From: Acidobacteriota bacterium
GTDB taxonomy: Bacteria; Acidobacteriota; Vicinamibacteria; Vicinamibacterales; UBA2999
NCBI GenBank assembly: GCA_030697165.1
Contig: JAUYQQ010000009.1
Coordinates: forward strand, 248,001-312,000
Direction: 5' to 3'
DNA length: 64,000 nucleotides
Under the pieces are notes generated by a model. That model was given only the letters and a program-made list of their open reading frames with translations, did not search any database and was not told the origin of the DNA. Positions 1-64,000 of this stretch are shown piece by piece. Each line of letters starts with the position of its first letter. Position 1 is the first letter of the stretch. Both the position numbers and the translations under genes were made by a program.

Positions 1-653
1 GCCCAGTCGTGCGGCTGCTGGTTGGCGAAGATCCGCGCCTTGGCCGCGGCGTAAGACGCCTCGTCCGGATGGCGATCGAGGTGGTCGGGCGAGAAGTTCA
101 GCAGCGCCGCAATCCACGGCCGGAACGTGTCGGTCGCCTCGAGCTGGAAGCTGCTGGCTTCAATCACGTGGACGGTGTCTGCGGTCGAGTCCTCGACCTG
201 CGCGCTCACCGGGTAGCCGATGTTGCCGCCCACGAGCACCCGCCGGCCCGCCGCCGCGAGCATGCGGCCGACCAGCGTGGTCGTGGTCGACTTGCCCTTG
301 GTGCCGGTGATGGCGACGATCGGTCCGCGCAGCCAGCGCGAGGCCAGCTCGAGCTCGCCGATGACCGGGATGCCGAGCGAGCGGGCGCGCCGCACTTCCG
401 GCAGGTCGAGCGGCACGCCCGGGCTCATGACCACAAGGGTCGCGGCTTCGAACGACCGCAGCAGGTGCCCGCCAAGCTCCAGGCGCACCCCGGCCGCAGC
501 GAGGTCGGCGGCCGCGGGAATGTCCGGCTTGCGATCGGTCAGCGTGACCGTGGCGCCGCGGCGCGCGAGCAGGCGGGCGGCGGCGACACCGCTCCTGGCG
601 GCGCCCACGACCAGCACCGGTAAGCCGCTCACCGAAAAAGCAGGCGTCGTCAT
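1..653 (-). CDS. murD: UDP-N-acetylmuramoylalanine--D-glutamate ligase MurD, N-terminal part
   Basis: Cytoplasmic ligase that adds D-glutamate to UDP-MurNAc-L-Ala in peptidoglycan precursor synthesis. The gene runs off the window edge, so only about 217 N-terminal residues are visible. They include a Rossmann-like start (VVGAARSGVAAARLL, about residues 15-29), the Mur ligase ATP loop GTKGKSTTT near residue 118 and the conserved NFSPDHLDRH segment near the cut end. The ATG overlaps the mraY stop as ATGA, indicating translational coupling at the distal end of this dcw operon. MurD fits better than the other Mur ligases because of its place after mraY and the NFSPDHLDRH motif. Confidence 0.96.
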   Translation of the reverse strand, partial: MTTPAFSVSGLPVLVVGAARSGVAAARLLARRGATVTLTDRKPDIPAAADLAAAGVRLELGGHLLRSFEAATLVVMSPGVPLDLPEVRRARSLGIPVIGELELASRWLRGPIVAITGTKGKSTTTTLVGRMLAAAGRRVLVGGNIGYPVSAQVEDSTADTVHVIEASSFQLEATDTFRPWIAALLNFSPDHLDRHPDEASYAAAKARIFANQQPHDW

Positions 654-1735
654 CTCAGCTTCAACGTCGTCAGGCTGAACAGGGCGAACAGGATGGCGAT
701 GATCAGGAACCGGGTGATCACTTTGGGCTCCGCCCATCCGCTCAGCTCGAAGTGGTGGTGCAGCGGCGCCATCTTGAAGACGCGCTTGCCGCGCAGCTTG
801 AACGACGCCACCTGGATCACGACCGAGGCGGCCTCGATTACGAAGACGCCGCCGACGATCACTAGCAGCAGCTCCTGCTTGATCAGGATCGCGACGGTGG
901 CGATCGCGCCACCGAGGGCCAGCGAGCCCACGTCGCCCATGAAGATCTCGGCTGGGTGCGCGTTGTACCAGAGGAAGCCGAGGCTGGCGCCGACCAGCGC
1001 GCCGCAGAAGATGGTCAACTCGCCCGCCGGCGCGAAGCGCACCAGCAGCAGGTACTCAGCAAACACGCGATGGCCGGTGATGTACGCCAGCGCCGTGAAC
1101 GCCGCCGCCGCCACCGCGAACGTGCTGATGGCCAGGCCGTCGAGACCGTCGGTCAGGTTCACGGCGTTGCTCCAGGCCACCAGCACGAAGGCGGCGAAGG
1201 GCACGTAGAACCAGCCGAGATCGGGAATCAGCTGCTTGAAGAACGGGAAGATCAAGCGCGTGTTGTAGAGGTTGCGATCGGCCAGCCACATCAGCACCAG
1301 GCCGACGATCACGCCGACCAGCACCTGCAGGCCGAACTTGTAGCGCGGCGCCAGGCCGCCCGAGGAACGGCGGGTGACCTTGAGGTAGTCGTCGAGAAAG
1401 CCAATGCCGCCGAAGGCCGCGGTCGTGACGACGGCGATCCAGATGTAGATATTGGTGAGATCGGCCCACAGCAAGGTGGGCACGAGCGCCGCCGCGAGGA
1501 TCAACAGGCCGCCCATGGTCGGCGTGCCGGCCTTCGCGCGGTGCGATTCCGGTCCCTCCTGGCGGATGACCTGACCGATCTGAAACTCACGCAGCCGGCG
1601 GATCAGCCACGGCCCCAGCACCAGGCTGACGACCAGCGCGGTCATGCTCGCCGCCGCCGTCCGGAACGTGATGTAGCGCGCCACGTTGAAGACGGGAATC
1701 TCCGGGTAGAACGAGAGGAGGAGGTGATACAGCAT
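650..1735 (-). CDS. mraY: Phospho-N-acetylmuramoyl-pentapeptide transferase MraY
   Basis: Integral membrane enzyme that transfers phospho-MurNAc-pentapeptide from UDP to undecaprenyl phosphate, making lipid I. The 361 residues match the usual family length and are almost entirely hydrophobic helices. Signature motifs are present: FLDDYLKV with the paired aspartates at about 115-116, NLTDGLDGLAI near 193-203, and PLHHHFELSGW near the C-terminus. The start ATG shares one base with the murF stop (TAATG), and the end overlaps murD by four bases, so it is expressed as part of the minus-strand dcw operon. Confidence 0.98.
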   Translation of the reverse strand: MLYHLLLSFYPEIPVFNVARYITFRTAAASMTALVVSLVLGPWLIRRLREFQIGQVIRQEGPESHRAKAGTPTMGGLLILAAALVPTLLWADLTNIYIWIAVVTTAAFGGIGFLDDYLKVTRRSSGGLAPRYKFGLQVLVGVIVGLVLMWLADRNLYNTRLIFPFFKQLIPDLGWFYVPFAAFVLVAWSNAVNLTDGLDGLAISTFAVAAAAFTALAYITGHRVFAEYLLLVRFAPAGELTIFCGALVGASLGFLWYNAHPAEIFMGDVGSLALGGAIATVAILIKQELLLVIVGGVFVIEAASVVIQVASFKLRGKRVFKMAPLHHHFELSGWAEPKVITRFLIIAILFALFSLTTLKLR

Positions 1736-3132
1736 TAGCTGAACACCGCCTTGAGCTGGTCGACCACGAGATCGGTGCGGGTGCCCCGCGACCCCTTGAC
1801 GAGCACCACGTCACCGGCCGCGATCTGACCCGGGATCGCCGCGGCGGCATCGGTGCTGTTGTCGAAATGCATCACCGTGCCCGCCGCCAGGCCGGCGGCG
1901 ACCGCCGCCTCGCCGAGCGCGCGGGCGGACGGGCCGCCGACGGTGAACAGGCGCGCCAGCCGGCTGGCGGCCGCGACGCGGCCGCACTCCTGGTGCAGCG
2001 TCGCCGACAGATCGCCAAGTTCCAGCATCTCGCCGACCACCGCAATCCGGCGCGTCGCCCACGAGCGCGACACCACCTCCAGCGACTGCGTGAGCGCCGA
2101 CGGGCTCGAGTTGTAGGAATCGTCGATGACAGTAACGCCCTTCGGCAGCTTCACCAGCGCGCCCCGCTTCGACGAGGGCGTCAGCCGTGACGCGGTGTCG
2201 ACGATGTGATCGAGATCGACGTGCATGTGCAGCGCCACCGCCGCACCCGCCAGCACGTTCATCAGGTTGCCGCGGCCGAGCAACGGCACGCGCAGGTCGC
2301 GCTCGCCGGCCGGCGTAATCAGGCGGCTCCTGGTGCCGTCGAGCCCGAGGTCTTCGACGTCAACCGCGCGCACGTCGGCCCGCGGCGACAGCCCGAATCG
2401 GATCTGGCGGCCGGGGAATGCGCCGCTGCGCGCCATCACGCGCTCGTCGTCGGCGTTGGCCACCAGCACGGTCTGCTCGCCGGCGCCTTCGAGGATTTCG
2501 GCCTTGGCGTCGGCAATGCGATCGGCTGAGCCGAAATGACCGATGTGGGCTTCGCCGACATTGGTCCACACGCGCACCTCCGGCGTGGCCACGTCGACCA
2601 GCACCCGGATTTCGCCCGCGTGATTCATGCCCAGCTCCATCACCGCCACATCCGCCCCATGCCTCAGTTCCAGCAACGACAGCGGCAACCCCAGGTGGTT
2701 GTTGAGGTTGCCCTGGTTCTTCACCACCCGGTGCGTGCTGCCGAGCAGCTCCGCGATCACGTCCTTGGTCGTGGTCTTCCCGGCACTGCCGGTAATGGCC
2801 ACGACCGTCGCTCCCGACTCGCGCCGCACGTGCCGCGCGAGGTCCTGCAATCCGCGCGTGGTGTCGGCCACCTCGATGACGAACGACTCGCTGTCGTCCG
2901 GCAAAGTCACGGGCCGGCTGACCACCACGCCGGCCGCGCGCCGCCGCGCCGCCGCACCGACAAACTCGTGACCGTCGCGCGCCGCACCAATCGCGAAGAA
3001 CAGGTCACCGGTCGCCAGCGTGCGGCTGTCGATCGAGAACCCGGTCACGTAGTGGTCGCTGTCGCCAGCCACCAGGCGGCCGCTCATCGCCGCCGCCAAC
3101 GTGCCGGCCGCGAGCGGTATGGCTGCCGCCAC
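1735..3132 (-). CDS. murF: UDP-N-acetylmuramoyl-tripeptide--D-alanyl-D-alanine ligase MurF
   Basis: Adds D-Ala-D-Ala to UDP-MurNAc-tripeptide, the last cytoplasmic step of precursor assembly. The 465-residue protein has the Mur ligase ATP loop GSAGKTTTKDVIAELL (about 115-130), the NLNNHLGLPLSLL segment and the C-terminal DSYNSSPSAL motif typical of MurF. It begins with GTG overlapping the murE stop by one base (TAGTG), and its own stop overlaps the mraY ATG. The order murE-murF-mraY is the classic dcw order and supports the assignment. Confidence 0.97.
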   Translation of the reverse strand: MAAAIPLAAGTLAAAMSGRLVAGDSDHYVTGFSIDSRTLATGDLFFAIGAARDGHEFVGAAARRRAAGVVVSRPVTLPDDSESFVIEVADTTRGLQDLARHVRRESGATVVAITGSAGKTTTKDVIAELLGSTHRVVKNQGNLNNHLGLPLSLLELRHGADVAVMELGMNHAGEIRVLVDVATPEVRVWTNVGEAHIGHFGSADRIADAKAEILEGAGEQTVLVANADDERVMARSGAFPGRQIRFGLSPRADVRAVDVEDLGLDGTRSRLITPAGERDLRVPLLGRGNLMNVLAGAAVALHMHVDLDHIVDTASRLTPSSKRGALVKLPKGVTVIDDSYNSSPSALTQSLEVVSRSWATRRIAVVGEMLELGDLSATLHQECGRVAAASRLARLFTVGGPSARALGEAAVAAGLAAGTVMHFDNSTDAAAAIPGQIAAGDVVLVKGSRGTRTDLVVDQLKAVFS

Positions 3133-4643
3133 TAATTGCCCTTCGCGCCGGCGCGCCGCTTCGCCAACGCCGCTCGCGCCACCTCGCCGTCGTCGAACGG
3201 CAGCACCCGGTCGCCGATCTGCTGGTACTTCTCGTGCCCCTTGCCGGCGATCAGCACGACGTCACCGGACTCGGCCATGGCGATCGCGCGGTCGATGGCC
3301 TCGGCGCGGTCGACCACCGACACCACGGTCGGCGTCCGCGACTGGCTGCCGGCAGAAATGCCGCGCTCGATCTCCTCGATGATTCGCTTCGGGTCTTCAC
3401 TTCGCGGGTTGTCCGACGTGATCACCACGACGTCGCTCAACCGGGCGGCGACCATGCCCATCAGCGGCCGCTTGGAACGATCGCGATCGCCCCCGCAGCC
3501 AAACACCGTGACCAGGCGCCGCGCGCCCAGCGGGCGCGCGGTCTCGAGCAGGTTGCGCAGCGCGTCGTCGGTATGGGCGTAGTCGACCACCGCGGTCACG
3601 TCGTCGCCGGCCGCCGAGACCACTTCGAAACGGCCCGGCACGCCGGCCAGCCCGGCGACGCCGCGTTCGATGGCGTCGATCGGCACGTCCAGCGAGAGCG
3701 CGGTGGCGGTGGCGGCGAGGATGTTGTAAACGTTCGGCCGGCCGACCAGCTTCGACTGGATGTGGACCGTGCCTTGGGGAGTGGTCACGTCGAAGCGCAG
3801 ACCGGTGAGCGTCATTGCCACCGGGCCGGGACGCACGTCGGCGGCCGCGGTGATTGCGTACGTCACCGGACGGCCGCAGATCTCGACCAGCGAGGCGCCG
3901 CGCGGGTCGTCCAGGTTGACGACGCCGGGGGCATCGCGCGGCAGCATCTCGAACAGCCGCCGCTTGGCGGCGAAGTACGCCTCCATGTCTTCGTGGAAGT
4001 CGAGGTGATCGCGGGTGAGGTTACTGAACACGCCGGCCGCGAATCGCATGCCGTCCACCCGCTTCAGTGACAGCGCATGTGACGACACCTCCATGACCGC
4101 CGAGCGGTTGCCGTGGCTCAGCATCTCGCTCAGCAGCTGCTGGACGTCGGGCGCCTCGGGAGTGGTCCGCGAGGCCTCGCGGTCTTCGCCGCCGATGCGA
4201 TAGGCGACCGTGCCCAGCATGCCGGCGCGCAGGCCCGCTTCGTCGAGCATCGCGGTGAGCAGGTAGGCCGTGGTGGTCTTGCCGTTGGTGCCGGTGACCC
4301 CGATCACCGGCATGCGGCGGCTCGGGTGGTCGAAGCAGCGATCCGCGAGCAAGGCCAGCGCCAGGCGCGCATCGCGCACCACGATCCACGGCACGGCGAT
4401 GCCGGCCGGCGCGGCGGCTTCGGCGACCACGGCTTGCGCGCCCCTGGCGATGGCTTGCTCGGCGAAAGCGACCCCGTCGGCCTTCTGTCCCTTGAGCGCT
4501 ACGAACAACGCCGCCGGCGCGACCCGCCGCGAGTCGTAGGCAATGGCCGAGAGCGGCCGGGCCACGGCGGCGCCGGCCAGCCCGGCCGGCAGTGGCTCGA
4601 CCAGCAACGGCCGCAAGGTGTCGATCGCGTCAGTGAGGGTCAC
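3132..4643 (-). CDS. murE: UDP-N-acetylmuramoyl-tripeptide synthetase MurE, meso-diaminopimelate type
   Basis: Adds the third stem-peptide residue to UDP-MurNAc-L-Ala-D-Glu. The 503 residues include the ATP loop GTNGKTTTAYLL (about 115-127), the TRDHLDFHEDMEAYFAAK segment containing the usually carbamylated lysine region, and the C-terminal DNPRSEDP motif. In the family DNPR signals meso-diaminopimelate rather than lysine specificity, so this organism probably has DAP-type peptidoglycan. The GTG start overlaps the ftsI stop (GTGA). Start choice is set by this overlap and by the MTLTDAIDTL N-terminus. Confidence 0.97.
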   Translation of the reverse strand: MTLTDAIDTLRPLLVEPLPAGLAGAAVARPLSAIAYDSRRVAPAALFVALKGQKADGVAFAEQAIARGAQAVVAEAAAPAGIAVPWIVVRDARLALALLADRCFDHPSRRMPVIGVTGTNGKTTTAYLLTAMLDEAGLRAGMLGTVAYRIGGEDREASRTTPEAPDVQQLLSEMLSHGNRSAVMEVSSHALSLKRVDGMRFAAGVFSNLTRDHLDFHEDMEAYFAAKRRLFEMLPRDAPGVVNLDDPRGASLVEICGRPVTYAITAAADVRPGPVAMTLTGLRFDVTTPQGTVHIQSKLVGRPNVYNILAATATALSLDVPIDAIERGVAGLAGVPGRFEVVSAAGDDVTAVVDYAHTDDALRNLLETARPLGARRLVTVFGCGGDRDRSKRPLMGMVAARLSDVVVITSDNPRSEDPKRIIEEIERGISAGSQSRTPTVVSVVDRAEAIDRAIAMAESGDVVLIAGKGHEKYQQIGDRVLPFDDGEVARAALAKRRAGAKGN

Positions 4644-6676
4644 CGCGGATCTCCAATGACCGAAGCCGGTCGCGGGGGCGGGCGGCGATTGAGGATTAGG
4701 GAGCAGGCGCCGCCTGGCTCGATCGGCGAGCCCGGGGCGGGGTCCTGTTCGATGACAACGCCGGCGCCTTCCATGCGCGCGGTCAGGCCCAGGCGGGCCA
4801 GTTCGCGAAGCGCGTCACGGGCGCTCAGGCCGCGCAGGTCGGGCAGACCACCGCCGTCGGTCATGTTGGCCGTCATGGTCACGATCGACCGGGCCATCGG
4901 CGCCGCGGTGGCCGTCACCGGGTTGTCGCCGCGGCGGGCAATCAGCACCGGCGGCGGCTGGTTGACGGTCGGGGTCACGCCCAGAATGCGCAGGCTGGCG
5001 TCGGCAATGCGCTTGAAGATCGGCGCTGCGATCGCGCCACCGGTGTCGCCGCCAACGCGCGGCGAATCGACCATCACGATCAAGGTCATCACCGGGTTGC
5101 GCGACGGCACGAAGCCGACGAACGAGACGTTCTGCTGCGACGCCGAGTAGCGGCCGTTCACCAGCTTGTCGGCGGTGCCGGTCTTGCCGGCCACCGTGAA
5201 GTTGACCAGCCGGGCGGCCTTGGCGGTGCCGGCGCTGACGACGCCTTCCATGATCGAGGTGAGCGTCGCGGCCGTTTCGGGAAGAATGGCGCGCCGCACG
5301 GCCTTGGGCCGCACCGGCGTGCGCACACCGCCCTTGACGGTGGCGCGCACGACGTGCGGTTCGTACAACGTGCCGCCGTTGGCGATCACGCTCGCGGCCG
5401 CCGCCATCTGCAGCGGCGTCACTCCGATCTGGTAGCCCATCGACACCGACGCCAGCGCGCTGTCGTTCAGCTTCGAGGCGCTCCAGACAATGCCCGGGCT
5501 CTCGCTTGGAAAGTCGGGCGACGACGGCCGGCCGAAACCAAAGCGGCGGATATACAGGCCCATCCGCTCGGGCCCGACCTTGAGGCCGACCTTGATCGCG
5601 CCGACGTTGCTCGACTTGACGATCACGTCGTTGAACGACAGTGGCCCGTAGCGGTACATGTCTTTGATCACGCGGCTGCCGAACCGGATCATCCCGGCGC
5701 TCACGTCGATGACCTCGTCGGGCGTCACCACCTTCTCTTCAATGGCCGCCGACGCGGTCACCAGCTTGAAGGTCGAGCCGGGCTCGTACAGGTCCTGCAC
5801 GCCGCGATTACGCAGCGCGTCGCCGGCGCCGGCCCACTGGTTCGGGTTGAACGTCGGCCAGCTCGCCATGGCCAGGATCTCGCCGGTGTGCGGGTCCATC
5901 GCCACCACGGTGCCGCCATCGGCGCGGGCTGCCTGGACGCCGTCCCGCAACTCGCGCTCGACGATGAACTGCAGCTGTTCATCGATGGTGAGTTCCAGCG
6001 AGCCGCCGGTCGTGGGCGGGCGATCGAGCCGGCTGAAGGCCCGGCCGCGCGCGTCGGTCTGCACCAGCATGGTGCCCTCGCGGCCGCGCACGGTCTTGTC
6101 GTAGGTGGCTTCGAGACCGTGCAGGCCGGCATTGTCGGTGCCGACGTAGCCGAGCAAGTGGGCGGCGAGCTCGCGGTTCGGATAGAACCGCTTGCTCTCT
6201 TTCATGAAGCCGATGCCCTTCATCGCGAGCGCGGCCACCCGCTTGGCCTCGAGTGGAGTGGCCCGGCGCTTGACGTATTGGAACGAGGTGAGTGAGCCGT
6301 TCTTGCGCTTGCGGCCGAGGCGGTCGACCAGTTGCTCGCGTTCAGGCTTGCCGCATTGATCGAAGGCCGCGCACAACTGCGCGGCCGCGGCGGCGTGGTC
6401 GGCGATATCGGTCGGGACGGCGTAGATAGTGTCGGCATCGACACTGTAGGCGAGCAGGCGGCCGTGGCGGTCGACGATCTCGCCGCGCTTGCCGGGCGTC
6501 TTCTGGGTCTCCGACTGCTGGCGTTCGGCGCGCGCCGACAGCTCCTCGAACTGCACCACCTGGAGCACGATCAGGCGGACTTCAATGGCCACCACCCAGC
6601 ACGCCAGCACGACGGCCGCCACCATGAGGCGGCGCCTGAGCACCGGACGCCAATTGAGGTCAGGCTGGACGGCCAC
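4640..6676 (-). CDS. ftsI: Peptidoglycan transpeptidase FtsI/PBP with C-terminal PASTA domain
   Basis: Class B penicillin-binding protein that crosslinks septal peptidoglycan. The 678 residues show a cytoplasmic N-terminus, one membrane anchor (about 18-40), a dimerisation domain, and a transpeptidase domain with STFK (301-304), SSN (356-358) and KTG (499-501). A PASTA domain follows at about 615-670 (PDLRGLSARDALRELARLGL). PASTA-bearing FtsI resembles the SpoVD/PBP2x style rather than the E. coli protein, which lacks PASTA. It lies between ftsL and murE in the division cluster and is read from an ATG 14 bases after the ftsL stop. Confidence 0.96.
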   Translation of the reverse strand: MAVQPDLNWRPVLRRRLMVAAVVLACWVVAIEVRLIVLQVVQFEELSARAERQQSETQKTPGKRGEIVDRHGRLLAYSVDADTIYAVPTDIADHAAAAAQLCAAFDQCGKPEREQLVDRLGRKRKNGSLTSFQYVKRRATPLEAKRVAALAMKGIGFMKESKRFYPNRELAAHLLGYVGTDNAGLHGLEATYDKTVRGREGTMLVQTDARGRAFSRLDRPPTTGGSLELTIDEQLQFIVERELRDGVQAARADGGTVVAMDPHTGEILAMASWPTFNPNQWAGAGDALRNRGVQDLYEPGSTFKLVTASAAIEEKVVTPDEVIDVSAGMIRFGSRVIKDMYRYGPLSFNDVIVKSSNVGAIKVGLKVGPERMGLYIRRFGFGRPSSPDFPSESPGIVWSASKLNDSALASVSMGYQIGVTPLQMAAAASVIANGGTLYEPHVVRATVKGGVRTPVRPKAVRRAILPETAATLTSIMEGVVSAGTAKAARLVNFTVAGKTGTADKLVNGRYSASQQNVSFVGFVPSRNPVMTLIVMVDSPRVGGDTGGAIAAPIFKRIADASLRILGVTPTVNQPPPVLIARRGDNPVTATAAPMARSIVTMTANMTDGGGLPDLRGLSARDALRELARLGLTARMEGAGVVIEQDPAPGSPIEPGGACSLILNRRPPPRPASVIGDPR

Positions 6677-6690
6677 GGCTGTTTACGTCC

Positions 6691-7086
6691 TTACCGGCTG
6701 GCCACGACGGAACGGTCGGGCGCCGGCGCGGGCAACACCCGTTCCAGGACCACGGCTTCAGTCTCGCCGGGGCTCACCATGCCGAGACGCTCGGTCGCGA
6801 GTTTCTCGATGCGCTGCGGCGCGCGCAGCGTTTCCATCTCGAGCCGCAGGTGCCGGTTGATGTCGTTCTCGGCAGCGCGGTCGCGCTGCATCTGTTCGAG
6901 CCGGTAGCCGTGGCGCAGCAGCTCGAAGTGCTGCCAGGCCGAGAACAGCAGCACCATGACCAGGACCACGCCGACGCCGAGCGACATCCACAGGTCGCGG
7001 AGGCGCCGTTCGTCCACCTCGCGCACGATCTGGTTGTTGCGGAAGTCCTTGCGAATTTCGTATTCGAAGGTTCCTTTCTTGTCCAT
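6691..7086 (-). CDS. ftsL: Cell division protein FtsL-like
   Basis: Small bitopic divisome protein expected to bind FtsB and FtsQ and help activate septal synthesis. The 131 residues have a basic and acidic cytoplasmic N-terminus, one transmembrane helix (about 33-53, LGVGVVLVMVLLFSAW), then a charged heptad-rich region (about 58-105) consistent with a coiled coil. FtsL sequences diverge strongly, so the call rests on size, topology and position between rsmH and ftsI, where ftsL is normally found. The ATG is supported by conserved gene spacing; a 12-base gap follows rsmH. Confidence 0.85.
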   Translation of the reverse strand: MDKKGTFEYEIRKDFRNNQIVREVDERRLRDLWMSLGVGVVLVMVLLFSAWQHFELLRHGYRLEQMQRDRAAENDINRHLRLEMETLRAPQRIEKLATERLGMVSPGETEAVVLERVLPAPAPDRSVVASR

Positions 7087-7098
7087 CGCCCCTCCCCG

Positions 7099-7992
7099 TT
7101 ACCTGATTCGCACCGCCGCGCGCAGCTTGGCGCTGCGCGCCCGCGGGTTGACGGCCGCCTCGGCGTCGCCCGCGATGACCGGGTGCTTGGTCAGCACCTT
7201 GATCGCGGCGTCGTCGCCCCGTGCCAGGTCGCGCAACGTGTGCTTCACCACCCGGTCTTCCAGTGAGTGAAACGAGATCATCGCGAGTCGCCCCCCGACC
7301 TGCAGCCGCGAGGCCGCCCGGCCGATAAACGCATCGAGTTCATCCAGCTCGCGGTTGACCCAGATGCGTAGCGCCTGGAAGGTGCGCGTCGCCGGGTCGA
7401 TCCGCTGCCAGCCGCGTGCCGCCACTCCGCGCCGCACGATCTCCGCCAGCCGCCCGGTGGTCGTGATCGGCGACTGCCCGCGCGCCATGACGATGGCGCG
7501 CGCCACTTGCCGCGACCGCCGTTCCTCGCCGAAGCGATAGATCACGTCGGCCAGTTCCGTTTCGTCGACCCGGTCGAGCAGGTCGGCGGCGGTCTCGCCG
7601 CGGCTGCGGTCCATCCGCATGTCCAGCGGCTCGTCGCGCTTGAAGCTGAAACCGCGGCCGTCCGCGTCCAGCTGCATCGACGACACGCCGAGGTCGGCGA
7701 GCAGGCCCGCCACCTCGATGAGTCCCTGCGCGTCGAGCACCTCGGCCACCTCGCGGTAGTCGGCGTGCACGAACGTGACGCGGTCGCCGAACTCCGCCAG
7801 CGACTCCTTCGCGATCGCGATCGCATCCGTGTCGCGATCGATCCCAATCACGCGGGTCGCGCCGCTCTCGAGCAGCATGCGCGAGTGCCCGCCGAGACCG
7901 AGCGTGCAGTCGACGAACGTGCCGCCGCGCCCGGGTTCGAGCAGCGTCCGCACCTCGTCGAGCAGAACCGGAACGTGCGTTGCTCGCTCCAC
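7099..7992 (-). CDS. rsmH: 16S rRNA (cytosine(1402)-N(4))-methyltransferase RsmH (dcw copy)
   Basis: SAM-dependent methyltransferase that N4-methylates C1402 of 16S rRNA in the decoding centre. The 297 residues contain VDCTLGLGGHS (SAM loop, about 27-37), DLGVSSMQLD, RGFSFKRDEPLDMRMD and the C-terminal FHSLEDRVVKHTLRDLA motif. All key family blocks are intact, including RTFQALRIWVNREL. It starts with GTG directly after the mraZ stop and without a gap, as usual in mraZ-rsmH pairs. A second, more divergent RsmH-like gene lies about 40 kb away. Confidence 0.97.
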   Translation of the reverse strand: MERATHVPVLLDEVRTLLEPGRGGTFVDCTLGLGGHSRMLLESGATRVIGIDRDTDAIAIAKESLAEFGDRVTFVHADYREVAEVLDAQGLIEVAGLLADLGVSSMQLDADGRGFSFKRDEPLDMRMDRSRGETAADLLDRVDETELADVIYRFGEERRSRQVARAIVMARGQSPITTTGRLAEIVRRGVAARGWQRIDPATRTFQALRIWVNRELDELDAFIGRAASRLQVGGRLAMISFHSLEDRVVKHTLRDLARGDDAAIKVLTKHPVIAGDAEAAVNPRARSAKLRAAVRIR

Positions 7993-8433
7993 CTAGATCC
8001 CGAAATCGGAAAGGGCACGCGCGTCGTCATCGGTGAACGGCTCGGTGAGCAGTCGGGCGACGAAGCGTTCGTGGTTCCAGACCTCGAGATAGTTTTGTTG
8101 CCCCAGCACGTCGACCTCGCCCGTCATGAGGGCGCTGTCGCGCAGCCGGGGCTGGATCAGGACGCGCCCTTGCGGGTCGAGTTCCGCGACCTGGCCGTAA
8201 AAGTTCACGCGGTCGAGGTACTTCTGCCGCGCGGGGTGGGTGGAGGGCATCTGCCCGATGCGGCGCTCGATGTCGAGCCATACCGGCATTGGATAGATGC
8301 GTACAGACTGCCCCGTCAGGCTCGTCACGAACAGTTCCGGGCCGTGATCCTTCTGGATCACGGCGCGAAAGCCGTTCGGGACCTTGAGCCGGCCCTTGTC
8401 GTCAATTTTCGCCGGCGAGTTACCCCGGAGCAC
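7993..8433 (-). CDS. mraZ: Transcriptional regulator MraZ
   Basis: AbrB/SpoVT-fold DNA-binding protein that autoregulates the dcw operon; it forms a ring that reads direct repeats. The 146 residues contain the two internal MraZ repeats, each with its conserved loop: KIDDKGRLKVPNGFR (about 9-23) and AELDPQGRVLIQPRLR. Length matches the family. The GTG start (MLRGNSPAKIDDKG) follows a GGAGAG ribosome-binding site by six bases, and that site is itself part of a direct-repeat operator. It is the first gene of the minus-strand cluster. Confidence 0.97.
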   Translation of the reverse strand: MLRGNSPAKIDDKGRLKVPNGFRAVIQKDHGPELFVTSLTGQSVRIYPMPVWLDIERRIGQMPSTHPARQKYLDRVNFYGQVAELDPQGRVLIQPRLRDSALMTGEVDVLGQQNYLEVWNHERFVARLLTEPFTDDDARALSDFGI

Positions 8434-8442
8434 GGTTATCTC

Positions 8443-8467
8443 TCCACTTCACTCCACAAAAATCCAC
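8443..8467 (-). promoter_or_regulatory. MraZ box: three GTGGA direct repeats at 10-bp spacing
   Basis: On the minus strand GTGGA occurs at 8467-8463, 8457-8453 and 8447-8443, an exact 10-bp period with 5-bp spacers. E. coli MraZ recognises TGGG-type direct repeats with 5-bp spacers at the same phase, so this is very probably the MraZ operator with a GTGGA variant. The repeats lie downstream of the -10 box. The third repeat coincides with the GGAGAG ribosome-binding site of mraZ. Confidence 0.85.
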
Positions 8468-8471
8468 TCGG

Positions 8472-8500
8472 ATAGTAGACGGGCCTAACGGTCTTGTCAA
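8472..8500 (-). promoter_or_regulatory. Promoter of the dcw operon
   Basis: The minus strand has TTGACA (8500-8495, a perfect -35) and TACTAT (8477-8472, four of six matches to the -10 consensus) separated by exactly 17 bases. Transcription should start near 8465, giving a leader of about 32 bases that carries the MraZ repeats. This is one of only two TTGACA boxes found at suitable spacing in the window. Confidence 0.8.
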
Positions 8501-8620
8501 CGCGCAAGTGCTTCAAATGATTAGCTGTCTATCGTTTACGCCTTTGTTTCGCCAACAAGACGAAGGTGTGTCAAATTTTTGACTACCACCGAAAGCGGAC
8601 AGGGGAGGGCGGGGGTCGCA

Positions 8621-8629
8621 TGCTACGAT
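8621..8629 (+). promoter_or_regulatory. Extended -10 promoter element for the first GT2 gene
   Basis: TGCTACGAT provides a TGn extension and a TACGAT hexamer. No -35 is recognisable 16-18 bases upstream. Transcription would start near 8636, about 30 bases before the ATG at 8666. The AT-richer interval from the mraZ promoter to here (8501-8620) also contains an inverted repeat, GTCAAA-TT-TTTGAC (8570-8583), of unknown role. Confidence 0.45.
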
Positions 8630-8665
8630 TGCCGGTTCCTGACCGCAAATATTTTTCTTCATCCG

Positions 8666-9526
8666 ATGGCCGAGCCCCAGAACGTCACCATCGTGGTCCC
8701 CGCCTTCAACGAGCGGGAGAGCATTGCTGCCGTCGTCACGAGCCTGCTCGCGGCAGCGCCCTGGCGCGAGGTGCTGGTGGTGGACGATGGCTCGACCGAC
8801 GGGACGGGGACGGCGGCGGCGGCGGCCGGCGCCCGCGTCGTGACCCATCCCTACAACAAGGGCAACGGCGCCGCGGTGAAGTCGGCGATTCGCGCGGCCA
8901 CCGGCGAGTGGCTGGTGATCGTCGACGGCGACGGCCAGCACCGCGCCGCCGACGCGATGCGGCTGGTCGCGCGACTGGGCGACTACGACCTGGTGATCGG
9001 CGCCCGCTCGGCCGACAGCCAGGCCACCACCGGCCGGCGGATCGGCAACGCGGTGCTCAACTGGCTGGCCACCTACCTGACCGAGCGGCCGATCCCCGAT
9101 CTCACCTCGGGATTCCGGGCGGCGCGACGCGAATACCTGCTCGAGTTCATTCACCTGCTCCCGAACGGCTTCTCGACACCGACGACGACCACGCTCGCCT
9201 TCATCAAGGCCGGATACAATGTGGCGTTCGAGCCCGTCGGCGCGTTGCCGCGGGTCGGCACCTCGAAGATCCGGCTGGCCAGCGACGGCGCGAAGTTCCT
9301 GTTGATCTTGTTGAAGGTCATCACCATCTTCAGCCCGCTCAGGATTTTTGCCCCGGTCGGTGCGGCAGCGTTCGCGCTCGGCTTTGGGTACGGGCTCTGG
9401 AACTTTGCGTATCACGATCGCATTCCCAATGGCGCGGTGTTATTGCTGATGTTCTCGGTAATGGTCATGCTCGTCGGGCTGGTGTCGGAGCAGGTCGCGT
9501 CGTTGCGCTTCGAAGGGCGGCGATAG
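8666..9526 (+). CDS. GT2 glycosyltransferase, polyprenyl-phosphate type, with C-terminal membrane helices
   Basis: Family 2 glycosyltransferase that probably moves a sugar from a nucleotide donor to a polyprenyl-phosphate or lipid-linked acceptor. The 286 residues contain IVVPAFNERESI (about 9-20), VVDDGSTDGT, the DGDGQH metal-binding segment and DLTSGFRAARREYL. Two hydrophobic segments end the protein, as in DPMS/ArnC-like enzymes. I chose the ATG giving MAEPQN, not the upstream TTG in the same frame, because the catalytic fold begins just after it. It starts a tight five-gene glycan cluster. Confidence 0.85.
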   Translation: MAEPQNVTIVVPAFNERESIAAVVTSLLAAAPWREVLVVDDGSTDGTGTAAAAAGARVVTHPYNKGNGAAVKSAIRAATGEWLVIVDGDGQHRAADAMRLVARLGDYDLVIGARSADSQATTGRRIGNAVLNWLATYLTERPIPDLTSGFRAARREYLLEFIHLLPNGFSTPTTTTLAFIKAGYNVAFEPVGALPRVGTSKIRLASDGAKFLLILLKVITIFSPLRIFAPVGAAAFALGFGYGLWNFAYHDRIPNGAVLLLMFSVMVMLVGLVSEQVASLRFEGRR

Positions 9527-9530
9527 CGGG

Positions 9531-10265
9531 ATGAAGACGCTGGTCCTGGTCCCGACCTACAACGAACGGGAGAACCTGCCAATCCTCGTTGCCGACATCC
9601 TGGCGGTGCCGGGCACCGAGGTCATGGTGCTCGACGATCAGTCGCCCGACGGCACCGGCGCGGTGGCCGACGCGCTGGCGGCGCAGTATCCCGGGCGGGT
9701 GCGCGTGCTGCATCGCCGCGGACCGCGGGGCCTGGGGGTCTCGTACCTGGAAGGGTTCCGCCACGCGATCGCCGGCGATGCCGACCTGGTCTGCCAGATG
9801 GACGCCGACCTGTCGCACGATCCGAAGTACCTGCAGGCAATGATCCAGCTGGCCACCGACGGCGCCGACCTCGTGATCGGCTCGCGCTACCTGAACGGCA
9901 TCAGCGTCGTCAACTGGCCGCTGCGCCGCATCATCCTCAGCTCGTTCGCGAATTTCTACATCCGCACGGTGACCGGTCTCGGCCTTCGCGACATCACCAC
10001 CGGCTATCGCTGCTGGCGCCGCACCTCGCTGGCCCGGTTGCCGCTCGATCAGATCGTGTCCGAGGGCTACGCCTTCCTGCTCGATGTCACGTTCATGGCG
10101 GCCAACGCCGGCCTGCGCATTGTCGAATCGCCGATCATCTTCATCGAACGCCGCCAGGGGGCGTCGAAGCTGTCGAGCGGCGTGCTGCTCGAGTCGTTGA
10201 TCACGCCGTGGAAGCTGATCTTGCGGCACGGCCGGGTCGGACGACCTCCGGGGGGACCGCGCTAG
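9531..10265 (+). CDS. GT2 glycosyltransferase, Dpm1-like polyprenol-phosphate mannosyltransferase family
   Basis: Likely makes a polyprenyl-phosphate-linked hexose used as a lipid sugar donor. The 244-residue soluble domain has LVPTYNERENLP (about 6-17), VLDDQSPDGTG, the metal-binding MDADLSHDPKYL and TTGYRCWRRTSL, which match Dpm1-type enzymes without a membrane tail. It follows the previous GT2 by four bases, and its stop overlaps the next GTG start (TAGTG). The exact sugar cannot be deduced. Confidence 0.87.
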   Translation: MKTLVLVPTYNERENLPILVADILAVPGTEVMVLDDQSPDGTGAVADALAAQYPGRVRVLHRRGPRGLGVSYLEGFRHAIAGDADLVCQMDADLSHDPKYLQAMIQLATDGADLVIGSRYLNGISVVNWPLRRIILSSFANFYIRTVTGLGLRDITTGYRCWRRTSLARLPLDQIVSEGYAFLLDVTFMAANAGLRIVESPIIFIERRQGASKLSSGVLLESLITPWKLILRHGRVGRPPGGPR

Positions 10266-10999
10266 TGGCGGCGCCGCCCAGCCTGAGCGTGTTCTTTCCC
10301 GCCTACAACGACGCCGGCACCATCGCGAGCCTGGTGATCAGCGCGGTGCAGGTCGCCGGCACGCTGACCCCTGATTTCGAAGTAATCGTCATCAACGACG
10401 GCAGCCAGGACGACACGCCGCGCATTCTCGACGAGCTGGCGCGGGTGTATCCGGAGCGCGTGCGCATCGTGCACCACGCCCACAACCGCGGCTACGGCGG
10501 CGCGCTGCGCTCGGGGTTCGCCGCGGCGACGAAGGACTGGGTGTTCTACACCGACGGCGATGCGCAGTACGATCCGGCGGAGATGGTCCTGCTCTGGCAG
10601 CAGATGCGCGACGGCGTGGACTGGGTCAACGGCTGGAAAATCAGCCGCTCGGACCCGCTGCACCGCATCGTGATCGGCCGTCTCTACCACCATTTCGTGA
10701 AGCTGCTGTTCGGGTTGAAGGTCCGCGACGTCGATTGCGACTTCCGGCTGATGCGGCGTAGCATCTTCGACGTGGTCCGGCTCGAAAAAGACAGCGGGGT
10801 GATCTGCCTGGAGATGATGAAGAAGTTCCAGGACGCCGGCTTCCGGGTCGCCGAAACGCCGGTGCGTCACTTCCATCGCGCCCACGGCAAGTCCCAGTTC
10901 TTCAACTTTCCGCGGATCGCCCGCACCCTCGCCGACGTGTTCAAGCTGTGGTGGGCGCTGGTGATTCGCCGCGAGCACCTCAAGGATCGGCCGCGATGA
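10265..10999 (+). CDS. GT2 glycosyltransferase
   Basis: Third family 2 glycosyltransferase in a row, 244 residues. Visible motifs are FFPAYNDAGTIASL (about 9-22), VINDGSQDDT, the DGDAQYDP metal site and DVDCDFRLMRRSIF. There is no obvious membrane segment, so it probably works at the inner face of the membrane with its neighbours. The GTG start at the previous stop (TAGTG) is preferred over an upstream in-frame start at 10208 that would extend into the neighbouring gene. Confidence 0.84.
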   Translation: MAAPPSLSVFFPAYNDAGTIASLVISAVQVAGTLTPDFEVIVINDGSQDDTPRILDELARVYPERVRIVHHAHNRGYGGALRSGFAAATKDWVFYTDGDAQYDPAEMVLLWQQMRDGVDWVNGWKISRSDPLHRIVIGRLYHHFVKLLFGLKVRDVDCDFRLMRRSIFDVVRLEKDSGVICLEMMKKFQDAGFRVAETPVRHFHRAHGKSQFFNFPRIARTLADVFKLWWALVIRREHLKDRPR

Positions 11000-12003
11000 C
11001 GCCGCCGGACTTCTACCGCGGCCGGCGGGTGATGATCACCGGCGGGCTCGGCTTCATCGGCAGCAACCTGGCGCACCGCCTGGTCGGGCTCGGCGCCGAC
11101 GTGCTGCTGGTCGACTCGCTGATCCCCGATTACGGCGGCAACCTCTTCAACCTCAGCGGTATCGAGTCGAGGGTGCGCGTGAACGTGGCCGACGTGCGGC
11201 AGGCCAGCACCATGAACTACCTGGTCCGCGATCGCGAGGTGATCTTCAACCTCGCCGGCCAGGTGAGCCACATCGACAGCATGCGCGACCCGCACACGGA
11301 TCTCGACATCAACTGCCGCAGCCAGCTGACGCTGCTCGAAGCGTGCCGCCATCACAACCCGGCGGCCAAGGTGGTCTACGCCAGCACCCGCCAGATCTAC
11401 GGACGCCCCGACACCTTGCCGGTGACCGAACGGCAGCTCGTCAGGCCCACCGACGTCAACGGGATCAACAAGGCCGCCGGCGAGTACTACCACCTGGTCT
11501 ACAACAATGTGTTCGGCGTGCGCGCGTGCGCCCTGCGCCTGACCAACGTCTACGGCCCGCGCCAGCTGCTGCGGCACAACCGCCAGGGATTCATCGGCTG
11601 GTTCATCCGCCTCGTGCTCGAGGACCGCGAAATCGAAGTGTTCGGCGACGGCTCGCAGGTGCGCGACTTCGTCTACGTGGACGATGCGGTGGAGGCGTTC
11701 GTCGCGGCCGGCGCCAGCGACGCCGTGAACGGCGAAGCCTTCAACGTGGGCGGCGACGAACACCTCGCGCATCGCGACCTGGTCGCCCTGCTCGTCGAGC
11801 TGGCGGGCCAGGGCCGCTACCGCTTCGTCGACTGGCCGCCGGAGAAGAAGGTGATCGACATCGGCAGCTTCTACGCCGACTCGACGCTGTTCATGACCCG
11901 CACCGGCTGGGCGCCGACGGTGCGGCTGCGTGACGGCTTCGCGCGGACACTGGCGTACTACCGCGCGCACATGGCCCACTATGTCGACCCTGGTTCCGTT
12001 TAA
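10996..12003 (+). CDS. SDR-family NAD-dependent sugar epimerase/dehydratase
   Basis: Extended short-chain dehydrogenase acting on a nucleotide sugar. The 335 residues begin with the NAD loop ITGGLGFIGSNLAHRL (about 14-29) and contain VVYASTRQIYGRP with the expected serine near 130. The catalytic block reads DVNGINKAAGEYY: lysine 159 is present, but the usual tyrosine four residues before it is asparagine. It overlaps the upstream GT gene by four bases (ATGA) and the next aminotransferase by 23. Function in making an activated sugar for the cluster is inferred; substrate unknown. Confidence 0.82.
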   Translation: MTPPDFYRGRRVMITGGLGFIGSNLAHRLVGLGADVLLVDSLIPDYGGNLFNLSGIESRVRVNVADVRQASTMNYLVRDREVIFNLAGQVSHIDSMRDPHTDLDINCRSQLTLLEACRHHNPAAKVVYASTRQIYGRPDTLPVTERQLVRPTDVNGINKAAGEYYHLVYNNVFGVRACALRLTNVYGPRQLLRHNRQGFIGWFIRLVLEDREIEVFGDGSQVRDFVYVDDAVEAFVAAGASDAVNGEAFNVGGDEHLAHRDLVALLVELAGQGRYRFVDWPPEKKVIDIGSFYADSTLFMTRTGWAPTVRLRDGFARTLAYYRAHMAHYVDPGSV

Positions 12004-13093
12004 CGCGCTCCGTCCAGGCGCCGACGCCGCCGTCGTCCGGGCCGCGATCGATCGCGTGATTGCGAGCGGCTGGTTCGTGCTGGGACCGGAGGTCGAGGCG
12101 TTCGAGGCCGAGTTCGCCGCTGCCAGCCAGGCGCCTTACGCGGTCGGCGTCGGCACGGGCACCGACGCGATCACCCTGATCCTGCGCGCACTCGACATCG
12201 GGCCCGGCGATGAAGTGATCACGCCGCCGCTGTCGGCCGCGTATTCGGCGCTCGCGGTGATGATGGCCGGCGCCCGGCCGGTGTTCGCCGACATCGATCC
12301 CGAGCGCCTGACCCTGGATCCGCGCGCCGCGGAAGCGGCCATCACCTCGCGCACGAAGGCGATCATGCCGGTGCACCTGTACGGGCAGGCGGCGGACATG
12401 CTCGCGTTTGCGGCCATCGCTGCGCGGCATGGCCTCGCGCTCGTCGAGGACGCGGCGCAGGCACACCTCGCGACGGCCGGCGGCCAGCCGGTCGGCACCA
12501 TCGGCATTGCCGGCGCGACCAGTTTTTATCCGACGAAGAATCTCGGCGCCCTCGGTGACGGTGGCGCCGTGCTCACGCGCGACGCGCAGCTCGCCGCGCG
12601 CATCAAGCGGCTGCGCAACGGCGGCCAGACGTCGCGCTATCACCACCTCGAAGCCGGCGCCAACAGCCGCCTCGACGAAATGCAGGCCGCCATCTTGCGA
12701 GCGCGCTTGCCACTGCTGCCGGGCTGGACGGCGCGGCGCCGCGCGATTGCGGCCGGCTATCGGGCCGCCGCCGTGCCGCAATCGCTGACGGTGCCGCGCC
12801 AGTTCGACGAAGGGCACGTCTACCACCTGTTCCCGGTACTGACGCCGGACCGCGATGCTTTCCAGGCCCACTGCACGGCCCAAGGCGTCGAAACGCTGAT
12901 CCATTACCCGGTGCCCATCCCCCGGCAGCCGGCGCTTGCCCCAACCAGCCCAGCCATGTGCCCGGTGGCCGACCGCATTTGCCACGAAGTCGTGTCGTTG
13001 CCGATGTATCCGGGCCTGTCAGACGACCAGGTGGCGGCGGTTGCGCAGGCGTTTTCGTCGTTTAACGGCCGAGACGGCCGCACCGGCGTCTGA
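11981..13093 (+). CDS. DegT/DnrJ/EryC1/StrS family sugar aminotransferase
   Basis: PLP enzyme that converts a keto-sugar nucleotide to an amino sugar. The 370 residues include GTGTDAITLILRAL (about 58-71), VEDAAQAH with the cofactor-binding aspartate near 157, and SFYPTKNLGALGDGGA with the Schiff-base lysine near 186. The chosen ATG gives MSTLVPFNAL, the usual short N-terminus; it overlaps the epimerase by 23 bases. Together with the epimerase it suggests that an amino-deoxy sugar is made for the glycan built by the three upstream transferases. Confidence 0.9.
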   Translation: MSTLVPFNALRPGADAAVVRAAIDRVIASGWFVLGPEVEAFEAEFAAASQAPYAVGVGTGTDAITLILRALDIGPGDEVITPPLSAAYSALAVMMAGARPVFADIDPERLTLDPRAAEAAITSRTKAIMPVHLYGQAADMLAFAAIAARHGLALVEDAAQAHLATAGGQPVGTIGIAGATSFYPTKNLGALGDGGAVLTRDAQLAARIKRLRNGGQTSRYHHLEAGANSRLDEMQAAILRARLPLLPGWTARRRAIAAGYRAAAVPQSLTVPRQFDEGHVYHLFPVLTPDRDAFQAHCTAQGVETLIHYPVPIPRQPALAPTSPAMCPVADRICHEVVSLPMYPGLSDDQVAAVAQAFSSFNGRDGRTGV

Positions 13094-13106
13094 ATCAGCA
13101 AGGGCG

Positions 13107-13112
13107 TATACT
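13107..13112 (+). promoter_or_regulatory. Candidate -10 box upstream of the STN-like protein gene
   Basis: TATACT lies 17 bases before the ATG at 13130, so a transcript would have a leader of about 10 bases. There is no -35 match at the proper distance and no clear ribosome-binding site. Confidence 0.4.
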
Positions 13113-13129
13113 CAAGTCAGGCGTTTTTC

Positions 13130-13894
13130 ATGCGTCGCATCCTTCTCACCTTTGCGCTGTCGCTCGTGGCGGTTCTGCCTGCCTCGGCGCAGCAATTGAA
13201 GCTGGCCTTCAATGACGGCCTGGTCTCGCTCGACGCGACCAGCGTGCCGGTGCGCACCATTCTCGGAGAGTGGGCCAAGCTCGGCGGCACGAAGGTGATC
13301 GGTGGCGAACGCATCACCGGAGGCCCGCTCACGCTCAAGCTCGAGAACGTGCCTGAGGCGCGAGCGCTCGAAATCGTGCTGCGCAGCGTCGCGGGCTACA
13401 TGGCCGCGCCACGCAGCGCCACCGCCGCGCCCGGTGCCTCGATGTACGACCGCATTCTCGTCCTAGCCACAAGCGCGGCCCCGGCGCCCGCAGCCGCCGC
13501 CCGTCCGGCGCCAAACCAGGGCGGGGGCACCAGCAACCGGTTTGTGCCGCCGCGTCAGCCCGTGCGCCAGGTGGAGAACGACGTCGAACCGGAAGAAGAG
13601 CTGGATCCCAATCCGCCCGACGCCCCGGTCTTTACGTTTCCGCAGCCGGGTCAACAGAACGGCGCGCAGCCGGGCATGTTCCAAAACCCGGGCGCCAACG
13701 TGCAGCCGCCATTCATCAACGGCAACCCGAACACGGGCACGCCACAGAACATCACCATCAGCCCGGCGGCTCCGGGCACGGCGCCGTCGTTCGGCGCGCC
13801 GTCTCCGGGCATGATCGTCACGCCACCGGGGCAACCAAGCACAGGCCCGCCCGGACAACCGGGCCCCATGGTCCGGCCCCCCGGGGGGGCCTAG
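13130..13894 (+). CDS. Secreted protein with STN-like N-terminal domain and Pro/Gly-rich tail
   Basis: The 254-residue protein starts with a signal peptide ending near ASAQ (residues 1-21). Residues about 22-95 (LKLAFNDGLVSLDATSVPVRTILGEWAKLGG...) resemble the secretin/TonB short N-terminal (STN) fold, a small periplasmic interaction module. The rest is low-complexity, rich in Pro, Gly, Asn and Gln, and probably disordered. No catalytic motif is seen. It stands alone between the glycan cluster and an acyltransferase gene. A role as a periplasmic adaptor is inference; the STN match is by pattern only. Confidence 0.65.
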   Translation: MRRILLTFALSLVAVLPASAQQLKLAFNDGLVSLDATSVPVRTILGEWAKLGGTKVIGGERITGGPLTLKLENVPEARALEIVLRSVAGYMAAPRSATAAPGASMYDRILVLATSAAPAPAAAARPAPNQGGGTSNRFVPPRQPVRQVENDVEPEEELDPNPPDAPVFTFPQPGQQNGAQPGMFQNPGANVQPPFINGNPNTGTPQNITISPAAPGTAPSFGAPSPGMIVTPPGQPSTGPPGQPGPMVRPPGGA

Positions 13895-13913
13895 CCCACT
13901 CTCATGCGGTGTC

Positions 13914-13936
13914 GGGCCATTCCTACGGAATGGCCC
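13914..13936 (+). terminator. Perfect hairpin after the STN-like gene
   Basis: Arms GGGCCATTCC and GGAATGGCCC (10 bp, perfect) enclose TAC. There is no U-tract after it, so it may be a Rho-assisted terminator or an mRNA 3-prime stabiliser rather than a classic intrinsic terminator. The rest of the 180-base gap to 14076 holds only a TACAAT hexamer at 14026-14031 that could serve the next gene. Confidence 0.45.
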
Positions 13937-14075
13937 CCGTCTTCTCCGGTAACGCAAACCCTCAGTTTCACGGCCTCGAAGCGCCGACCACATTGAATGG
14001 TCAGCGTCTCGTCGCGTCCCTCGCTTACAATTGAAACTTCCCTCGCAGCACTAACTGGCGCGGCTTGTTTTGCCC

Positions 14076-15113
14076 ATGGCAGAAATCGAACGCTACACCC
14101 CTGACGATCGACGGGGCATAGAACAGCTCTATCGGCGGACGCTCGGCAACGAGGCGGCGGATCGCCTTCGCTTGCGTTGGGACTGGGTCCGCCGCAATCC
14201 GGCCGGCAGCCTGGAGCCGCCGTACTGGGTCGTCCGTGAGGGACCGACGCTGATCGCCGCGATTCCGCTGCTGCCCGTGCTCGTTACGGTCGGCGGACAG
14301 GAGGCGGCGGGTACGTGGAGCACCGACCCGCTCGTGGTCGCCGAACGCCAGCGCCAGGGCCTGGGCGGGTCGCTGCTGCGGGCCTGGGATCGCGGCACCG
14401 GTGTGGCGCTTGGCGCGGGGCTGTCGCCGGCGACGCGGGCGCGGCTCGACGAAATGCGCTGGCCGAAGGCACAGGCGCTGTCGTGCCTGGTCAAGCCCAT
14501 CAGCCGACGCGCGCTGCGCATTCCGACCTGGCCGGTCGCCATCAACCGCCTGGTCTCGGCGCTGGCCTTACCGGTGGTGCGGCTGGTCTCGCGCGCGCAG
14601 CCGCTGCGCGAAGAGGTGGAGGTCGTGCGGCGGTTCGACGAGCGCTCGGATCGGCTCTGGGAGCGCATGGCGGGCCGGTTCGCGATTGCCGTCAAGCGCG
14701 ACGCGCGCTACCTGAATTGGAAATACATCGAGCCGCCCCACGTGCGCTACACCGCCGCGCTGCTGCGGCGCGGCGACGAGGTGGACGGCTACGTCGTCTA
14801 CCGGCACCTGCGCGAGCCGCAGGGACGCGTGACGCAGATTGTCGACCTGCTTGCCGACCCGGGCGACGAACGCGGGTTGAAGACGCTGGCGCGGTGGGTG
14901 GACCGCGAGGCCCGGGTGGCTGATTCCGACAAGATTCGCTGCTATGCCACGCACGCCGCGTTCCGGCGCGTGCTGCGGCGCTCGGGCTACTTCATGGTGA
15001 AGTCGGGCATCGACCTCACGCTGAAGGTCAATGCCGTGCCGGCGACGAAGGGCTTCACCCAGTCCACCGACGACTGGCATTTCACGCTTGGCGACGGCGA
15101 GCTCGATCACTAG
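14076..15113 (+). CDS. GNAT-fold acyltransferase-like protein
   Basis: The 345 residues begin with an IERYTPDDRRGIEQLYRR segment typical of GNAT proteins. The acyl-CoA loop TDPLVVAERQRQGLGGSLLRAW (about 88-110) carries the Q/RxxGxG pattern. A second half (about 190-345) with YLNWKYIEPPHVRYTAALL looks like a second acyltransferase-like lobe, as in FemAB or double-GNAT enzymes that modify sugars or lipids. The ATG giving MAEIERY is preferred to a TTG two codons upstream. It could acylate a product of the preceding glycan cluster; this is inference. Confidence 0.68.
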   Translation: MAEIERYTPDDRRGIEQLYRRTLGNEAADRLRLRWDWVRRNPAGSLEPPYWVVREGPTLIAAIPLLPVLVTVGGQEAAGTWSTDPLVVAERQRQGLGGSLLRAWDRGTGVALGAGLSPATRARLDEMRWPKAQALSCLVKPISRRALRIPTWPVAINRLVSALALPVVRLVSRAQPLREEVEVVRRFDERSDRLWERMAGRFAIAVKRDARYLNWKYIEPPHVRYTAALLRRGDEVDGYVVYRHLREPQGRVTQIVDLLADPGDERGLKTLARWVDREARVADSDKIRCYATHAAFRRVLRRSGYFMVKSGIDLTLKVNAVPATKGFTQSTDDWHFTLGDGELDH

Positions 15114-15161
15114 CGGGTTCGCGGGTTCACAGGTTCACAGGTTCAGAGGTTCAGAGGTCCA
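15114..15161 (+). repeat. Six-copy 8-bp degenerate tandem repeat
   Basis: Six units of 8 bp run without interruption: cgggttcg, cgggttca, caggttca, caggttca, gaggttca, gaggtcca. They fill almost the whole gap between the acyltransferase and yqeY, ending five bases before the yqeY ATG. It belongs with other intergenic short tandem repeats of different units seen at 19399, 55338, 56535, 57693 and 58446. Confidence 0.85.
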
Positions 15162-15166
15162 AGAAG

Positions 15167-15613
15167 ATGTCGTTAGAACAAACGCTCAGTGCCGACATCG
15201 TGACGGCGATGCGGGCGAAAGATGCGACGCGGCTCACGGCCCTGCGCATGCTGAAGACCGCGCTCACCAACAAGAGCATCGAGAAAGGGCGTGCGCTCGA
15301 GGCTGCCGAGGAGCTGCAGGTCGTGTCGATGCTGGTCAAGCAACGGCGCGACTCGATCGAGCAGTTCACCAAGGGCGGACGGGTCGACCTCGCCGACAAG
15401 GAGCAGGCCGAAATCGCCGTGCTCGACGCCTACCTGCCGGCCGCGGCCAGCGACGACGAGATTGCGGCAGCGGTGGCCGCGGCGGTCGTTGAGACCGGCG
15501 CCAGCACCGCGAAGGACATGGGCAAGGTGATGAAGGCGGCGATCGCGGCGCTCGCGGGCAAGACCGTCGACGGCAAGAAGGTCAATGACGCCGTGCGCCG
15601 GTCCCTCGGTTAG
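15167..15613 (+). CDS. yqeY: GatB/YqeY domain-containing protein
   Basis: A 148-residue protein of the YqeY family, which is related to the tRNA-binding tail domain of GatB. It begins LEQTLSADIVTAMRAKDATRLTALRMLKTAL, the family signature, and ends with STAKDMGKVMKAAIAALAGKTVDGKKVNDAVRRSL, also characteristic. Length is typical. Members are often linked to aminoacyl-tRNA or translation functions, but the precise role is unsettled. An intrinsic terminator follows about 100 bases downstream. Confidence 0.92.
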   Translation: MSLEQTLSADIVTAMRAKDATRLTALRMLKTALTNKSIEKGRALEAAEELQVVSMLVKQRRDSIEQFTKGGRVDLADKEQAEIAVLDAYLPAAASDDEIAAAVAAAVVETGASTAKDMGKVMKAAIAALAGKTVDGKKVNDAVRRSLG

Positions 15614-15671
15614 TCACAACAACCGTGCAGATTCCCGGGCCGGGTGCAAACATTTTCCCAGGGTGAGCCGT

Positions 15672-15750
15672 CTATATATTTGAAAGGCCTAGTCAGCCTC
15701 TCACCATCCTCCTGAGGGCTCGAGCCGAACGGCTTGAGCCCTACTTTTTT
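15672..15750 (+). ncRNA. Candidate small RNA ending at an intrinsic terminator
   Basis: A TATATATTTG segment at 15672-15681 could be a -10 region. A transcript starting near 15688 would be about 60 bases long and end at the hairpin and T-run at 15750. It would contain pyrimidine-rich CACCATCCTCC, complementary to Shine-Dalgarno sequences, just before the hairpin. No -35 is evident. The alternative is simply the 3-prime end of the yqeY mRNA. Confidence 0.25.
15716..15750 (+). terminator. Intrinsic terminator after yqeY
   Basis: GGGCTCGAGCC and GGCTTGAGCCC pair over 11 bp (one G-U) around a GAAC tetraloop, then TACTTTTTT follows. This is the clearest Rho-independent terminator in the window and isolates yqeY from murJ. 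Confidence 0.85.
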
Positions 15751-15815
15751 GTGCCGGCACGCTGGTAAGTCGTCAGCCGGCAGAACGCCGTTTCACCAGC
15801 GCACACTAACCGCCA

Positions 15816-15824
15816 TGCTACGCT
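15816..15824 (+). promoter_or_regulatory. Extended -10 element for murJ
   Basis: TGCTACGCT (TGn plus a TACGCT hexamer) ends 11 bases before the murJ ATG, with no ribosome-binding site between. The transcript would have a leader of only about 4 bases. Confidence 0.4.
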
Positions 15825-15835
15825 TGCGCTGACTG

Positions 15836-17428
15836 ATGCCCGACTCCCAACCACGCCTGGCCAGGTCTGCCGGGGTCTTCGGGCTGGCCACTTTCGCAAG
15901 CCGTATACTCGGGCTGGTTCGGGATCAGGTTCTCGCCTTCTACTTCGGCGCCGAAAGCACGGCCGACGCGTTTCGGGTGGCGGGCCGCATTCCCAACCTG
16001 GTCCGCGACCTGTTTGCCGAAGGCGCCATGAGCGCGGCGTTTGTGCCGACTTTCACAAGGCAGCTGACGCTTCATGGGCGCGAGCGGGCCTGGACCCTGT
16101 CCAGTTCGGTCATCAACTCCCTGATCCTGGTCACCAGCGTCCTCGTCCTGGCCGGCATCGTCTTCGCCGAACCGCTGGTACGGACCTTCGCGCCGGAGTT
16201 CAGCAAGGTGCCCGGCCAGGTCGAGCTGACCGTTCACCTGACGCGCATCATGCTGCCGTTCCTGACGCTGGTGGCCGTGGCCGCGGCGTTGATGGGCATG
16301 CTCAACTCGCTCGGACACTTCTTCGTCCCGGCGTTGTCGCCGGCGATGTTCAATGTTGCGGTCGTCGCCATCGCGATCGTGTTCATCCCGCTGGCACCGT
16401 CGTTCGGCATCGAACCGATCACCATGGTCGCGATCGCCACGCTCGTCGGCGGCATCGGCCAGTTGCTGATCCAATGGCCGCCCCTTCGCAAGGAGGGTTT
16501 CCGCTACCGCCCGATCATCGACGTCCGCGATGAAGGCCTGCACCGCGTGTTGCTGCTGATGGGGCCCGGCACCATCGGCATGGCGACGACACAGATCAAT
16601 GTGTTCGTCAACACCATGCTGGCGACCAGCGCGGGCACCGGCGCGGTGACCTACCTGGATCTCGCGTTCCGGCTGATGTACCTGCCGATCGGCCTGTTCG
16701 GCGTGTCGATTGCCGCCGCGTCCACGCCGGCGGTGTCGCGGCTGGTGGCGGAAGGCAACTTCGCCCGCATCCGCTCCACGCTGGCCGGCGCGATCTCGTT
16801 GATGCTGCTGCTGAACGTGCCGGCGACGGTCGGCCTGATCGTGCTGGCACAGCCGATCGTCGCGGTCATCTTCGAGCGCGGCCGGTTCACCGCGGCCGAC
16901 ACGATGGCGACCGCCGCGGCCCTGCAGTTCTACGCGCTGGGACTGGTGGGCTACTCGATCGTGCGCATTGTCACGCCGACCTTCTACTCGTTGCAGAAGA
17001 GCCGCATCCCGGTGATGGTGAGCATGGCCTCCGTGGTCGTGAACGTCGCCCTCAACTGGTGGCTGGTCGGCGTGCTCGGCTTCCGCGGCCTGGCGCTCGG
17101 CACCGCCACGACCGCCCTGCTGAACGCGGGCGTGCAGTTGTGGCTCGTGCGCCGCGAGTTGAGCGGCATCGACGGTCACCGCATCATCGGTTCGCTGGTC
17201 CGGATCGTCGCCGCGGCCGCCGCGATGGGGGGAGGCGCGTGGGGCGCGAACGAGCTGCTGACCCAGTGGCTGCCGGGCCAATCGTTGGCGCTGCAGGTCA
17301 TCCGCTTGACCCTCAGCATCGGGTTCGCCCTGCTGACGCTGGCGACCGCATCGCAGGTGCTGCGCATCCCCGAGTTCGGCGAGGCACGAGACCTCGTGAT
17401 CGGACGCTTCAAGAGGATGGCCAGGTGA
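15836..17428 (+). CDS. murJ: Lipid II flippase MurJ (MviN family)
   Basis: Flips lipid II across the cytoplasmic membrane for peptidoglycan assembly. The 530 residues are mostly membrane helices and begin with the family signature ARSAGVFGLATFASRILGLVRDQVLAFYFG (about 9-38), followed by DAFRVAGRIPNLVRDLFAEGAMSAAFVP. The length fits the usual 14-helix MurJ. It completes, at a separate locus, the precursor pathway encoded by murE, murF and mraY in the dcw cluster. Its stop overlaps the GTG of the MFS gene. Confidence 0.95.
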   Translation: MPDSQPRLARSAGVFGLATFASRILGLVRDQVLAFYFGAESTADAFRVAGRIPNLVRDLFAEGAMSAAFVPTFTRQLTLHGRERAWTLSSSVINSLILVTSVLVLAGIVFAEPLVRTFAPEFSKVPGQVELTVHLTRIMLPFLTLVAVAAALMGMLNSLGHFFVPALSPAMFNVAVVAIAIVFIPLAPSFGIEPITMVAIATLVGGIGQLLIQWPPLRKEGFRYRPIIDVRDEGLHRVLLLMGPGTIGMATTQINVFVNTMLATSAGTGAVTYLDLAFRLMYLPIGLFGVSIAAASTPAVSRLVAEGNFARIRSTLAGAISLMLLLNVPATVGLIVLAQPIVAVIFERGRFTAADTMATAAALQFYALGLVGYSIVRIVTPTFYSLQKSRIPVMVSMASVVVNVALNWWLVGVLGFRGLALGTATTALLNAGVQLWLVRRELSGIDGHRIIGSLVRIVAAAAAMGGGAWGANELLTQWLPGQSLALQVIRLTLSIGFALLTLATASQVLRIPEFGEARDLVIGRFKRMAR

Positions 17429-18615
17429 AGGACCGCGGCTGGCTGGGTCTGCACACCTCGATCTGGAAGATCGCCTCGACCCACGTCGTCGTCGACGGCT
17501 ACACGAACATCTACGCGCCGCTGTTGCCGTTGCTGATCCCGCACCTGGGCATGTCGCTCGCGACCGCCGGTACGGTCGCGATGTGTTTCCAGCTGGCCAA
17601 CTCGGTGTCGCAGCTGGGCTTCGGCGCGCTGGCCGATCGCTGGCGCCCGCGGCTGCTGGTGATGGCCGGCCCACTGGTCGCAGTCGTCCTGTTGAGCTTC
17701 ATCGGGCTGGCGACGTCGCCGTTCATGCTGGGCGTGATCCTGGTGGCGGGGGGCCTCGGCGGCGCGGCGTTCCACCCGCCGGCGGCGGCGCTGGTCTACC
17801 GTTTGTCCGACCATCGCAAGGGTCTCGCGATGTCGACGCACCTGTCGGGTGGCTCGCTTGGTTTCTCCGCGGCGCCGATCCTGTTCGCGCCGTTCATCGC
17901 CTTCATGGGCCTGCAATGGTCGCCGCTGATCATGATTCCCGGCCTGCTCGCGCTGGCGTGGACCCTGCGGCACGTGCCCACGTTTACGCTGCCCGCCGCG
18001 CACGAACGCTCGACCTGGAAGTCGCTGCGCCCGGCGGCGGTGCCGCTGTCACTGCTCTATTTCACGATCGTGCTCCGCACGGCGACCAGCTACGGCTTCA
18101 TGACGTTTACGCCGACGCTGCTGACGCAGCAGGGGTACTCGATCGGCGAAGCCAGCCTGGCGGTGTCGCTGTACCTGTTTGCCAGCGGCATCGGCGGGTT
18201 CATCGGCGGTCCGCTCGCCGACCGTGTCGGGCCACGGCGGGTGATCGTGTGGTCGCTCGTGGCCGCGGTCCCATTCATGGCCACGGCGCCGTGGCTGTCG
18301 CCGCTCGGCTTCACCGTCATGCTGGCGATCGGCGGCCTGCTGCTGCAGTCGACGCTGCCGATCAGCGTGACCTTCGCGCAAAGCTTCGTGAAGGGCGGCG
18401 CCGCCACGGTGTCGTCGTTGATGATGGGGTTTGCGTGGGGTGTCGGCAGCCTCGCCGTCCCGCTGATCGGAGCCGGCGCCGACCGGTTCGGGATCGAGCG
18501 GACCCTGGCCACGCTGGCCTTCCTGCCGCTGGTGGCGGCGGCGCTGGCGGCCGGGCTGCCGGCGACCGGCGCGGCGCGCCGCGCCCCGGGAACGCCGCTC
18601 GAGGCGCTCCCGTAG
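17425..18615 (+). CDS. MFS transporter, fosmidomycin-resistance (Fsr)-like
   Basis: A 396-residue major facilitator protein with about 12 hydrophobic helices. Loop motifs include FGALADRWRPRLLVMAGP between helices 2 and 3 and GGPLADRVGPRRVIVW in the second half. THVVVDGYTNIYAPLLPLLIPHLGMSLATAG near the N-terminus is typical of the Fsr/YnfM-like branch. The GTG start overlaps the murJ stop (GTGA) and is preferred to an in-frame start inside murJ. Substrate unknown; the family includes drug exporters. Confidence 0.87.
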   Translation: MKDRGWLGLHTSIWKIASTHVVVDGYTNIYAPLLPLLIPHLGMSLATAGTVAMCFQLANSVSQLGFGALADRWRPRLLVMAGPLVAVVLLSFIGLATSPFMLGVILVAGGLGGAAFHPPAAALVYRLSDHRKGLAMSTHLSGGSLGFSAAPILFAPFIAFMGLQWSPLIMIPGLLALAWTLRHVPTFTLPAAHERSTWKSLRPAAVPLSLLYFTIVLRTATSYGFMTFTPTLLTQQGYSIGEASLAVSLYLFASGIGGFIGGPLADRVGPRRVIVWSLVAAVPFMATAPWLSPLGFTVMLAIGGLLLQSTLPISVTFAQSFVKGGAATVSSLMMGFAWGVGSLAVPLIGAGADRFGIERTLATLAFLPLVAAALAAGLPATGAARRAPGTPLEALP

Positions 18616-18621
18616 TACGAT
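18616..18621 (+). promoter_or_regulatory. Candidate -10 box TACGAT upstream of the rhomboid gene
   Basis: TACGAT begins on the MFS stop codon and ends 12 bases before the rhomboid ATG at 18634. The transcript would start about 5 bases upstream of the ATG. Confidence 0.35.
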
Positions 18622-18633
18622 TCGAGGACGCGC

Positions 18634-19392
18634 ATGGCTCGTTATCCCTCTGCTTCGGGCGCTTCGTTCTCGTTCGGGCCGGGCCGCATGACGCCGGCGG
18701 TCAAGCTGCTCGTCATCATCAACGTGGTGATGTTCGTGCTCAACCTGATCGTGCCGGCCATGACCTTGCGGCTCGGCCTCGAACCACGCGCGGTGTTCGA
18801 GGACTTCGCCGTCTGGCAACCCGTCACCTACATGTTCCTGCACAGCACCGGCGGGGTCGGCCACGTGCTGATCAACATGCTCTCGCTGTGGATGTTCGGG
18901 ACCGAGCTCGAGCGCACGTGGGGCACGCGGTTCTTCACGAAGTACTACTTCGTGACCGGCATTGGGGCGGCGGTCACCAGCCTGCTGCTGTCGCTGTTCG
19001 TCGACGGCATCTACTACTCGGTCACCGTTGGCGCCTCGGGCGCCATCTACGGGCTGCTGCTCGGCTACGGCATGTATTTTCCGAACCGGCCGATCTATCT
19101 CTATTTCATCTTTCCGATCCCGGCGAAGTACTTCGTCATGATCGTCGGCGCGATCGCCTTCTTCTCGGCGCTCGGCGGGCCGGGCGGCGGGGTCGCCCAC
19201 GCCGCGCACCTGGGCGGGCTGGTGGTCGGCTACCTGTACTTGAAGGGGCTGCGGGTCCGCCCGCTGGATGGATTGAAGTACCGGTGGCTGCGGTGGAAGA
19301 TGGGCCGCGCGCGCAGCAAGTTCGACGTCTATTCCGGCGGCCGCGCGTCAGACGACGACTGGAAGAGCGACTGGAAGAAGCACATCCACTAA
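18634..19392 (+). CDS. Rhomboid-family intramembrane serine protease
   Basis: Cleaves membrane proteins within or near their transmembrane segment. The 252 residues have six hydrophobic segments. The catalytic serine is in VGASGAIYG (Ser about 135) and the histidine in HAAHLGGLVVGY (His about 192). The QPVTYMFLHSTGGVGHVLINMLSLWMFG block is the usual rhomboid first part. A charged 45-residue cytoplasmic tail follows. Both catalytic residues are present, so it should be active. Substrates cannot be inferred. Confidence 0.93.
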   Translation: MARYPSASGASFSFGPGRMTPAVKLLVIINVVMFVLNLIVPAMTLRLGLEPRAVFEDFAVWQPVTYMFLHSTGGVGHVLINMLSLWMFGTELERTWGTRFFTKYYFVTGIGAAVTSLLLSLFVDGIYYSVTVGASGAIYGLLLGYGMYFPNRPIYLYFIFPIPAKYFVMIVGAIAFFSALGGPGGGVAHAAHLGGLVVGYLYLKGLRVRPLDGLKYRWLRWKMGRARSKFDVYSGGRASDDDWKSDWKKHIH

Positions 19393-19398
19393 CTGCGC

Positions 19399-19434
19399 CT
19401 GGAAGTTGATAGTTGAAGAGTGGACAGTTGGCAG
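19399..19434 (+). repeat. Short degenerate repeat of AGTTG words
   Basis: The gap between the convergent rhomboid and LemA-like genes contains repeated aagttgat, agttgaag, acagttgg and cagtt words. It is a short, irregular tandem array of the same kind as the other intergenic arrays in this window. No terminator is evident. Confidence 0.5.
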
Positions 19435-19707
19435 TTACGGTTTGGTGCTGACGAACTTCTGCGCGGCGCGAAAGCCGGCGAGCCCGGCGATCACGTTGTC
19501 GGGGAAGGCTTCGAGGGCCGCGTTGTACGCCGTGGCGAGCTGGTTATAACGCGAGCCGTCGAGGCCGGTCTCCCCGGCTTTCTCGCGGGCGTCCAGGGCC
19601 TTCCACTCGAGCAGGATCGCCCGGCGCAGGCGGTGCAGGCGGCGATAGACCGCCAGCCCCCACAGCGCCAGGCCCGCGAGCAGCGCGAGAGTGAAAAGAA
19701 CGTTCAC
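19435..19707 (-). CDS. Short LemA-like membrane protein
   Basis: A 90-residue protein with one N-terminal transmembrane helix (FTLALLAGLALWGLAVY, about 4-20) and a C-terminal segment YNQLATAYNAALEAFPDNVIAGLAGFRAAQKF that strongly resembles the end of LemA proteins. LemA proteins are usually about 180-200 residues; the middle helices are missing here, so it is either a minimal variant or a shrunken gene. The GTG start at 19707 places the helix at the N-terminus as in LemA. The cupin gene stop lies 16 bases upstream in the same direction. Confidence 0.7.
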   Translation of the reverse strand: MNVLFTLALLAGLALWGLAVYRRLHRLRRAILLEWKALDAREKAGETGLDGSRYNQLATAYNAALEAFPDNVIAGLAGFRAAQKFVSTKP

Positions 19708-19723
19708 GGTTCGTGAATTCTTG

Positions 19724-20092
19724 TCATTTCTTGTCGTGGAAGTAGCTGTCGGTGCCGTCCAGCCAGTCCTGGCGGATGGGGCTGAAGATGTCCATCTCGA
19801 ACGTGTCGTCGATGGCCTCGGCCTGGTGCGGCAGCCATGACGGAATGTGCAGCACCTCGCCCTCGCGCACGGTGATCTCCTCACCGTTAATCACGAATCG
19901 CAGCCCGCCCTGCAGGACGTAGGTCATTTGCTCGCTTTCGTGCGAGTGCATGGGCACGAGCGCGCCACGCTTGAGGTAGATCTGGGTAACCATCTCGCGT
20001 TCGCCGGTGATGATCTTGCGGGAGATCATTTCGGTGACTTTTTCGAGCGCGATCTCGTCCCAGCGATAGAGGCGTACGGATGGTGAAGGCAT
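19724..20092 (-). CDS. Cupin-domain protein
   Basis: A 122-residue single-domain cupin. The first motif [28 protein letters not shown] holds the metal-binding HxH and glutamate (about 49-54). The second motif [19 protein letters not shown] holds the final histidine. The substrate or role is not identifiable; such proteins act as small metal-dependent isomerases, dioxygenases or sensors. The ATG is fixed by the divergent promoter: it lies 13 bases from a perfect TATAAT on the minus strand. It probably co-transcribes with the LemA-like gene. Confidence 0.85.
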
Positions 20093-20105
20093 GCGTTTGC
20101 CGCGG

Positions 20106-20133
20106 ATTATAGCATTCGGCCGGATGGTATAAT
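20106..20133. promoter_or_regulatory. Symmetric bidirectional promoter between the cupin and E1 genes
   Basis: Two perfect extended -10 boxes face outward: TGCTATAAT on the minus strand (20114-20106) and TGGTATAAT on the plus strand (20125-20133). The 28-bp block is nearly palindromic, ATTATA-n-CAT-n-CGG and CCG-n-ATG-n-TATAAT, with 12 of 14 arm positions symmetric. The plus -10 ends 10 bases before the E1 ATG and the minus -10 ends 13 bases before the cupin ATG. Both mRNAs would therefore be leaderless or nearly so. Confidence 0.75.
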
Positions 20134-20143
20134 TTTCGACGAC

Positions 20144-22297
20144 ATGAAGGCTTCGACGCTGGCATCCAGACCCGATGCGCGCACGGCCCCGGCCGCCGGC
20201 GCCGACGCGCAATGGGGCGGTCTCACACGCGATCAGCTGGTGCGGGCCTACCGCACGATGCTGTTGTCGCGCCGCATCGACGACAAGGAGATTCAGCTCA
20301 AGAACCAGAGCCTGATCTTCTTCCAGATCAGCGGTGCCGGCCACGAGGCGGTGCTGGTGGCGGCGGGCCTGCACCTGCGCCCAGGCTACGACTGGTTTTA
20401 TCCGTACTATCGCGACCGCGCGCTGTGCCTGCAGCTCGGCATGACGCCGCTCGAGATGCTGCTGAGCGCGGTCGGCGCGAAGGACGATCCCAACTCCGGC
20501 GGCCGCCAGATGCCGTCGCACTGGGGTCACACCGCGCTCAACATCCCATCGCAAGGCAGCCCGACCGGCACCCAGTGCCTCCAGGCCGTCGGCGCCGGCG
20601 AGGCCGGGATGCTCTACGAGCGACTGACCGACATCCCCGATCGCGACGAGCACTACCACGCCGACGAGATCACCTACATGTCGATCGGCGAAGGCGCCAC
20701 CAGTGAAGGCGAGTTCTGGGAAGCGCTGAACACCGCCTGCACCCGCAACGTGCCGGTGCTGTTCCTCGTCGAGGACAACGGTTACGCGATTTCGGTGCCG
20801 GTCGAAGTGCAGACCGCCGGCGGCGACATCTCGAAGCTGGTCGAGTCGTTCCCCAACCTCGAAATCTTCCGCTGCGACGGCACCGACTTCGTCGATAGCT
20901 ATCGCACCCTCGGCGAGGCCGTCGCGCGGGTGCGCCGCGACCGCAAGCCGGCCTTCGTGCATGCGAAGGTGATCCGGCCGTACTCGCACTCGCTGTCGGA
21001 CGACGAGCGGTTGTACAAGACGCCGGACGAGCGCACGGCCGAGGCGCTGCGCGACCCGCTGACCAGGATGCGGGCGTTCCTGCTGGCAGGGAAGCTGGCC
21101 ACCGATGCCGACCTTGATGAGATCGCGGCGTCGGTCGATCGCGAGATCGCCGAAGCGACCGAGGCGGCGCTCAAGGCGCCCAAGCCGTCGGTCGAGACCG
21201 CCGATCACTTCGTGTTCTCGCCCGACGTGGATCCGACCTCGGCCGACTTCGAGACGCCGGCCCATTCGGAGGGCAAGCCCGACACCATGGTGGCGGCCAT
21301 CAACCGGACGCTCAAGGACGAGATGACGAAGAACCCGCGCATTGTCGTGTTCGGCGAGGACGTCGCCGACGCGAGCCGGGCGGCGGCGCTGGCGCACGTG
21401 CCCGGCAAGGGCGGCGTGTTCAAGGTCACCCACGGCCTGCAGAAGGCCCACGGCCCCGAGCGGGTCTTCAACTCGCCCCTCGCCGAGGCCAACATCGTCG
21501 GCCGCGCGGTCGGCATGGCGACCCGCGGCATCAAGCCGGTGGTCGAGATCCAGTTCTTCGACTACATCTGGCCGGCGATGATGCAGATCAAGGACGAGAT
21601 GTCGATGCTGCGCTACCGCTCGGGCAATCACTGGTCGTGCCCGATGGTGCTGCGCGTGCCGATTGGCGGCTACCTGCGCGGCGGCGCGCCGTACCACAGC
21701 CAGTCGGGGGTCAGCATCTTCGCGCACTGCCCGGGCGTCCGGATTGTCTTTCCGAGCAACGCCGTGGATGCGGCGGGCCTGTTGCGCACGGCGATCCGCT
21801 GCGACGACCCGGTGCTGTACCTCGAGCACAAGCACCTCTATCGCCAGACCTACAACAAGGGCGCCTATCCAGGCGCCGAGTTCATGATTCCGTTCGGCAA
21901 GGGCTCGCTGCGCCGCGAAGGCACCGACATGGTGGTGCTGACGTGGGGCGCGCTCGTGCAGCGCTCGCTGCTGGCGGCCCAGCAGGCCGAGAAGGACGGC
22001 ATCAGCGTCGCGGTGTTCGACCTGCGCACGATCATGCCGTACGACTGGGACGGGATTGCCGAGCTCGTGCGCAAGACCAGCAGGGTGATCATCGCGCACG
22101 AAGACACCCTGACGTGCGGCTTTGGCGCCGAGATCGCCGCCCGCATCAGCGACGAGTTGTTCGAGCACCTGGATGCGCCCGTCAAGCGGGTCGCCGCCAT
22201 GGACTGCCCGGTGGCGTACTGCCCGGAACTCGAGGAGGTCATCCTGCCGCAGTCGGCGGATGTGCTCGCCGCGATCAAGGCCCTTGCGGCGTATTAG
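20144..22297 (+). CDS. Fused alpha-beta E1 subunit of a 2-oxoacid dehydrogenase, branched-chain type
   Basis: Thiamine-diphosphate-dependent E1 that decarboxylates a 2-oxoacid and passes the acyl group to an E2 lipoyl domain; branched-chain 2-oxoacids are the best guess. In 717 residues the E1-alpha part comes first (about 30-370; [22 protein letters not shown] and [19 protein letters not shown]...VEDNGYAIS as the TPP site, where the common GDG reads GEG and the second Asn pair reads DN). The E1-beta part follows (about 385-717; [39 protein letters not shown]). E2 and E3 are not in the window. There is no ribosome-binding site. Confidence 0.9.
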
Positions 22298-23321
22298 CGC
22301 GGCGTTACTCGTCTTTCTTTCGGCCACCACGGCGGCACTGGGCGACCAGGCCGCCGTTCGTGTTTCGCCTGGCCGCCTCGAGGTGCTGAGGTCCGTGAAC
22401 ACGCTGGCCCCCGACGTGGTCGGCCAGTTCCGCGAACCCCTCGGCTTCAAGCAAATCGCCAGCGGCGACTACTACGTCTTCGATCGGCGCGCACATGCCG
22501 TGTACACCGTCGACGAAAAGGGCCGGACCAGCCGCAAGCTCGTGCAGATCGGCGCCGAGGACGGCCGCGTGATCGAACCAAGCGCGTTCGATGTCGCCAT
22601 CAACGGCAGCTTCGCGGTGGCCGATGCCCCCAATGGCCGTGAACGGGTGCAGTTGTTCGACGCCACGGGTGTCCGGACCGGCGGGTTTCTGCTGCCGGGC
22701 CGAGGCGCGGCGCGCGTCGTACTGGGCTCGCTCAGCCTCAACGGCGTCGGGACGCTGACCTACACCGGCCGGTCGCTCGTGATGAGCCAGCCCGACTCGG
22801 GGTGGCTGATTACCGAGTACGGTCTCGCCGGCACACCAACCCGGACCATCGGCCAGCTACGCCGCACCGGCCACGAGGCCGATCGCCAGGTGCACCTGGC
22901 GCTGAACGCGGGCATACCCATTCCCGATCCTGCCGGCGGCTTCTTCTTCGTCTTCATGGCCGGGGCGCCGGCGTTCCGCAAGTACGACGCGGCGGGCGAG
23001 CTGGTCTATGAGCGTTCAATCCAGGGCCGCGAGATCGATCCTGTGGTCCAGGCGCTCCCTACCCGCTGGCCCCGCCGGGCGGCCGGCGATGGCGAGTTGC
23101 CAATGGTGACGCCGACCGTGCGCACGGCGGCGGCGGATGGGGCGGGCCGTCTGTGGGTGTCGTTCGTGGTGCCGTTTACCTACGTCTACGATTCTGACGG
23201 CGAGAAGGTACGCACGGTGCAATTTCGCGGCGCCGGCATCATCGCACCGTCGAGCTTGTCCTTCACCGCAAGCGGCCGGCTGCTGGTTACGCCGGGCTGC
23301 TACGAGTTCCTTCCCGGCTAG
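22260..23321 (+). CDS. Secreted six-bladed beta-propeller-like protein
   Basis: A 353-residue protein with a signal peptide (basic RSRPLRR then a hydrophobic core, cleavage near ALG-DQ, residue about 29). It is followed by repeated strands such as [40 protein letters not shown] and [20 protein letters not shown]. This spacing resembles NHL or 6-bladed-propeller proteins. No enzyme motif is seen. I chose the ATG at 22260, which overlaps the E1 gene by 38 bases, because it gives a complete signal peptide; a TTG at 22284 is possible. Confidence 0.65.
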
Positions 23322-23327
23322 CGGGGA

Positions 23328-23333
23328 TACAAT
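23328..23333 (+). promoter_or_regulatory. Candidate -10 box TACAAT before the SGNH hydrolase gene
   Basis: TACAAT ends 9 bases upstream of the ATG at 23343, so transcription would start about 3 bases before the ATG. No ribosome-binding site lies between. Confidence 0.45.
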
Positions 23334-23342
23334 CGACGGTCA

Positions 23343-24389
23343 ATGAGATACGTGAAATCGAGGCGCCGGAGGGGCGCCCGTTGGGTCCTGCAACTGGTCG
23401 GCGCGGCGGCGCTCACCTCTGCCATGGCGGCTGGGTGCGGCAGCCCGACCTCGCCGACATCGACGCCGACGCCAACCCCGACCCCGACGCCCATTCCTGA
23501 TCCGCCGAGCCTGACGTGTCCGGCAGCGATCACGGCCAGCACCACGTCAGCCAGCGGCACCGCCGTTACCTTCACGACGCCGTCGGCGAGCGGCGGGCAG
23601 TCGCCGGTTACGGTGTCGTGCACGCCCGCGTCGGGTACGACGTTCGCGCTTGGCACCACGTCGGTCTCGTGCACCGCGAGCGATTCCCTGAGCCGCACGG
23701 CGACGTGCAGCTTCCCGGTCACGGTCAGCCGCATACCGCAACTCACGGCGACGAAGTTCCTGGCCTTTGGCGACAGCATCACCCAGGGCGAAGTGACGTC
23801 GCCGATTGCGGGAGTCACGGCGCAAGGGTTCCCGAACTTTGTCCTCCGGATCGTGCCGTCGGCGGCGTATCCGACGGTGCTGCAGGGCTTGATGGGCGCC
23901 CGCTACACCACGCAGACCTCGTCGATTATCGTGATCAACGAAGGCCTCGCCGGCGAGCGTGCGCGCGAATCGTCGTCGCTATTGCGGCTTGCCCAGGCGC
24001 TGTCGACGCATCGTCCCGACGTCCTCCTGCTGATGCACGGCTACAACGACATCGGCGACCCGTCGGCGCTGTCGACCACGGTCAGTGCCGTGGGGGCGAT
24101 GGCCGCGGAAGGGCGCCACCGCGGTGCCCGGGTGTTCATCGCCAACCTGGCACCGTCGCGAAGCAGCGGCTCCAGCGCGCGGCCCTCGTCTTCGGTGATC
24201 GGGTTCAACGAGCGCCTGCTGCCGGTGGTTCGCGGCGAGGGCGCCACGCTGGTGGACATCTACGGGGCCTTGCTGCCGGCGGTGAATACCTACATCGGCA
24301 TCGACGGGCTGCACCCGAACGAAGCCGGTTACCGGAAAATCGCCGAGACCTTCATGGCCACCATCCAGGCCACGCTCGAGGTCCGGTAA
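23343..24389 (+). CDS. Lipoprotein with HYR-like domain and SGNH/GDSL hydrolase domain
   Basis: Predicted surface or periplasmic esterase of 348 residues. A twin-basic N-terminus and hydrophobic core lead to a lipobox-like AAGC near residue 32, then a TPTPTPTPTP linker encoded by a short repeat. A HYR/Ig-like domain follows (about 57-130, with paired cysteines), and then an SGNH hydrolase: FGDSITQGE (Ser, block I, about 142), GLAGERARES (block II), HGYNDIGD (block III Asn) and DGLHPNEAGY (Asp/His, block V). All catalytic residues are present. Substrate unknown, perhaps an acylated glycan. Confidence 0.88.
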   Translation: MRYVKSRRRRGARWVLQLVGAAALTSAMAAGCGSPTSPTSTPTPTPTPTPIPDPPSLTCPAAITASTTSASGTAVTFTTPSASGGQSPVTVSCTPASGTTFALGTTSVSCTASDSLSRTATCSFPVTVSRIPQLTATKFLAFGDSITQGEVTSPIAGVTAQGFPNFVLRIVPSAAYPTVLQGLMGARYTTQTSSIIVINEGLAGERARESSSLLRLAQALSTHRPDVLLLMHGYNDIGDPSALSTTVSAVGAMAAEGRHRGARVFIANLAPSRSSGSSARPSSSVIGFNERLLPVVRGEGATLVDIYGALLPAVNTYIGIDGLHPNEAGYRKIAETFMATIQATLEVR

Positions 24390-24403
24390 TCCCCAATCGC
24401 CGG

Positions 24404-24433
24404 TTGACAGCCGCCGGGCCCGGGCGTGACAAT
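24404..24433 (+). promoter_or_regulatory. Promoter of the beta-oxidation operon
   Basis: A perfect -35 TTGACA (24404-24409) is followed after 18 bases by GACAAT (24428-24433; four of six -10 matches). Transcription should start near 24440, inside the palindromic operator, with a leader of about 20 bases to the ATG at 24460. Confidence 0.65.
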
Positions 24434-24452
24434 GAATGAATGTTCATTCATT
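24431..24452. promoter_or_regulatory. FadR-type operator palindrome
   Basis: Perfect 10-bp arms AATGAATGAA and TTCATTCATT are separated by TG. The core TGAATGAATGTTCATTCA agrees at 17 of 18 positions with the B. subtilis FadR consensus as I recall it (TGAATGAMTANTCATTCA). It overlaps the -10 box and the expected transcription start of the TetR-family gene, so occupation should block the whole operon. Confidence 0.85.
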
Positions 24453-24459
24453 TACGGCT

Positions 24460-25085
24460 ATGGCGGTAGCGGCGCGGCGGCTCACCGCCGTCAAGCCGGC
24501 CGGTACCACCGACAAGCGCGACCTGATTCTGCGGGCGGCCACCCGCGTGTTTGCGCAGAACGGCTTCTTCCAGTCGCAGGTCGCCGATGTCGCCAAGGTG
24601 GCCGGCGTGGCGGCCGGCACCGTCTACCTGTATTTCAAGGGCAAGGACGACCTGCTCGTGTCGATCTTCGAGCGCTCGATGAGCGAGGTGATTGCCGAGG
24701 GCCGCGCCGCTGTCGACGGCGTCACCGACCCGGCCGCCCGTCTGCGGCGCATCGCCCACTTGCACCTCGGACGGCTCGGCCGTAACCGGGACCTGGCGGT
24801 GGTCTTCCAGGTGGAACTGCGGCAATCGGTGAAGTTCATGGAGCGCTTCTCCGCCACCTTCCTGCAGGACTACCTGAAGCTGATTCGCGACGCGATTGCC
24901 GATGGCCAGCAGGCCGGCGTGTTCCGCAAGGACGTCAGCCCAACCACCGCCACCAAGATCTTCTTCGGGGCGCTCGACGAAATGGCCACCAACTGGATGT
25001 TGAGCCGCCGCAAATACGACCTCGCCGCGGAAGCTGACGCGGTCGTCGACTTGTTCATCAACGGGCTCGGGAGGCCGCACACGCG

Positions 25086-25089
<4 letters not shown>
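24460..25089 (+). CDS. TetR-family regulator, FadR (Bacillus)-like, of fatty-acid degradation
   Basis: A 209-residue repressor. The N-terminal helix-turn-helix (about 20-66) reads DLILRAATRVFAQNGFFQSQVADVAKVAGVAAGTVYLYFKGKDDLL, the classic TetR pattern. The C-terminal part resembles the ligand domain of Bacillus FadR, which binds long-chain acyl-CoA. The operator just upstream and five beta-oxidation or hydrolase genes downstream support that role. I chose ATG 24460 because the ATG at 24436 lies inside the operator and the predicted start site. The stop overlaps fadN (ATGA). FadR identity is inferred from operator and context. Confidence 0.85.
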
Positions 25090-27398
<2,309 letters not shown>

Positions 27399-27400
27399 GG

Positions 27401-28183
27401 GTGATTGATGTCGGCACCGGCTCACCGATTGTGCTCATCCCCGGCCTGCAAGGCCGCTGGGAGTGGATGCGTCCGGCCGTCGAGGCGCTGGCGCGGCACC
27501 ATCGCGTGATCTCGTTCTCGCTCTGCGACGAGAAGACCAGCCCGTTCCCGTGCGATCCGGCCAGGGCCTTCGACAACTACGTCGCCCAGGTCGGGACCGC
27601 CATGGATCGGGCCGGGCTGTCGCAGGCCGCCATCGTCGGTGTCTCGTACGGCGGGTTGATTGCGGCGGAGTTCAGCGCGCGATCTCCCGCGCGCGTCTCG
27701 TCGCTCGTGCTGGCCTCGGCGCTACACAGCGGATGGCAGCCGAACGAGAGCCAGCGGCGCTACCTGAGCGCACCGCGATTGATGAGCCCGATGTTCGTCG
27801 TCACGGCACCGGGGCGAATGAATCCGGAAGTGGCGGCGGCGATTCCGAAGATCGGCGCGCGGCTCAGGTTCATGGCTGGCCAGGGGGCGCGCATCGCGAT
27901 GGCGCCGGCCTCGCCGACGCTCATGGCGCGGCGAGTGACATGGGCATCAGGCCACCAGTTTGCGGATCCGCGTACCATCCGGGCACGGGCGCTGGTCATG
28001 ACCGGTGAGGCCGGACTCGACCAGGTGGTCCCGGTGCAGGTGACCGAGGAGTACATGCAAGAGCTGCAGTCGGCGCAACGGGTGGTGCTGGAACGCACCG
28101 GCCACATCGGCCTGGTGACGCGGCCCGACACGTTCGCGGAGATTCTTGGAAGGTTTGTGGATGACACCCGAATTCCTGCGTGA
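27401..28183 (+). CDS. Alpha/beta-hydrolase fold protein
   Basis: A 260-residue hydrolase with oxyanion region IVLIPGLQGRWEWMRPAVEAL (about 9-29), nucleophile elbow VGVSYGGLIAAEF (Ser about 84), an acid near LVMTGEAGLDQVVPV and a histidine in RTGHIGLVTRPD. The triad appears complete. The GTG start lies two bases after the fadN stop. It sits inside the beta-oxidation operon, so acyl-CoA or ester hydrolysis is plausible, but sequence alone does not separate thioesterase from esterase or dehalogenase-like functions. Confidence 0.8.
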   Translation: MIDVGTGSPIVLIPGLQGRWEWMRPAVEALARHHRVISFSLCDEKTSPFPCDPARAFDNYVAQVGTAMDRAGLSQAAIVGVSYGGLIAAEFSARSPARVSSLVLASALHSGWQPNESQRRYLSAPRLMSPMFVVTAPGRMNPEVAAAIPKIGARLRFMAGQGARIAMAPASPTLMARRVTWASGHQFADPRTIRARALVMTGEAGLDQVVPVQVTEEYMQELQSAQRVVLERTGHIGLVTRPDTFAEILGRFVDDTRIPA

Positions 28184-28802
28184 AATTCCCGGGCCCGCCG
28201 GCCCGCTCGAAGCGCTGCTGGACGAGCCCGAGGGCGAGCCGCGGGCGGTGGCCGTGTTCGGCCACCCGCATCCGCTGCACGGCGGCACCATGCACACCAA
28301 GGCGCTGTACCAGGCCGCCAAGGCCATGCCGCGCATTGGCGTCGCCGCCCTGCGCTTCAACTTTCGCGGGGTCGGACAGAGCGCCGGGACGTTCGACTCG
28401 GGCGCGGGCGAAAAGGCCGACTTCACGGCCGCCATCGATTTCGTGGCCGAACGCTTTCCGGGCCTCCCGATCTGGGCTGCGGGCATGTCGTTCGGGTCGT
28501 GGATTGCCATGACCGTCGGCGCCGAGGATCCACGCGTGTCGCTGCTGCTCGGCATTGCCCCACCGGTCGACCGCTACGACTTCGGCGTGCTGGCCACCTG
28601 CCCGCTGCCCAAGTTCATCGTCCACGGCGAAGACGATGAACTGATTTCGATCAAGGAGGTCCGCAAGTTCTACGGGCAGATCCCTGAACCGAAAGAGTTG
28701 ATCACCATCGAAGATGCCAACCACTTGTTCGAGATGAAGACGTCGCTCGTCGGCGATGCCGTCGAAGGCCTGCTGGCCGACGTCATTGCCCCGGCGAAAT
28801 AG
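28161..28802 (+). CDS. Alpha/beta hydrolase of the COG2945-like type
   Basis: A 213-residue protein with the hallmark [25 protein letters not shown] (about 36-60), [25 protein letters not shown], nucleophile elbow [11 protein letters not shown] (Ser about 113), [11 protein letters not shown] (acid) and ANHLFEM (His). These match a widespread family of short hydrolases of unknown substrate. The ATG has a good ribosome-binding site (GGAAGG, 8 bases upstream) and overlaps the preceding hydrolase by 23 bases, so the two are translationally linked. Its place before fadA suggests a role in lipid turnover. Confidence 0.82.
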
Positions 28803-28810
28803 GAATCACC

Positions 28811-29989
28811 ATGCAGGATGCCGTCATCGTTTCCGCCGTTCGCACCGCCGTCGGCAAGGCGCCCAAGGGCACCCTCAGCGTGATGCGCCCAGACGAACTG
28901 GCCGCCGCCGCCATCACGGGCGCCCTCGCCCGCGTCCCCGGATTCGACGTCGCCGCGATCGACGATGTGATCCTCGGGTGCGCGATGCCGGAAGGCGAAC
29001 AGGGCCTGAACGTGGCCCGCATTGCCAGCCTGCGCGCGGGCATTCCGGTCGAGGCCTCTGCCGTCACGGTGAATCGCTTCTGCTCGTCAGGCCTCCAGGC
29101 CATTGCCTATGGCGCCGAGCGCATCATGCTGGGCCAGGGGCAGGCGGCCGTGGCCGGCGGTACCGAATCCATGAGCATGGTGCCGATGGGCGGCAACAAG
29201 GTGTCGCCCAATCCGGCGCTGGTGGCGACCTACCCGGATGTCTACCTGAGCACCGGCCTCGTGGCCGAGAATCACGCGCGCGAATCGCAGGTCTCGCGCG
29301 AGGCGCAGGACCAGTTCGCGCTGCGCAGCCATCAGCGCGCGGTTGCCGCCATCGACGCGGGCCGGTTCAAGGACGAGATTGTTCCGCTGATGGTTCGGGT
29401 GGTGGACCACTCCGCCAAGGGCGGGCCCAAGACCAGGGAACTCGTGTTCGACACGGACGAGGGACCGCGTCGCGATACCTCGATCGAGGCGCTGGCCAAG
29501 CTGCGGCCGGCGTTTCACGTCAGCGGCACGGTCACGGCCGGCAACTCCTCGCAGATGAGCGACGGCGCGGCGGCCGTGATCGTCACCTCCGCAGCGTTGG
29601 CGAAGGAACGTGGACTCACGCCGCTCGCGCGATTCGTCGGCTACGCCACCGCCGGGGTCAAGCCCGAACTGTTCGGCATCGGGCCGGTGCCGGCGATTCG
29701 CAAGGTCTTGAAGCTGACCGGGCTGACGCTGGACCAGATTGACCTGATCGAATTGAACGAGGCGTTCGCCTCGCAGGCGCTGGCGTGCATGAACGAGCTG
29801 GGCATGGATCCCGACAAGGTCAACGTCAACGGCGGCGCCATTGCCCTGGGCCACCCGTTGGGATGCACCGGCGGCAAGCTGACAGCGACCCTGATCCACG
29901 AGTTGCATCGCCGCAAGGCGCGGTACGGACTGGTCACGATGTGCGTGGGCGGCGGCATGGGCGCCGCGGGGATCTTCGAACGGATGTAA
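28811..29989 (+). CDS. fadA: Acetyl-CoA C-acyltransferase (thiolase) FadA
   Basis: Thiolase that cleaves 3-ketoacyl-CoA with CoA, releasing acetyl-CoA. The 392 residues have the nucleophilic cysteine in [18 protein letters not shown] (Cys 91), the active-site histidine in [13 protein letters not shown] (His about 348) and the second cysteine in [15 protein letters not shown] (Cys about 378). Length is typical. Together with FadN and FadE it reproduces the Bacillus fadN-fadA-fadE order, interrupted here by two hydrolase genes. A pair of REP-like palindromes follows its stop. Confidence 0.95.
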
Positions 29990-29990
29990 G

Positions 29991-30047
29991 GTCCGGCTAA
30001 AGCCGGACACCACATTAGTCAGATGTAGCGTCCGGCTTTAGCCGGAC
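29991..30047. repeat. Inverted pair of REP-like palindromes between fadA and fadE
   Basis: Two copies of a palindrome lie in opposite orientation: GTCCGGC-TAAA-GCCGGAC (29991-30008) and GTCCGGC-TTTA-GCCGGAC (30030-30047), 21 bases apart. Each can form a 7-bp hairpin with a 4-base loop, and the pair can fold on itself. Flanks match other copies in the window (ATGTRG before the TTTA form). The arrangement resembles a BIME. It fills the gap before the fadE ribosome-binding site. Confidence 0.85.
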
Positions 30048-30065
30048 CGGTTGGGGAGAGACAAT

Positions 30066-31856
<1,791 letters not shown>

Positions 31857-31867
31857 GGGAGTGTTGT

Positions 31868-34351
31868 TCAGGGTGCCGGGGTGAACCGGTACTCTGCCGC
31901 AATCTGGCCGATGTGATCGCGCATGAGCCGCCGGTTCACGGTGCGAATCACATCGGTCATCGTCTGCCGCTCCAGTCGCCCATCCGCCCGCATCTCGAAC
32001 GCCAGGTCCATGCCTTGCACGGCATCGGCGATATAGAGCGATCGCCCGTTGTGGCGGAGCAGCGCGTAAACGGGGCCATAGCTGGACGACAACAGGAATG
32101 AGTCGCGGCGCCGCACTGGCGGGGCCTGGCCCGCCGGCGTGAACAGCGGCACGCCGTACAGGTCGCCGAGATCGCGAGGCGGCTGGCCGGCAAGGGCATA
32201 CAACGTGGGGGTGACGTCGGTCGACAGCGAGACGGCTGATGGCTCGGCGGTCATGGCCGAACGCAGGGCCGGCGGCAGGTGGATGATCAGCGGGATCTGC
32301 ACCACTTCCGGATAGAGCGTGTAGGCATGACCCCAGCGGCCGTCTTCGCCTAGTGACTCGCCGTGATCCGAGGTCAGGATCACCACGCTTCTGTCATACC
32401 GGCCGGTCTGCTTCAAATAGCCGATGAACCCGCCGAAACAGCGATCCATCGCCGACACCTGCGCCGCATAGCCCGGCACAAACCCGGGATAAGCCGAGGC
32501 CGGGGTTGCGGGATCGCGAATCAGGCGCGCCGTGTGCAACTGCAGCGGCCGCGTCATGGCGAAGATGGGCCGTGGGTCGCCGGTGGTCGCATCCAGGCGG
32601 GACTGCAGCTCGCTGACGGTGGCGCACACCGTGTGATCCATCTCGTCGATCTGCTGATCCAGGAGTGTCGTCGCCGGCGTGGGCCGGAACAGGTTCACCA
32701 GGTGGTCGTCGCTCATGAAGCGCCGGTAGCCGGCGCCATCGAGCAGCTTCTCGAGCGTGTTCATGGGCGAGAACGGCTCGATGTATTGCTTGTGCAGCAT
32801 CATCCCGCCGGTCCACAAGGCGGGCACCGACAACCCGGTCGCGCCGTAGCGGCTGAAGGCGCGCTCGAACACCACCGACTCGGCGGCAAACGCCTGCGTG
32901 GCCGGCGTAAAGGTGACAGCGGCGTTGTAGGGCGACAGGTAGTCACGCCGCAGGCTGTCAACGATGAAGAGGAAGACGTGAGGGGGCGGGGTGGCCGTGG
33001 CGTGGAAGGCATCGACGAAGTTGACGTCAACCGGCGACGCCGAAATTCGGCCAAGCGTCGAGTGGGCCTTGAGAAAGCGGTACAGGTCCGCATCGGCACC
33101 CGCGTTGGTCTTGAGCAGGCTGCGCAGCAGCTGATACGAGCCGTCGAGGGCCGAGAATCGGTCGAGGACGAACTCCGGATCGAGGGTTGCCTCGCCGCTC
33201 CACCGGGCCACGCGCGTGGCGGCCGGCGCCGCAGCCAGGCCCACCAGCACCATGGCGACGGCCAGCCGATCGCAGGTGCGGCGGCTGAGCGGCGGGACGA
33301 TCCTGGCCAGCCGTGGCAGGGCGAGGCTGGCCCAGCCAAGCGCCAGCGCCCAGACCAGCGTGACACCAAGCTTCTGCAACAGGAAGTTCCAGTCAAAATG
33401 CGCGACCGCGGTCCTGAGCGCCAACGCGATCAGCGGCAACAGGATGAGGCCAGGGACGACCAGGAAGCGGTTGGCGATCGGGCGGAACCACAGGTCCACC
33501 GCATCCGGGGAAGCATCGCCGCCCCGCACCGTCTGTTGCCAGGCCACGCCGGACCAGATGGCGACGAACAACCCGCTGAGACCGCCAGACAGCACCCACG
33601 ACTCGGCCGACTGGAACGACAGCGCCGACGCGACCACGCGGTGAAACACGAAAGCCAATGCGCCGGCACAGAGCGCCGCCAGCGTCCAGTACTCCGCCTG
33701 CGGCCGTCGTAGCAGCGCCGCCAGCGCGACGGCGGCAGCCGCGATCAGGTAGATGAGCGCAAACACCATCAGGTGCGACAACAGCGAGACCACGACCGCC
33801 AGCAGCAGCGCGGCCCACGACAACTCCACGCCGACCGTTCGCGGAATGTACCAGGGAATCAACCACACGTATGCGAGCCAGACCGCGATGGCTGCGGTCG
33901 CGGCGCCCCTGAACAGCCGCGACGGCTCGATTGGCTGCAACGCCGGCCGGACCGCCGTGAGGTGGTCGACCACGGCGAGCGCGAATGGCGGGACCAGGCA
34001 GAGCATGGCCAGCAGCAGCGTGCGGGAATTGGGTCCTGCGAGCAGCAATACCGGGTTGACGAGCAGCCAGACGCCAAGACACACGTTTGCGCCAAGGTAG
34101 ATCGCCGCCACCACCCGCTGGGTGGACGTGCCTCGCCGCAGGGCGGGAACCAGCGTTGGCGTGGTGATCAGCACCGTCAGCCAGAACCATTGGTGGTGCG
34201 TCGCGGCCACGTCCGGAATCCAGCCGACCAGTTGAGGCTTGATGAACTGCGCGTACGCAAACGAGCTGTAGCTCAGGAGGCAATAGACACAGGTGCCGAC
34301 GAAGTAGGTGGCATTCAGCAAGCGTGCGATGCCGATCACTGCGCCCGTCAT
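31868..34351 (-). CDS. Membrane-anchored sulfatase-fold (alkaline phosphatase superfamily) protein
   Basis: An 827-residue protein with a long membrane region (about 1-385, roughly ten helices) and a C-terminal alkaline-phosphatase-superfamily domain. The metal site begins FLFIVDSLRRDYLSPY, and the C-terminal metal block is LTSDHGESLGEDGRWGHAYTLYPE. The nucleophile region, FSRYGATGLSVPALWTGG, lacks the C/S-x-P-x-R sulfatase signature, so Thr or Ser is the likely nucleophile, as in LtaS and phosphoethanolamine transferases. A role in modifying surface glycan or lipid is inferred. The ATG overlaps the stop of the upstream small gene (ATGA). Confidence 0.82.
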   Translation of the reverse strand: MTGAVIGIARLLNATYFVGTCVYCLLSYSSFAYAQFIKPQLVGWIPDVAATHHQWFWLTVLITTPTLVPALRRGTSTQRVVAAIYLGANVCLGVWLLVNPVLLLAGPNSRTLLLAMLCLVPPFALAVVDHLTAVRPALQPIEPSRLFRGAATAAIAVWLAYVWLIPWYIPRTVGVELSWAALLLAVVVSLLSHLMVFALIYLIAAAAVALAALLRRPQAEYWTLAALCAGALAFVFHRVVASALSFQSAESWVLSGGLSGLFVAIWSGVAWQQTVRGGDASPDAVDLWFRPIANRFLVVPGLILLPLIALALRTAVAHFDWNFLLQKLGVTLVWALALGWASLALPRLARIVPPLSRRTCDRLAVAMVLVGLAAAPAATRVARWSGEATLDPEFVLDRFSALDGSYQLLRSLLKTNAGADADLYRFLKAHSTLGRISASPVDVNFVDAFHATATPPPHVFLFIVDSLRRDYLSPYNAAVTFTPATQAFAAESVVFERAFSRYGATGLSVPALWTGGMMLHKQYIEPFSPMNTLEKLLDGAGYRRFMSDDHLVNLFRPTPATTLLDQQIDEMDHTVCATVSELQSRLDATTGDPRPIFAMTRPLQLHTARLIRDPATPASAYPGFVPGYAAQVSAMDRCFGGFIGYLKQTGRYDRSVVILTSDHGESLGEDGRWGHAYTLYPEVVQIPLIIHLPPALRSAMTAEPSAVSLSTDVTPTLYALAGQPPRDLGDLYGVPLFTPAGQAPPVRRRDSFLLSSSYGPVYALLRHNGRSLYIADAVQGMDLAFEMRADGRLERQTMTDVIRTVNRRLMRDHIGQIAAEYRFTPAP

Positions 34352-34665
34352 GGCTGCTGGTCGAGGCGCCGTCGCGCGTCGGCGTCGCGTGGATCAATCG
34401 CCGCGGCGCGCAGGTACTGCGCGCGCGCATCGGCCGGCCGCCCGGCGGCGTCGTAGGCGGCCGCCAGGTCCAGGACCAGTTCCACGTCGCGAGGCGAGCG
34501 CGCCAGGCAAGCCTCGAGTCCGGGGATGTCCCGTGGCGGGTCGAGCTCGCACCGGACACCATCCGCCGACGCCTCGTCAGACTGCGAACGGTTCACCAGC
34601 ACCACGAGGCCAAGAATCCCCAGCGTGCAAAGGAGCCTGGAAACCGCTGCGATCGCCTGTTTCAT
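34348..34665 (-). CDS. Small membrane-anchored protein with a TPR-like repeat
   Basis: A 105-residue protein: an N-terminal signal anchor (AIAAVSRLLCTLGILGLVVLV, about 4-24), then a short helical repeat region where SPRDVELVLDLAAAYDAAGRPADARAQYLRAAAIDPRDADARRRL looks like one TPR with a partial second. It is coupled to the sulfatase-fold gene by ATGA overlap and probably presents or scaffolds that enzyme. The ATG giving MKQAIAAV was chosen over upstream in-frame codons because the signal anchor begins there. No specific family is recognised. Confidence 0.6.
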   Translation of the reverse strand: MKQAIAAVSRLLCTLGILGLVVLVNRSQSDEASADGVRCELDPPRDIPGLEACLARSPRDVELVLDLAAAYDAAGRPADARAQYLRAAAIDPRDADARRRLDQQP

Positions 34666-34822
34666 GTGATCTTGCTGATTATCGGGCCGTCGTGGCAATT
34701 CCGTGAGCCGCGCGGAAGGGCGCGGAGCGCCTGGAACCTGATTCGCGGCTAATGTCAGGTACACGCCGAACCGAAAGAGAAGAGGTGCGGAACCAGCTGG
34801 ACGCTCCACCCGGGATGGCCGC

Positions 34823-35923
34823 GTGACGGACTCGATGCGTCGTAGCCGCGTGCTCTACGTGACCAGCCGGGAACGGACCTACGCTCGCAACCAGACGCTC
34901 GTCCGCGCCCTCGAACACCATGCCGAGGTCGAGGTGATCGCGCCGGCTGGAGACGGGCGCGGCGCGCAACGGCGCGTGGCGTACGCCTGGGGGCTGGTCC
35001 GCGTCATCATCAGCGTCCTGGTCCGTGCCCTGCACCCGACCCGCCGCCGGGACACGCTGGTGGTCGGGTTTCTCGCCCAGCCACTGACCGTCGCCCTCAG
35101 GCCTTTCTGGCGTGGACGGTTCGTCGCCGATGCCATGGTCTCGGTGTACGACACGGTCTGTGGAGACAAGCAGCTGGCGGCCCCGGATTCCACCCTGGGC
35201 CGCCTCGCCCGCTGGCTTGACTCGTACCTCGTTCGCCATGCGGACGTGCTGATCTTCGATACGCAGGCTCACCGCGAGTACTTCCAGACGCTCCTCGGCG
35301 CCCTGCCGTCATCAGTCATCGTCCCGGTCGGGTCCCGGCGGCTCAGTCCCGCCCGCAGCGCCACGACCCCCTCGGATCGGCTGCAGGTCGTGTTCGCAGG
35401 CTCCTATGTGCCCCTGCAGGGGGCGCGCGTGATCGCCGCGGCGGCGCGGTTGCTGAAGAACGATCCGATCGACGTCACGATGATTGGCACCGGGCAGGAG
35501 TTCGACGAGGTGGTCGCCATGGCGCGGCAGGGTGACCTGCCGAACGTGCACTTCGTGGGGTGGATCACCCTGGCCGCCCTGGACGACTGGTATCACCGCG
35601 CGGACGTCATTCTCGGGATCTTCGGGCCCACGGACAAGGCGCAGCGCGTCATCCCCAACAAGGTCTTCGAAGCGCTGTCGATCGGACGGCCGGTCATTAC
35701 GAGCGATACGGCGGCCATCCGGGAACTGTTCGTCCCGGGCCGCGACCTGATCTGCTGCGCCGCCAACGACCCGGCGTCGCTGGCCGATGCCATCCGGTGG
35801 GCGGCTGCGCACCGAGCGGAGCTGCAGGCGATCGCGGACGCGGGTCAGGCAGCCTTCGAGCAACGCGCGTCCGACTCCGCCCTGGCTGCGGCCCTTCAGC
35901 CGGTGTTTGGGCAGGCTGGATGA
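34823..35923 (+). CDS. GT4-like glycosyltransferase
   Basis: A 366-residue GT-B-fold transferase. The N-terminal half begins VLYVTSRERTYARNQTLVRAL. The C-terminal half carries the nucleotide-sugar-binding pattern LQVVFAGSYVPLQGARVIAAAARLL (about 188-212) and VFEALSIGRPVITSDTAAIRELF (about 285-307), which is the conserved EX7E region. The GTG start (MTDSMRR) is separated by 157 bases from the divergent TPR gene; an internal ATG four codons later is possible. It begins a chain of coupled genes ending at 40823. Donor and acceptor unknown. Confidence 0.82.
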   Translation: MTDSMRRSRVLYVTSRERTYARNQTLVRALEHHAEVEVIAPAGDGRGAQRRVAYAWGLVRVIISVLVRALHPTRRRDTLVVGFLAQPLTVALRPFWRGRFVADAMVSVYDTVCGDKQLAAPDSTLGRLARWLDSYLVRHADVLIFDTQAHREYFQTLLGALPSSVIVPVGSRRLSPARSATTPSDRLQVVFAGSYVPLQGARVIAAAARLLKNDPIDVTMIGTGQEFDEVVAMARQGDLPNVHFVGWITLAALDDWYHRADVILGIFGPTDKAQRVIPNKVFEALSIGRPVITSDTAAIRELFVPGRDLICCAANDPASLADAIRWAAAHRAELQAIADAGQAAFEQRASDSALAAALQPVFGQAG

Positions 35924-37206
35924 CGACAGGGCCGGCCAAGCGGGTGCTGATCATCAACCAGCACGGCGACAACCGCGGCGACGAGGCCGCGATGCGCGCC
36001 ACGATTCGGGCGATCGACGCGCGCTTCCCGGGATCGTCGTTCACCGTGCTGATCCAGGTGCGCGAGCTGCCGGCGGCGATGACGACCCCGGCCGTCACCT
36101 TTCGATCGATATACCTGTCGCTGGCCGACGCCGCCAGGCTGGCCATCTACGCCGCGCTTGCCACCTTCGGCATGCGAGTGCCAGTGCTCCTCTCGGACGC
36201 GACGGCGGCGATGGTCGAAGCCTACCGTTCGGCGGACGTGGTGATCACGGCGCCGGGCGGCCCCTACTTCGGCGATTCGTACGTCGACCATGAACTGGTG
36301 CACTGGTTCCATGTCTACCTGGCCCGTCTTCATGCCACCCCGGTCTTCCAGTACGCGCCGTCGTGCGGCCCGTTCCGGATCCGTGCGATGAACTGGTTCA
36401 GGCGCCGCGCCTACCGGTGGATGGGCGTGCTGGTCGTTCGCGAAGAGGTGTCGAAGGGCTACCTGCAGACGCTGCTGGGGCCGACAGCGCCGATTCACGT
36501 CACCACCGACGCAGCCATCCAGGACCGTGTCCCGCCGGCCTCGCGCGAGACGTACTTCGGCGCTGACCGTGCGCACCTGCGCAAACGCTTCATCGTCGCC
36601 GTCACCTTGCAGCGCTATCGTTTCCCCGGCGACGCCGATCGCCTGGGCCGGCAGGCCGCGTTCGAGCAGGCGGCGCTCGCGTGTCTCGAGCACGTCGCGT
36701 CGCGAACGTCGTGTCACTTCCTGCTGTTCCCCCAACTCTGTGGCGTGGCCAGTAACGACGTCGCGTTCCACCACTACCTGGGCAGCCGGCTTTCGACGGG
36801 AATCAGTTGGGAGATCGTTGACCCGGCTCTCGACTCGGACCAGCAGCGGGCGTTGTTCGGCCTGGCTGATTTCTGTATCGCCAGCCGCTATCACCCGCAA
36901 ATTTTCGCGACGAGCCACGGTATTCCAGGGCTCTTCATCGTGTATGAACACAAGCAGGTGGGCTACCTGCGGCAACTGGGACTCGACCGTTACACGTTTG
37001 ATATTCGCCAACTTGACGTGGTTGCCATGACGGCGGCTCTGGACGAGGCGCTCGACCGGCGGGCGGAGCTGTCCGAGGGCTTGCGGCAGCGCATCGAGCC
37101 GCTGCGAGCCCTTGCGGGCCTGACCACGGATCTTCTCGAGGACTTCGCGACGGGCCGGCCCCTGCGGCCCGCTGACGGCGTCGCGATGGGAGCGAGGCCG
37201 TCATGA
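35920..37206 (+). CDS. Polysaccharide pyruvyl transferase family protein
   Basis: A 428-residue member of the CsaB/WcaK-like family, which transfers pyruvate from phosphoenolpyruvate to a polysaccharide sugar. Visible motifs are INQHGDNRGDEAAMRATIRAI (about 10-30), VVITAPGGPYFGDSYVDHEL, QYAPSCGPF and CIASRYHPQIFATSHGIPGLFIVYEHKQ near the C-terminus. The family also includes members of uncertain chemistry, so pyruvylation is the likely but unproven activity. The ATG overlaps the GT4 stop (ATGA), and the stop overlaps the next gene. Confidence 0.83.
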   Translation: MTTGPAKRVLIINQHGDNRGDEAAMRATIRAIDARFPGSSFTVLIQVRELPAAMTTPAVTFRSIYLSLADAARLAIYAALATFGMRVPVLLSDATAAMVEAYRSADVVITAPGGPYFGDSYVDHELVHWFHVYLARLHATPVFQYAPSCGPFRIRAMNWFRRRAYRWMGVLVVREEVSKGYLQTLLGPTAPIHVTTDAAIQDRVPPASRETYFGADRAHLRKRFIVAVTLQRYRFPGDADRLGRQAAFEQAALACLEHVASRTSCHFLLFPQLCGVASNDVAFHHYLGSRLSTGISWEIVDPALDSDQQRALFGLADFCIASRYHPQIFATSHGIPGLFIVYEHKQVGYLRQLGLDRYTFDIRQLDVVAMTAALDEALDRRAELSEGLRQRIEPLRALAGLTTDLLEDFATGRPLRPADGVAMGARPS

Positions 37207-39095
37207 TGTTGCTGGCGGGCTCCACCGGTACCACCATCGAGCAACTGCACGCGTGGCTCGATCGGCTGGACATTCAGCTGCCTGCGGCGCGCTCGATGTT
37301 CGGGGGCTCCACGGCGGGCCCGGCAATTTCTCTGGTGTCAGACGGCGGACCAGTTGGCACTCTCACGACGTTCGCGAACGGGTGCCTGGCCTACTCGGGC
37401 GTGTTCCACGATCCGCTCCCAGAGGGAGAGCCCAGGGCCGACCTCACCAATCCCGTCGCCGTGTCGGAGTGGCTGATTGACCGCTACCGGCGCAAGGGAC
37501 CCCGGTTCCTGGACGGCCTCCTCGGACACTACGTCGTGGTGCTGGTGGATGACGCCCAAGGCGAGGTGCTGCTGGCCGCAGACCCCTACGGCGCACGGAA
37601 GCTGTTCGTGGCCGAGCGAAACGGAACGCTCACGTTCTGTTCATCGCTGGCTGGCCTCGCACGAAGCAGCCCGGCCGGCATTCCGTTGGACCGCTCGCTC
37701 GAGGATTGCCTGCTGTCGCTCGAGTTCCTGCCGTGGGAGCGCACGCCGCTGGCCGGGGTGAAATACCTGAAGCCGGGCACGATTCTGCGGGTCTCGGGTG
37801 GCCGCATCGCGCGAGACGAGGTGAAGGTTGCGGGGTTTGCGGACGCCGCGGCGGCCGCCGGTCTGCAATCCGAAGACGCGCTGTGCGGGGCGCTCGACGA
37901 GCTCCTCCGGACCTCGGTCCTCGATCAGGCCCCGGCCGGCCAGAAGGTCGCGGTTCTCCTGGGTGGTGTCGACTCCGCGCTGATTGCTTCCTACCTGGCA
38001 CGCGCGGGTCGCGAGGTGGAAACCTTCACGTTTCACTTCGACGACAACCGCTACAACCAGGCATTCTGCGACGAGCTGGCCGCGTTGCTCGGCATTCGCC
38101 ACAACTGGGTGGCGATCACGCCGGACGTTATCCGCCAGGGTTTGACGGGGTACAGCACCGTCTTCAATCAGGTGTCCGCCATTCCTCACTACCTGATCCA
38201 GACCGCCCATGTCTGCCGAGCGATCAGGGCCAGGGGCTTCACCCGCTGTCTTACTGGGGATGGATGCGACGAGATCTTTCTCGGCTATCCGTCGGTGTAC
38301 CGGCGCGCGCGGCTGTTCATGCGGCTCCCGTCGGTGCCGCGAGCCATCACGCGCACCGCGGAGACCCTGCTCGCCACTCCGCTGGTCGAAGACTACGCCG
38401 GCCACGTGGCTCGCTTCTCCCGGAACTACCTTCATATTCTCAGCCGGGCACAGCCCGCTCGAGGCCACATCTCGAATCGCATCTTCGACGAGTATTCCCT
38501 GCGGCGGCTGCGCGCGGAGCCGCCGCCGCCTCAGGACGACGAGCCTGAAGGGATCCTCGGCACGCTGGCGCACGGCCTGGAGGGGCTGTCTCCGTTGCGT
38601 CTTGCGTATCACGGGAAGGCCGCGGTCGGCCTGAACAAGATCAAGCTGGAGGGCAGTGCCGGGGACGCTGGTGTCACGCTTCTGTCGCCATATCAGCATC
38701 CCCGCATGACCGCGTTCGGGCGAGCGTTGCCCGAAGCATTGTTGCGCAACGCCAGTGATGCCGGCACCGCAGCAACCGGGAAGTACATCTTCTTTCGTAC
38801 CATTGAGCGCAAGGACCATCTGCCGCGACACATGGTGTATCAGCGCAAGGCCTCGCCGGTGAACGCACCGGTCGACTACTGGTACATGGGCGAGCTGCGC
38901 CCGCTCATCCTCGACATGTTGAAGGACCTTCCGTTTCCCTACGATGCGGCCTACGTCGAGCGCATGCTGACCATGAAGGGACCGGAGGAGTGGTTCCGCT
39001 CGCGGATCTCCCTGGCGCGTTCCGTTCTGCATCCCGTGGCGATGCTGGCGACCTATGCCAACCTGAATCGCACCATCCGTTCGGGGATCCGGTGA
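37203..39095 (+). CDS. Degenerate asparagine-synthetase-like protein
   Basis: The 630 residues follow the AsnB plan: an N-terminal glutaminase-like domain (about 1-200) and a C-terminal ATP-pyrophosphatase domain (about 225-600). The N-terminus reads MMLLAG, not MCG, so the catalytic Cys2 of glutamine amidotransferases is missing. The PP-loop SGGxDS reads LGGVDSA (253-259) while TGDGCDEIFLGY (351-362) is retained. Ammonia release from glutamine is therefore unlikely, but ATP-dependent amide or adenylate chemistry remains possible. It is coupled by ATGA and GTGA overlaps to glycan genes, like other AsnB paralogues in exopolysaccharide loci. Confidence 0.82.
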   Translation: MMLLAGSTGTTIEQLHAWLDRLDIQLPAARSMFGGSTAGPAISLVSDGGPVGTLTTFANGCLAYSGVFHDPLPEGEPRADLTNPVAVSEWLIDRYRRKGPRFLDGLLGHYVVVLVDDAQGEVLLAADPYGARKLFVAERNGTLTFCSSLAGLARSSPAGIPLDRSLEDCLLSLEFLPWERTPLAGVKYLKPGTILRVSGGRIARDEVKVAGFADAAAAAGLQSEDALCGALDELLRTSVLDQAPAGQKVAVLLGGVDSALIASYLARAGREVETFTFHFDDNRYNQAFCDELAALLGIRHNWVAITPDVIRQGLTGYSTVFNQVSAIPHYLIQTAHVCRAIRARGFTRCLTGDGCDEIFLGYPSVYRRARLFMRLPSVPRAITRTAETLLATPLVEDYAGHVARFSRNYLHILSRAQPARGHISNRIFDEYSLRRLRAEPPPPQDDEPEGILGTLAHGLEGLSPLRLAYHGKAAVGLNKIKLEGSAGDAGVTLLSPYQHPRMTAFGRALPEALLRNASDAGTAATGKYIFFRTIERKDHLPRHMVYQRKASPVNAPVDYWYMGELRPLILDMLKDLPFPYDAAYVERMLTMKGPEEWFRSRISLARSVLHPVAMLATYANLNRTIRSGIR

Positions 39096-40042
39096 CGGCG
39101 AAGCTTCGAATGTTGGCCCAATGGGGGCTCGGCATCGCGCTGGCCGGCTACGTGGTGTGGTTTGTGCTGGACCATCGCGAGGTGTTCTCGCAGCGATTCG
39201 CCGGCACCACCCGGCATGCGGTCCTGCTCGCCCTTGGCATCGTCGCGACCTATACCGTGAATTCCCTGCAGACGCTCTTGCCGCTGCGAGAGCTCGGCGT
39301 GCGCGTCGGCTTCTGGGAGAACTGGCTGTTGACGCTGGCAGCGGGCTTCGGTAACTACCTGCCCCTGCGCGCCGGGACGGTGCTTCGGATGCACTACATC
39401 CGGTCGGTGCACGGCGTGGGGTACCTGCAATACGGCGGCATCCTTGGCACTCGCGCCCTGCTGTTGCTCTGGGCGGCGGGCGGCGTCGGCCTGGCCGGTG
39501 CCCTCGCGATGGCGCTGGCGCAGCAGGCGCTCCGCATCGAGATCGTGCTGCTGTTCGCGGCGATTCTCGCTACCGGCATCGCGCCCTTCCTGCTGCCGCT
39601 CGATCGAGTGCTGCCGACCGGCGGCGGAGGCGGGCAAGTCGCCAAGCATCTGGTCGACGCAATTGCCCTGGTCCGTCGGAACCGGCGCATGACGGCGTGG
39701 TACCTGGCGCTCATCGTGCTGCAGTTCGGGATTCTCACGGCCCGCCTCAGCGTGGCGTTCGACGTGATCCAGCACCGCCCGGCCTGGTGGACCTACTTCT
39801 TCCTGAGCCCGGTGGCGGCGATTCTGTCCTTCATCAACATCACGCCCGGCAATCTCGGCCTGCGCGAATGGCTCATCGGCGTGCTGACGGCGTGGCTGGG
39901 TGCCGACTATGCAGCCGGAATCTTCGCGGCCGCGGTGGACCGTGCGATGCTGGTGGCACTGACGCTTGGTTTTGGCGGCCTGGCCTTCGCGATTGTCGCG
40001 GTTCGCCTCGGTCGGCATACCTCCGACCCCGCATCATCTTGA
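39092..40042 (+). CDS. YbhN/UPF0104-like (lysylphosphatidylglycerol synthase membrane region) protein
   Basis: A 316-residue membrane protein with about eight hydrophobic helices. It matches the flippase-like UPF0104/AglD family in its NYLPLRAGTVLRMHYIRSVHGVGYLQYG block (about 90-117) and its C-terminal INITPGNLGLREWLIGVLTAWLG. Such proteins often sit in glycan or lipid clusters and are thought to move lipid-linked intermediates; the function is unproven. It starts with GTG four bases into the previous stop (GTGA), which favours this start over one 102 bases upstream. Confidence 0.78.
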   Translation: MTAKLRMLAQWGLGIALAGYVVWFVLDHREVFSQRFAGTTRHAVLLALGIVATYTVNSLQTLLPLRELGVRVGFWENWLLTLAAGFGNYLPLRAGTVLRMHYIRSVHGVGYLQYGGILGTRALLLLWAAGGVGLAGALAMALAQQALRIEIVLLFAAILATGIAPFLLPLDRVLPTGGGGGQVAKHLVDAIALVRRNRRMTAWYLALIVLQFGILTARLSVAFDVIQHRPAWWTYFFLSPVAAILSFINITPGNLGLREWLIGVLTAWLGADYAAGIFAAAVDRAMLVALTLGFGGLAFAIVAVRLGRHTSDPASS

Positions 40043-40046
40043 GACC

Positions 40047-40823
40047 ATGGCTGAGAGCGGACCGACGGTAACGGCGCGCGTCAGGGCGCCGCTCTCCCCA
40101 AGCGCCCGACTGCGGTCCGATGTGATCTTCCGGGTGCTTGGCGAGATTCCCGCCGCCCGCTCGTTTCTCGAGGTCGGGTGCGGCCAAGGGGCGCTGGCGA
40201 CGCTGCTGGCCGAGCGATACGACTACGTCGGCTACGAACCGGACGAGGCTTCGTTCGCCGTTGCGCGAGCGCGGCTCGCCGCTGGCGCGCGCGGTGCAGT
40301 GTGGAACACGGTGCTTCCAGAGCGCCCTGACCGGACCTTCGACGTGGTCGCCGCCTTCGAGGTGCTCGAGCACCAGGAAGACGATCGGGCGACGTTGGCG
40401 TCGTGGGCGCGCTGGGTGCGGCCGGGTGGCCACCTCATTCTCAGTGTCCCGGCGCATCCCCATCGTTTCGGGGCCGCCGACCGGGATGTGGGCCATTTTC
40501 GCCGATACACCCGCGCCGGCCTGCAAGCCCTCCTGATGTCGGTTGGCCTGACCGCGTCAAAGGTCGTCATCTACGGATTCCCACTGGGGTACGGGCTCGA
40601 GTGGGGACGAAACACAATCGCAGCGCGGCGAGCGACGAAGGTGCCCACGACAGCCGAGCAACGCACCGCCGCCAGTGGACGACGGCTGCAGCCGCACGAC
40701 GGGTTGGCGCCGGTGATCTGGCTGGCGACCCTCCCGTTTCTGTTCATGCAGCGTCCCTTCGGCTCGAGCGAACTCGGCACCGGTTTCGTGGTGTGCGCTC
40801 AGGCGCCGGCGACGGGGCGCTGA
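40047..40823 (+). CDS. Class I SAM-dependent methyltransferase
   Basis: A 258-residue methyltransferase with motif I FLEVGCGQGALATLL (about 35-49), a YVGYEPDE acidic end of strand 2, and VVAAFEVLEHQEDD plus VRPGGHLILSVPAH (motifs II-III) typical of UbiE/Methyltransf_11 enzymes. The substrate is not evident; the C-terminal half (about 150-258) is specific to this subgroup. The ATG is four bases after the upstream stop, with TTGAGACC before it. It ends the plus-strand glycan operon and converges with the FkbM-type gene. Confidence 0.85.
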   Translation: MAESGPTVTARVRAPLSPSARLRSDVIFRVLGEIPAARSFLEVGCGQGALATLLAERYDYVGYEPDEASFAVARARLAAGARGAVWNTVLPERPDRTFDVVAAFEVLEHQEDDRATLASWARWVRPGGHLILSVPAHPHRFGAADRDVGHFRRYTRAGLQALLMSVGLTASKVVIYGFPLGYGLEWGRNTIAARRATKVPTTAEQRTAASGRRLQPHDGLAPVIWLATLPFLFMQRPFGSSELGTGFVVCAQAPATGR

Positions 40824-40831
40824 CCGGGCGG

Positions 40832-41674
40832 CTACGGGCGCGCCTGACGCTTCGCGTGATACCTTGCGAAGCGCTCCGCGGTCAGGCGGCGTTCCCTGGC
40901 CTTGCGAACGCTCAGCGGAACGAGCCGGTTCCACGCATAGCGGGCGACGAGCGGAGGCAGGCACTGCAGCGCGGAGAGCGCTCGCTTGAGCGCGTTCGGC
41001 TCGTAACTCAGCAGGTAGTTGGAACGCGTGTGCCGCTCGACGCGCATGCCTCGCCTGAACGCGAATAGCAGGACGTCGAGCGTTCCCGTTCTGCGTTGAC
41101 GATCGCCGAACCACGCGATCTCGGTCAGGAATGTCGTGTGGCCAGACTCGATGTGCTTGGTCGCGCCCTTGAGCACCCGAAGCTCGGCGCCCTCGACGTC
41201 GATCTTGACCAGGGTCGGCACGCCCGGCCGATAGTAGTCGTCCAGCGTGACGAGCGGCACTGCCGTGGGCCGGTAGTCATCCGACCTCTCGGGAACGGCG
41301 AACAGGCCCCCCGAGATCTGCGATCCGGTGACGTAGAACGACGCTGATTCGGCTTGCCTGCGGTCGGCCTCATCGCTGGCCGCGGCGTGGACGCAAGCGA
41401 TCGCGTTGGTGGACGTGCCCGACCACTGCTGGACGTTGTCCTTCAAGAGCGCGAAGCGGCTCGGATCGGCCTCGATGGCCACGATGGCCGCGTCCTGAAT
41501 CAGCCGATTGACATGGAATGTGTAAACGCCGTGCGAGGCTCCCACATCAATGAACAACCTGGTCGAGTGCAGCAGCGACCGAAGCCGGGTGAACTCCCGC
41601 TGGTCATAGGCGTCCTCGCTGAAATAGGTCCACGCCAAATACTCCTCGTGTTCCTTCATCGCCTTCTCACTCAT
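40832..41674 (-). CDS. FkbM-family methyltransferase
   Basis: A 280-residue SAM-dependent methyltransferase. The family signatures are FIDVGASHGVYTFHVNRL (SAM loop, about 41-58), AIEADPSRFALLKDNV and TLVKIDVEGAELRVLKGA (about 171-188). FkbM-type enzymes O-methylate sugars in many surface glycan loci. A basic C-terminal tail (about 240-280) is unusual and may contact the membrane or its glycan partner. The ATG overlaps the stop of the upstream GT-C gene by one base, indicating one minus-strand operon with the GT-C and GT2 genes. Confidence 0.85.
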   Translation of the reverse strand: MSEKAMKEHEEYLAWTYFSEDAYDQREFTRLRSLLHSTRLFIDVGASHGVYTFHVNRLIQDAAIVAIEADPSRFALLKDNVQQWSGTSTNAIACVHAAASDEADRRQAESASFYVTGSQISGGLFAVPERSDDYRPTAVPLVTLDDYYRPGVPTLVKIDVEGAELRVLKGATKHIESGHTTFLTEIAWFGDRQRRTGTLDVLLFAFRRGMRVERHTRSNYLLSYEPNALKRALSALQCLPPLVARYAWNRLVPLSVRKARERRLTAERFARYHAKRQARP

Positions 41675-43365
41675 CAGAAGCCCCGGTAGAGCCGCCCGGT
41701 TGGCGGCGGATATGGAGGAACGCCACGTGCGCTGCTGGTGCGGAGCATCACGTCCTGGGCGACCTCTGATCGAAACGACACCACCCCGGCGCCGAGTTCC
41801 ACCGTCGCACCAGGCTGGTGAAGCGCGTTGCCGACGGCGACGGGAGCGCGGCTATGGAGCTGATAAAGCCCCGCAATGAGTACCTCCCACGTAACCTCGC
41901 TACCAGGCTGAAGGTGCATGGCGGTACCCGCGACATGAATCGGTCCCCAGTACGGCACGAAGTGCGCGCGAAGCACGGCCGCGTCCTCGCCGAGCAGCAC
42001 GTCGGTGCGCCCGCGACCGACCAGGGAGGGATCTGCCAGGGCAGCCGAGAGCGCAGGCACGTTCACCAACAGGAACTTCGGTCCGCGCGCCCGCAACAGG
42101 CTGGCGAACACCGGCCGGCCCTCTTCCCGATAGCGCTCGATTCCCCAGCTGCTCATGAAGAACCCGACCCTGGGAAATGACGCGATCATGCCATTGCGGT
42201 CGATGTAGGGAACGGGTTCGGGAAAGATCTCATGCACCGCACCAACGACCGCACGCTGTGCGGCGGTGTCGTCCCGCGGGGCTGTGGCAACGAAGGACCG
42301 CACGGACACCGCGAGTGCGAGCGTTGCGGCGATCGTGACGGCGACGCTGCGGTAGCCACTCATCCACCGACTACGTGCCAGTTGGTCGAAAGTCCAGGCG
42401 CACAGGACGAGCGCCGGGGCCATGACCACGACGTAGAAGTATGGAAAGGCGTTCCGATAGACGACCACCGAGAGCAGCGGCACCACCAGGACGAGCAGAG
42501 CCATGGACTCGGGTACTTGTCGTCGGGTCAGGATCCGAACAGCGAGCAGGACCACGGCGGAAGTCAGCGCCGTCCACTGGACCAGGTTGGCGATGACGGT
42601 CTCCCGGAACTCCCAGTACCTCGGGAACAGGACATCGGGTCGAATCGCCCGGCCCGCGGTCGATTGGAGAGAGGTGACCGCCGCCGATACGCTGGCGTTG
42701 ACGACGCCTGACTGGTGCCAGAGGTACAGCCCTACGGCGGTTGCGACCGTCGCGCCCACGAAGAGCGCCGCCTCGCGACGGGCGTCAGCGCCGCGCCAGT
42801 CCCGCGAGTGATGGGTGAGCAGGACGAGGGCGAAGACCGGCAGGAACAACGCACTCTTGATGGTAACGAGCAGAGCGACGCCGACGAGGACGGCGGCGGC
42901 GCCGGCCGCCATCATCCGCCGAGCCTCGCTCTGCACGAGGACGAGTGCGGTCATGAGCAAGAATACGCTCAAGCCGTCGGTTCTGAACGAGGTGCCGTGG
43001 GCCAGGACGTTCGAGTAACCAGCGTAGCAAAGGACGGCGAAGAGCGCCCCGTTGACCGAGGCGACCCGGCGCCCGAGGGTGTAGACGCAGGTGCAGGTCC
43101 CGACGAGAAGGATCAGGTAGGCGGCGCGCGCGGCGACGACCTGGTCGACTTCGTGCGCCGCAATGCCGGTGAGCCAGCCGAACAAGTGCACGTGGAAGCT
43201 TTGACGGGTCGCCGACAGCGTGCCGCGCGCGTGGTCGTGGACAAACGAGAGAAACCAGAACTCGTCCCAGTTCACGTTCTGGTGCGGCAGCAGATAGGCG
43301 TGGGCCCCCAGCACCAGTCCGAGGGTGGCCACGATCAGGGCCCGGGTGGCGTGGTTACCGGTCAT
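41674..43365 (-). CDS. Multi-pass GT-C-type membrane glycosyltransferase, ArnT/PMT-like
   Basis: A 563-residue protein with about ten membrane helices in the first 365 residues, followed by a soluble extracytoplasmic domain. The first large loop begins NVNWDEFWFLSFVHDHARG, holding the acidic WDE motif expected in GT-C enzymes. Such proteins take the sugar from a polyprenyl phosphate, which would fit the Dpm1-like enzymes encoded in this window. It overlaps the upstream GT2 gene by 11 bases. Acceptor and sugar are unknown; the call rests on topology and the acidic loop motif. Confidence 0.75.
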   Translation of the reverse strand: MTGNHATRALIVATLGLVLGAHAYLLPHQNVNWDEFWFLSFVHDHARGTLSATRQSFHVHLFGWLTGIAAHEVDQVVAARAAYLILLVGTCTCVYTLGRRVASVNGALFAVLCYAGYSNVLAHGTSFRTDGLSVFLLMTALVLVQSEARRMMAAGAAAVLVGVALLVTIKSALFLPVFALVLLTHHSRDWRGADARREAALFVGATVATAVGLYLWHQSGVVNASVSAAVTSLQSTAGRAIRPDVLFPRYWEFRETVIANLVQWTALTSAVVLLAVRILTRRQVPESMALLVLVVPLLSVVVYRNAFPYFYVVVMAPALVLCAWTFDQLARSRWMSGYRSVAVTIAATLALAVSVRSFVATAPRDDTAAQRAVVGAVHEIFPEPVPYIDRNGMIASFPRVGFFMSSWGIERYREEGRPVFASLLRARGPKFLLVNVPALSAALADPSLVGRGRTDVLLGEDAAVLRAHFVPYWGPIHVAGTAMHLQPGSEVTWEVLIAGLYQLHSRAPVAVGNALHQPGATVELGAGVVSFRSEVAQDVMLRTSSARGVPPYPPPTGRLYRGF

Positions 43366-44413
43366 CCGCCGACGCGCCGCGCTCCGCGTCGAGTCGCGTC
43401 GCGCGTTCGAGTTCGCGCACTTTCTGAAGCGTGATCTCGATCAGCTGCCGGTTGAAGTTGATCAAGTCCGCCACCAGGCCAATGAGCAGCGTCACGCTGC
43501 CCAGGATCACCAGCACACCGCCGAGCACGAGCGACTGAATGTGTCCTCGCCCACTGCCATCCAGCCAGAAGTAGAGGAAGCGAAGAATGGGGATCGCGCC
43601 AATCGCAAACAGCACCGCACCGATCGACAGGAAGGTGGCGAGCGGCTTGTACATCGCGTACATGCGCACCATCGTGGCCAGGGAGCGCGCGATGAAATGC
43701 GGTATTCCCTTGAACAGCCGCGAGGGCCGCGTCGGCGCATTCGTGCGGACCGGGACCGAGGTGATCGCCAGGTTCTTGCGGCCCGCCTGGATCAGCATCT
43801 CGATCGTGTAGCTGAACGGCGACACGATATTGAGGTGCAGTGCGGCATGGGCCGAGATGGCCCGGAAGCCGCTCACGGTGTCGGGCACGTCGGTGCCCGA
43901 CAGCGCCCGCACGACCTGGCTGCCCAGGTGCTGGAGCCGGCGCTTGAGTGGTGAGAAGTGGCCGACATCCTGGGTCCGCCGATCGCCGACCACGATGTCC
44001 GCCGTGCCATCCAGGATCGGTCGAATGAGGCGGGCGATGTCCTGGGCGTCGTACTGATTGTCGCCGTCGGTGTTGACAATGATGTCTGCGCCGAGCGACA
44101 GGCAGGCATCGATGCCGGTGCGGAACGCCCGCGCCAGCCCCTTGTTGTTCGTGTGCCTGACGATGTGGTCGACGCCGAGTTGCTGCGCGACCCCGACGGT
44201 GTTGTCGCTCGAACCGTCATCGATGACGAGAATCTCGACGCGATCCACGCCGTCGATATGGCGGGGAATGCCGCGGATGACCGCCGGGAGGGTGCCTTCC
44301 TCGTTGTAGCAGGGTACCTGAACGATCAACCTGACCGGCCGGCGCGGCGCCGGCGCGGTTGGGACCTGGCGCGAGTCAGGGCTGGTCCCGGCAGGTCGTT
44401 CGCGTTCTATCAC
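43355..44413 (-). CDS. GT2 glycosyltransferase with two C-terminal membrane helices
   Basis: A 352-residue protein: catalytic GT2 domain with IVQVPCYNEEGTLPAVI (about 29-45), ILVIDDGSSDNT, the metal-binding NTDGDNQYDAQDI and TVSGFRAISAHAALH, then two membrane helices (about 262-282 and 300-325). This is the DPM1/GtrB-like layout, so it probably makes a polyprenyl-phosphate sugar for the GT-C protein encoded next. The final 25 residues are charged. The ATG at 44413 places a Pro-rich tail before the fold; a later start is possible. Confidence 0.85.
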   Translation of the reverse strand: MIERERPAGTSPDSRQVPTAPAPRRPVRLIVQVPCYNEEGTLPAVIRGIPRHIDGVDRVEILVIDDGSSDNTVGVAQQLGVDHIVRHTNNKGLARAFRTGIDACLSLGADIIVNTDGDNQYDAQDIARLIRPILDGTADIVVGDRRTQDVGHFSPLKRRLQHLGSQVVRALSGTDVPDTVSGFRAISAHAALHLNIVSPFSYTIEMLIQAGRKNLAITSVPVRTNAPTRPSRLFKGIPHFIARSLATMVRMYAMYKPLATFLSIGAVLFAIGAIPILRFLYFWLDGSGRGHIQSLVLGGVLVILGSVTLLIGLVADLINFNRQLIEITLQKVRELERATRLDAERGASADDR

Positions 44414-44532
44414 GGCATTTCACTTATCGAACTGTGCGTCGCCCCCCATTAGCTGCTGCACATGACTGCACACGGACCCGTTCCGCGATCACAGCCTTTG
44501 ACGCCGCGTGGCGCAGCGACTACTGTCGCCGG

Positions 44533-45585
44533 ATGCGATCACTCTCCCTGCTGCTTTTCACACTGGCACTGGTCTCCGGCCAGCTGGCGGCTCAACCAGG
44601 CAACCTCCAGTCACTGCTCGAGACGGAACTGGCGGGGATCCCGGCGACCACCGGGGTCTACGTCAAGCACCTGGCGACGGGCGAGGCGGCGGGGGTCCGC
44701 GCGGATCAGGACTTCTCCACCGCCAGCGTGATCAAGGTGACCTTCATGGTGCGGGCCTACCAGATGGCCGATCGCAAGCAGCTCGATCTCGACCAACGCG
44801 TGACGCTGACCCGGGCGCACCTGCGCCATGGCACCGGCGTGTTCCAGTACCAGGACGCCGGTCTGCAGCCGACGCTGCGCGACGCCATCACCCAGATGAT
44901 CATCACGAGCGACAACACGGCAACCGACCTCGTGTTGATGAAGATCGGCGGACCGGCCGCGGTCACCAAATGGCTGGCCGACACCGGCTACCCGCGGCTG
45001 GCTGCCTACGGGCGCCCGCACGACTACCGGCGCGACCTGCTGGCGATGCTCGACCCGGCCTTTGCGCGCCTGACGGCGGAGGAGACCTCGGGCTTGATGT
45101 ACGCCTCGGACCGCAACCCGCTGTTTGGCCGCTACGGCGACCTGTTCACGGGACCGCGCGCCAAGTGGGTCGAGACGGTTCGTGCCCCCGCGAATCGGCA
45201 GCGGCTGGCACGGGAGCGCGAAGAGCGGACGTCCACGGATCGCAAGTTCTGGCTCGGCAGCATGACACCGCAGGAGACGGCGCGACTGCTCGAGAGCATC
45301 GAGCGCGGCACCGCCGCTTCACGCGAGAGCTGCGATGCCATGCTGCTCGCCTTGCGGCGGCAGCAGCTGGGGACCCGCCGGCTCCCGCATTTCCTGGACG
45401 TCCCAGTGGCGCACAAGACCGGCGACGGCGGCACGATCGCCAACGACGTGGGCATTGTCTACGCGCGGTCGGGGCCGGTCGTGGTGGCGTTCTTCGCGAA
45501 CAGCGTGACCGGCTCGTACGCCGAGGCCGAGGATCGGATCGGCCGGCTGGCGCAGAAACTGGTCGACTACTTCGATCGGCGCTAG
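44533..45585 (+). CDS. Class A beta-lactamase-like serine hydrolase
   Basis: Periplasmic serine hydrolase of the beta-lactamase/DD-peptidase fold, 350 residues. A signal peptide ends near LAAQ (residue about 21). SVIK (65-68) is the SxxK box, SDN (126-128) and KTG (295-297) the second and third boxes. The region between SDN and KTG is longer than in typical class A enzymes and shows no recognisable ExxxN omega loop, so efficient beta-lactam hydrolysis is uncertain. The ATG giving MRSLSLLLF is chosen because it begins the signal peptide; the longer frame has a non-signal N-terminus. Confidence 0.85.
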   Translation: MRSLSLLLFTLALVSGQLAAQPGNLQSLLETELAGIPATTGVYVKHLATGEAAGVRADQDFSTASVIKVTFMVRAYQMADRKQLDLDQRVTLTRAHLRHGTGVFQYQDAGLQPTLRDAITQMIITSDNTATDLVLMKIGGPAAVTKWLADTGYPRLAAYGRPHDYRRDLLAMLDPAFARLTAEETSGLMYASDRNPLFGRYGDLFTGPRAKWVETVRAPANRQRLAREREERTSTDRKFWLGSMTPQETARLLESIERGTAASRESCDAMLLALRRQQLGTRRLPHFLDVPVAHKTGDGGTIANDVGIVYARSGPVVVAFFANSVTGSYAEAEDRIGRLAQKLVDYFDRR

Positions 45586-45599
45586 GGAATGCCGGGCGG

Positions 45600-46094
45600 C
45601 TACGCGCCCGCGGGGGTGGCCTGGCTGTTCAGCACCATGGCCAGCAAGGCGTAGTAGCCGCAGATGCCGATGGCGTCGAGCACGCCCTGCTCGCTGACGG
45701 CCTGGACGGCGCGGACGCGGACCGCCGCGGGCGGCTTGGTACGGTCGTGAATGGCTCGGCAGAGGTCATAAAGGGCGGTCTCGTCCTCGGCGAGGCCTTC
45801 CGGCCGCCTGCCGAGCGCCAGGGCGTCGAGCACGCCTTGCGGCACGCCCGCCTCGAGCGCGATCGGCGCGTGCAGGTCCCATTCGTATTGTTGCTGCCAG
45901 TGGGCGGCCGTGATCAGGATGACCAACTCGCTGAGGCGCGGCGGCAGGGCGCTGCGGTAGCGCAAGTACTCGCCCATGGCGCTGGCCCGGGTCAGCAGCT
46001 CGGGACTTCCGAGCAGGGTCACGAACGGACCGAACAGGTCGGTCCCCCGCAGCCGCCGGAACTCCTCGACCGCCTGCCGTTGCGCGGGTGTCAC
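45600..46094 (-). CDS. Carboxymuconolactone decarboxylase (AhpD-like) family protein without the redox CxxC
   Basis: A 164-residue all-helical CMD-fold protein. The core segment SELVILITAAHWQQQYEWDLHAPIALEAGV is the CMD/AhpD signature, but there is no CxxC, so it is more like the decarboxylase branch with Glu/His residues (EWxxH). A GTG start overlaps the upstream aminotransferase stop (GTGA); a longer open frame in this phase is an antisense-style shadow of that gene. Substrate unknown. Confidence 0.8.
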   Translation of the reverse strand: MTPAQRQAVEEFRRLRGTDLFGPFVTLLGSPELLTRASAMGEYLRYRSALPPRLSELVILITAAHWQQQYEWDLHAPIALEAGVPQGVLDALALGRRPEGLAEDETALYDLCRAIHDRTKPPAAVRVRAVQAVSEQGVLDAIGICGYYALLAMVLNSQATPAGA

Positions 46095-47377
46095 GCCGAC
46101 GGCACGCCGTTCTTCAGCAGGTCTTCCATCGCCGCGGTAAAGGTGTCGATCTCCTCGAGCGGGGTGTAGATGTTCGGCGTCACGCGCACGCCGTTGTACT
46201 CGGGCCGGGAGATCGCCGCGGTGATGATGCGGTACTTGCCCCACAGGAAGTCGTAGATCTTCGCGGCGGGCACGTCCTTCACGCCGACGCAGGCCACTCC
46301 GTACACCTGGTCGAGGTCGGTGTGCATGATGATGCGAGGGTTGGTCTTGAGCTTGTTCGCCCAGCGCAAGGTCAGGTAGCGGAGGCGCGCGCCGACCCGT
46401 TCGGTGCCGATCGCCTGGTGGAACGCCAGCGCCTCGTTGATGGCCGCCTTGGTCGCCGCCGGCGAGGTGCCGATCTCCTCGAACTTGCGGATGTCGTTCT
46501 CGTTGCGCTCGGGCGCAGCCTGCAGCGGCCAGGTCTTCGCAATGCGATCCCGGCGGACGTAGAGGAAGCCGGTGCCGGTCGGCGCCAGCAGCCACTTGTG
46601 CAGGCTGGTGCCGTAGTAGTCCATCTCGAGGTCGCGCAGCTTGAACGGGAAGTGCGCCACCGCGTGGGCGCCGTCGACGATGGTGATGATGCCGCGGGCG
46701 CGCGCCATGCGCGCGATGTTCTGCACCGGGAAGATCTGGCCGGTCAGGTTGGTGATGTGGCAGAAGTGCAGCACCCTGGTGCGCGGCGTGATCGCGCCCT
46801 CGAGCATCGCGTACAGGCTCTCCCCCGTGGTCGGCACCGGGAAATTCACCTTCTTGATCGTGATCTTCTCGCGCCGCGCCCGCTGGTCCCATGTCGTCAG
46901 CATGCGGCCGTAGTCCTGTTCGGTAGTGAGGACCTCGTCGCCCGGCATCAGGTCCAGGCCGTTCTGCGCGATCTGCAGCGACTCGCTGGAGTTGCGCGTG
47001 ATCGCCATCTCTTCAGGATCGCAGCCGAACTCCGCGGCCAGCCGGCGGCGCACCACCTCGATGTTCCGCTCGATCAGCCCACGGTGATAGACCGGCGCCT
47101 GGTTCGAGTAATCGAGGTACCGCTTGTAGGCCTCGTGCACGACGGTCGGGCTCGGGCAGCTGTTGCCGTTGTTCAGGTTGATCAGCGAGCGGTCCAGGGT
47201 GAACGCGTTCTGGATGTCGCGCCAATACCCTTCATCCGCGGCCACATCGTCGGGCGTCCGGTTGCCAAGCGCGCGAGACGCCTGTGCCACCAATTCGATG
47301 CTGTTGGAGCCAAGCGTCACGGCGGCAGCGCCGGCGGCGCCTGACAGGCGAAGAAAAGAGCGGCGGTCGGTCTTCAT
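46091..47377 (-). CDS. Tat-exported class V aminotransferase-fold protein, isopenicillin-N-epimerase-like
   Basis: A 428-residue PLP enzyme. The N-terminus MKTDRRSFLRLSGAAGAAAV is a twin-arginine signal, so it is probably exported folded with its cofactor. PLP motifs are TRNSSESLQIAQNGL (about 125-139), TIVDGAHAVAHFPF with the cofactor aspartate, and YYGTSLHKWLLAPTGTGFLYV with the Schiff-base lysine (SLHKW). Similar proteins are annotated as isopenicillin N epimerase or cysteine desulfurase-like; here neither role is established. It is linked by overlapping codons to the RsmH paralogue before it and the CMD gene after it. Confidence 0.85.
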   Translation of the reverse strand: MKTDRRSFLRLSGAAGAAAVTLGSNSIELVAQASRALGNRTPDDVAADEGYWRDIQNAFTLDRSLINLNNGNSCPSPTVVHEAYKRYLDYSNQAPVYHRGLIERNIEVVRRRLAAEFGCDPEEMAITRNSSESLQIAQNGLDLMPGDEVLTTEQDYGRMLTTWDQRARREKITIKKVNFPVPTTGESLYAMLEGAITPRTRVLHFCHITNLTGQIFPVQNIARMARARGIITIVDGAHAVAHFPFKLRDLEMDYYGTSLHKWLLAPTGTGFLYVRRDRIAKTWPLQAAPERNENDIRKFEEIGTSPAATKAAINEALAFHQAIGTERVGARLRYLTLRWANKLKTNPRIIMHTDLDQVYGVACVGVKDVPAAKIYDFLWGKYRIITAAISRPEYNGVRVTPNIYTPLEEIDTFTAAMEDLLKNGVPSA

Positions 47378-48300
47378 GGCGGGATTATAGCGGGTGCACG
47401 CACGGCCCAGCGCAACTTCGCCGACGAAGCCCGGCGATTGGCGAAGGTTTCCTCCTTTGTCGAACGCACGACCTCGCCGGCGATCCCGGCGTAGACCCCC
47501 GAGCGGTGACCGGCCTGGAAGGCCTTCTTGACGCGGCGATCTTCGCCGGAGTGGAAGGTGAGGATCGCGACCCGGCCGCCGGGGGCCAGGCACTGCGGCA
47601 GCGTCGCCAGCAGCGCGTCGAGCGCCGCGAACTCGTCGTTCACGGCAATGCGCAGCGCCTGCAGGGTCCGGCGGACCGACATTTTGACCTCGGCCTTCGA
47701 CAGGTCCGGCAGCGCGTCGTGGAGCCCCAGCCGAACCAGGCGCGTGAGGGCATGCGTGGTGGCGGGGAGTTCTTGTTTCAGGATGCCGGCGATCACAGGC
47801 GCCTGCGGCTCGTCGGCATTGGTCGCGAGCAGGGCCGCGAGGTCGCCTTCGTTCAATCGCGCGATCAACTGCGCGGCCGTCTCGCCGCGAGATGGATCCA
47901 TTCGCATGTCGAGCGGCCCGACACTCCTGAAACTGAAGCCTCGCTCGCCGCTGTCGTGCTGCATGGACGACACGCCAAGGTCCAACAGGATCACGTTCGC
48001 GGCGGCGACGCCGTGCGTTGCGAGCACCGCCGGCAGTTCCGAAAAGTTGGCGTGGTGGGCGACGAACGCGTCGACGCCGTACCCGGCCGCTCGAATGCGA
48101 GCCTCGGCACGTGGCAGCTCAATTGGGTCGACGTCGATGCCAATCAGCCGGCCGGCCGGCTGCACTCGTCCCAGGATCGCCAGCGCGTGTCCCCCGCCGC
48201 CGAGCGTGCAGTCGACCGCCACCTCGCCGGGGGCCGGTCCGAGGTGCCGTAAGACCTCGGCGACCATGATCGGCCGGTGGGGGGTCGGTGGCGTGATCAT
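47374..48300 (-). CDS. Second RsmH-like SAM-dependent methyltransferase
   Basis: A 308-residue paralogue of RsmH. It retains VDCTLGGGGHALAIL (SAM loop, about 27-41), LLDLGVSSMQHDSGERGFSF and GPLDMRMDPSRGETAAQLI. It differs at RRTLQALRIAVNDEF (RTFQALRIWVNREL in the dcw copy) and FHSGEDRRVKKAFQ (FHSLEDRVVK). The ATG at 48300 gives MITPPTPHRPIMVAEVL, the correct family start; the longer frame upstream is antisense material. The stop overlaps the aminotransferase ATG (ATGA). It may duplicate C1402 methylation or have a different RNA target. Confidence 0.88.
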   Translation of the reverse strand: MITPPTPHRPIMVAEVLRHLGPAPGEVAVDCTLGGGGHALAILGRVQPAGRLIGIDVDPIELPRAEARIRAAGYGVDAFVAHHANFSELPAVLATHGVAAANVILLDLGVSSMQHDSGERGFSFRSVGPLDMRMDPSRGETAAQLIARLNEGDLAALLATNADEPQAPVIAGILKQELPATTHALTRLVRLGLHDALPDLSKAEVKMSVRRTLQALRIAVNDEFAALDALLATLPQCLAPGGRVAILTFHSGEDRRVKKAFQAGHRSGVYAGIAGEVVRSTKEETFANRRASSAKLRWAVRAPAIIPP

Positions 48301-48314
48301 CGCCCTCGCGCGGG

Positions 48315-49298
48315 CTAGTGACAGACGTTGAGGCCGCGATCGAGCACGCTGCCCCTCGGGTCCATGAACTCCCACTCGTAGAGTGCCGGCTCCAGCTTGA
48401 GCCGCAGCAGGCCGTGCGATGAGATCAGCCGCTCTGAATGCTGCGCCGCCCGCGCGCGCGCGTACTCCGGGGCGCCGCCGGTGCCGGCAATGAACAGCCG
48501 GATGCCGCGGGCCGGATCGGATCGGCCACTGGCGTCCTGCGGCGCGTGCCGTTCGTACAGGTGATCGTGGCCCGCCACCACGACGTCGACGCCCTGCTCG
48601 TGCATCACACTCCAGAGGTCGCGCAATTGCGGATTCGGGCCGTTCGGTCCTGAACTGTCGAAGGGATAGTGCATCACCGCCATGGTGCACCGCGCCGGGT
48701 TGGCCACCAGTTCCGCGCGAACCCATTCGAGCTGCGGCGAGTTGCGACCAACCGGGATCTGCGAATTGAGCATCAACACCCGCCACGTCGACGAGCGCAC
48801 TGAGTAATAGCCGCGGCGAACCGGGCCGGCGCGATCGGCGAAATACGTGAAGTAGCCATCCGCGCCCGCGGTCTGGTAGTCGTGATTACCGGGCGCCGCC
48901 CAGAAGCGCGAGCGGAAGCGGCCGAAGTCAGGATCGAAGCAGCGCTGGAACTCGTTTAGCGTGCCATCGGGATAGGCGAGGTCCCCGGCCAGGAAAATGT
49001 CGCCGCCGAGCGTGGCCATCAGCCGCGACAACAGGGGCATGGCGGGCGCGCCGCACCAGCCGGTATCGCCGACGACGTTGACCCAATTGGTGACAGGCGT
49101 CGCGGGCACAGTCGGCGTGGTCGGGACGGCCGGTGACTCGTTGACGGGAACCTCGATCGGGGTGTTGGGAGCGCCGGCCACCGGCGTGACCGCCGTGGGC
49201 GAAGCGGGTGTGCCGGCCGATCCGCCACACGCACCAATAGCGATGGCGCACCCCAGGAAAAGGGTGAGCCCGAAGGTCCGGGGCGTGGAGGGCCTCAT
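48315..49298 (-). CDS. Calcineurin-like metallophosphoesterase lipoprotein
   Basis: A 327-residue protein with a lipobox IAIGAC near residue 23, then a Pro/Thr/Val-rich linker and a metallophosphoesterase domain of purple-acid-phosphatase type. Metal motifs are VVGDTGW, IFLAGDLAYPDG, AAPGNHDYQ, MAVMHYPF and VVVAGHDHLYERH. All dinuclear-metal ligands appear present. The ATG giving MRPSTPRTFG is chosen because it starts the signal peptide. It is divergent from the CotH-like gene across a 62-base gap that holds a small hairpin (GACGGGG-AAAA-CCCCGCC). Confidence 0.88.
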   Translation of the reverse strand: MRPSTPRTFGLTLFLGCAIAIGACGGSAGTPASPTAVTPVAGAPNTPIEVPVNESPAVPTTPTVPATPVTNWVNVVGDTGWCGAPAMPLLSRLMATLGGDIFLAGDLAYPDGTLNEFQRCFDPDFGRFRSRFWAAPGNHDYQTAGADGYFTYFADRAGPVRRGYYSVRSSTWRVLMLNSQIPVGRNSPQLEWVRAELVANPARCTMAVMHYPFDSSGPNGPNPQLRDLWSVMHEQGVDVVVAGHDHLYERHAPQDASGRSDPARGIRLFIAGTGGAPEYARARAAQHSERLISSHGLLRLKLEPALYEWEFMDPRGSVLDRGLNVCH

Positions 49299-49360
49299 CG
49301 TGATGTTTGACCTCAGACGGGGAAAACCCCGCCCTCCGTCCGTCTTACACATTGTGTCCC

Positions 49361-50587
49361 GTGTGTAAACACATCGCAACACTCGTCGTCCTCGCGATTC
49401 TGGCGGTCTCGCCGGCACAGGCTCAATCCGCCGACGAGCTTTTTGCCAGCGAAACCATCCAGCGGGTCGATCTGTTGCTGCATTCGGCCGACTGGGCCAA
49501 GCTCAAGGCCGACTTCAGCACCAACACGTATTACCCGGCCGACCTCGCGTGGAACGGCCAGACCGTGCGCAACGCCGGCATCCGCTCGCGCGGCCGCGGC
49601 TCTCGCAGCGGCACCAAGCCGGGGCTGCGCGTCGACTTCGACCGCTACGCGAGTGGCCAGACGTTCCTGGGCCTGAAGTCGTTCATCCTCGACAACCTGA
49701 CGCAGGACCCATCGGGCATTCACGAGACGGTCGCCGCCGCCTTCTACGCGCGGCTCGGAGTTCCGGTGTCGCGCGAGATTCACACGCGCCTTTACGTCAA
49801 CAACCAGTACGTCGGCGTCTACGCGATCGTCGAGTCGGTCGACAAGGACATGCTGGCGCGGATCTACGGCTCGATCGACGGCAACGTGCAGAACGACGGC
49901 TACTTGTTCGAGTTCAAGTACCAGGAGGACTGGCGGTTCAGCTATCCCGGCAGCAGCCTTGAACCCTACAAGTTGCTGTTCGATGCAAAAACCAACGAGA
50001 CCAAGAGTGATGAGGACAAGTACCGCGCCATCGAAACCCTGGTGCGGCTGACCAACGAGACGCCGCCGGACCGAATCACGGATGCGATTGGCGGGTTGCT
50101 CGACATTCCGGCCTTCATCCGGTTTGTCGCCGGCCAGAGCTTTCTCGCCGAAACCGACGGGTTTGTGGGCGCCTACGGCATCAACAATTTCTATCTCTAT
50201 CGTCTCGAAGACCAGAACGTGCATGCGCTGATTTCGTGGGACTCCGATCACACGTTCTGGGGCGCGGAGTTCTCGCTCGATCTGGCGTGGGCGGGCAACA
50301 CGCTGATCGACAAGCTGATGGCGGTGCCCGAGTACCAGGCCCTTTACCTGAGCGAGGTGACGCGCGCCGTCGAGCTCGCCGAGGCCGACGGATGGCTCGA
50401 CACCGAAATCATCAGACAAGTGCAGCGCATCGACGCGGCCATGAGGGAAGACCCTGCGAAGCCCTGGTCGAACGCCACCTACGAGGGGTCGGCCGGTGTG
50501 ATGCTGAGCTTTGCGCGGGCGCGCCTGACGTTCGTGAAGTGCGAGCTCGAGCGAGGAGCCGGCAACAGCAGTTGCCGGACGCAATGA
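49361..50587 (+). CDS. Secreted CotH-kinase-family protein
   Basis: A 408-residue protein of the CotH fold, a group of atypical kinases first described in spore coats. GTG 49361 gives the signal peptide MCKHIATLVVLAILAVSPAQAQ. The fold follows: LLLHSADWAKLKADF, GIRSRGRGSRSGTKPGLRVDF (about 73-93), an ANNxY-like RLYVNNQYVGVYAIVESVDKDML and the acidic motif HALISWDSDHTFWG (about 288-301) with paired Asp. A more upstream in-frame ATG at 49307 gives no signal peptide. Whether it is a working kinase outside the cell is unknown. Confidence 0.85.
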   Translation: MCKHIATLVVLAILAVSPAQAQSADELFASETIQRVDLLLHSADWAKLKADFSTNTYYPADLAWNGQTVRNAGIRSRGRGSRSGTKPGLRVDFDRYASGQTFLGLKSFILDNLTQDPSGIHETVAAAFYARLGVPVSREIHTRLYVNNQYVGVYAIVESVDKDMLARIYGSIDGNVQNDGYLFEFKYQEDWRFSYPGSSLEPYKLLFDAKTNETKSDEDKYRAIETLVRLTNETPPDRITDAIGGLLDIPAFIRFVAGQSFLAETDGFVGAYGINNFYLYRLEDQNVHALISWDSDHTFWGAEFSLDLAWAGNTLIDKLMAVPEYQALYLSEVTRAVELAEADGWLDTEIIRQVQRIDAAMREDPAKPWSNATYEGSAGVMLSFARARLTFVKCELERGAGNSSCRTQ

Positions 50588-50613
50588 TGCGGAGGGGTCA
50601 GACCCCTCCGCAT
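50587..50613. terminator. Near-perfect hairpin (GGGGTCAGACCCC type) after the CotH-like gene
   Basis: ATGCGGAGGGGTC and GACCCCTCCGCAT (13 bp, perfect) flank a single A, overlapping the CotH stop codon. This sits between convergent genes and can act on both strands. There is no T-run. The core GGGGTCAGACCCC is a motif I recall as a frequent intergenic repeat in several phyla. Confidence 0.6.
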
Positions 50614-50621
50614 TCATGTCT

Positions 50622-50639
50622 ATCCGGCTAAAGCCGGAT
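50622..50639 (-). repeat. REP-like palindrome, TCCGGCTTTAGCCGGA family
   Basis: ATCCGGC-TAAA-GCCGGAT on the plus strand; on the minus strand it has the TTTA form preceded by AGTAGA, like other copies. It lies eight bases from the GGGGTCAGACCCC hairpin and two bases before the stop codon of the next minus-strand gene. Confidence 0.8.
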
Positions 50640-50640
50640 T

Positions 50641-51633
50641 CTACTTAGAGACGGTGACGACGACGTCCTTGGGCGTGTTGAGCGCGCCGTCTGACGCCAG
50701 GCAACGAATCGTGTAGGTGCCGGGGTCCTCGAAGGTCACCGACACGGTGTACTTGCCATCGGGCGGAATGGCCGGCGCCATCCAGCGCGGCGCCCACGGC
50801 GAGTTGGCACCGGCGCGCGTGTCTTCCCACACCTTGGCCTGTCGCGGCGTGAATGTCACTCGACCCGCGCCACGATACACGAAGCACGAGTGTCGCAGTC
50901 CGGTCTGGCTGCCGACGGTGATGGCGGTCGGCGGGCGCTGCGTCGCCGGGTCAAAGGCGACGGTGCCGCGCGGCGTTGGCGCCGGCGGCGTGCCGTTAGT
51001 GGCGCGGGCGCGGGCCTGGGCGATCAGGCGTGCCTCGCGCGAGTCGGGGCCGAAACGCGGCGCGGGCACGCCGTCATCCTGGGCAATGGCGACGAGCGTG
51101 AGGGGCTGGCCGACCTGGGCGCGGCGATCGCCGCCGTCCATCGACAGGGTGGGCGGCTGGTTGGCGCGAATCTCGGGGCTGCTGATGCCGGCGCCGATCG
51201 CGCCCTGCTCCGAGGCCTGGACCAGGTTATCGACCAGCGAGTCCTCGCGCAGGGTGCCGTACGCGCGCTCGGTCTTGCCCTTGGTGGTCAGCGTCCAGAT
51301 CAGTTCTTTCTTACCCCAGTCGGCCGGCACGCGCACCTTGAAGACAAAGCGGTTACGCCGCGGCAGGAAACGCGTGGGCTGGCCCTGGTCAGGGACGCCG
51401 GGCGAGAAGCCGTTCTCCGGGCCCACCGGCACGTTCACTTCCTCTTCCCAGTTCCGGTTCATGTAACCAAACATCATGCTGAACGAGCCGTCGTCGTTCT
51501 TCTCCCAGCCTTCGAAGGCGGGCGACACGGTCTGCCCGCTCGAGTACGAGAGGCTCTGGGAACTGGCGGTCTGACAAGCGAGGACAATCGTGGCGGCGCC
51601 AAGAAGGAGGCGCGCGCTTCGTGAGCGAATCAT
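50641..51633 (-). CDS. Secreted protein of unknown function
   Basis: A 330-residue protein with a signal peptide (RLLLGAATIVLACQTASSQS, cleavage near residue 26). The mature N-terminal part has a conserved-looking block, FEGWEKNDDGSFSMMFGYMNRNWEEEVNVPVGPEN, and PTRFLPRRNRFVFKVRVPADWGKKELIWTLT. The C-terminal part (about 250-330) looks like an Ig/PKD-type beta sandwich ending TYTIRCLASDGALNTPKDVVVTVSK. No catalytic motif is recognised. It is 12 bases downstream of the cytochrome gene and probably co-transcribed, so a joint extracytoplasmic role is likely. Confidence 0.6.
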   Translation of the reverse strand: MIRSRSARLLLGAATIVLACQTASSQSLSYSSGQTVSPAFEGWEKNDDGSFSMMFGYMNRNWEEEVNVPVGPENGFSPGVPDQGQPTRFLPRRNRFVFKVRVPADWGKKELIWTLTTKGKTERAYGTLREDSLVDNLVQASEQGAIGAGISSPEIRANQPPTLSMDGGDRRAQVGQPLTLVAIAQDDGVPAPRFGPDSREARLIAQARARATNGTPPAPTPRGTVAFDPATQRPPTAITVGSQTGLRHSCFVYRGAGRVTFTPRQAKVWEDTRAGANSPWAPRWMAPAIPPDGKYTVSVTFEDPGTYTIRCLASDGALNTPKDVVVTVSK

Positions 51634-51645
51634 TGGAGATCCCTA

Positions 51646-53097
51646 CTACTGCTGCGCCGTCGGCTTGGCCGGCGGCGGAATCACGTTGCACAGCGGACAG
51701 CCGATGATCACGTCCGGCCGGTTGGGGCCGAGCTTGCGGCGCCGTTCGGCCATTTCTTCCTGGAACTGCTCGTCGGTCAGCGGCACCGACTGGCCGAGGT
51801 CGATGAACATGTTCGCGATCGAGCGGTTGCCCGAGCCCTGCCAGTTGCGGGGGTCGGGGATGTTCTTGTTGTTCGGCGTGTTGTCCATGTAGCCGATGAT
51901 GTGCAGGATGGTGCCGCGCGGCAGCAGCGGCGCGTGGTCATCGTCGTATTCGTACTGGCGGACCCAGTTGTGGTCGTAGCCGGCGCAGGTCAGCGTCTGG
52001 ATGTTGATGCCCCAGATGGCTTCGAGGCACATGCGCTGGCCGGGCGCGTGCAGGTGCGGTTCGAAGGTCGCGATCTTGGTCGGCTGCTGCAGCACCATGT
52101 AGGCGTGGAGTTGCTGGTTGGCTTCGTTCGGCTTGATGTCGATGTCGAGGCCGTTGCCGAGGCTGCGCAACGTGCTGCGGCGCGCCGGCTTGTAGCCCTT
52201 GGGGTGGAACTTGAAGCCGAACAGCAGCTTCGACTTCACGTCGGCGCCGCCGGCGTGCAGGTGGGCGGACTGGTAAATGATGCTGGAGTTGGCCTTCAGC
52301 AGGCGGCCGGCGTTGGGCTCGAACACGTCGGCGTTGCGGCCGACCTCGTGGACCGGCCAGCCGACCGCGCCCTCGCCGATCGACGCATCAATCGGATCGC
52401 CGTCGCCGGTGAGTTCGGCGGTCGCCCAAATCAGGTGGTGCCACACGTAACGCTGGCCTACGGTATCGCGGCCCGACGCGTCTTTGGCAAAGTCGTTGAC
52501 CTCGCGGATTTCCACCGACGCGACGTAACGGTCTTCGGTCAGCGGGATCTTGGTCGGCTCGAACTCACCCCACCAGTCGGGCGTGTTGGCCTTGACGGTG
52601 ATTTCGGGGCTCTCGACAATCAGGTCGGGTTCGCCGGCGTGCCACGAGGCGCCGTCGGGGAACGAGATGGGCGGCGGCATGTCGGCCGGGTTGCCCCGCG
52701 GGGCGCCGGTGTCGGCCCACTTGGCGACCTTGGCAATTTCCTCATCGCTCAGTGAAGGGTCGTGCTTGTAGTGCTGAATGCCGATGTTCTTCTCGATGTA
52801 CCACGGCGGCATCACGCCGGCCTTGTCGCGCAAGCCGGTGCGCTGCTTCATCGACCGGGCCCAGGGCCGCGCTTCCTCGTAGGTGATGAGCGACATGGGC
52901 GCCACCTGGCCGGGCCGGTGGCAGTTCTGACAGCTGCGCTGCAGGATGGGCGCGATGTCCTTGGTGAAGGTCACCTCGGGTGCCGGCGCCGCCTGCTCGG
53001 CCCTCACGGCAAGAGGCGTCACGACGCCTGCGATCGCCGCTCCGAAGAGCAGGGTGCCAAGGGTCAGGCTCCAGCCAGCTTTCGTTCCAACCGCCAT
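51646..53097 (-). CDS. Monoheme cytochrome c / PHM-like copper-site protein
   Basis: A 483-residue exported protein. A signal peptide (about 1-33) is followed by one c-type heme site, ILQRSCQNCHRPGQVAPMSL (CxxCH at 56-60), in an extended cytochrome domain to about 140. The C-terminal part has several histidine clusters (HHLIWAT, SAHLHAGG, FEPHLHAPGQRMCLEA, CAGYDHNW), a pattern like copper type II ascorbate-dependent monooxygenases. Heme plus copper redox chemistry in the periplasm is inferred. The last residues include CPLCNV, a possible extra metal or disulfide site. Confidence 0.72.
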   Translation of the reverse strand: MAVGTKAGWSLTLGTLLFGAAIAGVVTPLAVRAEQAAPAPEVTFTKDIAPILQRSCQNCHRPGQVAPMSLITYEEARPWARSMKQRTGLRDKAGVMPPWYIEKNIGIQHYKHDPSLSDEEIAKVAKWADTGAPRGNPADMPPPISFPDGASWHAGEPDLIVESPEITVKANTPDWWGEFEPTKIPLTEDRYVASVEIREVNDFAKDASGRDTVGQRYVWHHLIWATAELTGDGDPIDASIGEGAVGWPVHEVGRNADVFEPNAGRLLKANSSIIYQSAHLHAGGADVKSKLLFGFKFHPKGYKPARRSTLRSLGNGLDIDIKPNEANQQLHAYMVLQQPTKIATFEPHLHAPGQRMCLEAIWGINIQTLTCAGYDHNWVRQYEYDDDHAPLLPRGTILHIIGYMDNTPNNKNIPDPRNWQGSGNRSIANMFIDLGQSVPLTDEQFQEEMAERRRKLGPNRPDVIIGCPLCNVIPPPAKPTAQQ

Positions 53098-53224
53098 CTC
53101 GTACTCTCCTTCAAGTGAGTCCCAGGGTCGATTCCGAGGTCTCCGATTGTATCCCTTCGGGCCGTCCCCGACTACACCCCACCCATCTGGCAGGGAATCC
53201 TAGCGCCGTTCGTCATGCTTCGGA

Positions 53225-53230
53225 TACGAT
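53225..53230 (+). promoter_or_regulatory. Candidate -10 box TACGAT of the Bat-type operon
   Basis: TACGAT lies 36 bases before the moxR GTG; a start near 53238 gives a leader of about 29 bases containing a direct repeat of AAGGCGGAC. The rest of the 169-base gap back to the cytochrome start contains nothing else I recognise. Confidence 0.4.
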
Positions 53231-53266
53231 TGGCCTTTTCCAAGGCGGACTCTTCAAGGCGGACCT

Positions 53267-54307
53267 GTGCATCCTGATCTCCAAGACGCGATTACCTTCC
53301 ACGAGGCCATCCTTGCGGAAGGCGGCAAGGCCCTCGTCGGTTACCAGCAGCCCAAGATCCTGGCCAACCTCGTCTTGTTGTCGGAGATTCCGACGACCTA
53401 CGACAAGAAGGAGCAGCGCCAGGTCAACTCGGGCAACCTGCTCTTGCGAGGCGTGCCGGGCGTCGGCAAGACGTTCTTCGGCGTCATCCTGGCGGCGATC
53501 AGCAATGCCAAGTTCGCCCGCATCCAGGGCCGCGCCGACCTGCAGCCGACCGAAGTGGTCGGCTTCCAGATGATCAATCCGGCCACCGGCGAGCTGACCA
53601 CCGAAATGGGCCCGCTGGCCGAGGCCGAGGTCATCCTGCTGGATGAAATCAACCGCATCCCGCTGAAGTCGCAAAGCGCCTTCCTCGAAGGCCTCCAGGA
53701 CCGCACCGTCACGGTGGGTAAGACGACGTACGAGCTGCCGGCGTTCAACTTCGCCATTGCCACCATGAACCCGGTGGAGCTTGGCCAGGGCACCTTCCCG
53801 CTGTCGGAAGCCGCCACCGATCGCTTCGCGATCATGGTGAACATCGGCTACCTGCCGCCCGAGGAAGAGCGCAAGCTGGTGCACTTCGACTTCAAGCAGG
53901 TGCGCCTCAACCCGCTGATGCGCAAGGAACGCATCATCGAGCTGCGCGCCGCGATCACCGAGCACGTCTACCTGCACGAACGGCTCGGCGACTACATCCA
54001 GCGGCTGGTCGCCAACACCCGTCCCTATAACGCCGACACCGACTGGCTGAAGCACTCGCCGTCGGAGCTGGTCGAAAGCGGCGTCGACCTCGGCGCCTCG
54101 CCGCGCGCGATCATCGTGTGGGGCCGCCTCGCCAAGGTGTGGGCGCTGCTCGTCCGGCGTCGCGACGAGGTCTACCCGGAAGACATCCAGGACCTGGCGA
54201 CGTACGTGCTGGGGCATCGGCTCTGGCTGGGCCCGCACGCCGCGAGCCATGGCTTGACCACCGATGCGGTGATCAAGGATGTGATCGAGAAGACGCCGAT
54301 CCCATGA
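53267..54307 (+). CDS. MoxR-family AAA+ ATPase
   Basis: A 346-residue AAA+ chaperone-like ATPase that works with VWA-domain partners. Walker A is GVPGVGKT (62-69), Walker B EVILLDEINR (121-130), sensor 1 NFAIATMNPVELGQGTFPLSEAATDRF with the arginine-finger region. The GTG start (MHPDLQDAI) follows a purine-rich AAGGCGGAC. It is the first of six genes with Bat-type content (DUF58, BatD-like, two VWA proteins), the usual neighbourhood of MoxR. Confidence 0.93.
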   Translation: MHPDLQDAITFHEAILAEGGKALVGYQQPKILANLVLLSEIPTTYDKKEQRQVNSGNLLLRGVPGVGKTFFGVILAAISNAKFARIQGRADLQPTEVVGFQMINPATGELTTEMGPLAEAEVILLDEINRIPLKSQSAFLEGLQDRTVTVGKTTYELPAFNFAIATMNPVELGQGTFPLSEAATDRFAIMVNIGYLPPEEERKLVHFDFKQVRLNPLMRKERIIELRAAITEHVYLHERLGDYIQRLVANTRPYNADTDWLKHSPSELVESGVDLGASPRAIIVWGRLAKVWALLVRRRDEVYPEDIQDLATYVLGHRLWLGPHAASHGLTTDAVIKDVIEKTPIP

Positions 54308-54308
54308 G

Positions 54309-54363
54309 CACCCTTCGACTCGTATGCGACCGGCTTCGCCGGCCGCACCCTCGCTCAGGGTTG
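54309..54363. repeat. Imperfect palindromic intergenic element
   Basis: Outer arms ACCCTTCGACTCG and GCTCAGGGTT frame an inner GACCGGC-TTC-GCCGGCC hairpin. It resembles the CCCTTCGACTCG...GCTCAGGG elements that I recall as dispersed in many genomes. It lies between moxR and the DUF58 gene, upstream of the GGAAAGG ribosome-binding site. Confidence 0.45.
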
Positions 54364-54389
54364 TTCACTCGTCCCCCAGGAAAGGCCCT

Positions 54390-55337
54390 GTGAGGACTCG
54401 CGAACAGGAGGTCGAGCCGCTCATCAACCTGTCGGAGATTACCGAGGTCGAGCTGCTCATCCTCAAGCGGATGCGCGAGTTCACGATCGGCGAACACTCC
54501 AGCATGTTCCATGGCACGGGGTTCGACTTCGTCGGGCTGCGCGACTGGCAGGCGGGCGATCGCTTCGAGGCGATCGACTGGGCGCAGTCGTCGCTCACCA
54601 ACTTCAGCCCGCTGATCGTCCGCGAGTTTGAGCAGCCCACCACCTCGGGGGTGATCCTCGTCGCCGACCGCTCGGCCTCGACCCGCTGCGGCGCCGACCC
54701 GTCCGCCAAAGGCGATCGCCGCGGCCTGCAGATCGCCACGCTGATTGCGCGCTCGATCGCCACCATCGGCATGTCGGCGGTGTTCTTCCAGGACTCGATC
54801 GGGTTGGTGACGTTCGACGAGGGCCTTCACACCCTGGGCGCCGTGCGCCCGCGAATTGGCAAAGGCCAGGTGATTCACTGCCTCGAGGCCTACCAGGATG
54901 GCCACGGCCTGCAGGACCTGAAGAACTCGGGAAGCCTCAGCGCGACCCTCACCGGCTTCTCGCGCAAGACCTCGATGATGCCGGTGATCTCCGACTTTCT
55001 GTTCGACGACGCGCCGGCGTTCTTGACGGAATTGTCGCAGGTGGACAACGTCCACGACGTGTTCATCATGATGGTTGACGCATCGTTCGCCTTTGAGCTG
55101 CCGCGCGTCTCGGCCGGCTGGGTCGAAGTCTACGACGTCGAAACGGGCAATACTCGCATGATGTCGCGCCGCGAGCTCGGCCGGCAGAGCGAGCGGATCA
55201 AGCTGTGGCAGGACGACATCACCCGCCAGGCCAAGGCCCTGGACCTCGATGTCATTCGCCTCGGCGCCGACCAGGTGAAGTTCGACGTGGCACTGATTGA
55301 ATGGGTAGCTGAGCGGCGGCTGCGCCGCCGGAAGTAG
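54390..55337 (+). CDS. DUF58 domain-containing protein
   Basis: A 315-residue protein of the MoxR-associated DUF58 family. The family hallmark RDWQAGDRFEAIDWAQSS (about 50-67) and VREFEQPTTSGVILVADRSASTRC (VWA-like, with the DxSxS-like DRSAS) are clear. It is soluble with no membrane segment seen. The GTG start gives MRTREQEVEPLINL and has GGAAAGG eight bases upstream; the longer frame begins in the palindromic gap. It probably partners MoxR in assembling or activating an envelope complex. Confidence 0.85.
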   Translation: MRTREQEVEPLINLSEITEVELLILKRMREFTIGEHSSMFHGTGFDFVGLRDWQAGDRFEAIDWAQSSLTNFSPLIVREFEQPTTSGVILVADRSASTRCGADPSAKGDRRGLQIATLIARSIATIGMSAVFFQDSIGLVTFDEGLHTLGAVRPRIGKGQVIHCLEAYQDGHGLQDLKNSGSLSATLTGFSRKTSMMPVISDFLFDDAPAFLTELSQVDNVHDVFIMMVDASFAFELPRVSAGWVEVYDVETGNTRMMSRRELGRQSERIKLWQDDITRQAKALDLDVIRLGADQVKFDVALIEWVAERRLRRRK

Positions 55338-55360
55338 CAAGTGAGAAGTCACAAGTGAGA
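55338..55360 (+). repeat. Short tandem repeat of AAGTGAGA/AAGTCACA words
   Basis: caagtgag, aagtcaca and agtgaga words follow each other directly after the DUF58 stop. It is a short, degenerate array that runs straight into the next palindrome. Confidence 0.45.
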
Positions 55361-55366
55361 TGTAGC

Positions 55367-55384
55367 CTCCGGCTTTAGCCGGAG
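55367..55384 (+). repeat. REP-like palindrome, TCCGGCTTTAGCCGGA family
   Basis: CTCCGGC-TTTA-GCCGGAG preceded by GATGTAGC, the same flank as the copy at 30030. It lies 12 bases before the BatD-like ATG. Confidence 0.85.
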
Positions 55385-55396
55385 CTCAGAGACGAC

Positions 55397-56533
55397 ATGA
55401 ACAAACACATTCTTCGCGCGGCCCTGTTGCTCCTGGTTTCGGTCCCGGCGTTTGCCCAAACCGGTACCGACCTCGTCGAGGTCGAACCCATCAAGTGCTG
55501 GTGGCGGACTTCCACGAGCGCGGTGCGCACCGGCGAGTTCTTCGACCTGCGGCTGACCTGCGCGGTGGTCGAGACCGAGGCCGCCCGGGTGGTGCCCGAC
55601 CTGTCGAAGCTCGACCCGACCGTCGTGCAGCTGCCGCCGTTTGAAGTCACGGGTGGTACGCACGCCGGCGATTTGGTCACGATCGGCAAGCGCTTCATTC
55701 AGTACGACTACCGCATGCGGCTGATCGCCGAAGACGCTTTCGGCGCCGACGTCGCGATTCCGCCCCTCGAGGTGACCTACACCATCGAGAGCAAGGTGAC
55801 CGGCGGCGAGTCGGTGATGGGGCGCGAACAAAGCTACGCCCTGCCGCGCGCCTCGGTAAAGCTGATCTCGGTGGTGCCGGACGACACCTCGGACATCCGC
55901 GAGGCGCCGGCGGCGGCGTTCTCGGACATTGAGGCCCGCAGCTCGCGCGCCGACCTGTTCCAGACCGCCGCCACGGTGCTGTTCGCGCTGGCCGGCGTCA
56001 TGCTGGCGGTGATCCTGATTGGCATGCTGCGTAGCAAGACCAAGACCACCACCGCGACCCGCGCGCACCTGGCGCCGCGGGCGATTCTGCGCCACGTCGC
56101 TGGCGAACTGGGCGAGGTGCAGCGGGCGGGCCGCGGCGGCTGGACGCCAGAGCTGGCCGGCCGCGCGCTGTCGGCGGCGCGCATTTCCGGCAGCTACGCC
56201 TCGGGACGCGCCGTGGGCCAGCGCCCCGTGCTAGCCAATGACCCGCTCGTCGACGGCGCGCTCCTGGTCGGTCGCGGCATGGGCCGCACGCCGATGTACG
56301 TGTCAGGTTCGGTAACCGCGGAATCGGCAACCGACTCGTCGCTGGTTGACGCGCTCAAGACAATGACGATCGCGCGCTACGGCCGCGATGGCCAGAAGGT
56401 CGACATGGACGACGCGGTCAGCACGGCGATTCGCATCACGAAGCAGCAGCAGTCGGCACACTCGCTGATCTCAGAATGGTCGGGCAACTTCGTCCGCTCG
56501 CTGGTCGACATGCGTAAGAAGGTCTGGGCGTAG
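55397..56533 (+). CDS. BatD-like exported membrane protein
   Basis: A 378-residue protein with a signal peptide ending VPAFAQ (about 21), an extracytoplasmic beta-rich part (about 25-190) containing GEFFDLRLTCAVVETEAARVVPDL, one membrane helix (LFQTAATVLFALAGVMLAVILIGML, about 192-216) and a cytoplasmic helical part. This layout resembles BatD, whose beta-sandwich domain is usually longer. Assignment rests on position between DUF58 and VWA genes. ATG chosen for the signal peptide. Confidence 0.6.
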   Translation: MNKHILRAALLLLVSVPAFAQTGTDLVEVEPIKCWWRTSTSAVRTGEFFDLRLTCAVVETEAARVVPDLSKLDPTVVQLPPFEVTGGTHAGDLVTIGKRFIQYDYRMRLIAEDAFGADVAIPPLEVTYTIESKVTGGESVMGREQSYALPRASVKLISVVPDDTSDIREAPAAAFSDIEARSSRADLFQTAATVLFALAGVMLAVILIGMLRSKTKTTTATRAHLAPRAILRHVAGELGEVQRAGRGGWTPELAGRALSAARISGSYASGRAVGQRPVLANDPLVDGALLVGRGMGRTPMYVSGSVTAESATDSSLVDALKTMTIARYGRDGQKVDMDDAVSTAIRITKQQQSAHSLISEWSGNFVRSLVDMRKKVWA

Positions 56534-56534
56534 C

Positions 56535-56578
56535 AGCACCCTTAGGCACCCCAGGCACCTTAGGCACTTTAGGCACCA
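56535..56578 (+). repeat. Five-unit 9-10 bp tandem repeat GGCACCTTA
   Basis: Units gcacccttag, gcaccccag, gcaccttag, gcactttag and gcaccagag follow directly on the BatD-like stop and end just before the next ATG at 56583. This array fills the whole gap, and the unit differs from those of the other arrays. Confidence 0.8.
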
Positions 56579-56582
56579 GAGA

Positions 56583-57686
56583 ATGCAAGTCTTTCGAGAC
56601 ATCTCCCAACTCGTTCAGGCTACATGGGCCGAGTGGGGAGACCTGTATCTCGAGCGGCTGATCTTCTCAGAGAGCTCGACGGCGCGCCAAGTGGTGCTGG
56701 CCATGATTGGCCTCGCCGCGGTGTTCATGGTGATCCGGTCGTTTGGCAGCCGCAATCCCGGCAAGAGCCGCATGGCGCTGCCGGCGATTGTCACCAGCCC
56801 GGGCTGGTCGCGCGCGTCACTGTCGCGGCACGGGGCACTGATCCTGGCGCTGGCCGGCCTGCCCTTCTTCATCCTGGCGCTCGCCGATCCGCGCACGACG
56901 CTCACCCGTTCGGAAACCACCTACCCGGGCCGCCGCATCAGCCTGCTGATCGACGCGTCGTCCAGCATGCTGTCGGCGCTGCCGTCCACCACGCTGGCCA
57001 AGGGCGCGCCCAATAACGCCGCATTCTTCACCACCGTCGGCGCGGCCCGCTACTTCATCGAGCGCCGCATGGCCGGCAAGTACCGCGACCTCATGGCGCT
57101 GGTCGAGTTCGGCGACGATGCGTATGTCATTACGCCGTTCACGACCGACTACGAGAACATCCTGTTGAGCACGGCGCTAATCGGCGACTGGAACGAGTTC
57201 ATGGCGTTCCCCGATCAGGGCACGGTCGTGGCGCGGGCGGTCGAGCAAAGCGTGGGGCTGTTCAACGCCTTCGATTTCCTCGACGCCTCCGGCAACCTGA
57301 TGGTGATCTTCACCGACGGCGCCGACGCCGACGTACTGGAGAACGGCAAGACCGTGGACGACGTGCTGGGCGAAGCGACCCGGGCGAAGATCCCGGTGTA
57401 CCTGATCAAGATCGGCGGCAACATCCAGAACAAGCGGAGCGTCGCCGACGAACTCTGGATTGGCGCGGTCAAGCGGACCGGCGGGCAGTTCTTCTCCGGC
57501 GGCGACGAGGCGACGATTATCCAGGCCATCCAGGCGATCGATCGCGCGTCGGCCGGCACCATCGAGATGAAGCAGTACAGCACCGAGCGGCCGCGCTACG
57601 CGCCGTTTGCGCTGACCGCGCTCGCCTTCTGGTGCGCGGCGCTGCTGTTGCGGTTCACGATTCCGGCGTTTCAGACGTTTCCGTAG
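56583..57686 (+). CDS. VWA-domain protein, BatA-like
   Basis: A 367-residue membrane-anchored von Willebrand A protein. Two N-terminal hydrophobic segments (about 37-52 and 84-102) precede the VWA domain. The metal-ion-dependent adhesion site is LLIDASSSML (DxSxS, about 124-128), with IFTDGADADV as the later Asp. A final helix lies near 345-362. It resembles BatA, and with the BatB-like protein encoded downstream would form the membrane part of the complex handled by MoxR. Confidence 0.82.
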   Translation: MQVFRDISQLVQATWAEWGDLYLERLIFSESSTARQVVLAMIGLAAVFMVIRSFGSRNPGKSRMALPAIVTSPGWSRASLSRHGALILALAGLPFFILALADPRTTLTRSETTYPGRRISLLIDASSSMLSALPSTTLAKGAPNNAAFFTTVGAARYFIERRMAGKYRDLMALVEFGDDAYVITPFTTDYENILLSTALIGDWNEFMAFPDQGTVVARAVEQSVGLFNAFDFLDASGNLMVIFTDGADADVLENGKTVDDVLGEATRAKIPVYLIKIGGNIQNKRSVADELWIGAVKRTGGQFFSGGDEATIIQAIQAIDRASAGTIEMKQYSTERPRYAPFALTALAFWCAALLLRFTIPAFQTFP

Positions 57687-57692
57687 CTTGAC

Positions 57693-57720
57693 GGGAGTCG
57701 GGAGTCGGCAGTCGGGAGTC
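57693..57720 (+). repeat. Four-copy 7-bp tandem repeat GGGAGTC
   Basis: gggagtc, gggagtc, ggcagtc and gggagtc are directly adjacent in the gap after the VWA gene. The unit differs from the arrays at 15114, 56535 and 58446. Confidence 0.85.
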
Positions 57721-57729
57721 AGAACGTAG

Positions 57730-57751
57730 AGGCGGGTCTTGAGACCCGCCT
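57730..57751. repeat. Palindrome AGGCGGGTCT/AGACCCGCCT
   Basis: Two 10-bp arms around TG, i.e. a GGCGGGTC-TTGA-GACCCGCC hairpin preceded by CGTAG. It has the same layout as the TCCGGCTTTAGCCGGA elements (GTAG flank, TTnA loop) with different arms. It lies 18 bases before the next ATG. Confidence 0.7.
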
Positions 57752-57769
57752 AGAGTAGGGAGCAAAGCA

Positions 57770-58420
57770 ATGAGATCGTCTTCATGGTTCGGTCAGGCCC
57801 TGATCGTCATCGTCCTCGTCGCCGCGGGCGCCATCCTGTGGCGCACGGCGGAATCGGAGCAGCGCCTGGCCGCGGCCGAGCGTGACCTGGTGACGCTGCG
57901 CTACCAGGAGGCGGCCGACCTGGCACAGGGCCCCGGCCGGATTGCCCGCCTGCTGCCCGGCAGCGACCGTCTGACCGCCTCCGCCAACGCGCTCGACACC
58001 TCGGCGGCGTACTGGCAGGGGGACTACGACGCCGTGGCGACCAATGTGGACGCCAAGTTGATGGCGGCCAACGCGGCCTATCGCAAGTTGCGCCAGGAGG
58101 GCGGCACCTGGCAGACCGTGGTCGGGCGGCTCGACAACGTGGTGAAGAGCTACGCCGAGATCCTCCGGGAGCAGCCCGACAACGCCGAGGCCGCATTCAA
58201 CTACGAGTACGCCGCGCGCCTGCGCGCGGTGCTCACGGCCCGCAAGCAGCCGGTCGCGCCGTTCGATGCGACCGCCACGCTCACGCTGCACGGCGTCGAG
58301 GGCGCCCCGCCCGAAGCGTCGGACATGAAGAAATTCAAGATGATTGTCCCGATGCGTCCCGACGAACGGCTCGAGGCCGAAAAAGCGGGCAAAGGCACGA
58401 CTAAGGTGCGAAAGGGCTGA
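57770..58420 (+). CDS. Small membrane-anchored helical protein of the Bat-type operon
   Basis: A 216-residue protein with an N-terminal signal anchor (WFGQALIVIVLVAAGAILW, about 6-24), then helical repeats (YQEAADLAQGPGRIARLLP...AAYWQGDYDAVATNV...VVKSYAEILREQPDNAEAAFNYEYAARL) that look like degenerate TPR units. Bat operons often carry a TPR protein (BatC or BatE) in this place, so that role is the best guess. The C-terminal 35 residues are charged. Confidence 0.6.
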   Translation: MRSSSWFGQALIVIVLVAAGAILWRTAESEQRLAAAERDLVTLRYQEAADLAQGPGRIARLLPGSDRLTASANALDTSAAYWQGDYDAVATNVDAKLMAANAAYRKLRQEGGTWQTVVGRLDNVVKSYAEILREQPDNAEAAFNYEYAARLRAVLTARKQPVAPFDATATLTLHGVEGAPPEASDMKKFKMIVPMRPDERLEAEKAGKGTTKVRKG

Positions 58421-58445
58421 GCGGATTTTGCGTTCTGGCACCTGG

Positions 58446-58481
58446 TGATTTGGTGATTTCGCTCGCAGATTTGGTGAGTTA
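58446..58481 (+). repeat. Degenerate TTTGGTGA repeat
   Basis: ggtgatttggtgatttcgctcgcagatttggtgagtt carries three TTGGTGA-like words in the 65-base gap before the last VWA gene. It is less regular than the other arrays. Confidence 0.5.
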
Positions 58482-58485
58482 CTGA

Positions 58486-59574
58486 ATGAAGTTCGGCGCG
58501 CCCGGATTCTTGCCGCTGCTGGCGATTCCCGCCCTGCTGCTCATCCTGTGGGTGTGGCAGGTCTGGCGGCGACGTGCCGATGTGCACGCGTTCATGCGGC
58601 ATCGGCAGGTGCCGGTCGAAGAGCGCGTGCCGTTCTTTGGCGAGCTGCTGTTCTGGTTGTGCCTGCTGCTGGCGGCGATCGCCGGCACCCTCGCCCTGGC
58701 CAAGCCGCAGGCGGTGACCTCGCTCGTGCGCAACGCCGGCGTCGACCTGGTGATCCTGCAGGACGGTTCGGCGTCGATGCACGTCCAGGACGTCAAGGGC
58801 AACCGCTGGCAGCGGTCGATGCGCTTTCTCCGCACCCTGGGCGAGTCGCTGCGCTGGGACAACGACCGCGTGGCGATGGCGCTGTTCGCGCACATGGCGA
58901 CGCCGCAGATTCGCCTCACCAAGGATCCCAACACCTACTTCTTCTTTCTCGATCATCTCGAGGACACCTCGCCGTTCCGGCTTGAAGACGACGGCACATG
59001 GGACACCAACATCGAGCGCGGCATCTATTGGGGCCTGCGGCTGATCGAGAAGGACGAGGAGATACGCCGTGAGTCGGGTCTCGACGACAAGCTCGGCGCG
59101 AACACCAATCCGAAGGCGTTCCTGCTGATCTCTGACGGCCAGTCGTGGAGCGGCGAGGTCGCCAAGTCGTTGGCGATGGCGCTGGAGCGCGGCGTGCCGT
59201 TGAACGTGGTCGGGGTCGGGACCACCGCGGGCGGGTTGATTCCGGATCCCAAGCGGCAGCCCAACCAGCCGCTGATCCGGTCCACGCTCAATCGCGCGGA
59301 GCTCACCCGCATTGCCACCGCGGGCGGCGGCCGCTACTTCGAGATCGATCGCGACAGCGACCGTGACATTGCCAACGCCGTGATCGAGCAGACGCGCCGG
59401 CGCGCCGGCACCACCGGGGTGCAGGAAGGCGTGCAGGAGTTGTACTGGAACTTCCTGTTCGGCGCCGCAGTGCTGATCGCCCTGGGCGTGCTGTTCCTGC
59501 GCGACCGAATGGCGCTGGCGCTGCAGCTGACCGCGGCGGCCGCGGTGTTCGTGTTCGTCTCGTCGGTGTTCTGA
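58486..59574 (+). CDS. VWA-domain protein, BatB-like
   Basis: A 362-residue protein: N-terminal hydrophobic helix (about 9-24), a second at 52-73, then a VWA domain with LVILQDGSASMHV (DxSxS, 93-97) and LISDGQSWSG, and a final pair of hydrophobic segments (about 320-360). This is the BatA/BatB arrangement. The second VWA gene completes the operon, whose products probably form a membrane complex that responds to stress or assembles envelope enzymes; such operons were named for aerotolerance in Bacteroides, but the role here is unknown. Confidence 0.82.
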   Translation: MKFGAPGFLPLLAIPALLLILWVWQVWRRRADVHAFMRHRQVPVEERVPFFGELLFWLCLLLAAIAGTLALAKPQAVTSLVRNAGVDLVILQDGSASMHVQDVKGNRWQRSMRFLRTLGESLRWDNDRVAMALFAHMATPQIRLTKDPNTYFFFLDHLEDTSPFRLEDDGTWDTNIERGIYWGLRLIEKDEEIRRESGLDDKLGANTNPKAFLLISDGQSWSGEVAKSLAMALERGVPLNVVGVGTTAGGLIPDPKRQPNQPLIRSTLNRAELTRIATAGGGRYFEIDRDSDRDIANAVIEQTRRRAGTTGVQEGVQELYWNFLFGAAVLIALGVLFLRDRMALALQLTAAAAVFVFVSSVF

Positions 59575-59632
59575 TGTGGCGTCCGGCTTTCTTGTCCCGC
59601 CGTAGCCTTGGCGGAGGTGGAAGCCGGACCTA
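59575..59632 (+). repeat. Expanded REP-like element with a nested palindrome
   Basis: GTCCGGCTT (59581-59589) and AAGCCGGAC (59621-59629) form the outer arms with flanking ATGTGG and CTACAC. The usual TTTA loop is replaced by a 31-base insert, including CCGCC and GGCGG arms around GTAGCCTT. It sits between the convergent VWA and VOC genes. Confidence 0.75.
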
Positions 59633-60028
59633 CACGTGCGGAAACTTCGGGTTCCACGCCACTTCCCACAAGAACCCGTCGGGATCCGAGAAGTAGCCGG
59701 AGTAGCCGCCCCAGAAGGTGTGGTGGCCGGGCTTCACCAGCTTGCCGCCACCCTGGGCGGCGTAGCTCAGCAGCGAATCCACTTCTTCAATCGACCGCAC
59801 GTTGTGGGCAAGCGCGAAGCCCGGAAATCCCGACCCGGCCGCCGGCACGCCGGCGTCCGCCGCGAGCGCCTCGCGCGGGTAAAGCGACAGCCATGTCTTC
59901 CCCATTTCGAAGAACGCGACGGTGGGCGGCGTCGGCTTCTGCGGCAGGCCGAGCACGTCGCGATAGAAACGAGAGGCGCGCTCGAGGTCGCTCACGCCGA
60001 GGGTGATGAACGAGACGCGTGGTTCCAT
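59630..60028 (-). CDS. VOC-superfamily (glyoxalase/dioxygenase-like) protein
   Basis: A 132-residue single-domain vicinal-oxygen-chelate protein. It begins VSFITLGVSDLERASRFYRDVLGLP and ends YSGYFSDPDGFLWEVAWNP, the standard VOC start and metal-ligand end (Glu in WEVAWNP). The reaction is not identifiable; the family includes lyases, dioxygenases and resistance proteins. The ATG is the first in frame. It has no clear partner gene: the neighbours are a convergent operon and, 139 bases from its start, the TonB-dependent receptor. Confidence 0.85.
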   Translation of the reverse strand: MEPRVSFITLGVSDLERASRFYRDVLGLPQKPTPPTVAFFEMGKTWLSLYPREALAADAGVPAAGSGFPGFALAHNVRSIEEVDSLLSYAAQGGGKLVKPGHHTFWGGYSGYFSDPDGFLWEVAWNPKFPHV

Positions 60029-60134
60029 CTGGGTAGACTAGCCTGACCGCATCCGGTTGAACAGGAGGCGAAGAGTTCAGGAGGCTATCTTGCCGCATCC
60101 TGACGGCCCTATCAGCGCGACTGCCCTGAGGAGC

Positions 60135-60156
60135 GGCGAGGGCTCAAGCCCTCGCC
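60135..60156. repeat. Palindrome GGCGAGGGC-TCAA-GCCCTCGCC
   Basis: Nine-base arms around TCAA sit 11 bases downstream of the receptor stop codon. Read on the minus strand the loop is TTGA, the same as the element at 57730. It may serve as the receptor 3-prime end. The rest of the gap to the VOC gene (60029-60134) shows nothing else clear. Confidence 0.65.
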
Positions 60157-60167
60157 CTCAAAACGCG

Positions 60168-63005
60168 CTAGAAGTTCAGCTTCAACCCGATGCGCGCCAG
60201 CCGCGGCGGGACGATGCTCAACGGACGGTCGAACGCCGTGCCCGAACTCCACTGCAGGTTCTGCGCCGGGTTCTCGTTGGCCAGGTTGTAAAGATCGAAG
60301 AATACCGAGATATCGCGGCCGCTGAACCGGTGCGTTTTCTCGACGCGCAGGTCAACGATCGAAATGGGGTCCTGGCGTCGCGTGCCCAGTGGCTCGGCGA
60401 GGAATCGAACGCTGCCGTAGCTGAGGGTCGAGGCAAAGGTGCGACCGAACGGGATGCCCTGCTGGTAGCGGAACATTGGCGAGAACGAGACGTCCCACCA
60501 CGGCGAGTTCCAGGTGCCGCTGACCTTGACCGTCTGCCGGGTGTAGACGAACCGGCCGTTCTCGGTGTTGATCTCGTCGTTGGGATTCCTGACCAGTGCG
60601 TTGCCGCGGATGGCGTTGCCCTGGATGGTGGCGGCCTGGTCGAAGCTCTTGGTCCAGCCGTACGAGGCCAGCAGGCTCCAGCGGTTGCTCATGCGCTTGG
60701 TGCCGGTGATCTCGAAGGTGTGATAGTCCGAGTCGCCGCGCTCGACGTTGATGGTCCGGTTGATCGGCGTCAAGCCGCGGAACTGTGGCGCCAAATCCAT
60801 GGCCGCGATCGGCGCACCGTCGTCCGCCGTGCCGACGCGTCCGTCCGGGCCTGGATCGGGCACCGACACCGGCACGGTGAAGGCTTCATACGGGATAGCG
60901 ATGTTGTAGCGCCCGTACTGATCGCGCTGCCCGCGCCAAACGTAACCGGCACGGACGCCGAAATTCGCCATCAGCTCGCGTTCCACGAACGTCGCGAACT
61001 CCTTTGTCTGGCTGTTTTTCAGGTTCGGGTCGAGCGACTCGGTGGCCGCGCCACCGCGCGTCGAGCTTGGCACGGCGGCCTCTTCACCCGGCTGCCACCG
61101 GTTGTCGTTGTTCAAATCGGTCCAGCGATGGCGCCGCCACCACGCCGAGGCGTTCGGGCTAATGTTGAAGACGAGATCGGCGCCCGGGTTCCACCAGTAG
61201 GTGCCGTAGTTGGCCTTGAGCACGGTGCGGCCGTCACCCAGGAGGTCGTAGGTCATGCCAAGGCGCGGGGCCGGGTTCTTCCACGAAAAATAGCTGTCGA
61301 CCGCCGCGAATGTCTGGGCAGTTGGGTTGAACCGGCTGGCGGGATGTTCCTGCTCGGGCGAGTAGGCGCGGTACGCGTCGATGCGCGCGCCGAGGTTGAG
61401 CGTGAGCTTGTCGCCGACGCGCCAGGTGTCGTGGATGAACGCGCCGTAGGTCCGCAACCCGCCGATCGATTCACCCGGCTGGAACAGGATGACGTCCAGC
61501 TTCGCGCCGTTCTGCAGGACGTGGAGAATGTCGTCTTCGAAGCCGTCGATGAAGACGTCCTTGACGCTCTCGTCGAAGATCTCGCCGCCGATCTTGAAGT
61601 TGTGGTCGCCGGCCATGTTCTTGAAATAGCTCAGGGTGCCGAGGACCTGATCGCGGCGGCGCTCGCGGGCCCAGTTGCGGTTGCGGCCGGTGATGATGTT
61701 GTTGCCGATGTCTTCATAGCGCAGGCCGGTGCCGTTGACGCCGTTGGTCCAGTCGTAGCCGTACTGGCCGCCGCGGATCTCGGCGAACGCGTTGTCGCTG
61801 AGCACGCTGTTCCACTCCGCCTTGTGGACCCACGCCCAGAAATTCTGGCTCCACGTCGTCGATTCGGTCGAGTTGATGCCGGTGTCGACGCCGAGCAGCC
61901 ACGAATCGAAGCGCTGCGGCTGCTTCTTCTGCGATGGCTGCGTGTAGGCGATCAGCTTGTTGTTGGTCGACAGGTTGTAGGTGACCTTGCCGCTGTAGTT
62001 GTTCAGGATCGTGGTTTGCGGCTTGACCGGGAAATTCACGTAGCTGGCCTTGATGTCCTGGTGCCGGTAGGAACCGTACCACCACAGGCGGTCCTTGATC
62101 AGGTAGCCACCAAAACCGGCGTTCATGTCCTGGTAGCTGTTGAGACGATTGACGTCCTCGGGGGCGAGGTTGCCGCCGCCACGCAGGCCGCGCGCAATCT
62201 GATCGGCGTCGATGTTGAAGGCCTGCCACTTCTCGGGCGAGTAACCGCCGTAGAACGTGCCGCGGAACTGGTTGCCGCCGGACTTGCTGATGAACTGCGA
62301 CTGCACACCGGGGGTGGACGCTTCGGCGGAGTGCGCCGCGGTGTTGATCTGCACTTCCTCCATGCCGCCGATGTCAGGGTAATTGCCGAAAGCGCCGGTG
62401 GCTTCGGTCGCGTTCAGGCCCTCGAAGATCACGCGGACCTGGCCGCTGGTGCCGTACACCACGAAGCCCTGCTGCGTGCCGTTGGTGCTGCCGCCCACGT
62501 CGATGCGCGACATCTGCACCGCCGGTGAACCGGCCAGCAGCGAGAAGTAGTCGCGCGACGTCGGCAACGCCGAGAGTGCCTTGGCGTCGAACGAGTTGCC
62601 GATCTGCGTGGCCGAGGTGTCGACCACCGGCGACTGGCCGGTCACGGTGACCGACTCCTCGAGCGAGGCCACCGTCAGTGCGCCATTCACGGTGGCCGTG
62701 AATCCCAGGCTGACTCGGATGCCTTCGTTACGGACGATCGAGAAGCCGGCCAGCTCGAAGACGATCACGTATTCACCGGGCGTGACCGCGGTGAAGCGAT
62801 ACGCGCCGTCGGCGTCGGTGACCGCGGTGCGAACGCCCATCTGCGATGGGCTGGTCAGCGTGACGGTCACACCCGGCATCAGCGCGTCTGATGCGTCCGT
62901 GACCCGTCCGTTGATGGCGCCGGTTCCTGAGGTGACAGCTTGAGCGAACGTGAGGGAGGCCGAGACCAGGAGCAACGACACGGCAAGCGAAAACGTGCGA
63001 CGCAT
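60168..63005 (-). CDS. TonB-dependent receptor, Oar-like, with carboxypeptidase-regulatory-like plug
   Basis: A 945-residue outer-membrane protein. A signal peptide (about 1-21) is followed by a carboxypeptidase-regulatory-like domain (GAINGRVTDASDALMPGVTVTLTSPSQMG...YVIVFELAGFS, about 28-105), a plug with SVTVTGQSPVVDTSATQIG near 120-140 and a long beta-barrel to a C-terminal ARIGLKLNF ending in Phe. This is the Oar/OmpA-related class of large receptors typical of Acidobacteriota and Bacteroidota. A ribosome-binding site GGAGG lies six bases before the ATG. Substrate unknown; no TonB box was looked for. Confidence 0.9.
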   Translation of the reverse strand: MRRTFSLAVSLLLVSASLTFAQAVTSGTGAINGRVTDASDALMPGVTVTLTSPSQMGVRTAVTDADGAYRFTAVTPGEYVIVFELAGFSIVRNEGIRVSLGFTATVNGALTVASLEESVTVTGQSPVVDTSATQIGNSFDAKALSALPTSRDYFSLLAGSPAVQMSRIDVGGSTNGTQQGFVVYGTSGQVRVIFEGLNATEATGAFGNYPDIGGMEEVQINTAAHSAEASTPGVQSQFISKSGGNQFRGTFYGGYSPEKWQAFNIDADQIARGLRGGGNLAPEDVNRLNSYQDMNAGFGGYLIKDRLWWYGSYRHQDIKASYVNFPVKPQTTILNNYSGKVTYNLSTNNKLIAYTQPSQKKQPQRFDSWLLGVDTGINSTESTTWSQNFWAWVHKAEWNSVLSDNAFAEIRGGQYGYDWTNGVNGTGLRYEDIGNNIITGRNRNWARERRRDQVLGTLSYFKNMAGDHNFKIGGEIFDESVKDVFIDGFEDDILHVLQNGAKLDVILFQPGESIGGLRTYGAFIHDTWRVGDKLTLNLGARIDAYRAYSPEQEHPASRFNPTAQTFAAVDSYFSWKNPAPRLGMTYDLLGDGRTVLKANYGTYWWNPGADLVFNISPNASAWWRRHRWTDLNNDNRWQPGEEAAVPSSTRGGAATESLDPNLKNSQTKEFATFVERELMANFGVRAGYVWRGQRDQYGRYNIAIPYEAFTVPVSVPDPGPDGRVGTADDGAPIAAMDLAPQFRGLTPINRTINVERGDSDYHTFEITGTKRMSNRWSLLASYGWTKSFDQAATIQGNAIRGNALVRNPNDEINTENGRFVYTRQTVKVSGTWNSPWWDVSFSPMFRYQQGIPFGRTFASTLSYGSVRFLAEPLGTRRQDPISIVDLRVEKTHRFSGRDISVFFDLYNLANENPAQNLQWSSGTAFDRPLSIVPPRLARIGLKLNF

Positions 63006-63083
63006 GGGTACCCTCCGGGAAATGAGGCTACGACCGATGGACGAACGGCGAGAGCGACCTGACGACGAGTGAGAAAGTGCCGT

Positions 63084-63111
63084 ATCGTATGCCGAAATCC
63101 CGGCGCCGTAA
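63084..63111 (-). promoter_or_regulatory. Candidate promoter of the TonB-dependent receptor gene
   Basis: On the minus strand TTACGG (63111-63106, weak -35) and TACGAT (63089-63084, -10) are separated by 16 bases. The leader would be about 70 bases, unusual for this window, and carries the GGAGG site. The remaining gap up to 63195 shows no other feature. Confidence 0.4.
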
Positions 63112-63195
63112 CATTGTTTTTCCGCGGACCGCGACACGGCCGACCGCAATGCAGCTTTCAGCCCTTGTGCGCGCAGCAACACCAGCGAGCGGCGC

Positions 63196-64000
63196 TCAAC
63201 GCGTGAGCCGTTGGAGCCGCCGCCGCGCTTCCGCCAGCCGCCCGAGCAGCACCGGCGTTGGCGTGTCGCCGTACGCCTGCCGGACGCGCTGCTCGGCGAT
63301 GTCGAGTGCGGTGAGCAGCTCTTTCCCGGCGCGGGCCGCGGCATCTGGATCGGTGCTGCCGCGCGAGCCGATCCAGAGCGGCGCGGTGTGTGCGAACGGA
63401 TAGCTGTCCATGCCGGGCCACTCCATCCCGCCGCCGTGGACGCGCGCGGCAATCCAGCCGCCTGCCGGTACGGTGACGCTGCCGCGGTGAGCGATCGTGC
63501 CCGCCTGCGCGATGCCGGCGCCCGTCCATACGACCTCGCCGTTGACGAGGACCTCGGCCCGCTCGAACGGCAGGGCGGACGCGACCGACAGCTCGAACCG
63601 GGCGTCGCCGATCTGCTTTAGCACATCACCGGGCCCGGCGCTCGCGACGGTGAACCGGATGAGCGGCCCATTGGTCACGAAGCTCCGACCGGCGCGCAGC
63701 CCGTCGAGATACCGGTCCATCGTCAACCCACCCGGCACGTGTACGTAGACGCGCGTCGTGCCGATCGCCATCGTGCGAAAGAAGTCCACCATCGCGTCGG
63801 TGCCGGCCGAGGGCGTCACCGTCGCGCCGACGCTCAGCAGGCGATACCAGGCGTCGGCCGTGCCCAGTTCGTCGCTCCAGAGACACGCCAGCTCGATCGT
63901 GTCCACGTCGCCCAGGACCGCGTCCGAGACGAGTTCCAGCGGAATGCCCCGCGGTGCGTCTCCCCCGAACGGGTCTCGGCTCGATACCGGATGCACGTAT
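63196..64000 (-). CDS. CehA/McbA-like metallohydrolase, C-terminal part
   Basis: About 268 C-terminal residues are visible; the gene continues beyond the window edge. The segment SDAVLGDVDTIELACLWSDELGTADAWYRLLSVGATVTPSAGTDAM resembles the end of PHP-type CehA/McbA hydrolases (GTD motif), followed by a C-terminal beta-sandwich-like part with FVTNGPLIRFTVASAGPGD and VNGEVVWTGAG. Metal-binding residues of the N-terminal half lie outside, so activity cannot be judged. The apparent GTG at 63996 is internal, not the true start. Confidence 0.75.
   Translation of the reverse strand, partial: YVHPVSSRDPFGGDAPRGIPLELVSDAVLGDVDTIELACLWSDELGTADAWYRLLSVGATVTPSAGTDAMVDFFRTMAIGTTRVYVHVPGGLTMDRYLDGLRAGRSFVTNGPLIRFTVASAGPGDVLKQIGDARFELSVASALPFERAEVLVNGEVVWTGAGIAQAGTIAHRGSVTVPAGGWIAARVHGGGMEWPGMDSYPFAHTAPLWIGSRGSTDPDAAARAGKELLTALDIAEQRVRQAYGDTPTPVLLGRLAEARRRLQRLTR

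Follow-up and report, generated by a model that had tools for sequence, protein, structure and literature searches.

Between the divergent genes for a cupin and for a fused 2-oxoacid dehydrogenase E1, the 64,000-nucleotide stretch of Acidobacteriota DNA analyzed here (the window) carries two perfect extended -10 boxes (TGnTATAAT) that face outward. We consider it very probable that they are two independent σ70-type extended -10 promoters, set back to back between the two genes. That the boxes act as promoters, where transcription starts, that polymerases exclude each other, and that translation is leaderless are all predictions from the DNA sequence; the alignments of relatives indicate that the box pair is old and conserved across a bacterial order.

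The element and its two genes

The intergenic gap, 51 bp long, separates the minus-strand cupin ATG (20092) from the plus-strand E1 ATG (20144) and contains the 28-bp near-palindrome ATTATAGCATTCGGCCGGATGGTATAAT (Table 1). Direct reading of 20106-20133 bore out the original prediction of two perfect outward boxes; comparison of the 28-mer with its own reverse complement gave 12 symmetric positions out of 14 in the arms, as had been stated. Between the two hexamers there are 16 bp. Outside the boxes, four of the five inner pairs also match (chance probability ∼0.02 at the local GC content), which is weaker evidence and is partly owed to a shared GATG flank. Each promoter would use the same motif, approximately GATGnTATAAT with the GA-like flank added, and neither has a recognizable -35 element; the usual -35 place of each is occupied by the opposite -10. 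The near-palindrome would then exist because one motif is used twice in opposite orientations, with the GC-rich center as filler, and its exactness is largely a by-product of the doubled signal. A consensus scan of the window (GC content, ∼67%) found no -35/-10 promoter, the expected outcome for promoters that lack a -35, and an Rfam search of the window gave no match.

Table 1. Coordinates of the element, the flanking genes, and the predicted start regions within the window.
Feature	Position	Strand	Details
Near-palindrome with both -10 boxes	20106..20133		28 bp; 12/14 symmetric
Extended -10 of E1 gene, TGGTATAAT	20125..20133	+	Hexamer 20128-20133; flank GGA; kept in 9/9 genus genomes
Extended -10 of cupin gene, TGCTATAAT	20114-20106	-	Hexamer 20111-20106; flank GAA; kept in 9/9 genus genomes
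10-bp filler TTCGGCCGGA between both TG motifs	20115..20124		By column conservation across the genus, central CGGCCG not conserved
E1, 717-aa fused alpha/beta subunit, 2-oxoacid (pyruvate-type) dehydrogenase	20144..22297	+	Pfam E1_dh, Transket_pyr, Transketolase_C
Cupin, 122-aa, single domain	19724..20092	-	Pfam Cupin_2, E = 6e-15
Predicted E1 transcription start region	20139..20144	+	Putative leader ∼0-5 nt, from -10 position
Predicted cupin transcription start region	20096..20099	-	Putative leader ∼4-7 nt, from -10 position

The NCBIfam models for pyruvate dehydrogenase E1 alpha and beta match the E1 protein below their cutoffs. Its ATG is the earliest possible start in the frame, and near relatives align from residue 1 in both the cupin and the E1 proteins. 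With σ70 geometry, transcription starts ∼7 nt after the hexamer. The E1 box stands 10 nt from the ATG in this genome and 9 nt from it in the eight congeners, a constancy that fits leaderless or nearly leaderless initiation; from these positions the E1 mRNA should have little or no leader, starting at or within a few bases of the AUG, and would be translated leaderless. For the cupin the distance is 13 nt here and 23 to 70 nt in the other genus genomes, and is thus not conserved; judged by these distances, a very short cupin leader is confined to this species within the genus. The claim that both mRNAs are leaderless or nearly so is supported for E1 but not, as a general property, for the cupin.

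The contrast between the steady 9 to 10 nt of E1 in the genus and the 13 to 70 nt over which the cupin distance drifts could mean that only the E1 direction is a real promoter, with the cupin-side box a by-product. We give this reading next to no credence: the cupin box is invariant in nine of nine genus genomes and recurs across families, and it stays near the cupin start where the two boxes have moved far apart (L021, L032, L028, and L103).

In a 464-kb sample, consisting of 400 kb of genome stretches plus the window, TAnAAT clusters at 5 to 11 nt before candidate ATGs (15 of the 22 matches at ≤50 nt upstream), as expected for leaderless genes; some of these candidates, which a simple ORF caller supplied, are internal starts. 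Leaderless genes were predicted to make up 9.7 to 19.4% of genes in three Acidobacteria genomes (Zheng et al. 2011, PMC3160421). Two lineages with a long gap (L045 and L048) have TTGACAG(G/A)GAACGG near the cupin start and a Shine-Dalgarno-like E1 leader, which suggests a switch to leadered expression.

Rarity of outward extended -10 pairs

The window contains exactly two TGNTATAAT sites, both in the element; 100 shuffles of the window gave a mean of 0.05 such sites, and none of the shuffles had two. Genome-wide (5,388,385 bp) there are six, and four of these form two outward pairs. ATTATA and TATAAT facing outward with 2 to 32 bp between them occur twice in the genome, one occurrence being the window pair; the inward arrangement (TATAAT-N2..32-ATTATA) occurs nowhere in it, nor does the reversed control pattern. 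Across 43 genomes of the family, 33 outward pairs stand against 1 inward pair (summed from tables), and 18 of the 33 are at the cupin/E1 locus. The window pair is beyond chance.

The remaining sites of the genome are a second tight outward pair, a site with a weaker outward partner, and a site 5' of a tRNA-like gene. The second pair, CATTATAACATCCAATGTTATAATG (G000:C8:218041-218063; L087:1501-1523), is a near-perfect palindrome directly 5' of a leaderless-looking helix-turn-helix gene, XRE-like as judged by eye; it is plausible that it serves as an autoregulatory operator. The site with the weaker partner (L005, G000:C11:238648), like a site in a second genome (L226, G001:C116:7417), has TGCTATAAT facing divergently from TACAAT, with a total span of 27 bp in L005, and is a candidate for another back-to-back promoter in the genus. 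The last site, TGATATAAT (L006, G000:C22:81969), precedes its tRNA-like gene and is itself preceded by many near-identical tandem units resembling GACAAGAAGTGCCC.

Among the other TGnTATAAT sites inspected in the genus, a few have an outward partner (L005, L226, and L220, with TACAAT or TAGAAT opposite) and most have none, so the idea that a perfect extended -10 is a general sign of a divergent pair was rejected. When the 464-kb sample was searched by strict rules for additional tight back-to-back pairs, three weak candidates emerged; the same rules missed the known window pair too, and the search says little about the frequency of such pairs. A spacing preference near 29 bp in other outward pairs appeared as a weak hint among the matches listed, uncorrected for relatedness, and we do not claim it.

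Conservation and spacing among relatives

The cupin and E1 genes are divergent neighbors in all nine genomes of the genus and in much of the order. Both boxes are kept in nine of nine, always with a 28-bp span and in the pattern ATTATAGCA-N6-CGG-N-TG-N-TATAAT (N, variable base), which supports the predicted outward promoters for the two genes. The box arms are invariant and the CGGCCG center varies freely, with 10 to 13 symmetric positions out of 14 (12 in the window; 13 in G001 and G002). The value of 13 points to some constraint on the inner GAT/ATC flanks, for which a longer extended -10 motif would account. Many other genera of the order also have both boxes, mostly with a span of 27 to 31 bp and in a few cases of 21, 33, or 41 bp; in some lineages the boxes lie ∼60 to 400 bp apart, each adjoining its own gene. 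Insertions separate them in L021, L028, L032, L100, and L103, where each box remains by its own gene with a similar consensus. The original prediction had stressed how exact the symmetry is and proposed conservation of the palindrome in relatives as a check, with its loss as a refutation. The check does not support a functional role for exact symmetry: symmetry is lost in the center within the genus and spacing varies between genera, but both -10 boxes persist.

Three relatives with the acidobacterial cupin/E1 locus at high identity are titled Cyanobacteria, Bifidobacterium breve, and Acidimicrobiia (L011, L027, and L042, respectively); these metagenome-assembled genome labels are probably wrong.

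A near-palindrome between divergent genes is in the classic position of an operator, and its spacing is fixed within the genus, so we weighed the possibility that the 28-bp sequence binds a dimeric transcription factor regulating both genes. Such a factor requires half-sites at a fixed spacing; across relatives, however, the arms span 13, 21, 27 to 31, 33, or 41 bp or lie ∼60 to 400 bp apart, each by its own gene, and this variation with the arms kept strongly disfavors a dimer operator. The arms are, moreover, the exact sigma -10 consensus. We regard an operator as very unlikely.

The 13-bp span belongs to a sister clade of about a dozen genera, in which the boxes are almost fused as GATAGTGCCATAAT. 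This -10 pair occurs once per genome, with 12 of 13 matches at the cupin/E1 locus. In a tree of E1 sequences (quick method, SH-aLRT support), the 13-bp rows fall into one group with support of 100, which also takes in L124, a partial row (24% of columns) with an unassigned span; a single change suffices to account for the 13-bp state among the rows to which a span was assigned. Spans of 27 to 31 bp occur throughout the remainder of the tree, and on this midpoint rooting they are probably ancestral. The sequence of GATAGTGCCATAAT is nearly invariant in these roughly dozen genera (L205 to L217, except L209), beyond the apparent need of two plain -10 boxes.

One observation sits uneasily with two wholly independent promoters: across diverse genera the spacing holds at 27 to 31 bp while the sequence of the center turns over, which is tighter than needed. 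Spans of 27 to 31 bp put the complement of each -10 at 15 to 19 bp from the other, at the -35 place, and for this reason the spacing might itself be selected, each hexamer doubling as a weak -35 or sigma region 4 contact of the opposite promoter and coupling the two directions. We hold this to be unlikely, if less so than an operator. Were it true, the 13-bp clade would represent a second stable geometry, with each TG inside the other's hexamer.

Polymerase geometry and known divergent promoters

The footprint of RNA polymerase extends roughly from -55 to +20. In either direction it would cover the opposite -10, and mutual exclusion is expected: a polymerase bound one way would exclude a second, and each binding event would fire one way. 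For bidirectional promoters of E. coli, Warman et al. (PMC12825309) report that at all five examined such competition would matter only when one side is activated, basal firing being otherwise too low.

The original prediction had the two genes sharing one melting region in a symmetric promoter that fires both ways. If each bubble opens from the A at -11 of its own -10 as far as about +2, melting is predicted over ∼20097-20110 and ∼20129-20142, with ∼18 bp of duplex, the GC-rich center included, left closed between the two. Two points favor one genuinely bidirectional promoter of the kind described by Warman et al. 2021, in which both directions have the -10 and melting region in common: the outward -10s are close, and the 13-bp form of the sister clade, with predicted starts ∼26 bp apart, nears that geometry. 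In the window, however, 16 bp separate the hexamers, no overlap of the bubbles is predicted, and the starts expected from the -10 positions are ∼41 bp apart, outside the 7 to 25 bp that by definition separate divergent start sites sharing a -10 (a later paper of the same group, PMC10268837). A single shared promoter is accordingly hard to credit, and the claim of a common melting region is not supported.

If two back-to-back promoters are the correct reading, one orthologous gene pair offers, across an order, two discrete spacings (∼28 and 13 bp) and a separated form. It would be a naturally replicated test case for divergent promoters, with cupin/E1 orthologs on which to compare how polymerases compete and how supercoiling couples the two directions. 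The locus also lends support to leaderless expression, in Acidobacteriota, of an enzyme of central metabolism.

Among known systems, the leaderless genes that Zheng et al. 2011 (PMC3160421) describe as led by TAnnnT likewise lack a visible Shine-Dalgarno sequence and have their -10 ∼10 nt ahead of the start codon, the position found for E1; the cupin box, at 13 nt, is placed less regularly. The box here is a full TGnTATAAT, whereas high-GC genomes usually have the weak TAnnnT. Known extended -10 promoters (Mitchell et al. 2003, as cited in PMC12825309) share the TGn before TATAAT that makes a -35 unneeded, and here TGn stands directly 5' of a perfect hexamer on both strands and is conserved; the present case differs in having two, facing outward with hexamers 16 bp apart. 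The shared--10 bidirectional promoters of Warman et al. 2021 (PMC10268837, PMC12825309) are also pseudosymmetric, with divergent transcription expected, but the window has two separate -10s, and the 13-bp form of the sister clade comes closer to them. The best match is with divergent back-to-back σ70 promoters: two outward putative promoters with nonoverlapping -10s lie between divergent genes in one short gap, and mutual exclusion of polymerases is expected. The pair is a well-conserved case of this known arrangement, set apart by its near symmetry, by its conservation across the order, and by having a perfect extended -10 but no -35 on each side.
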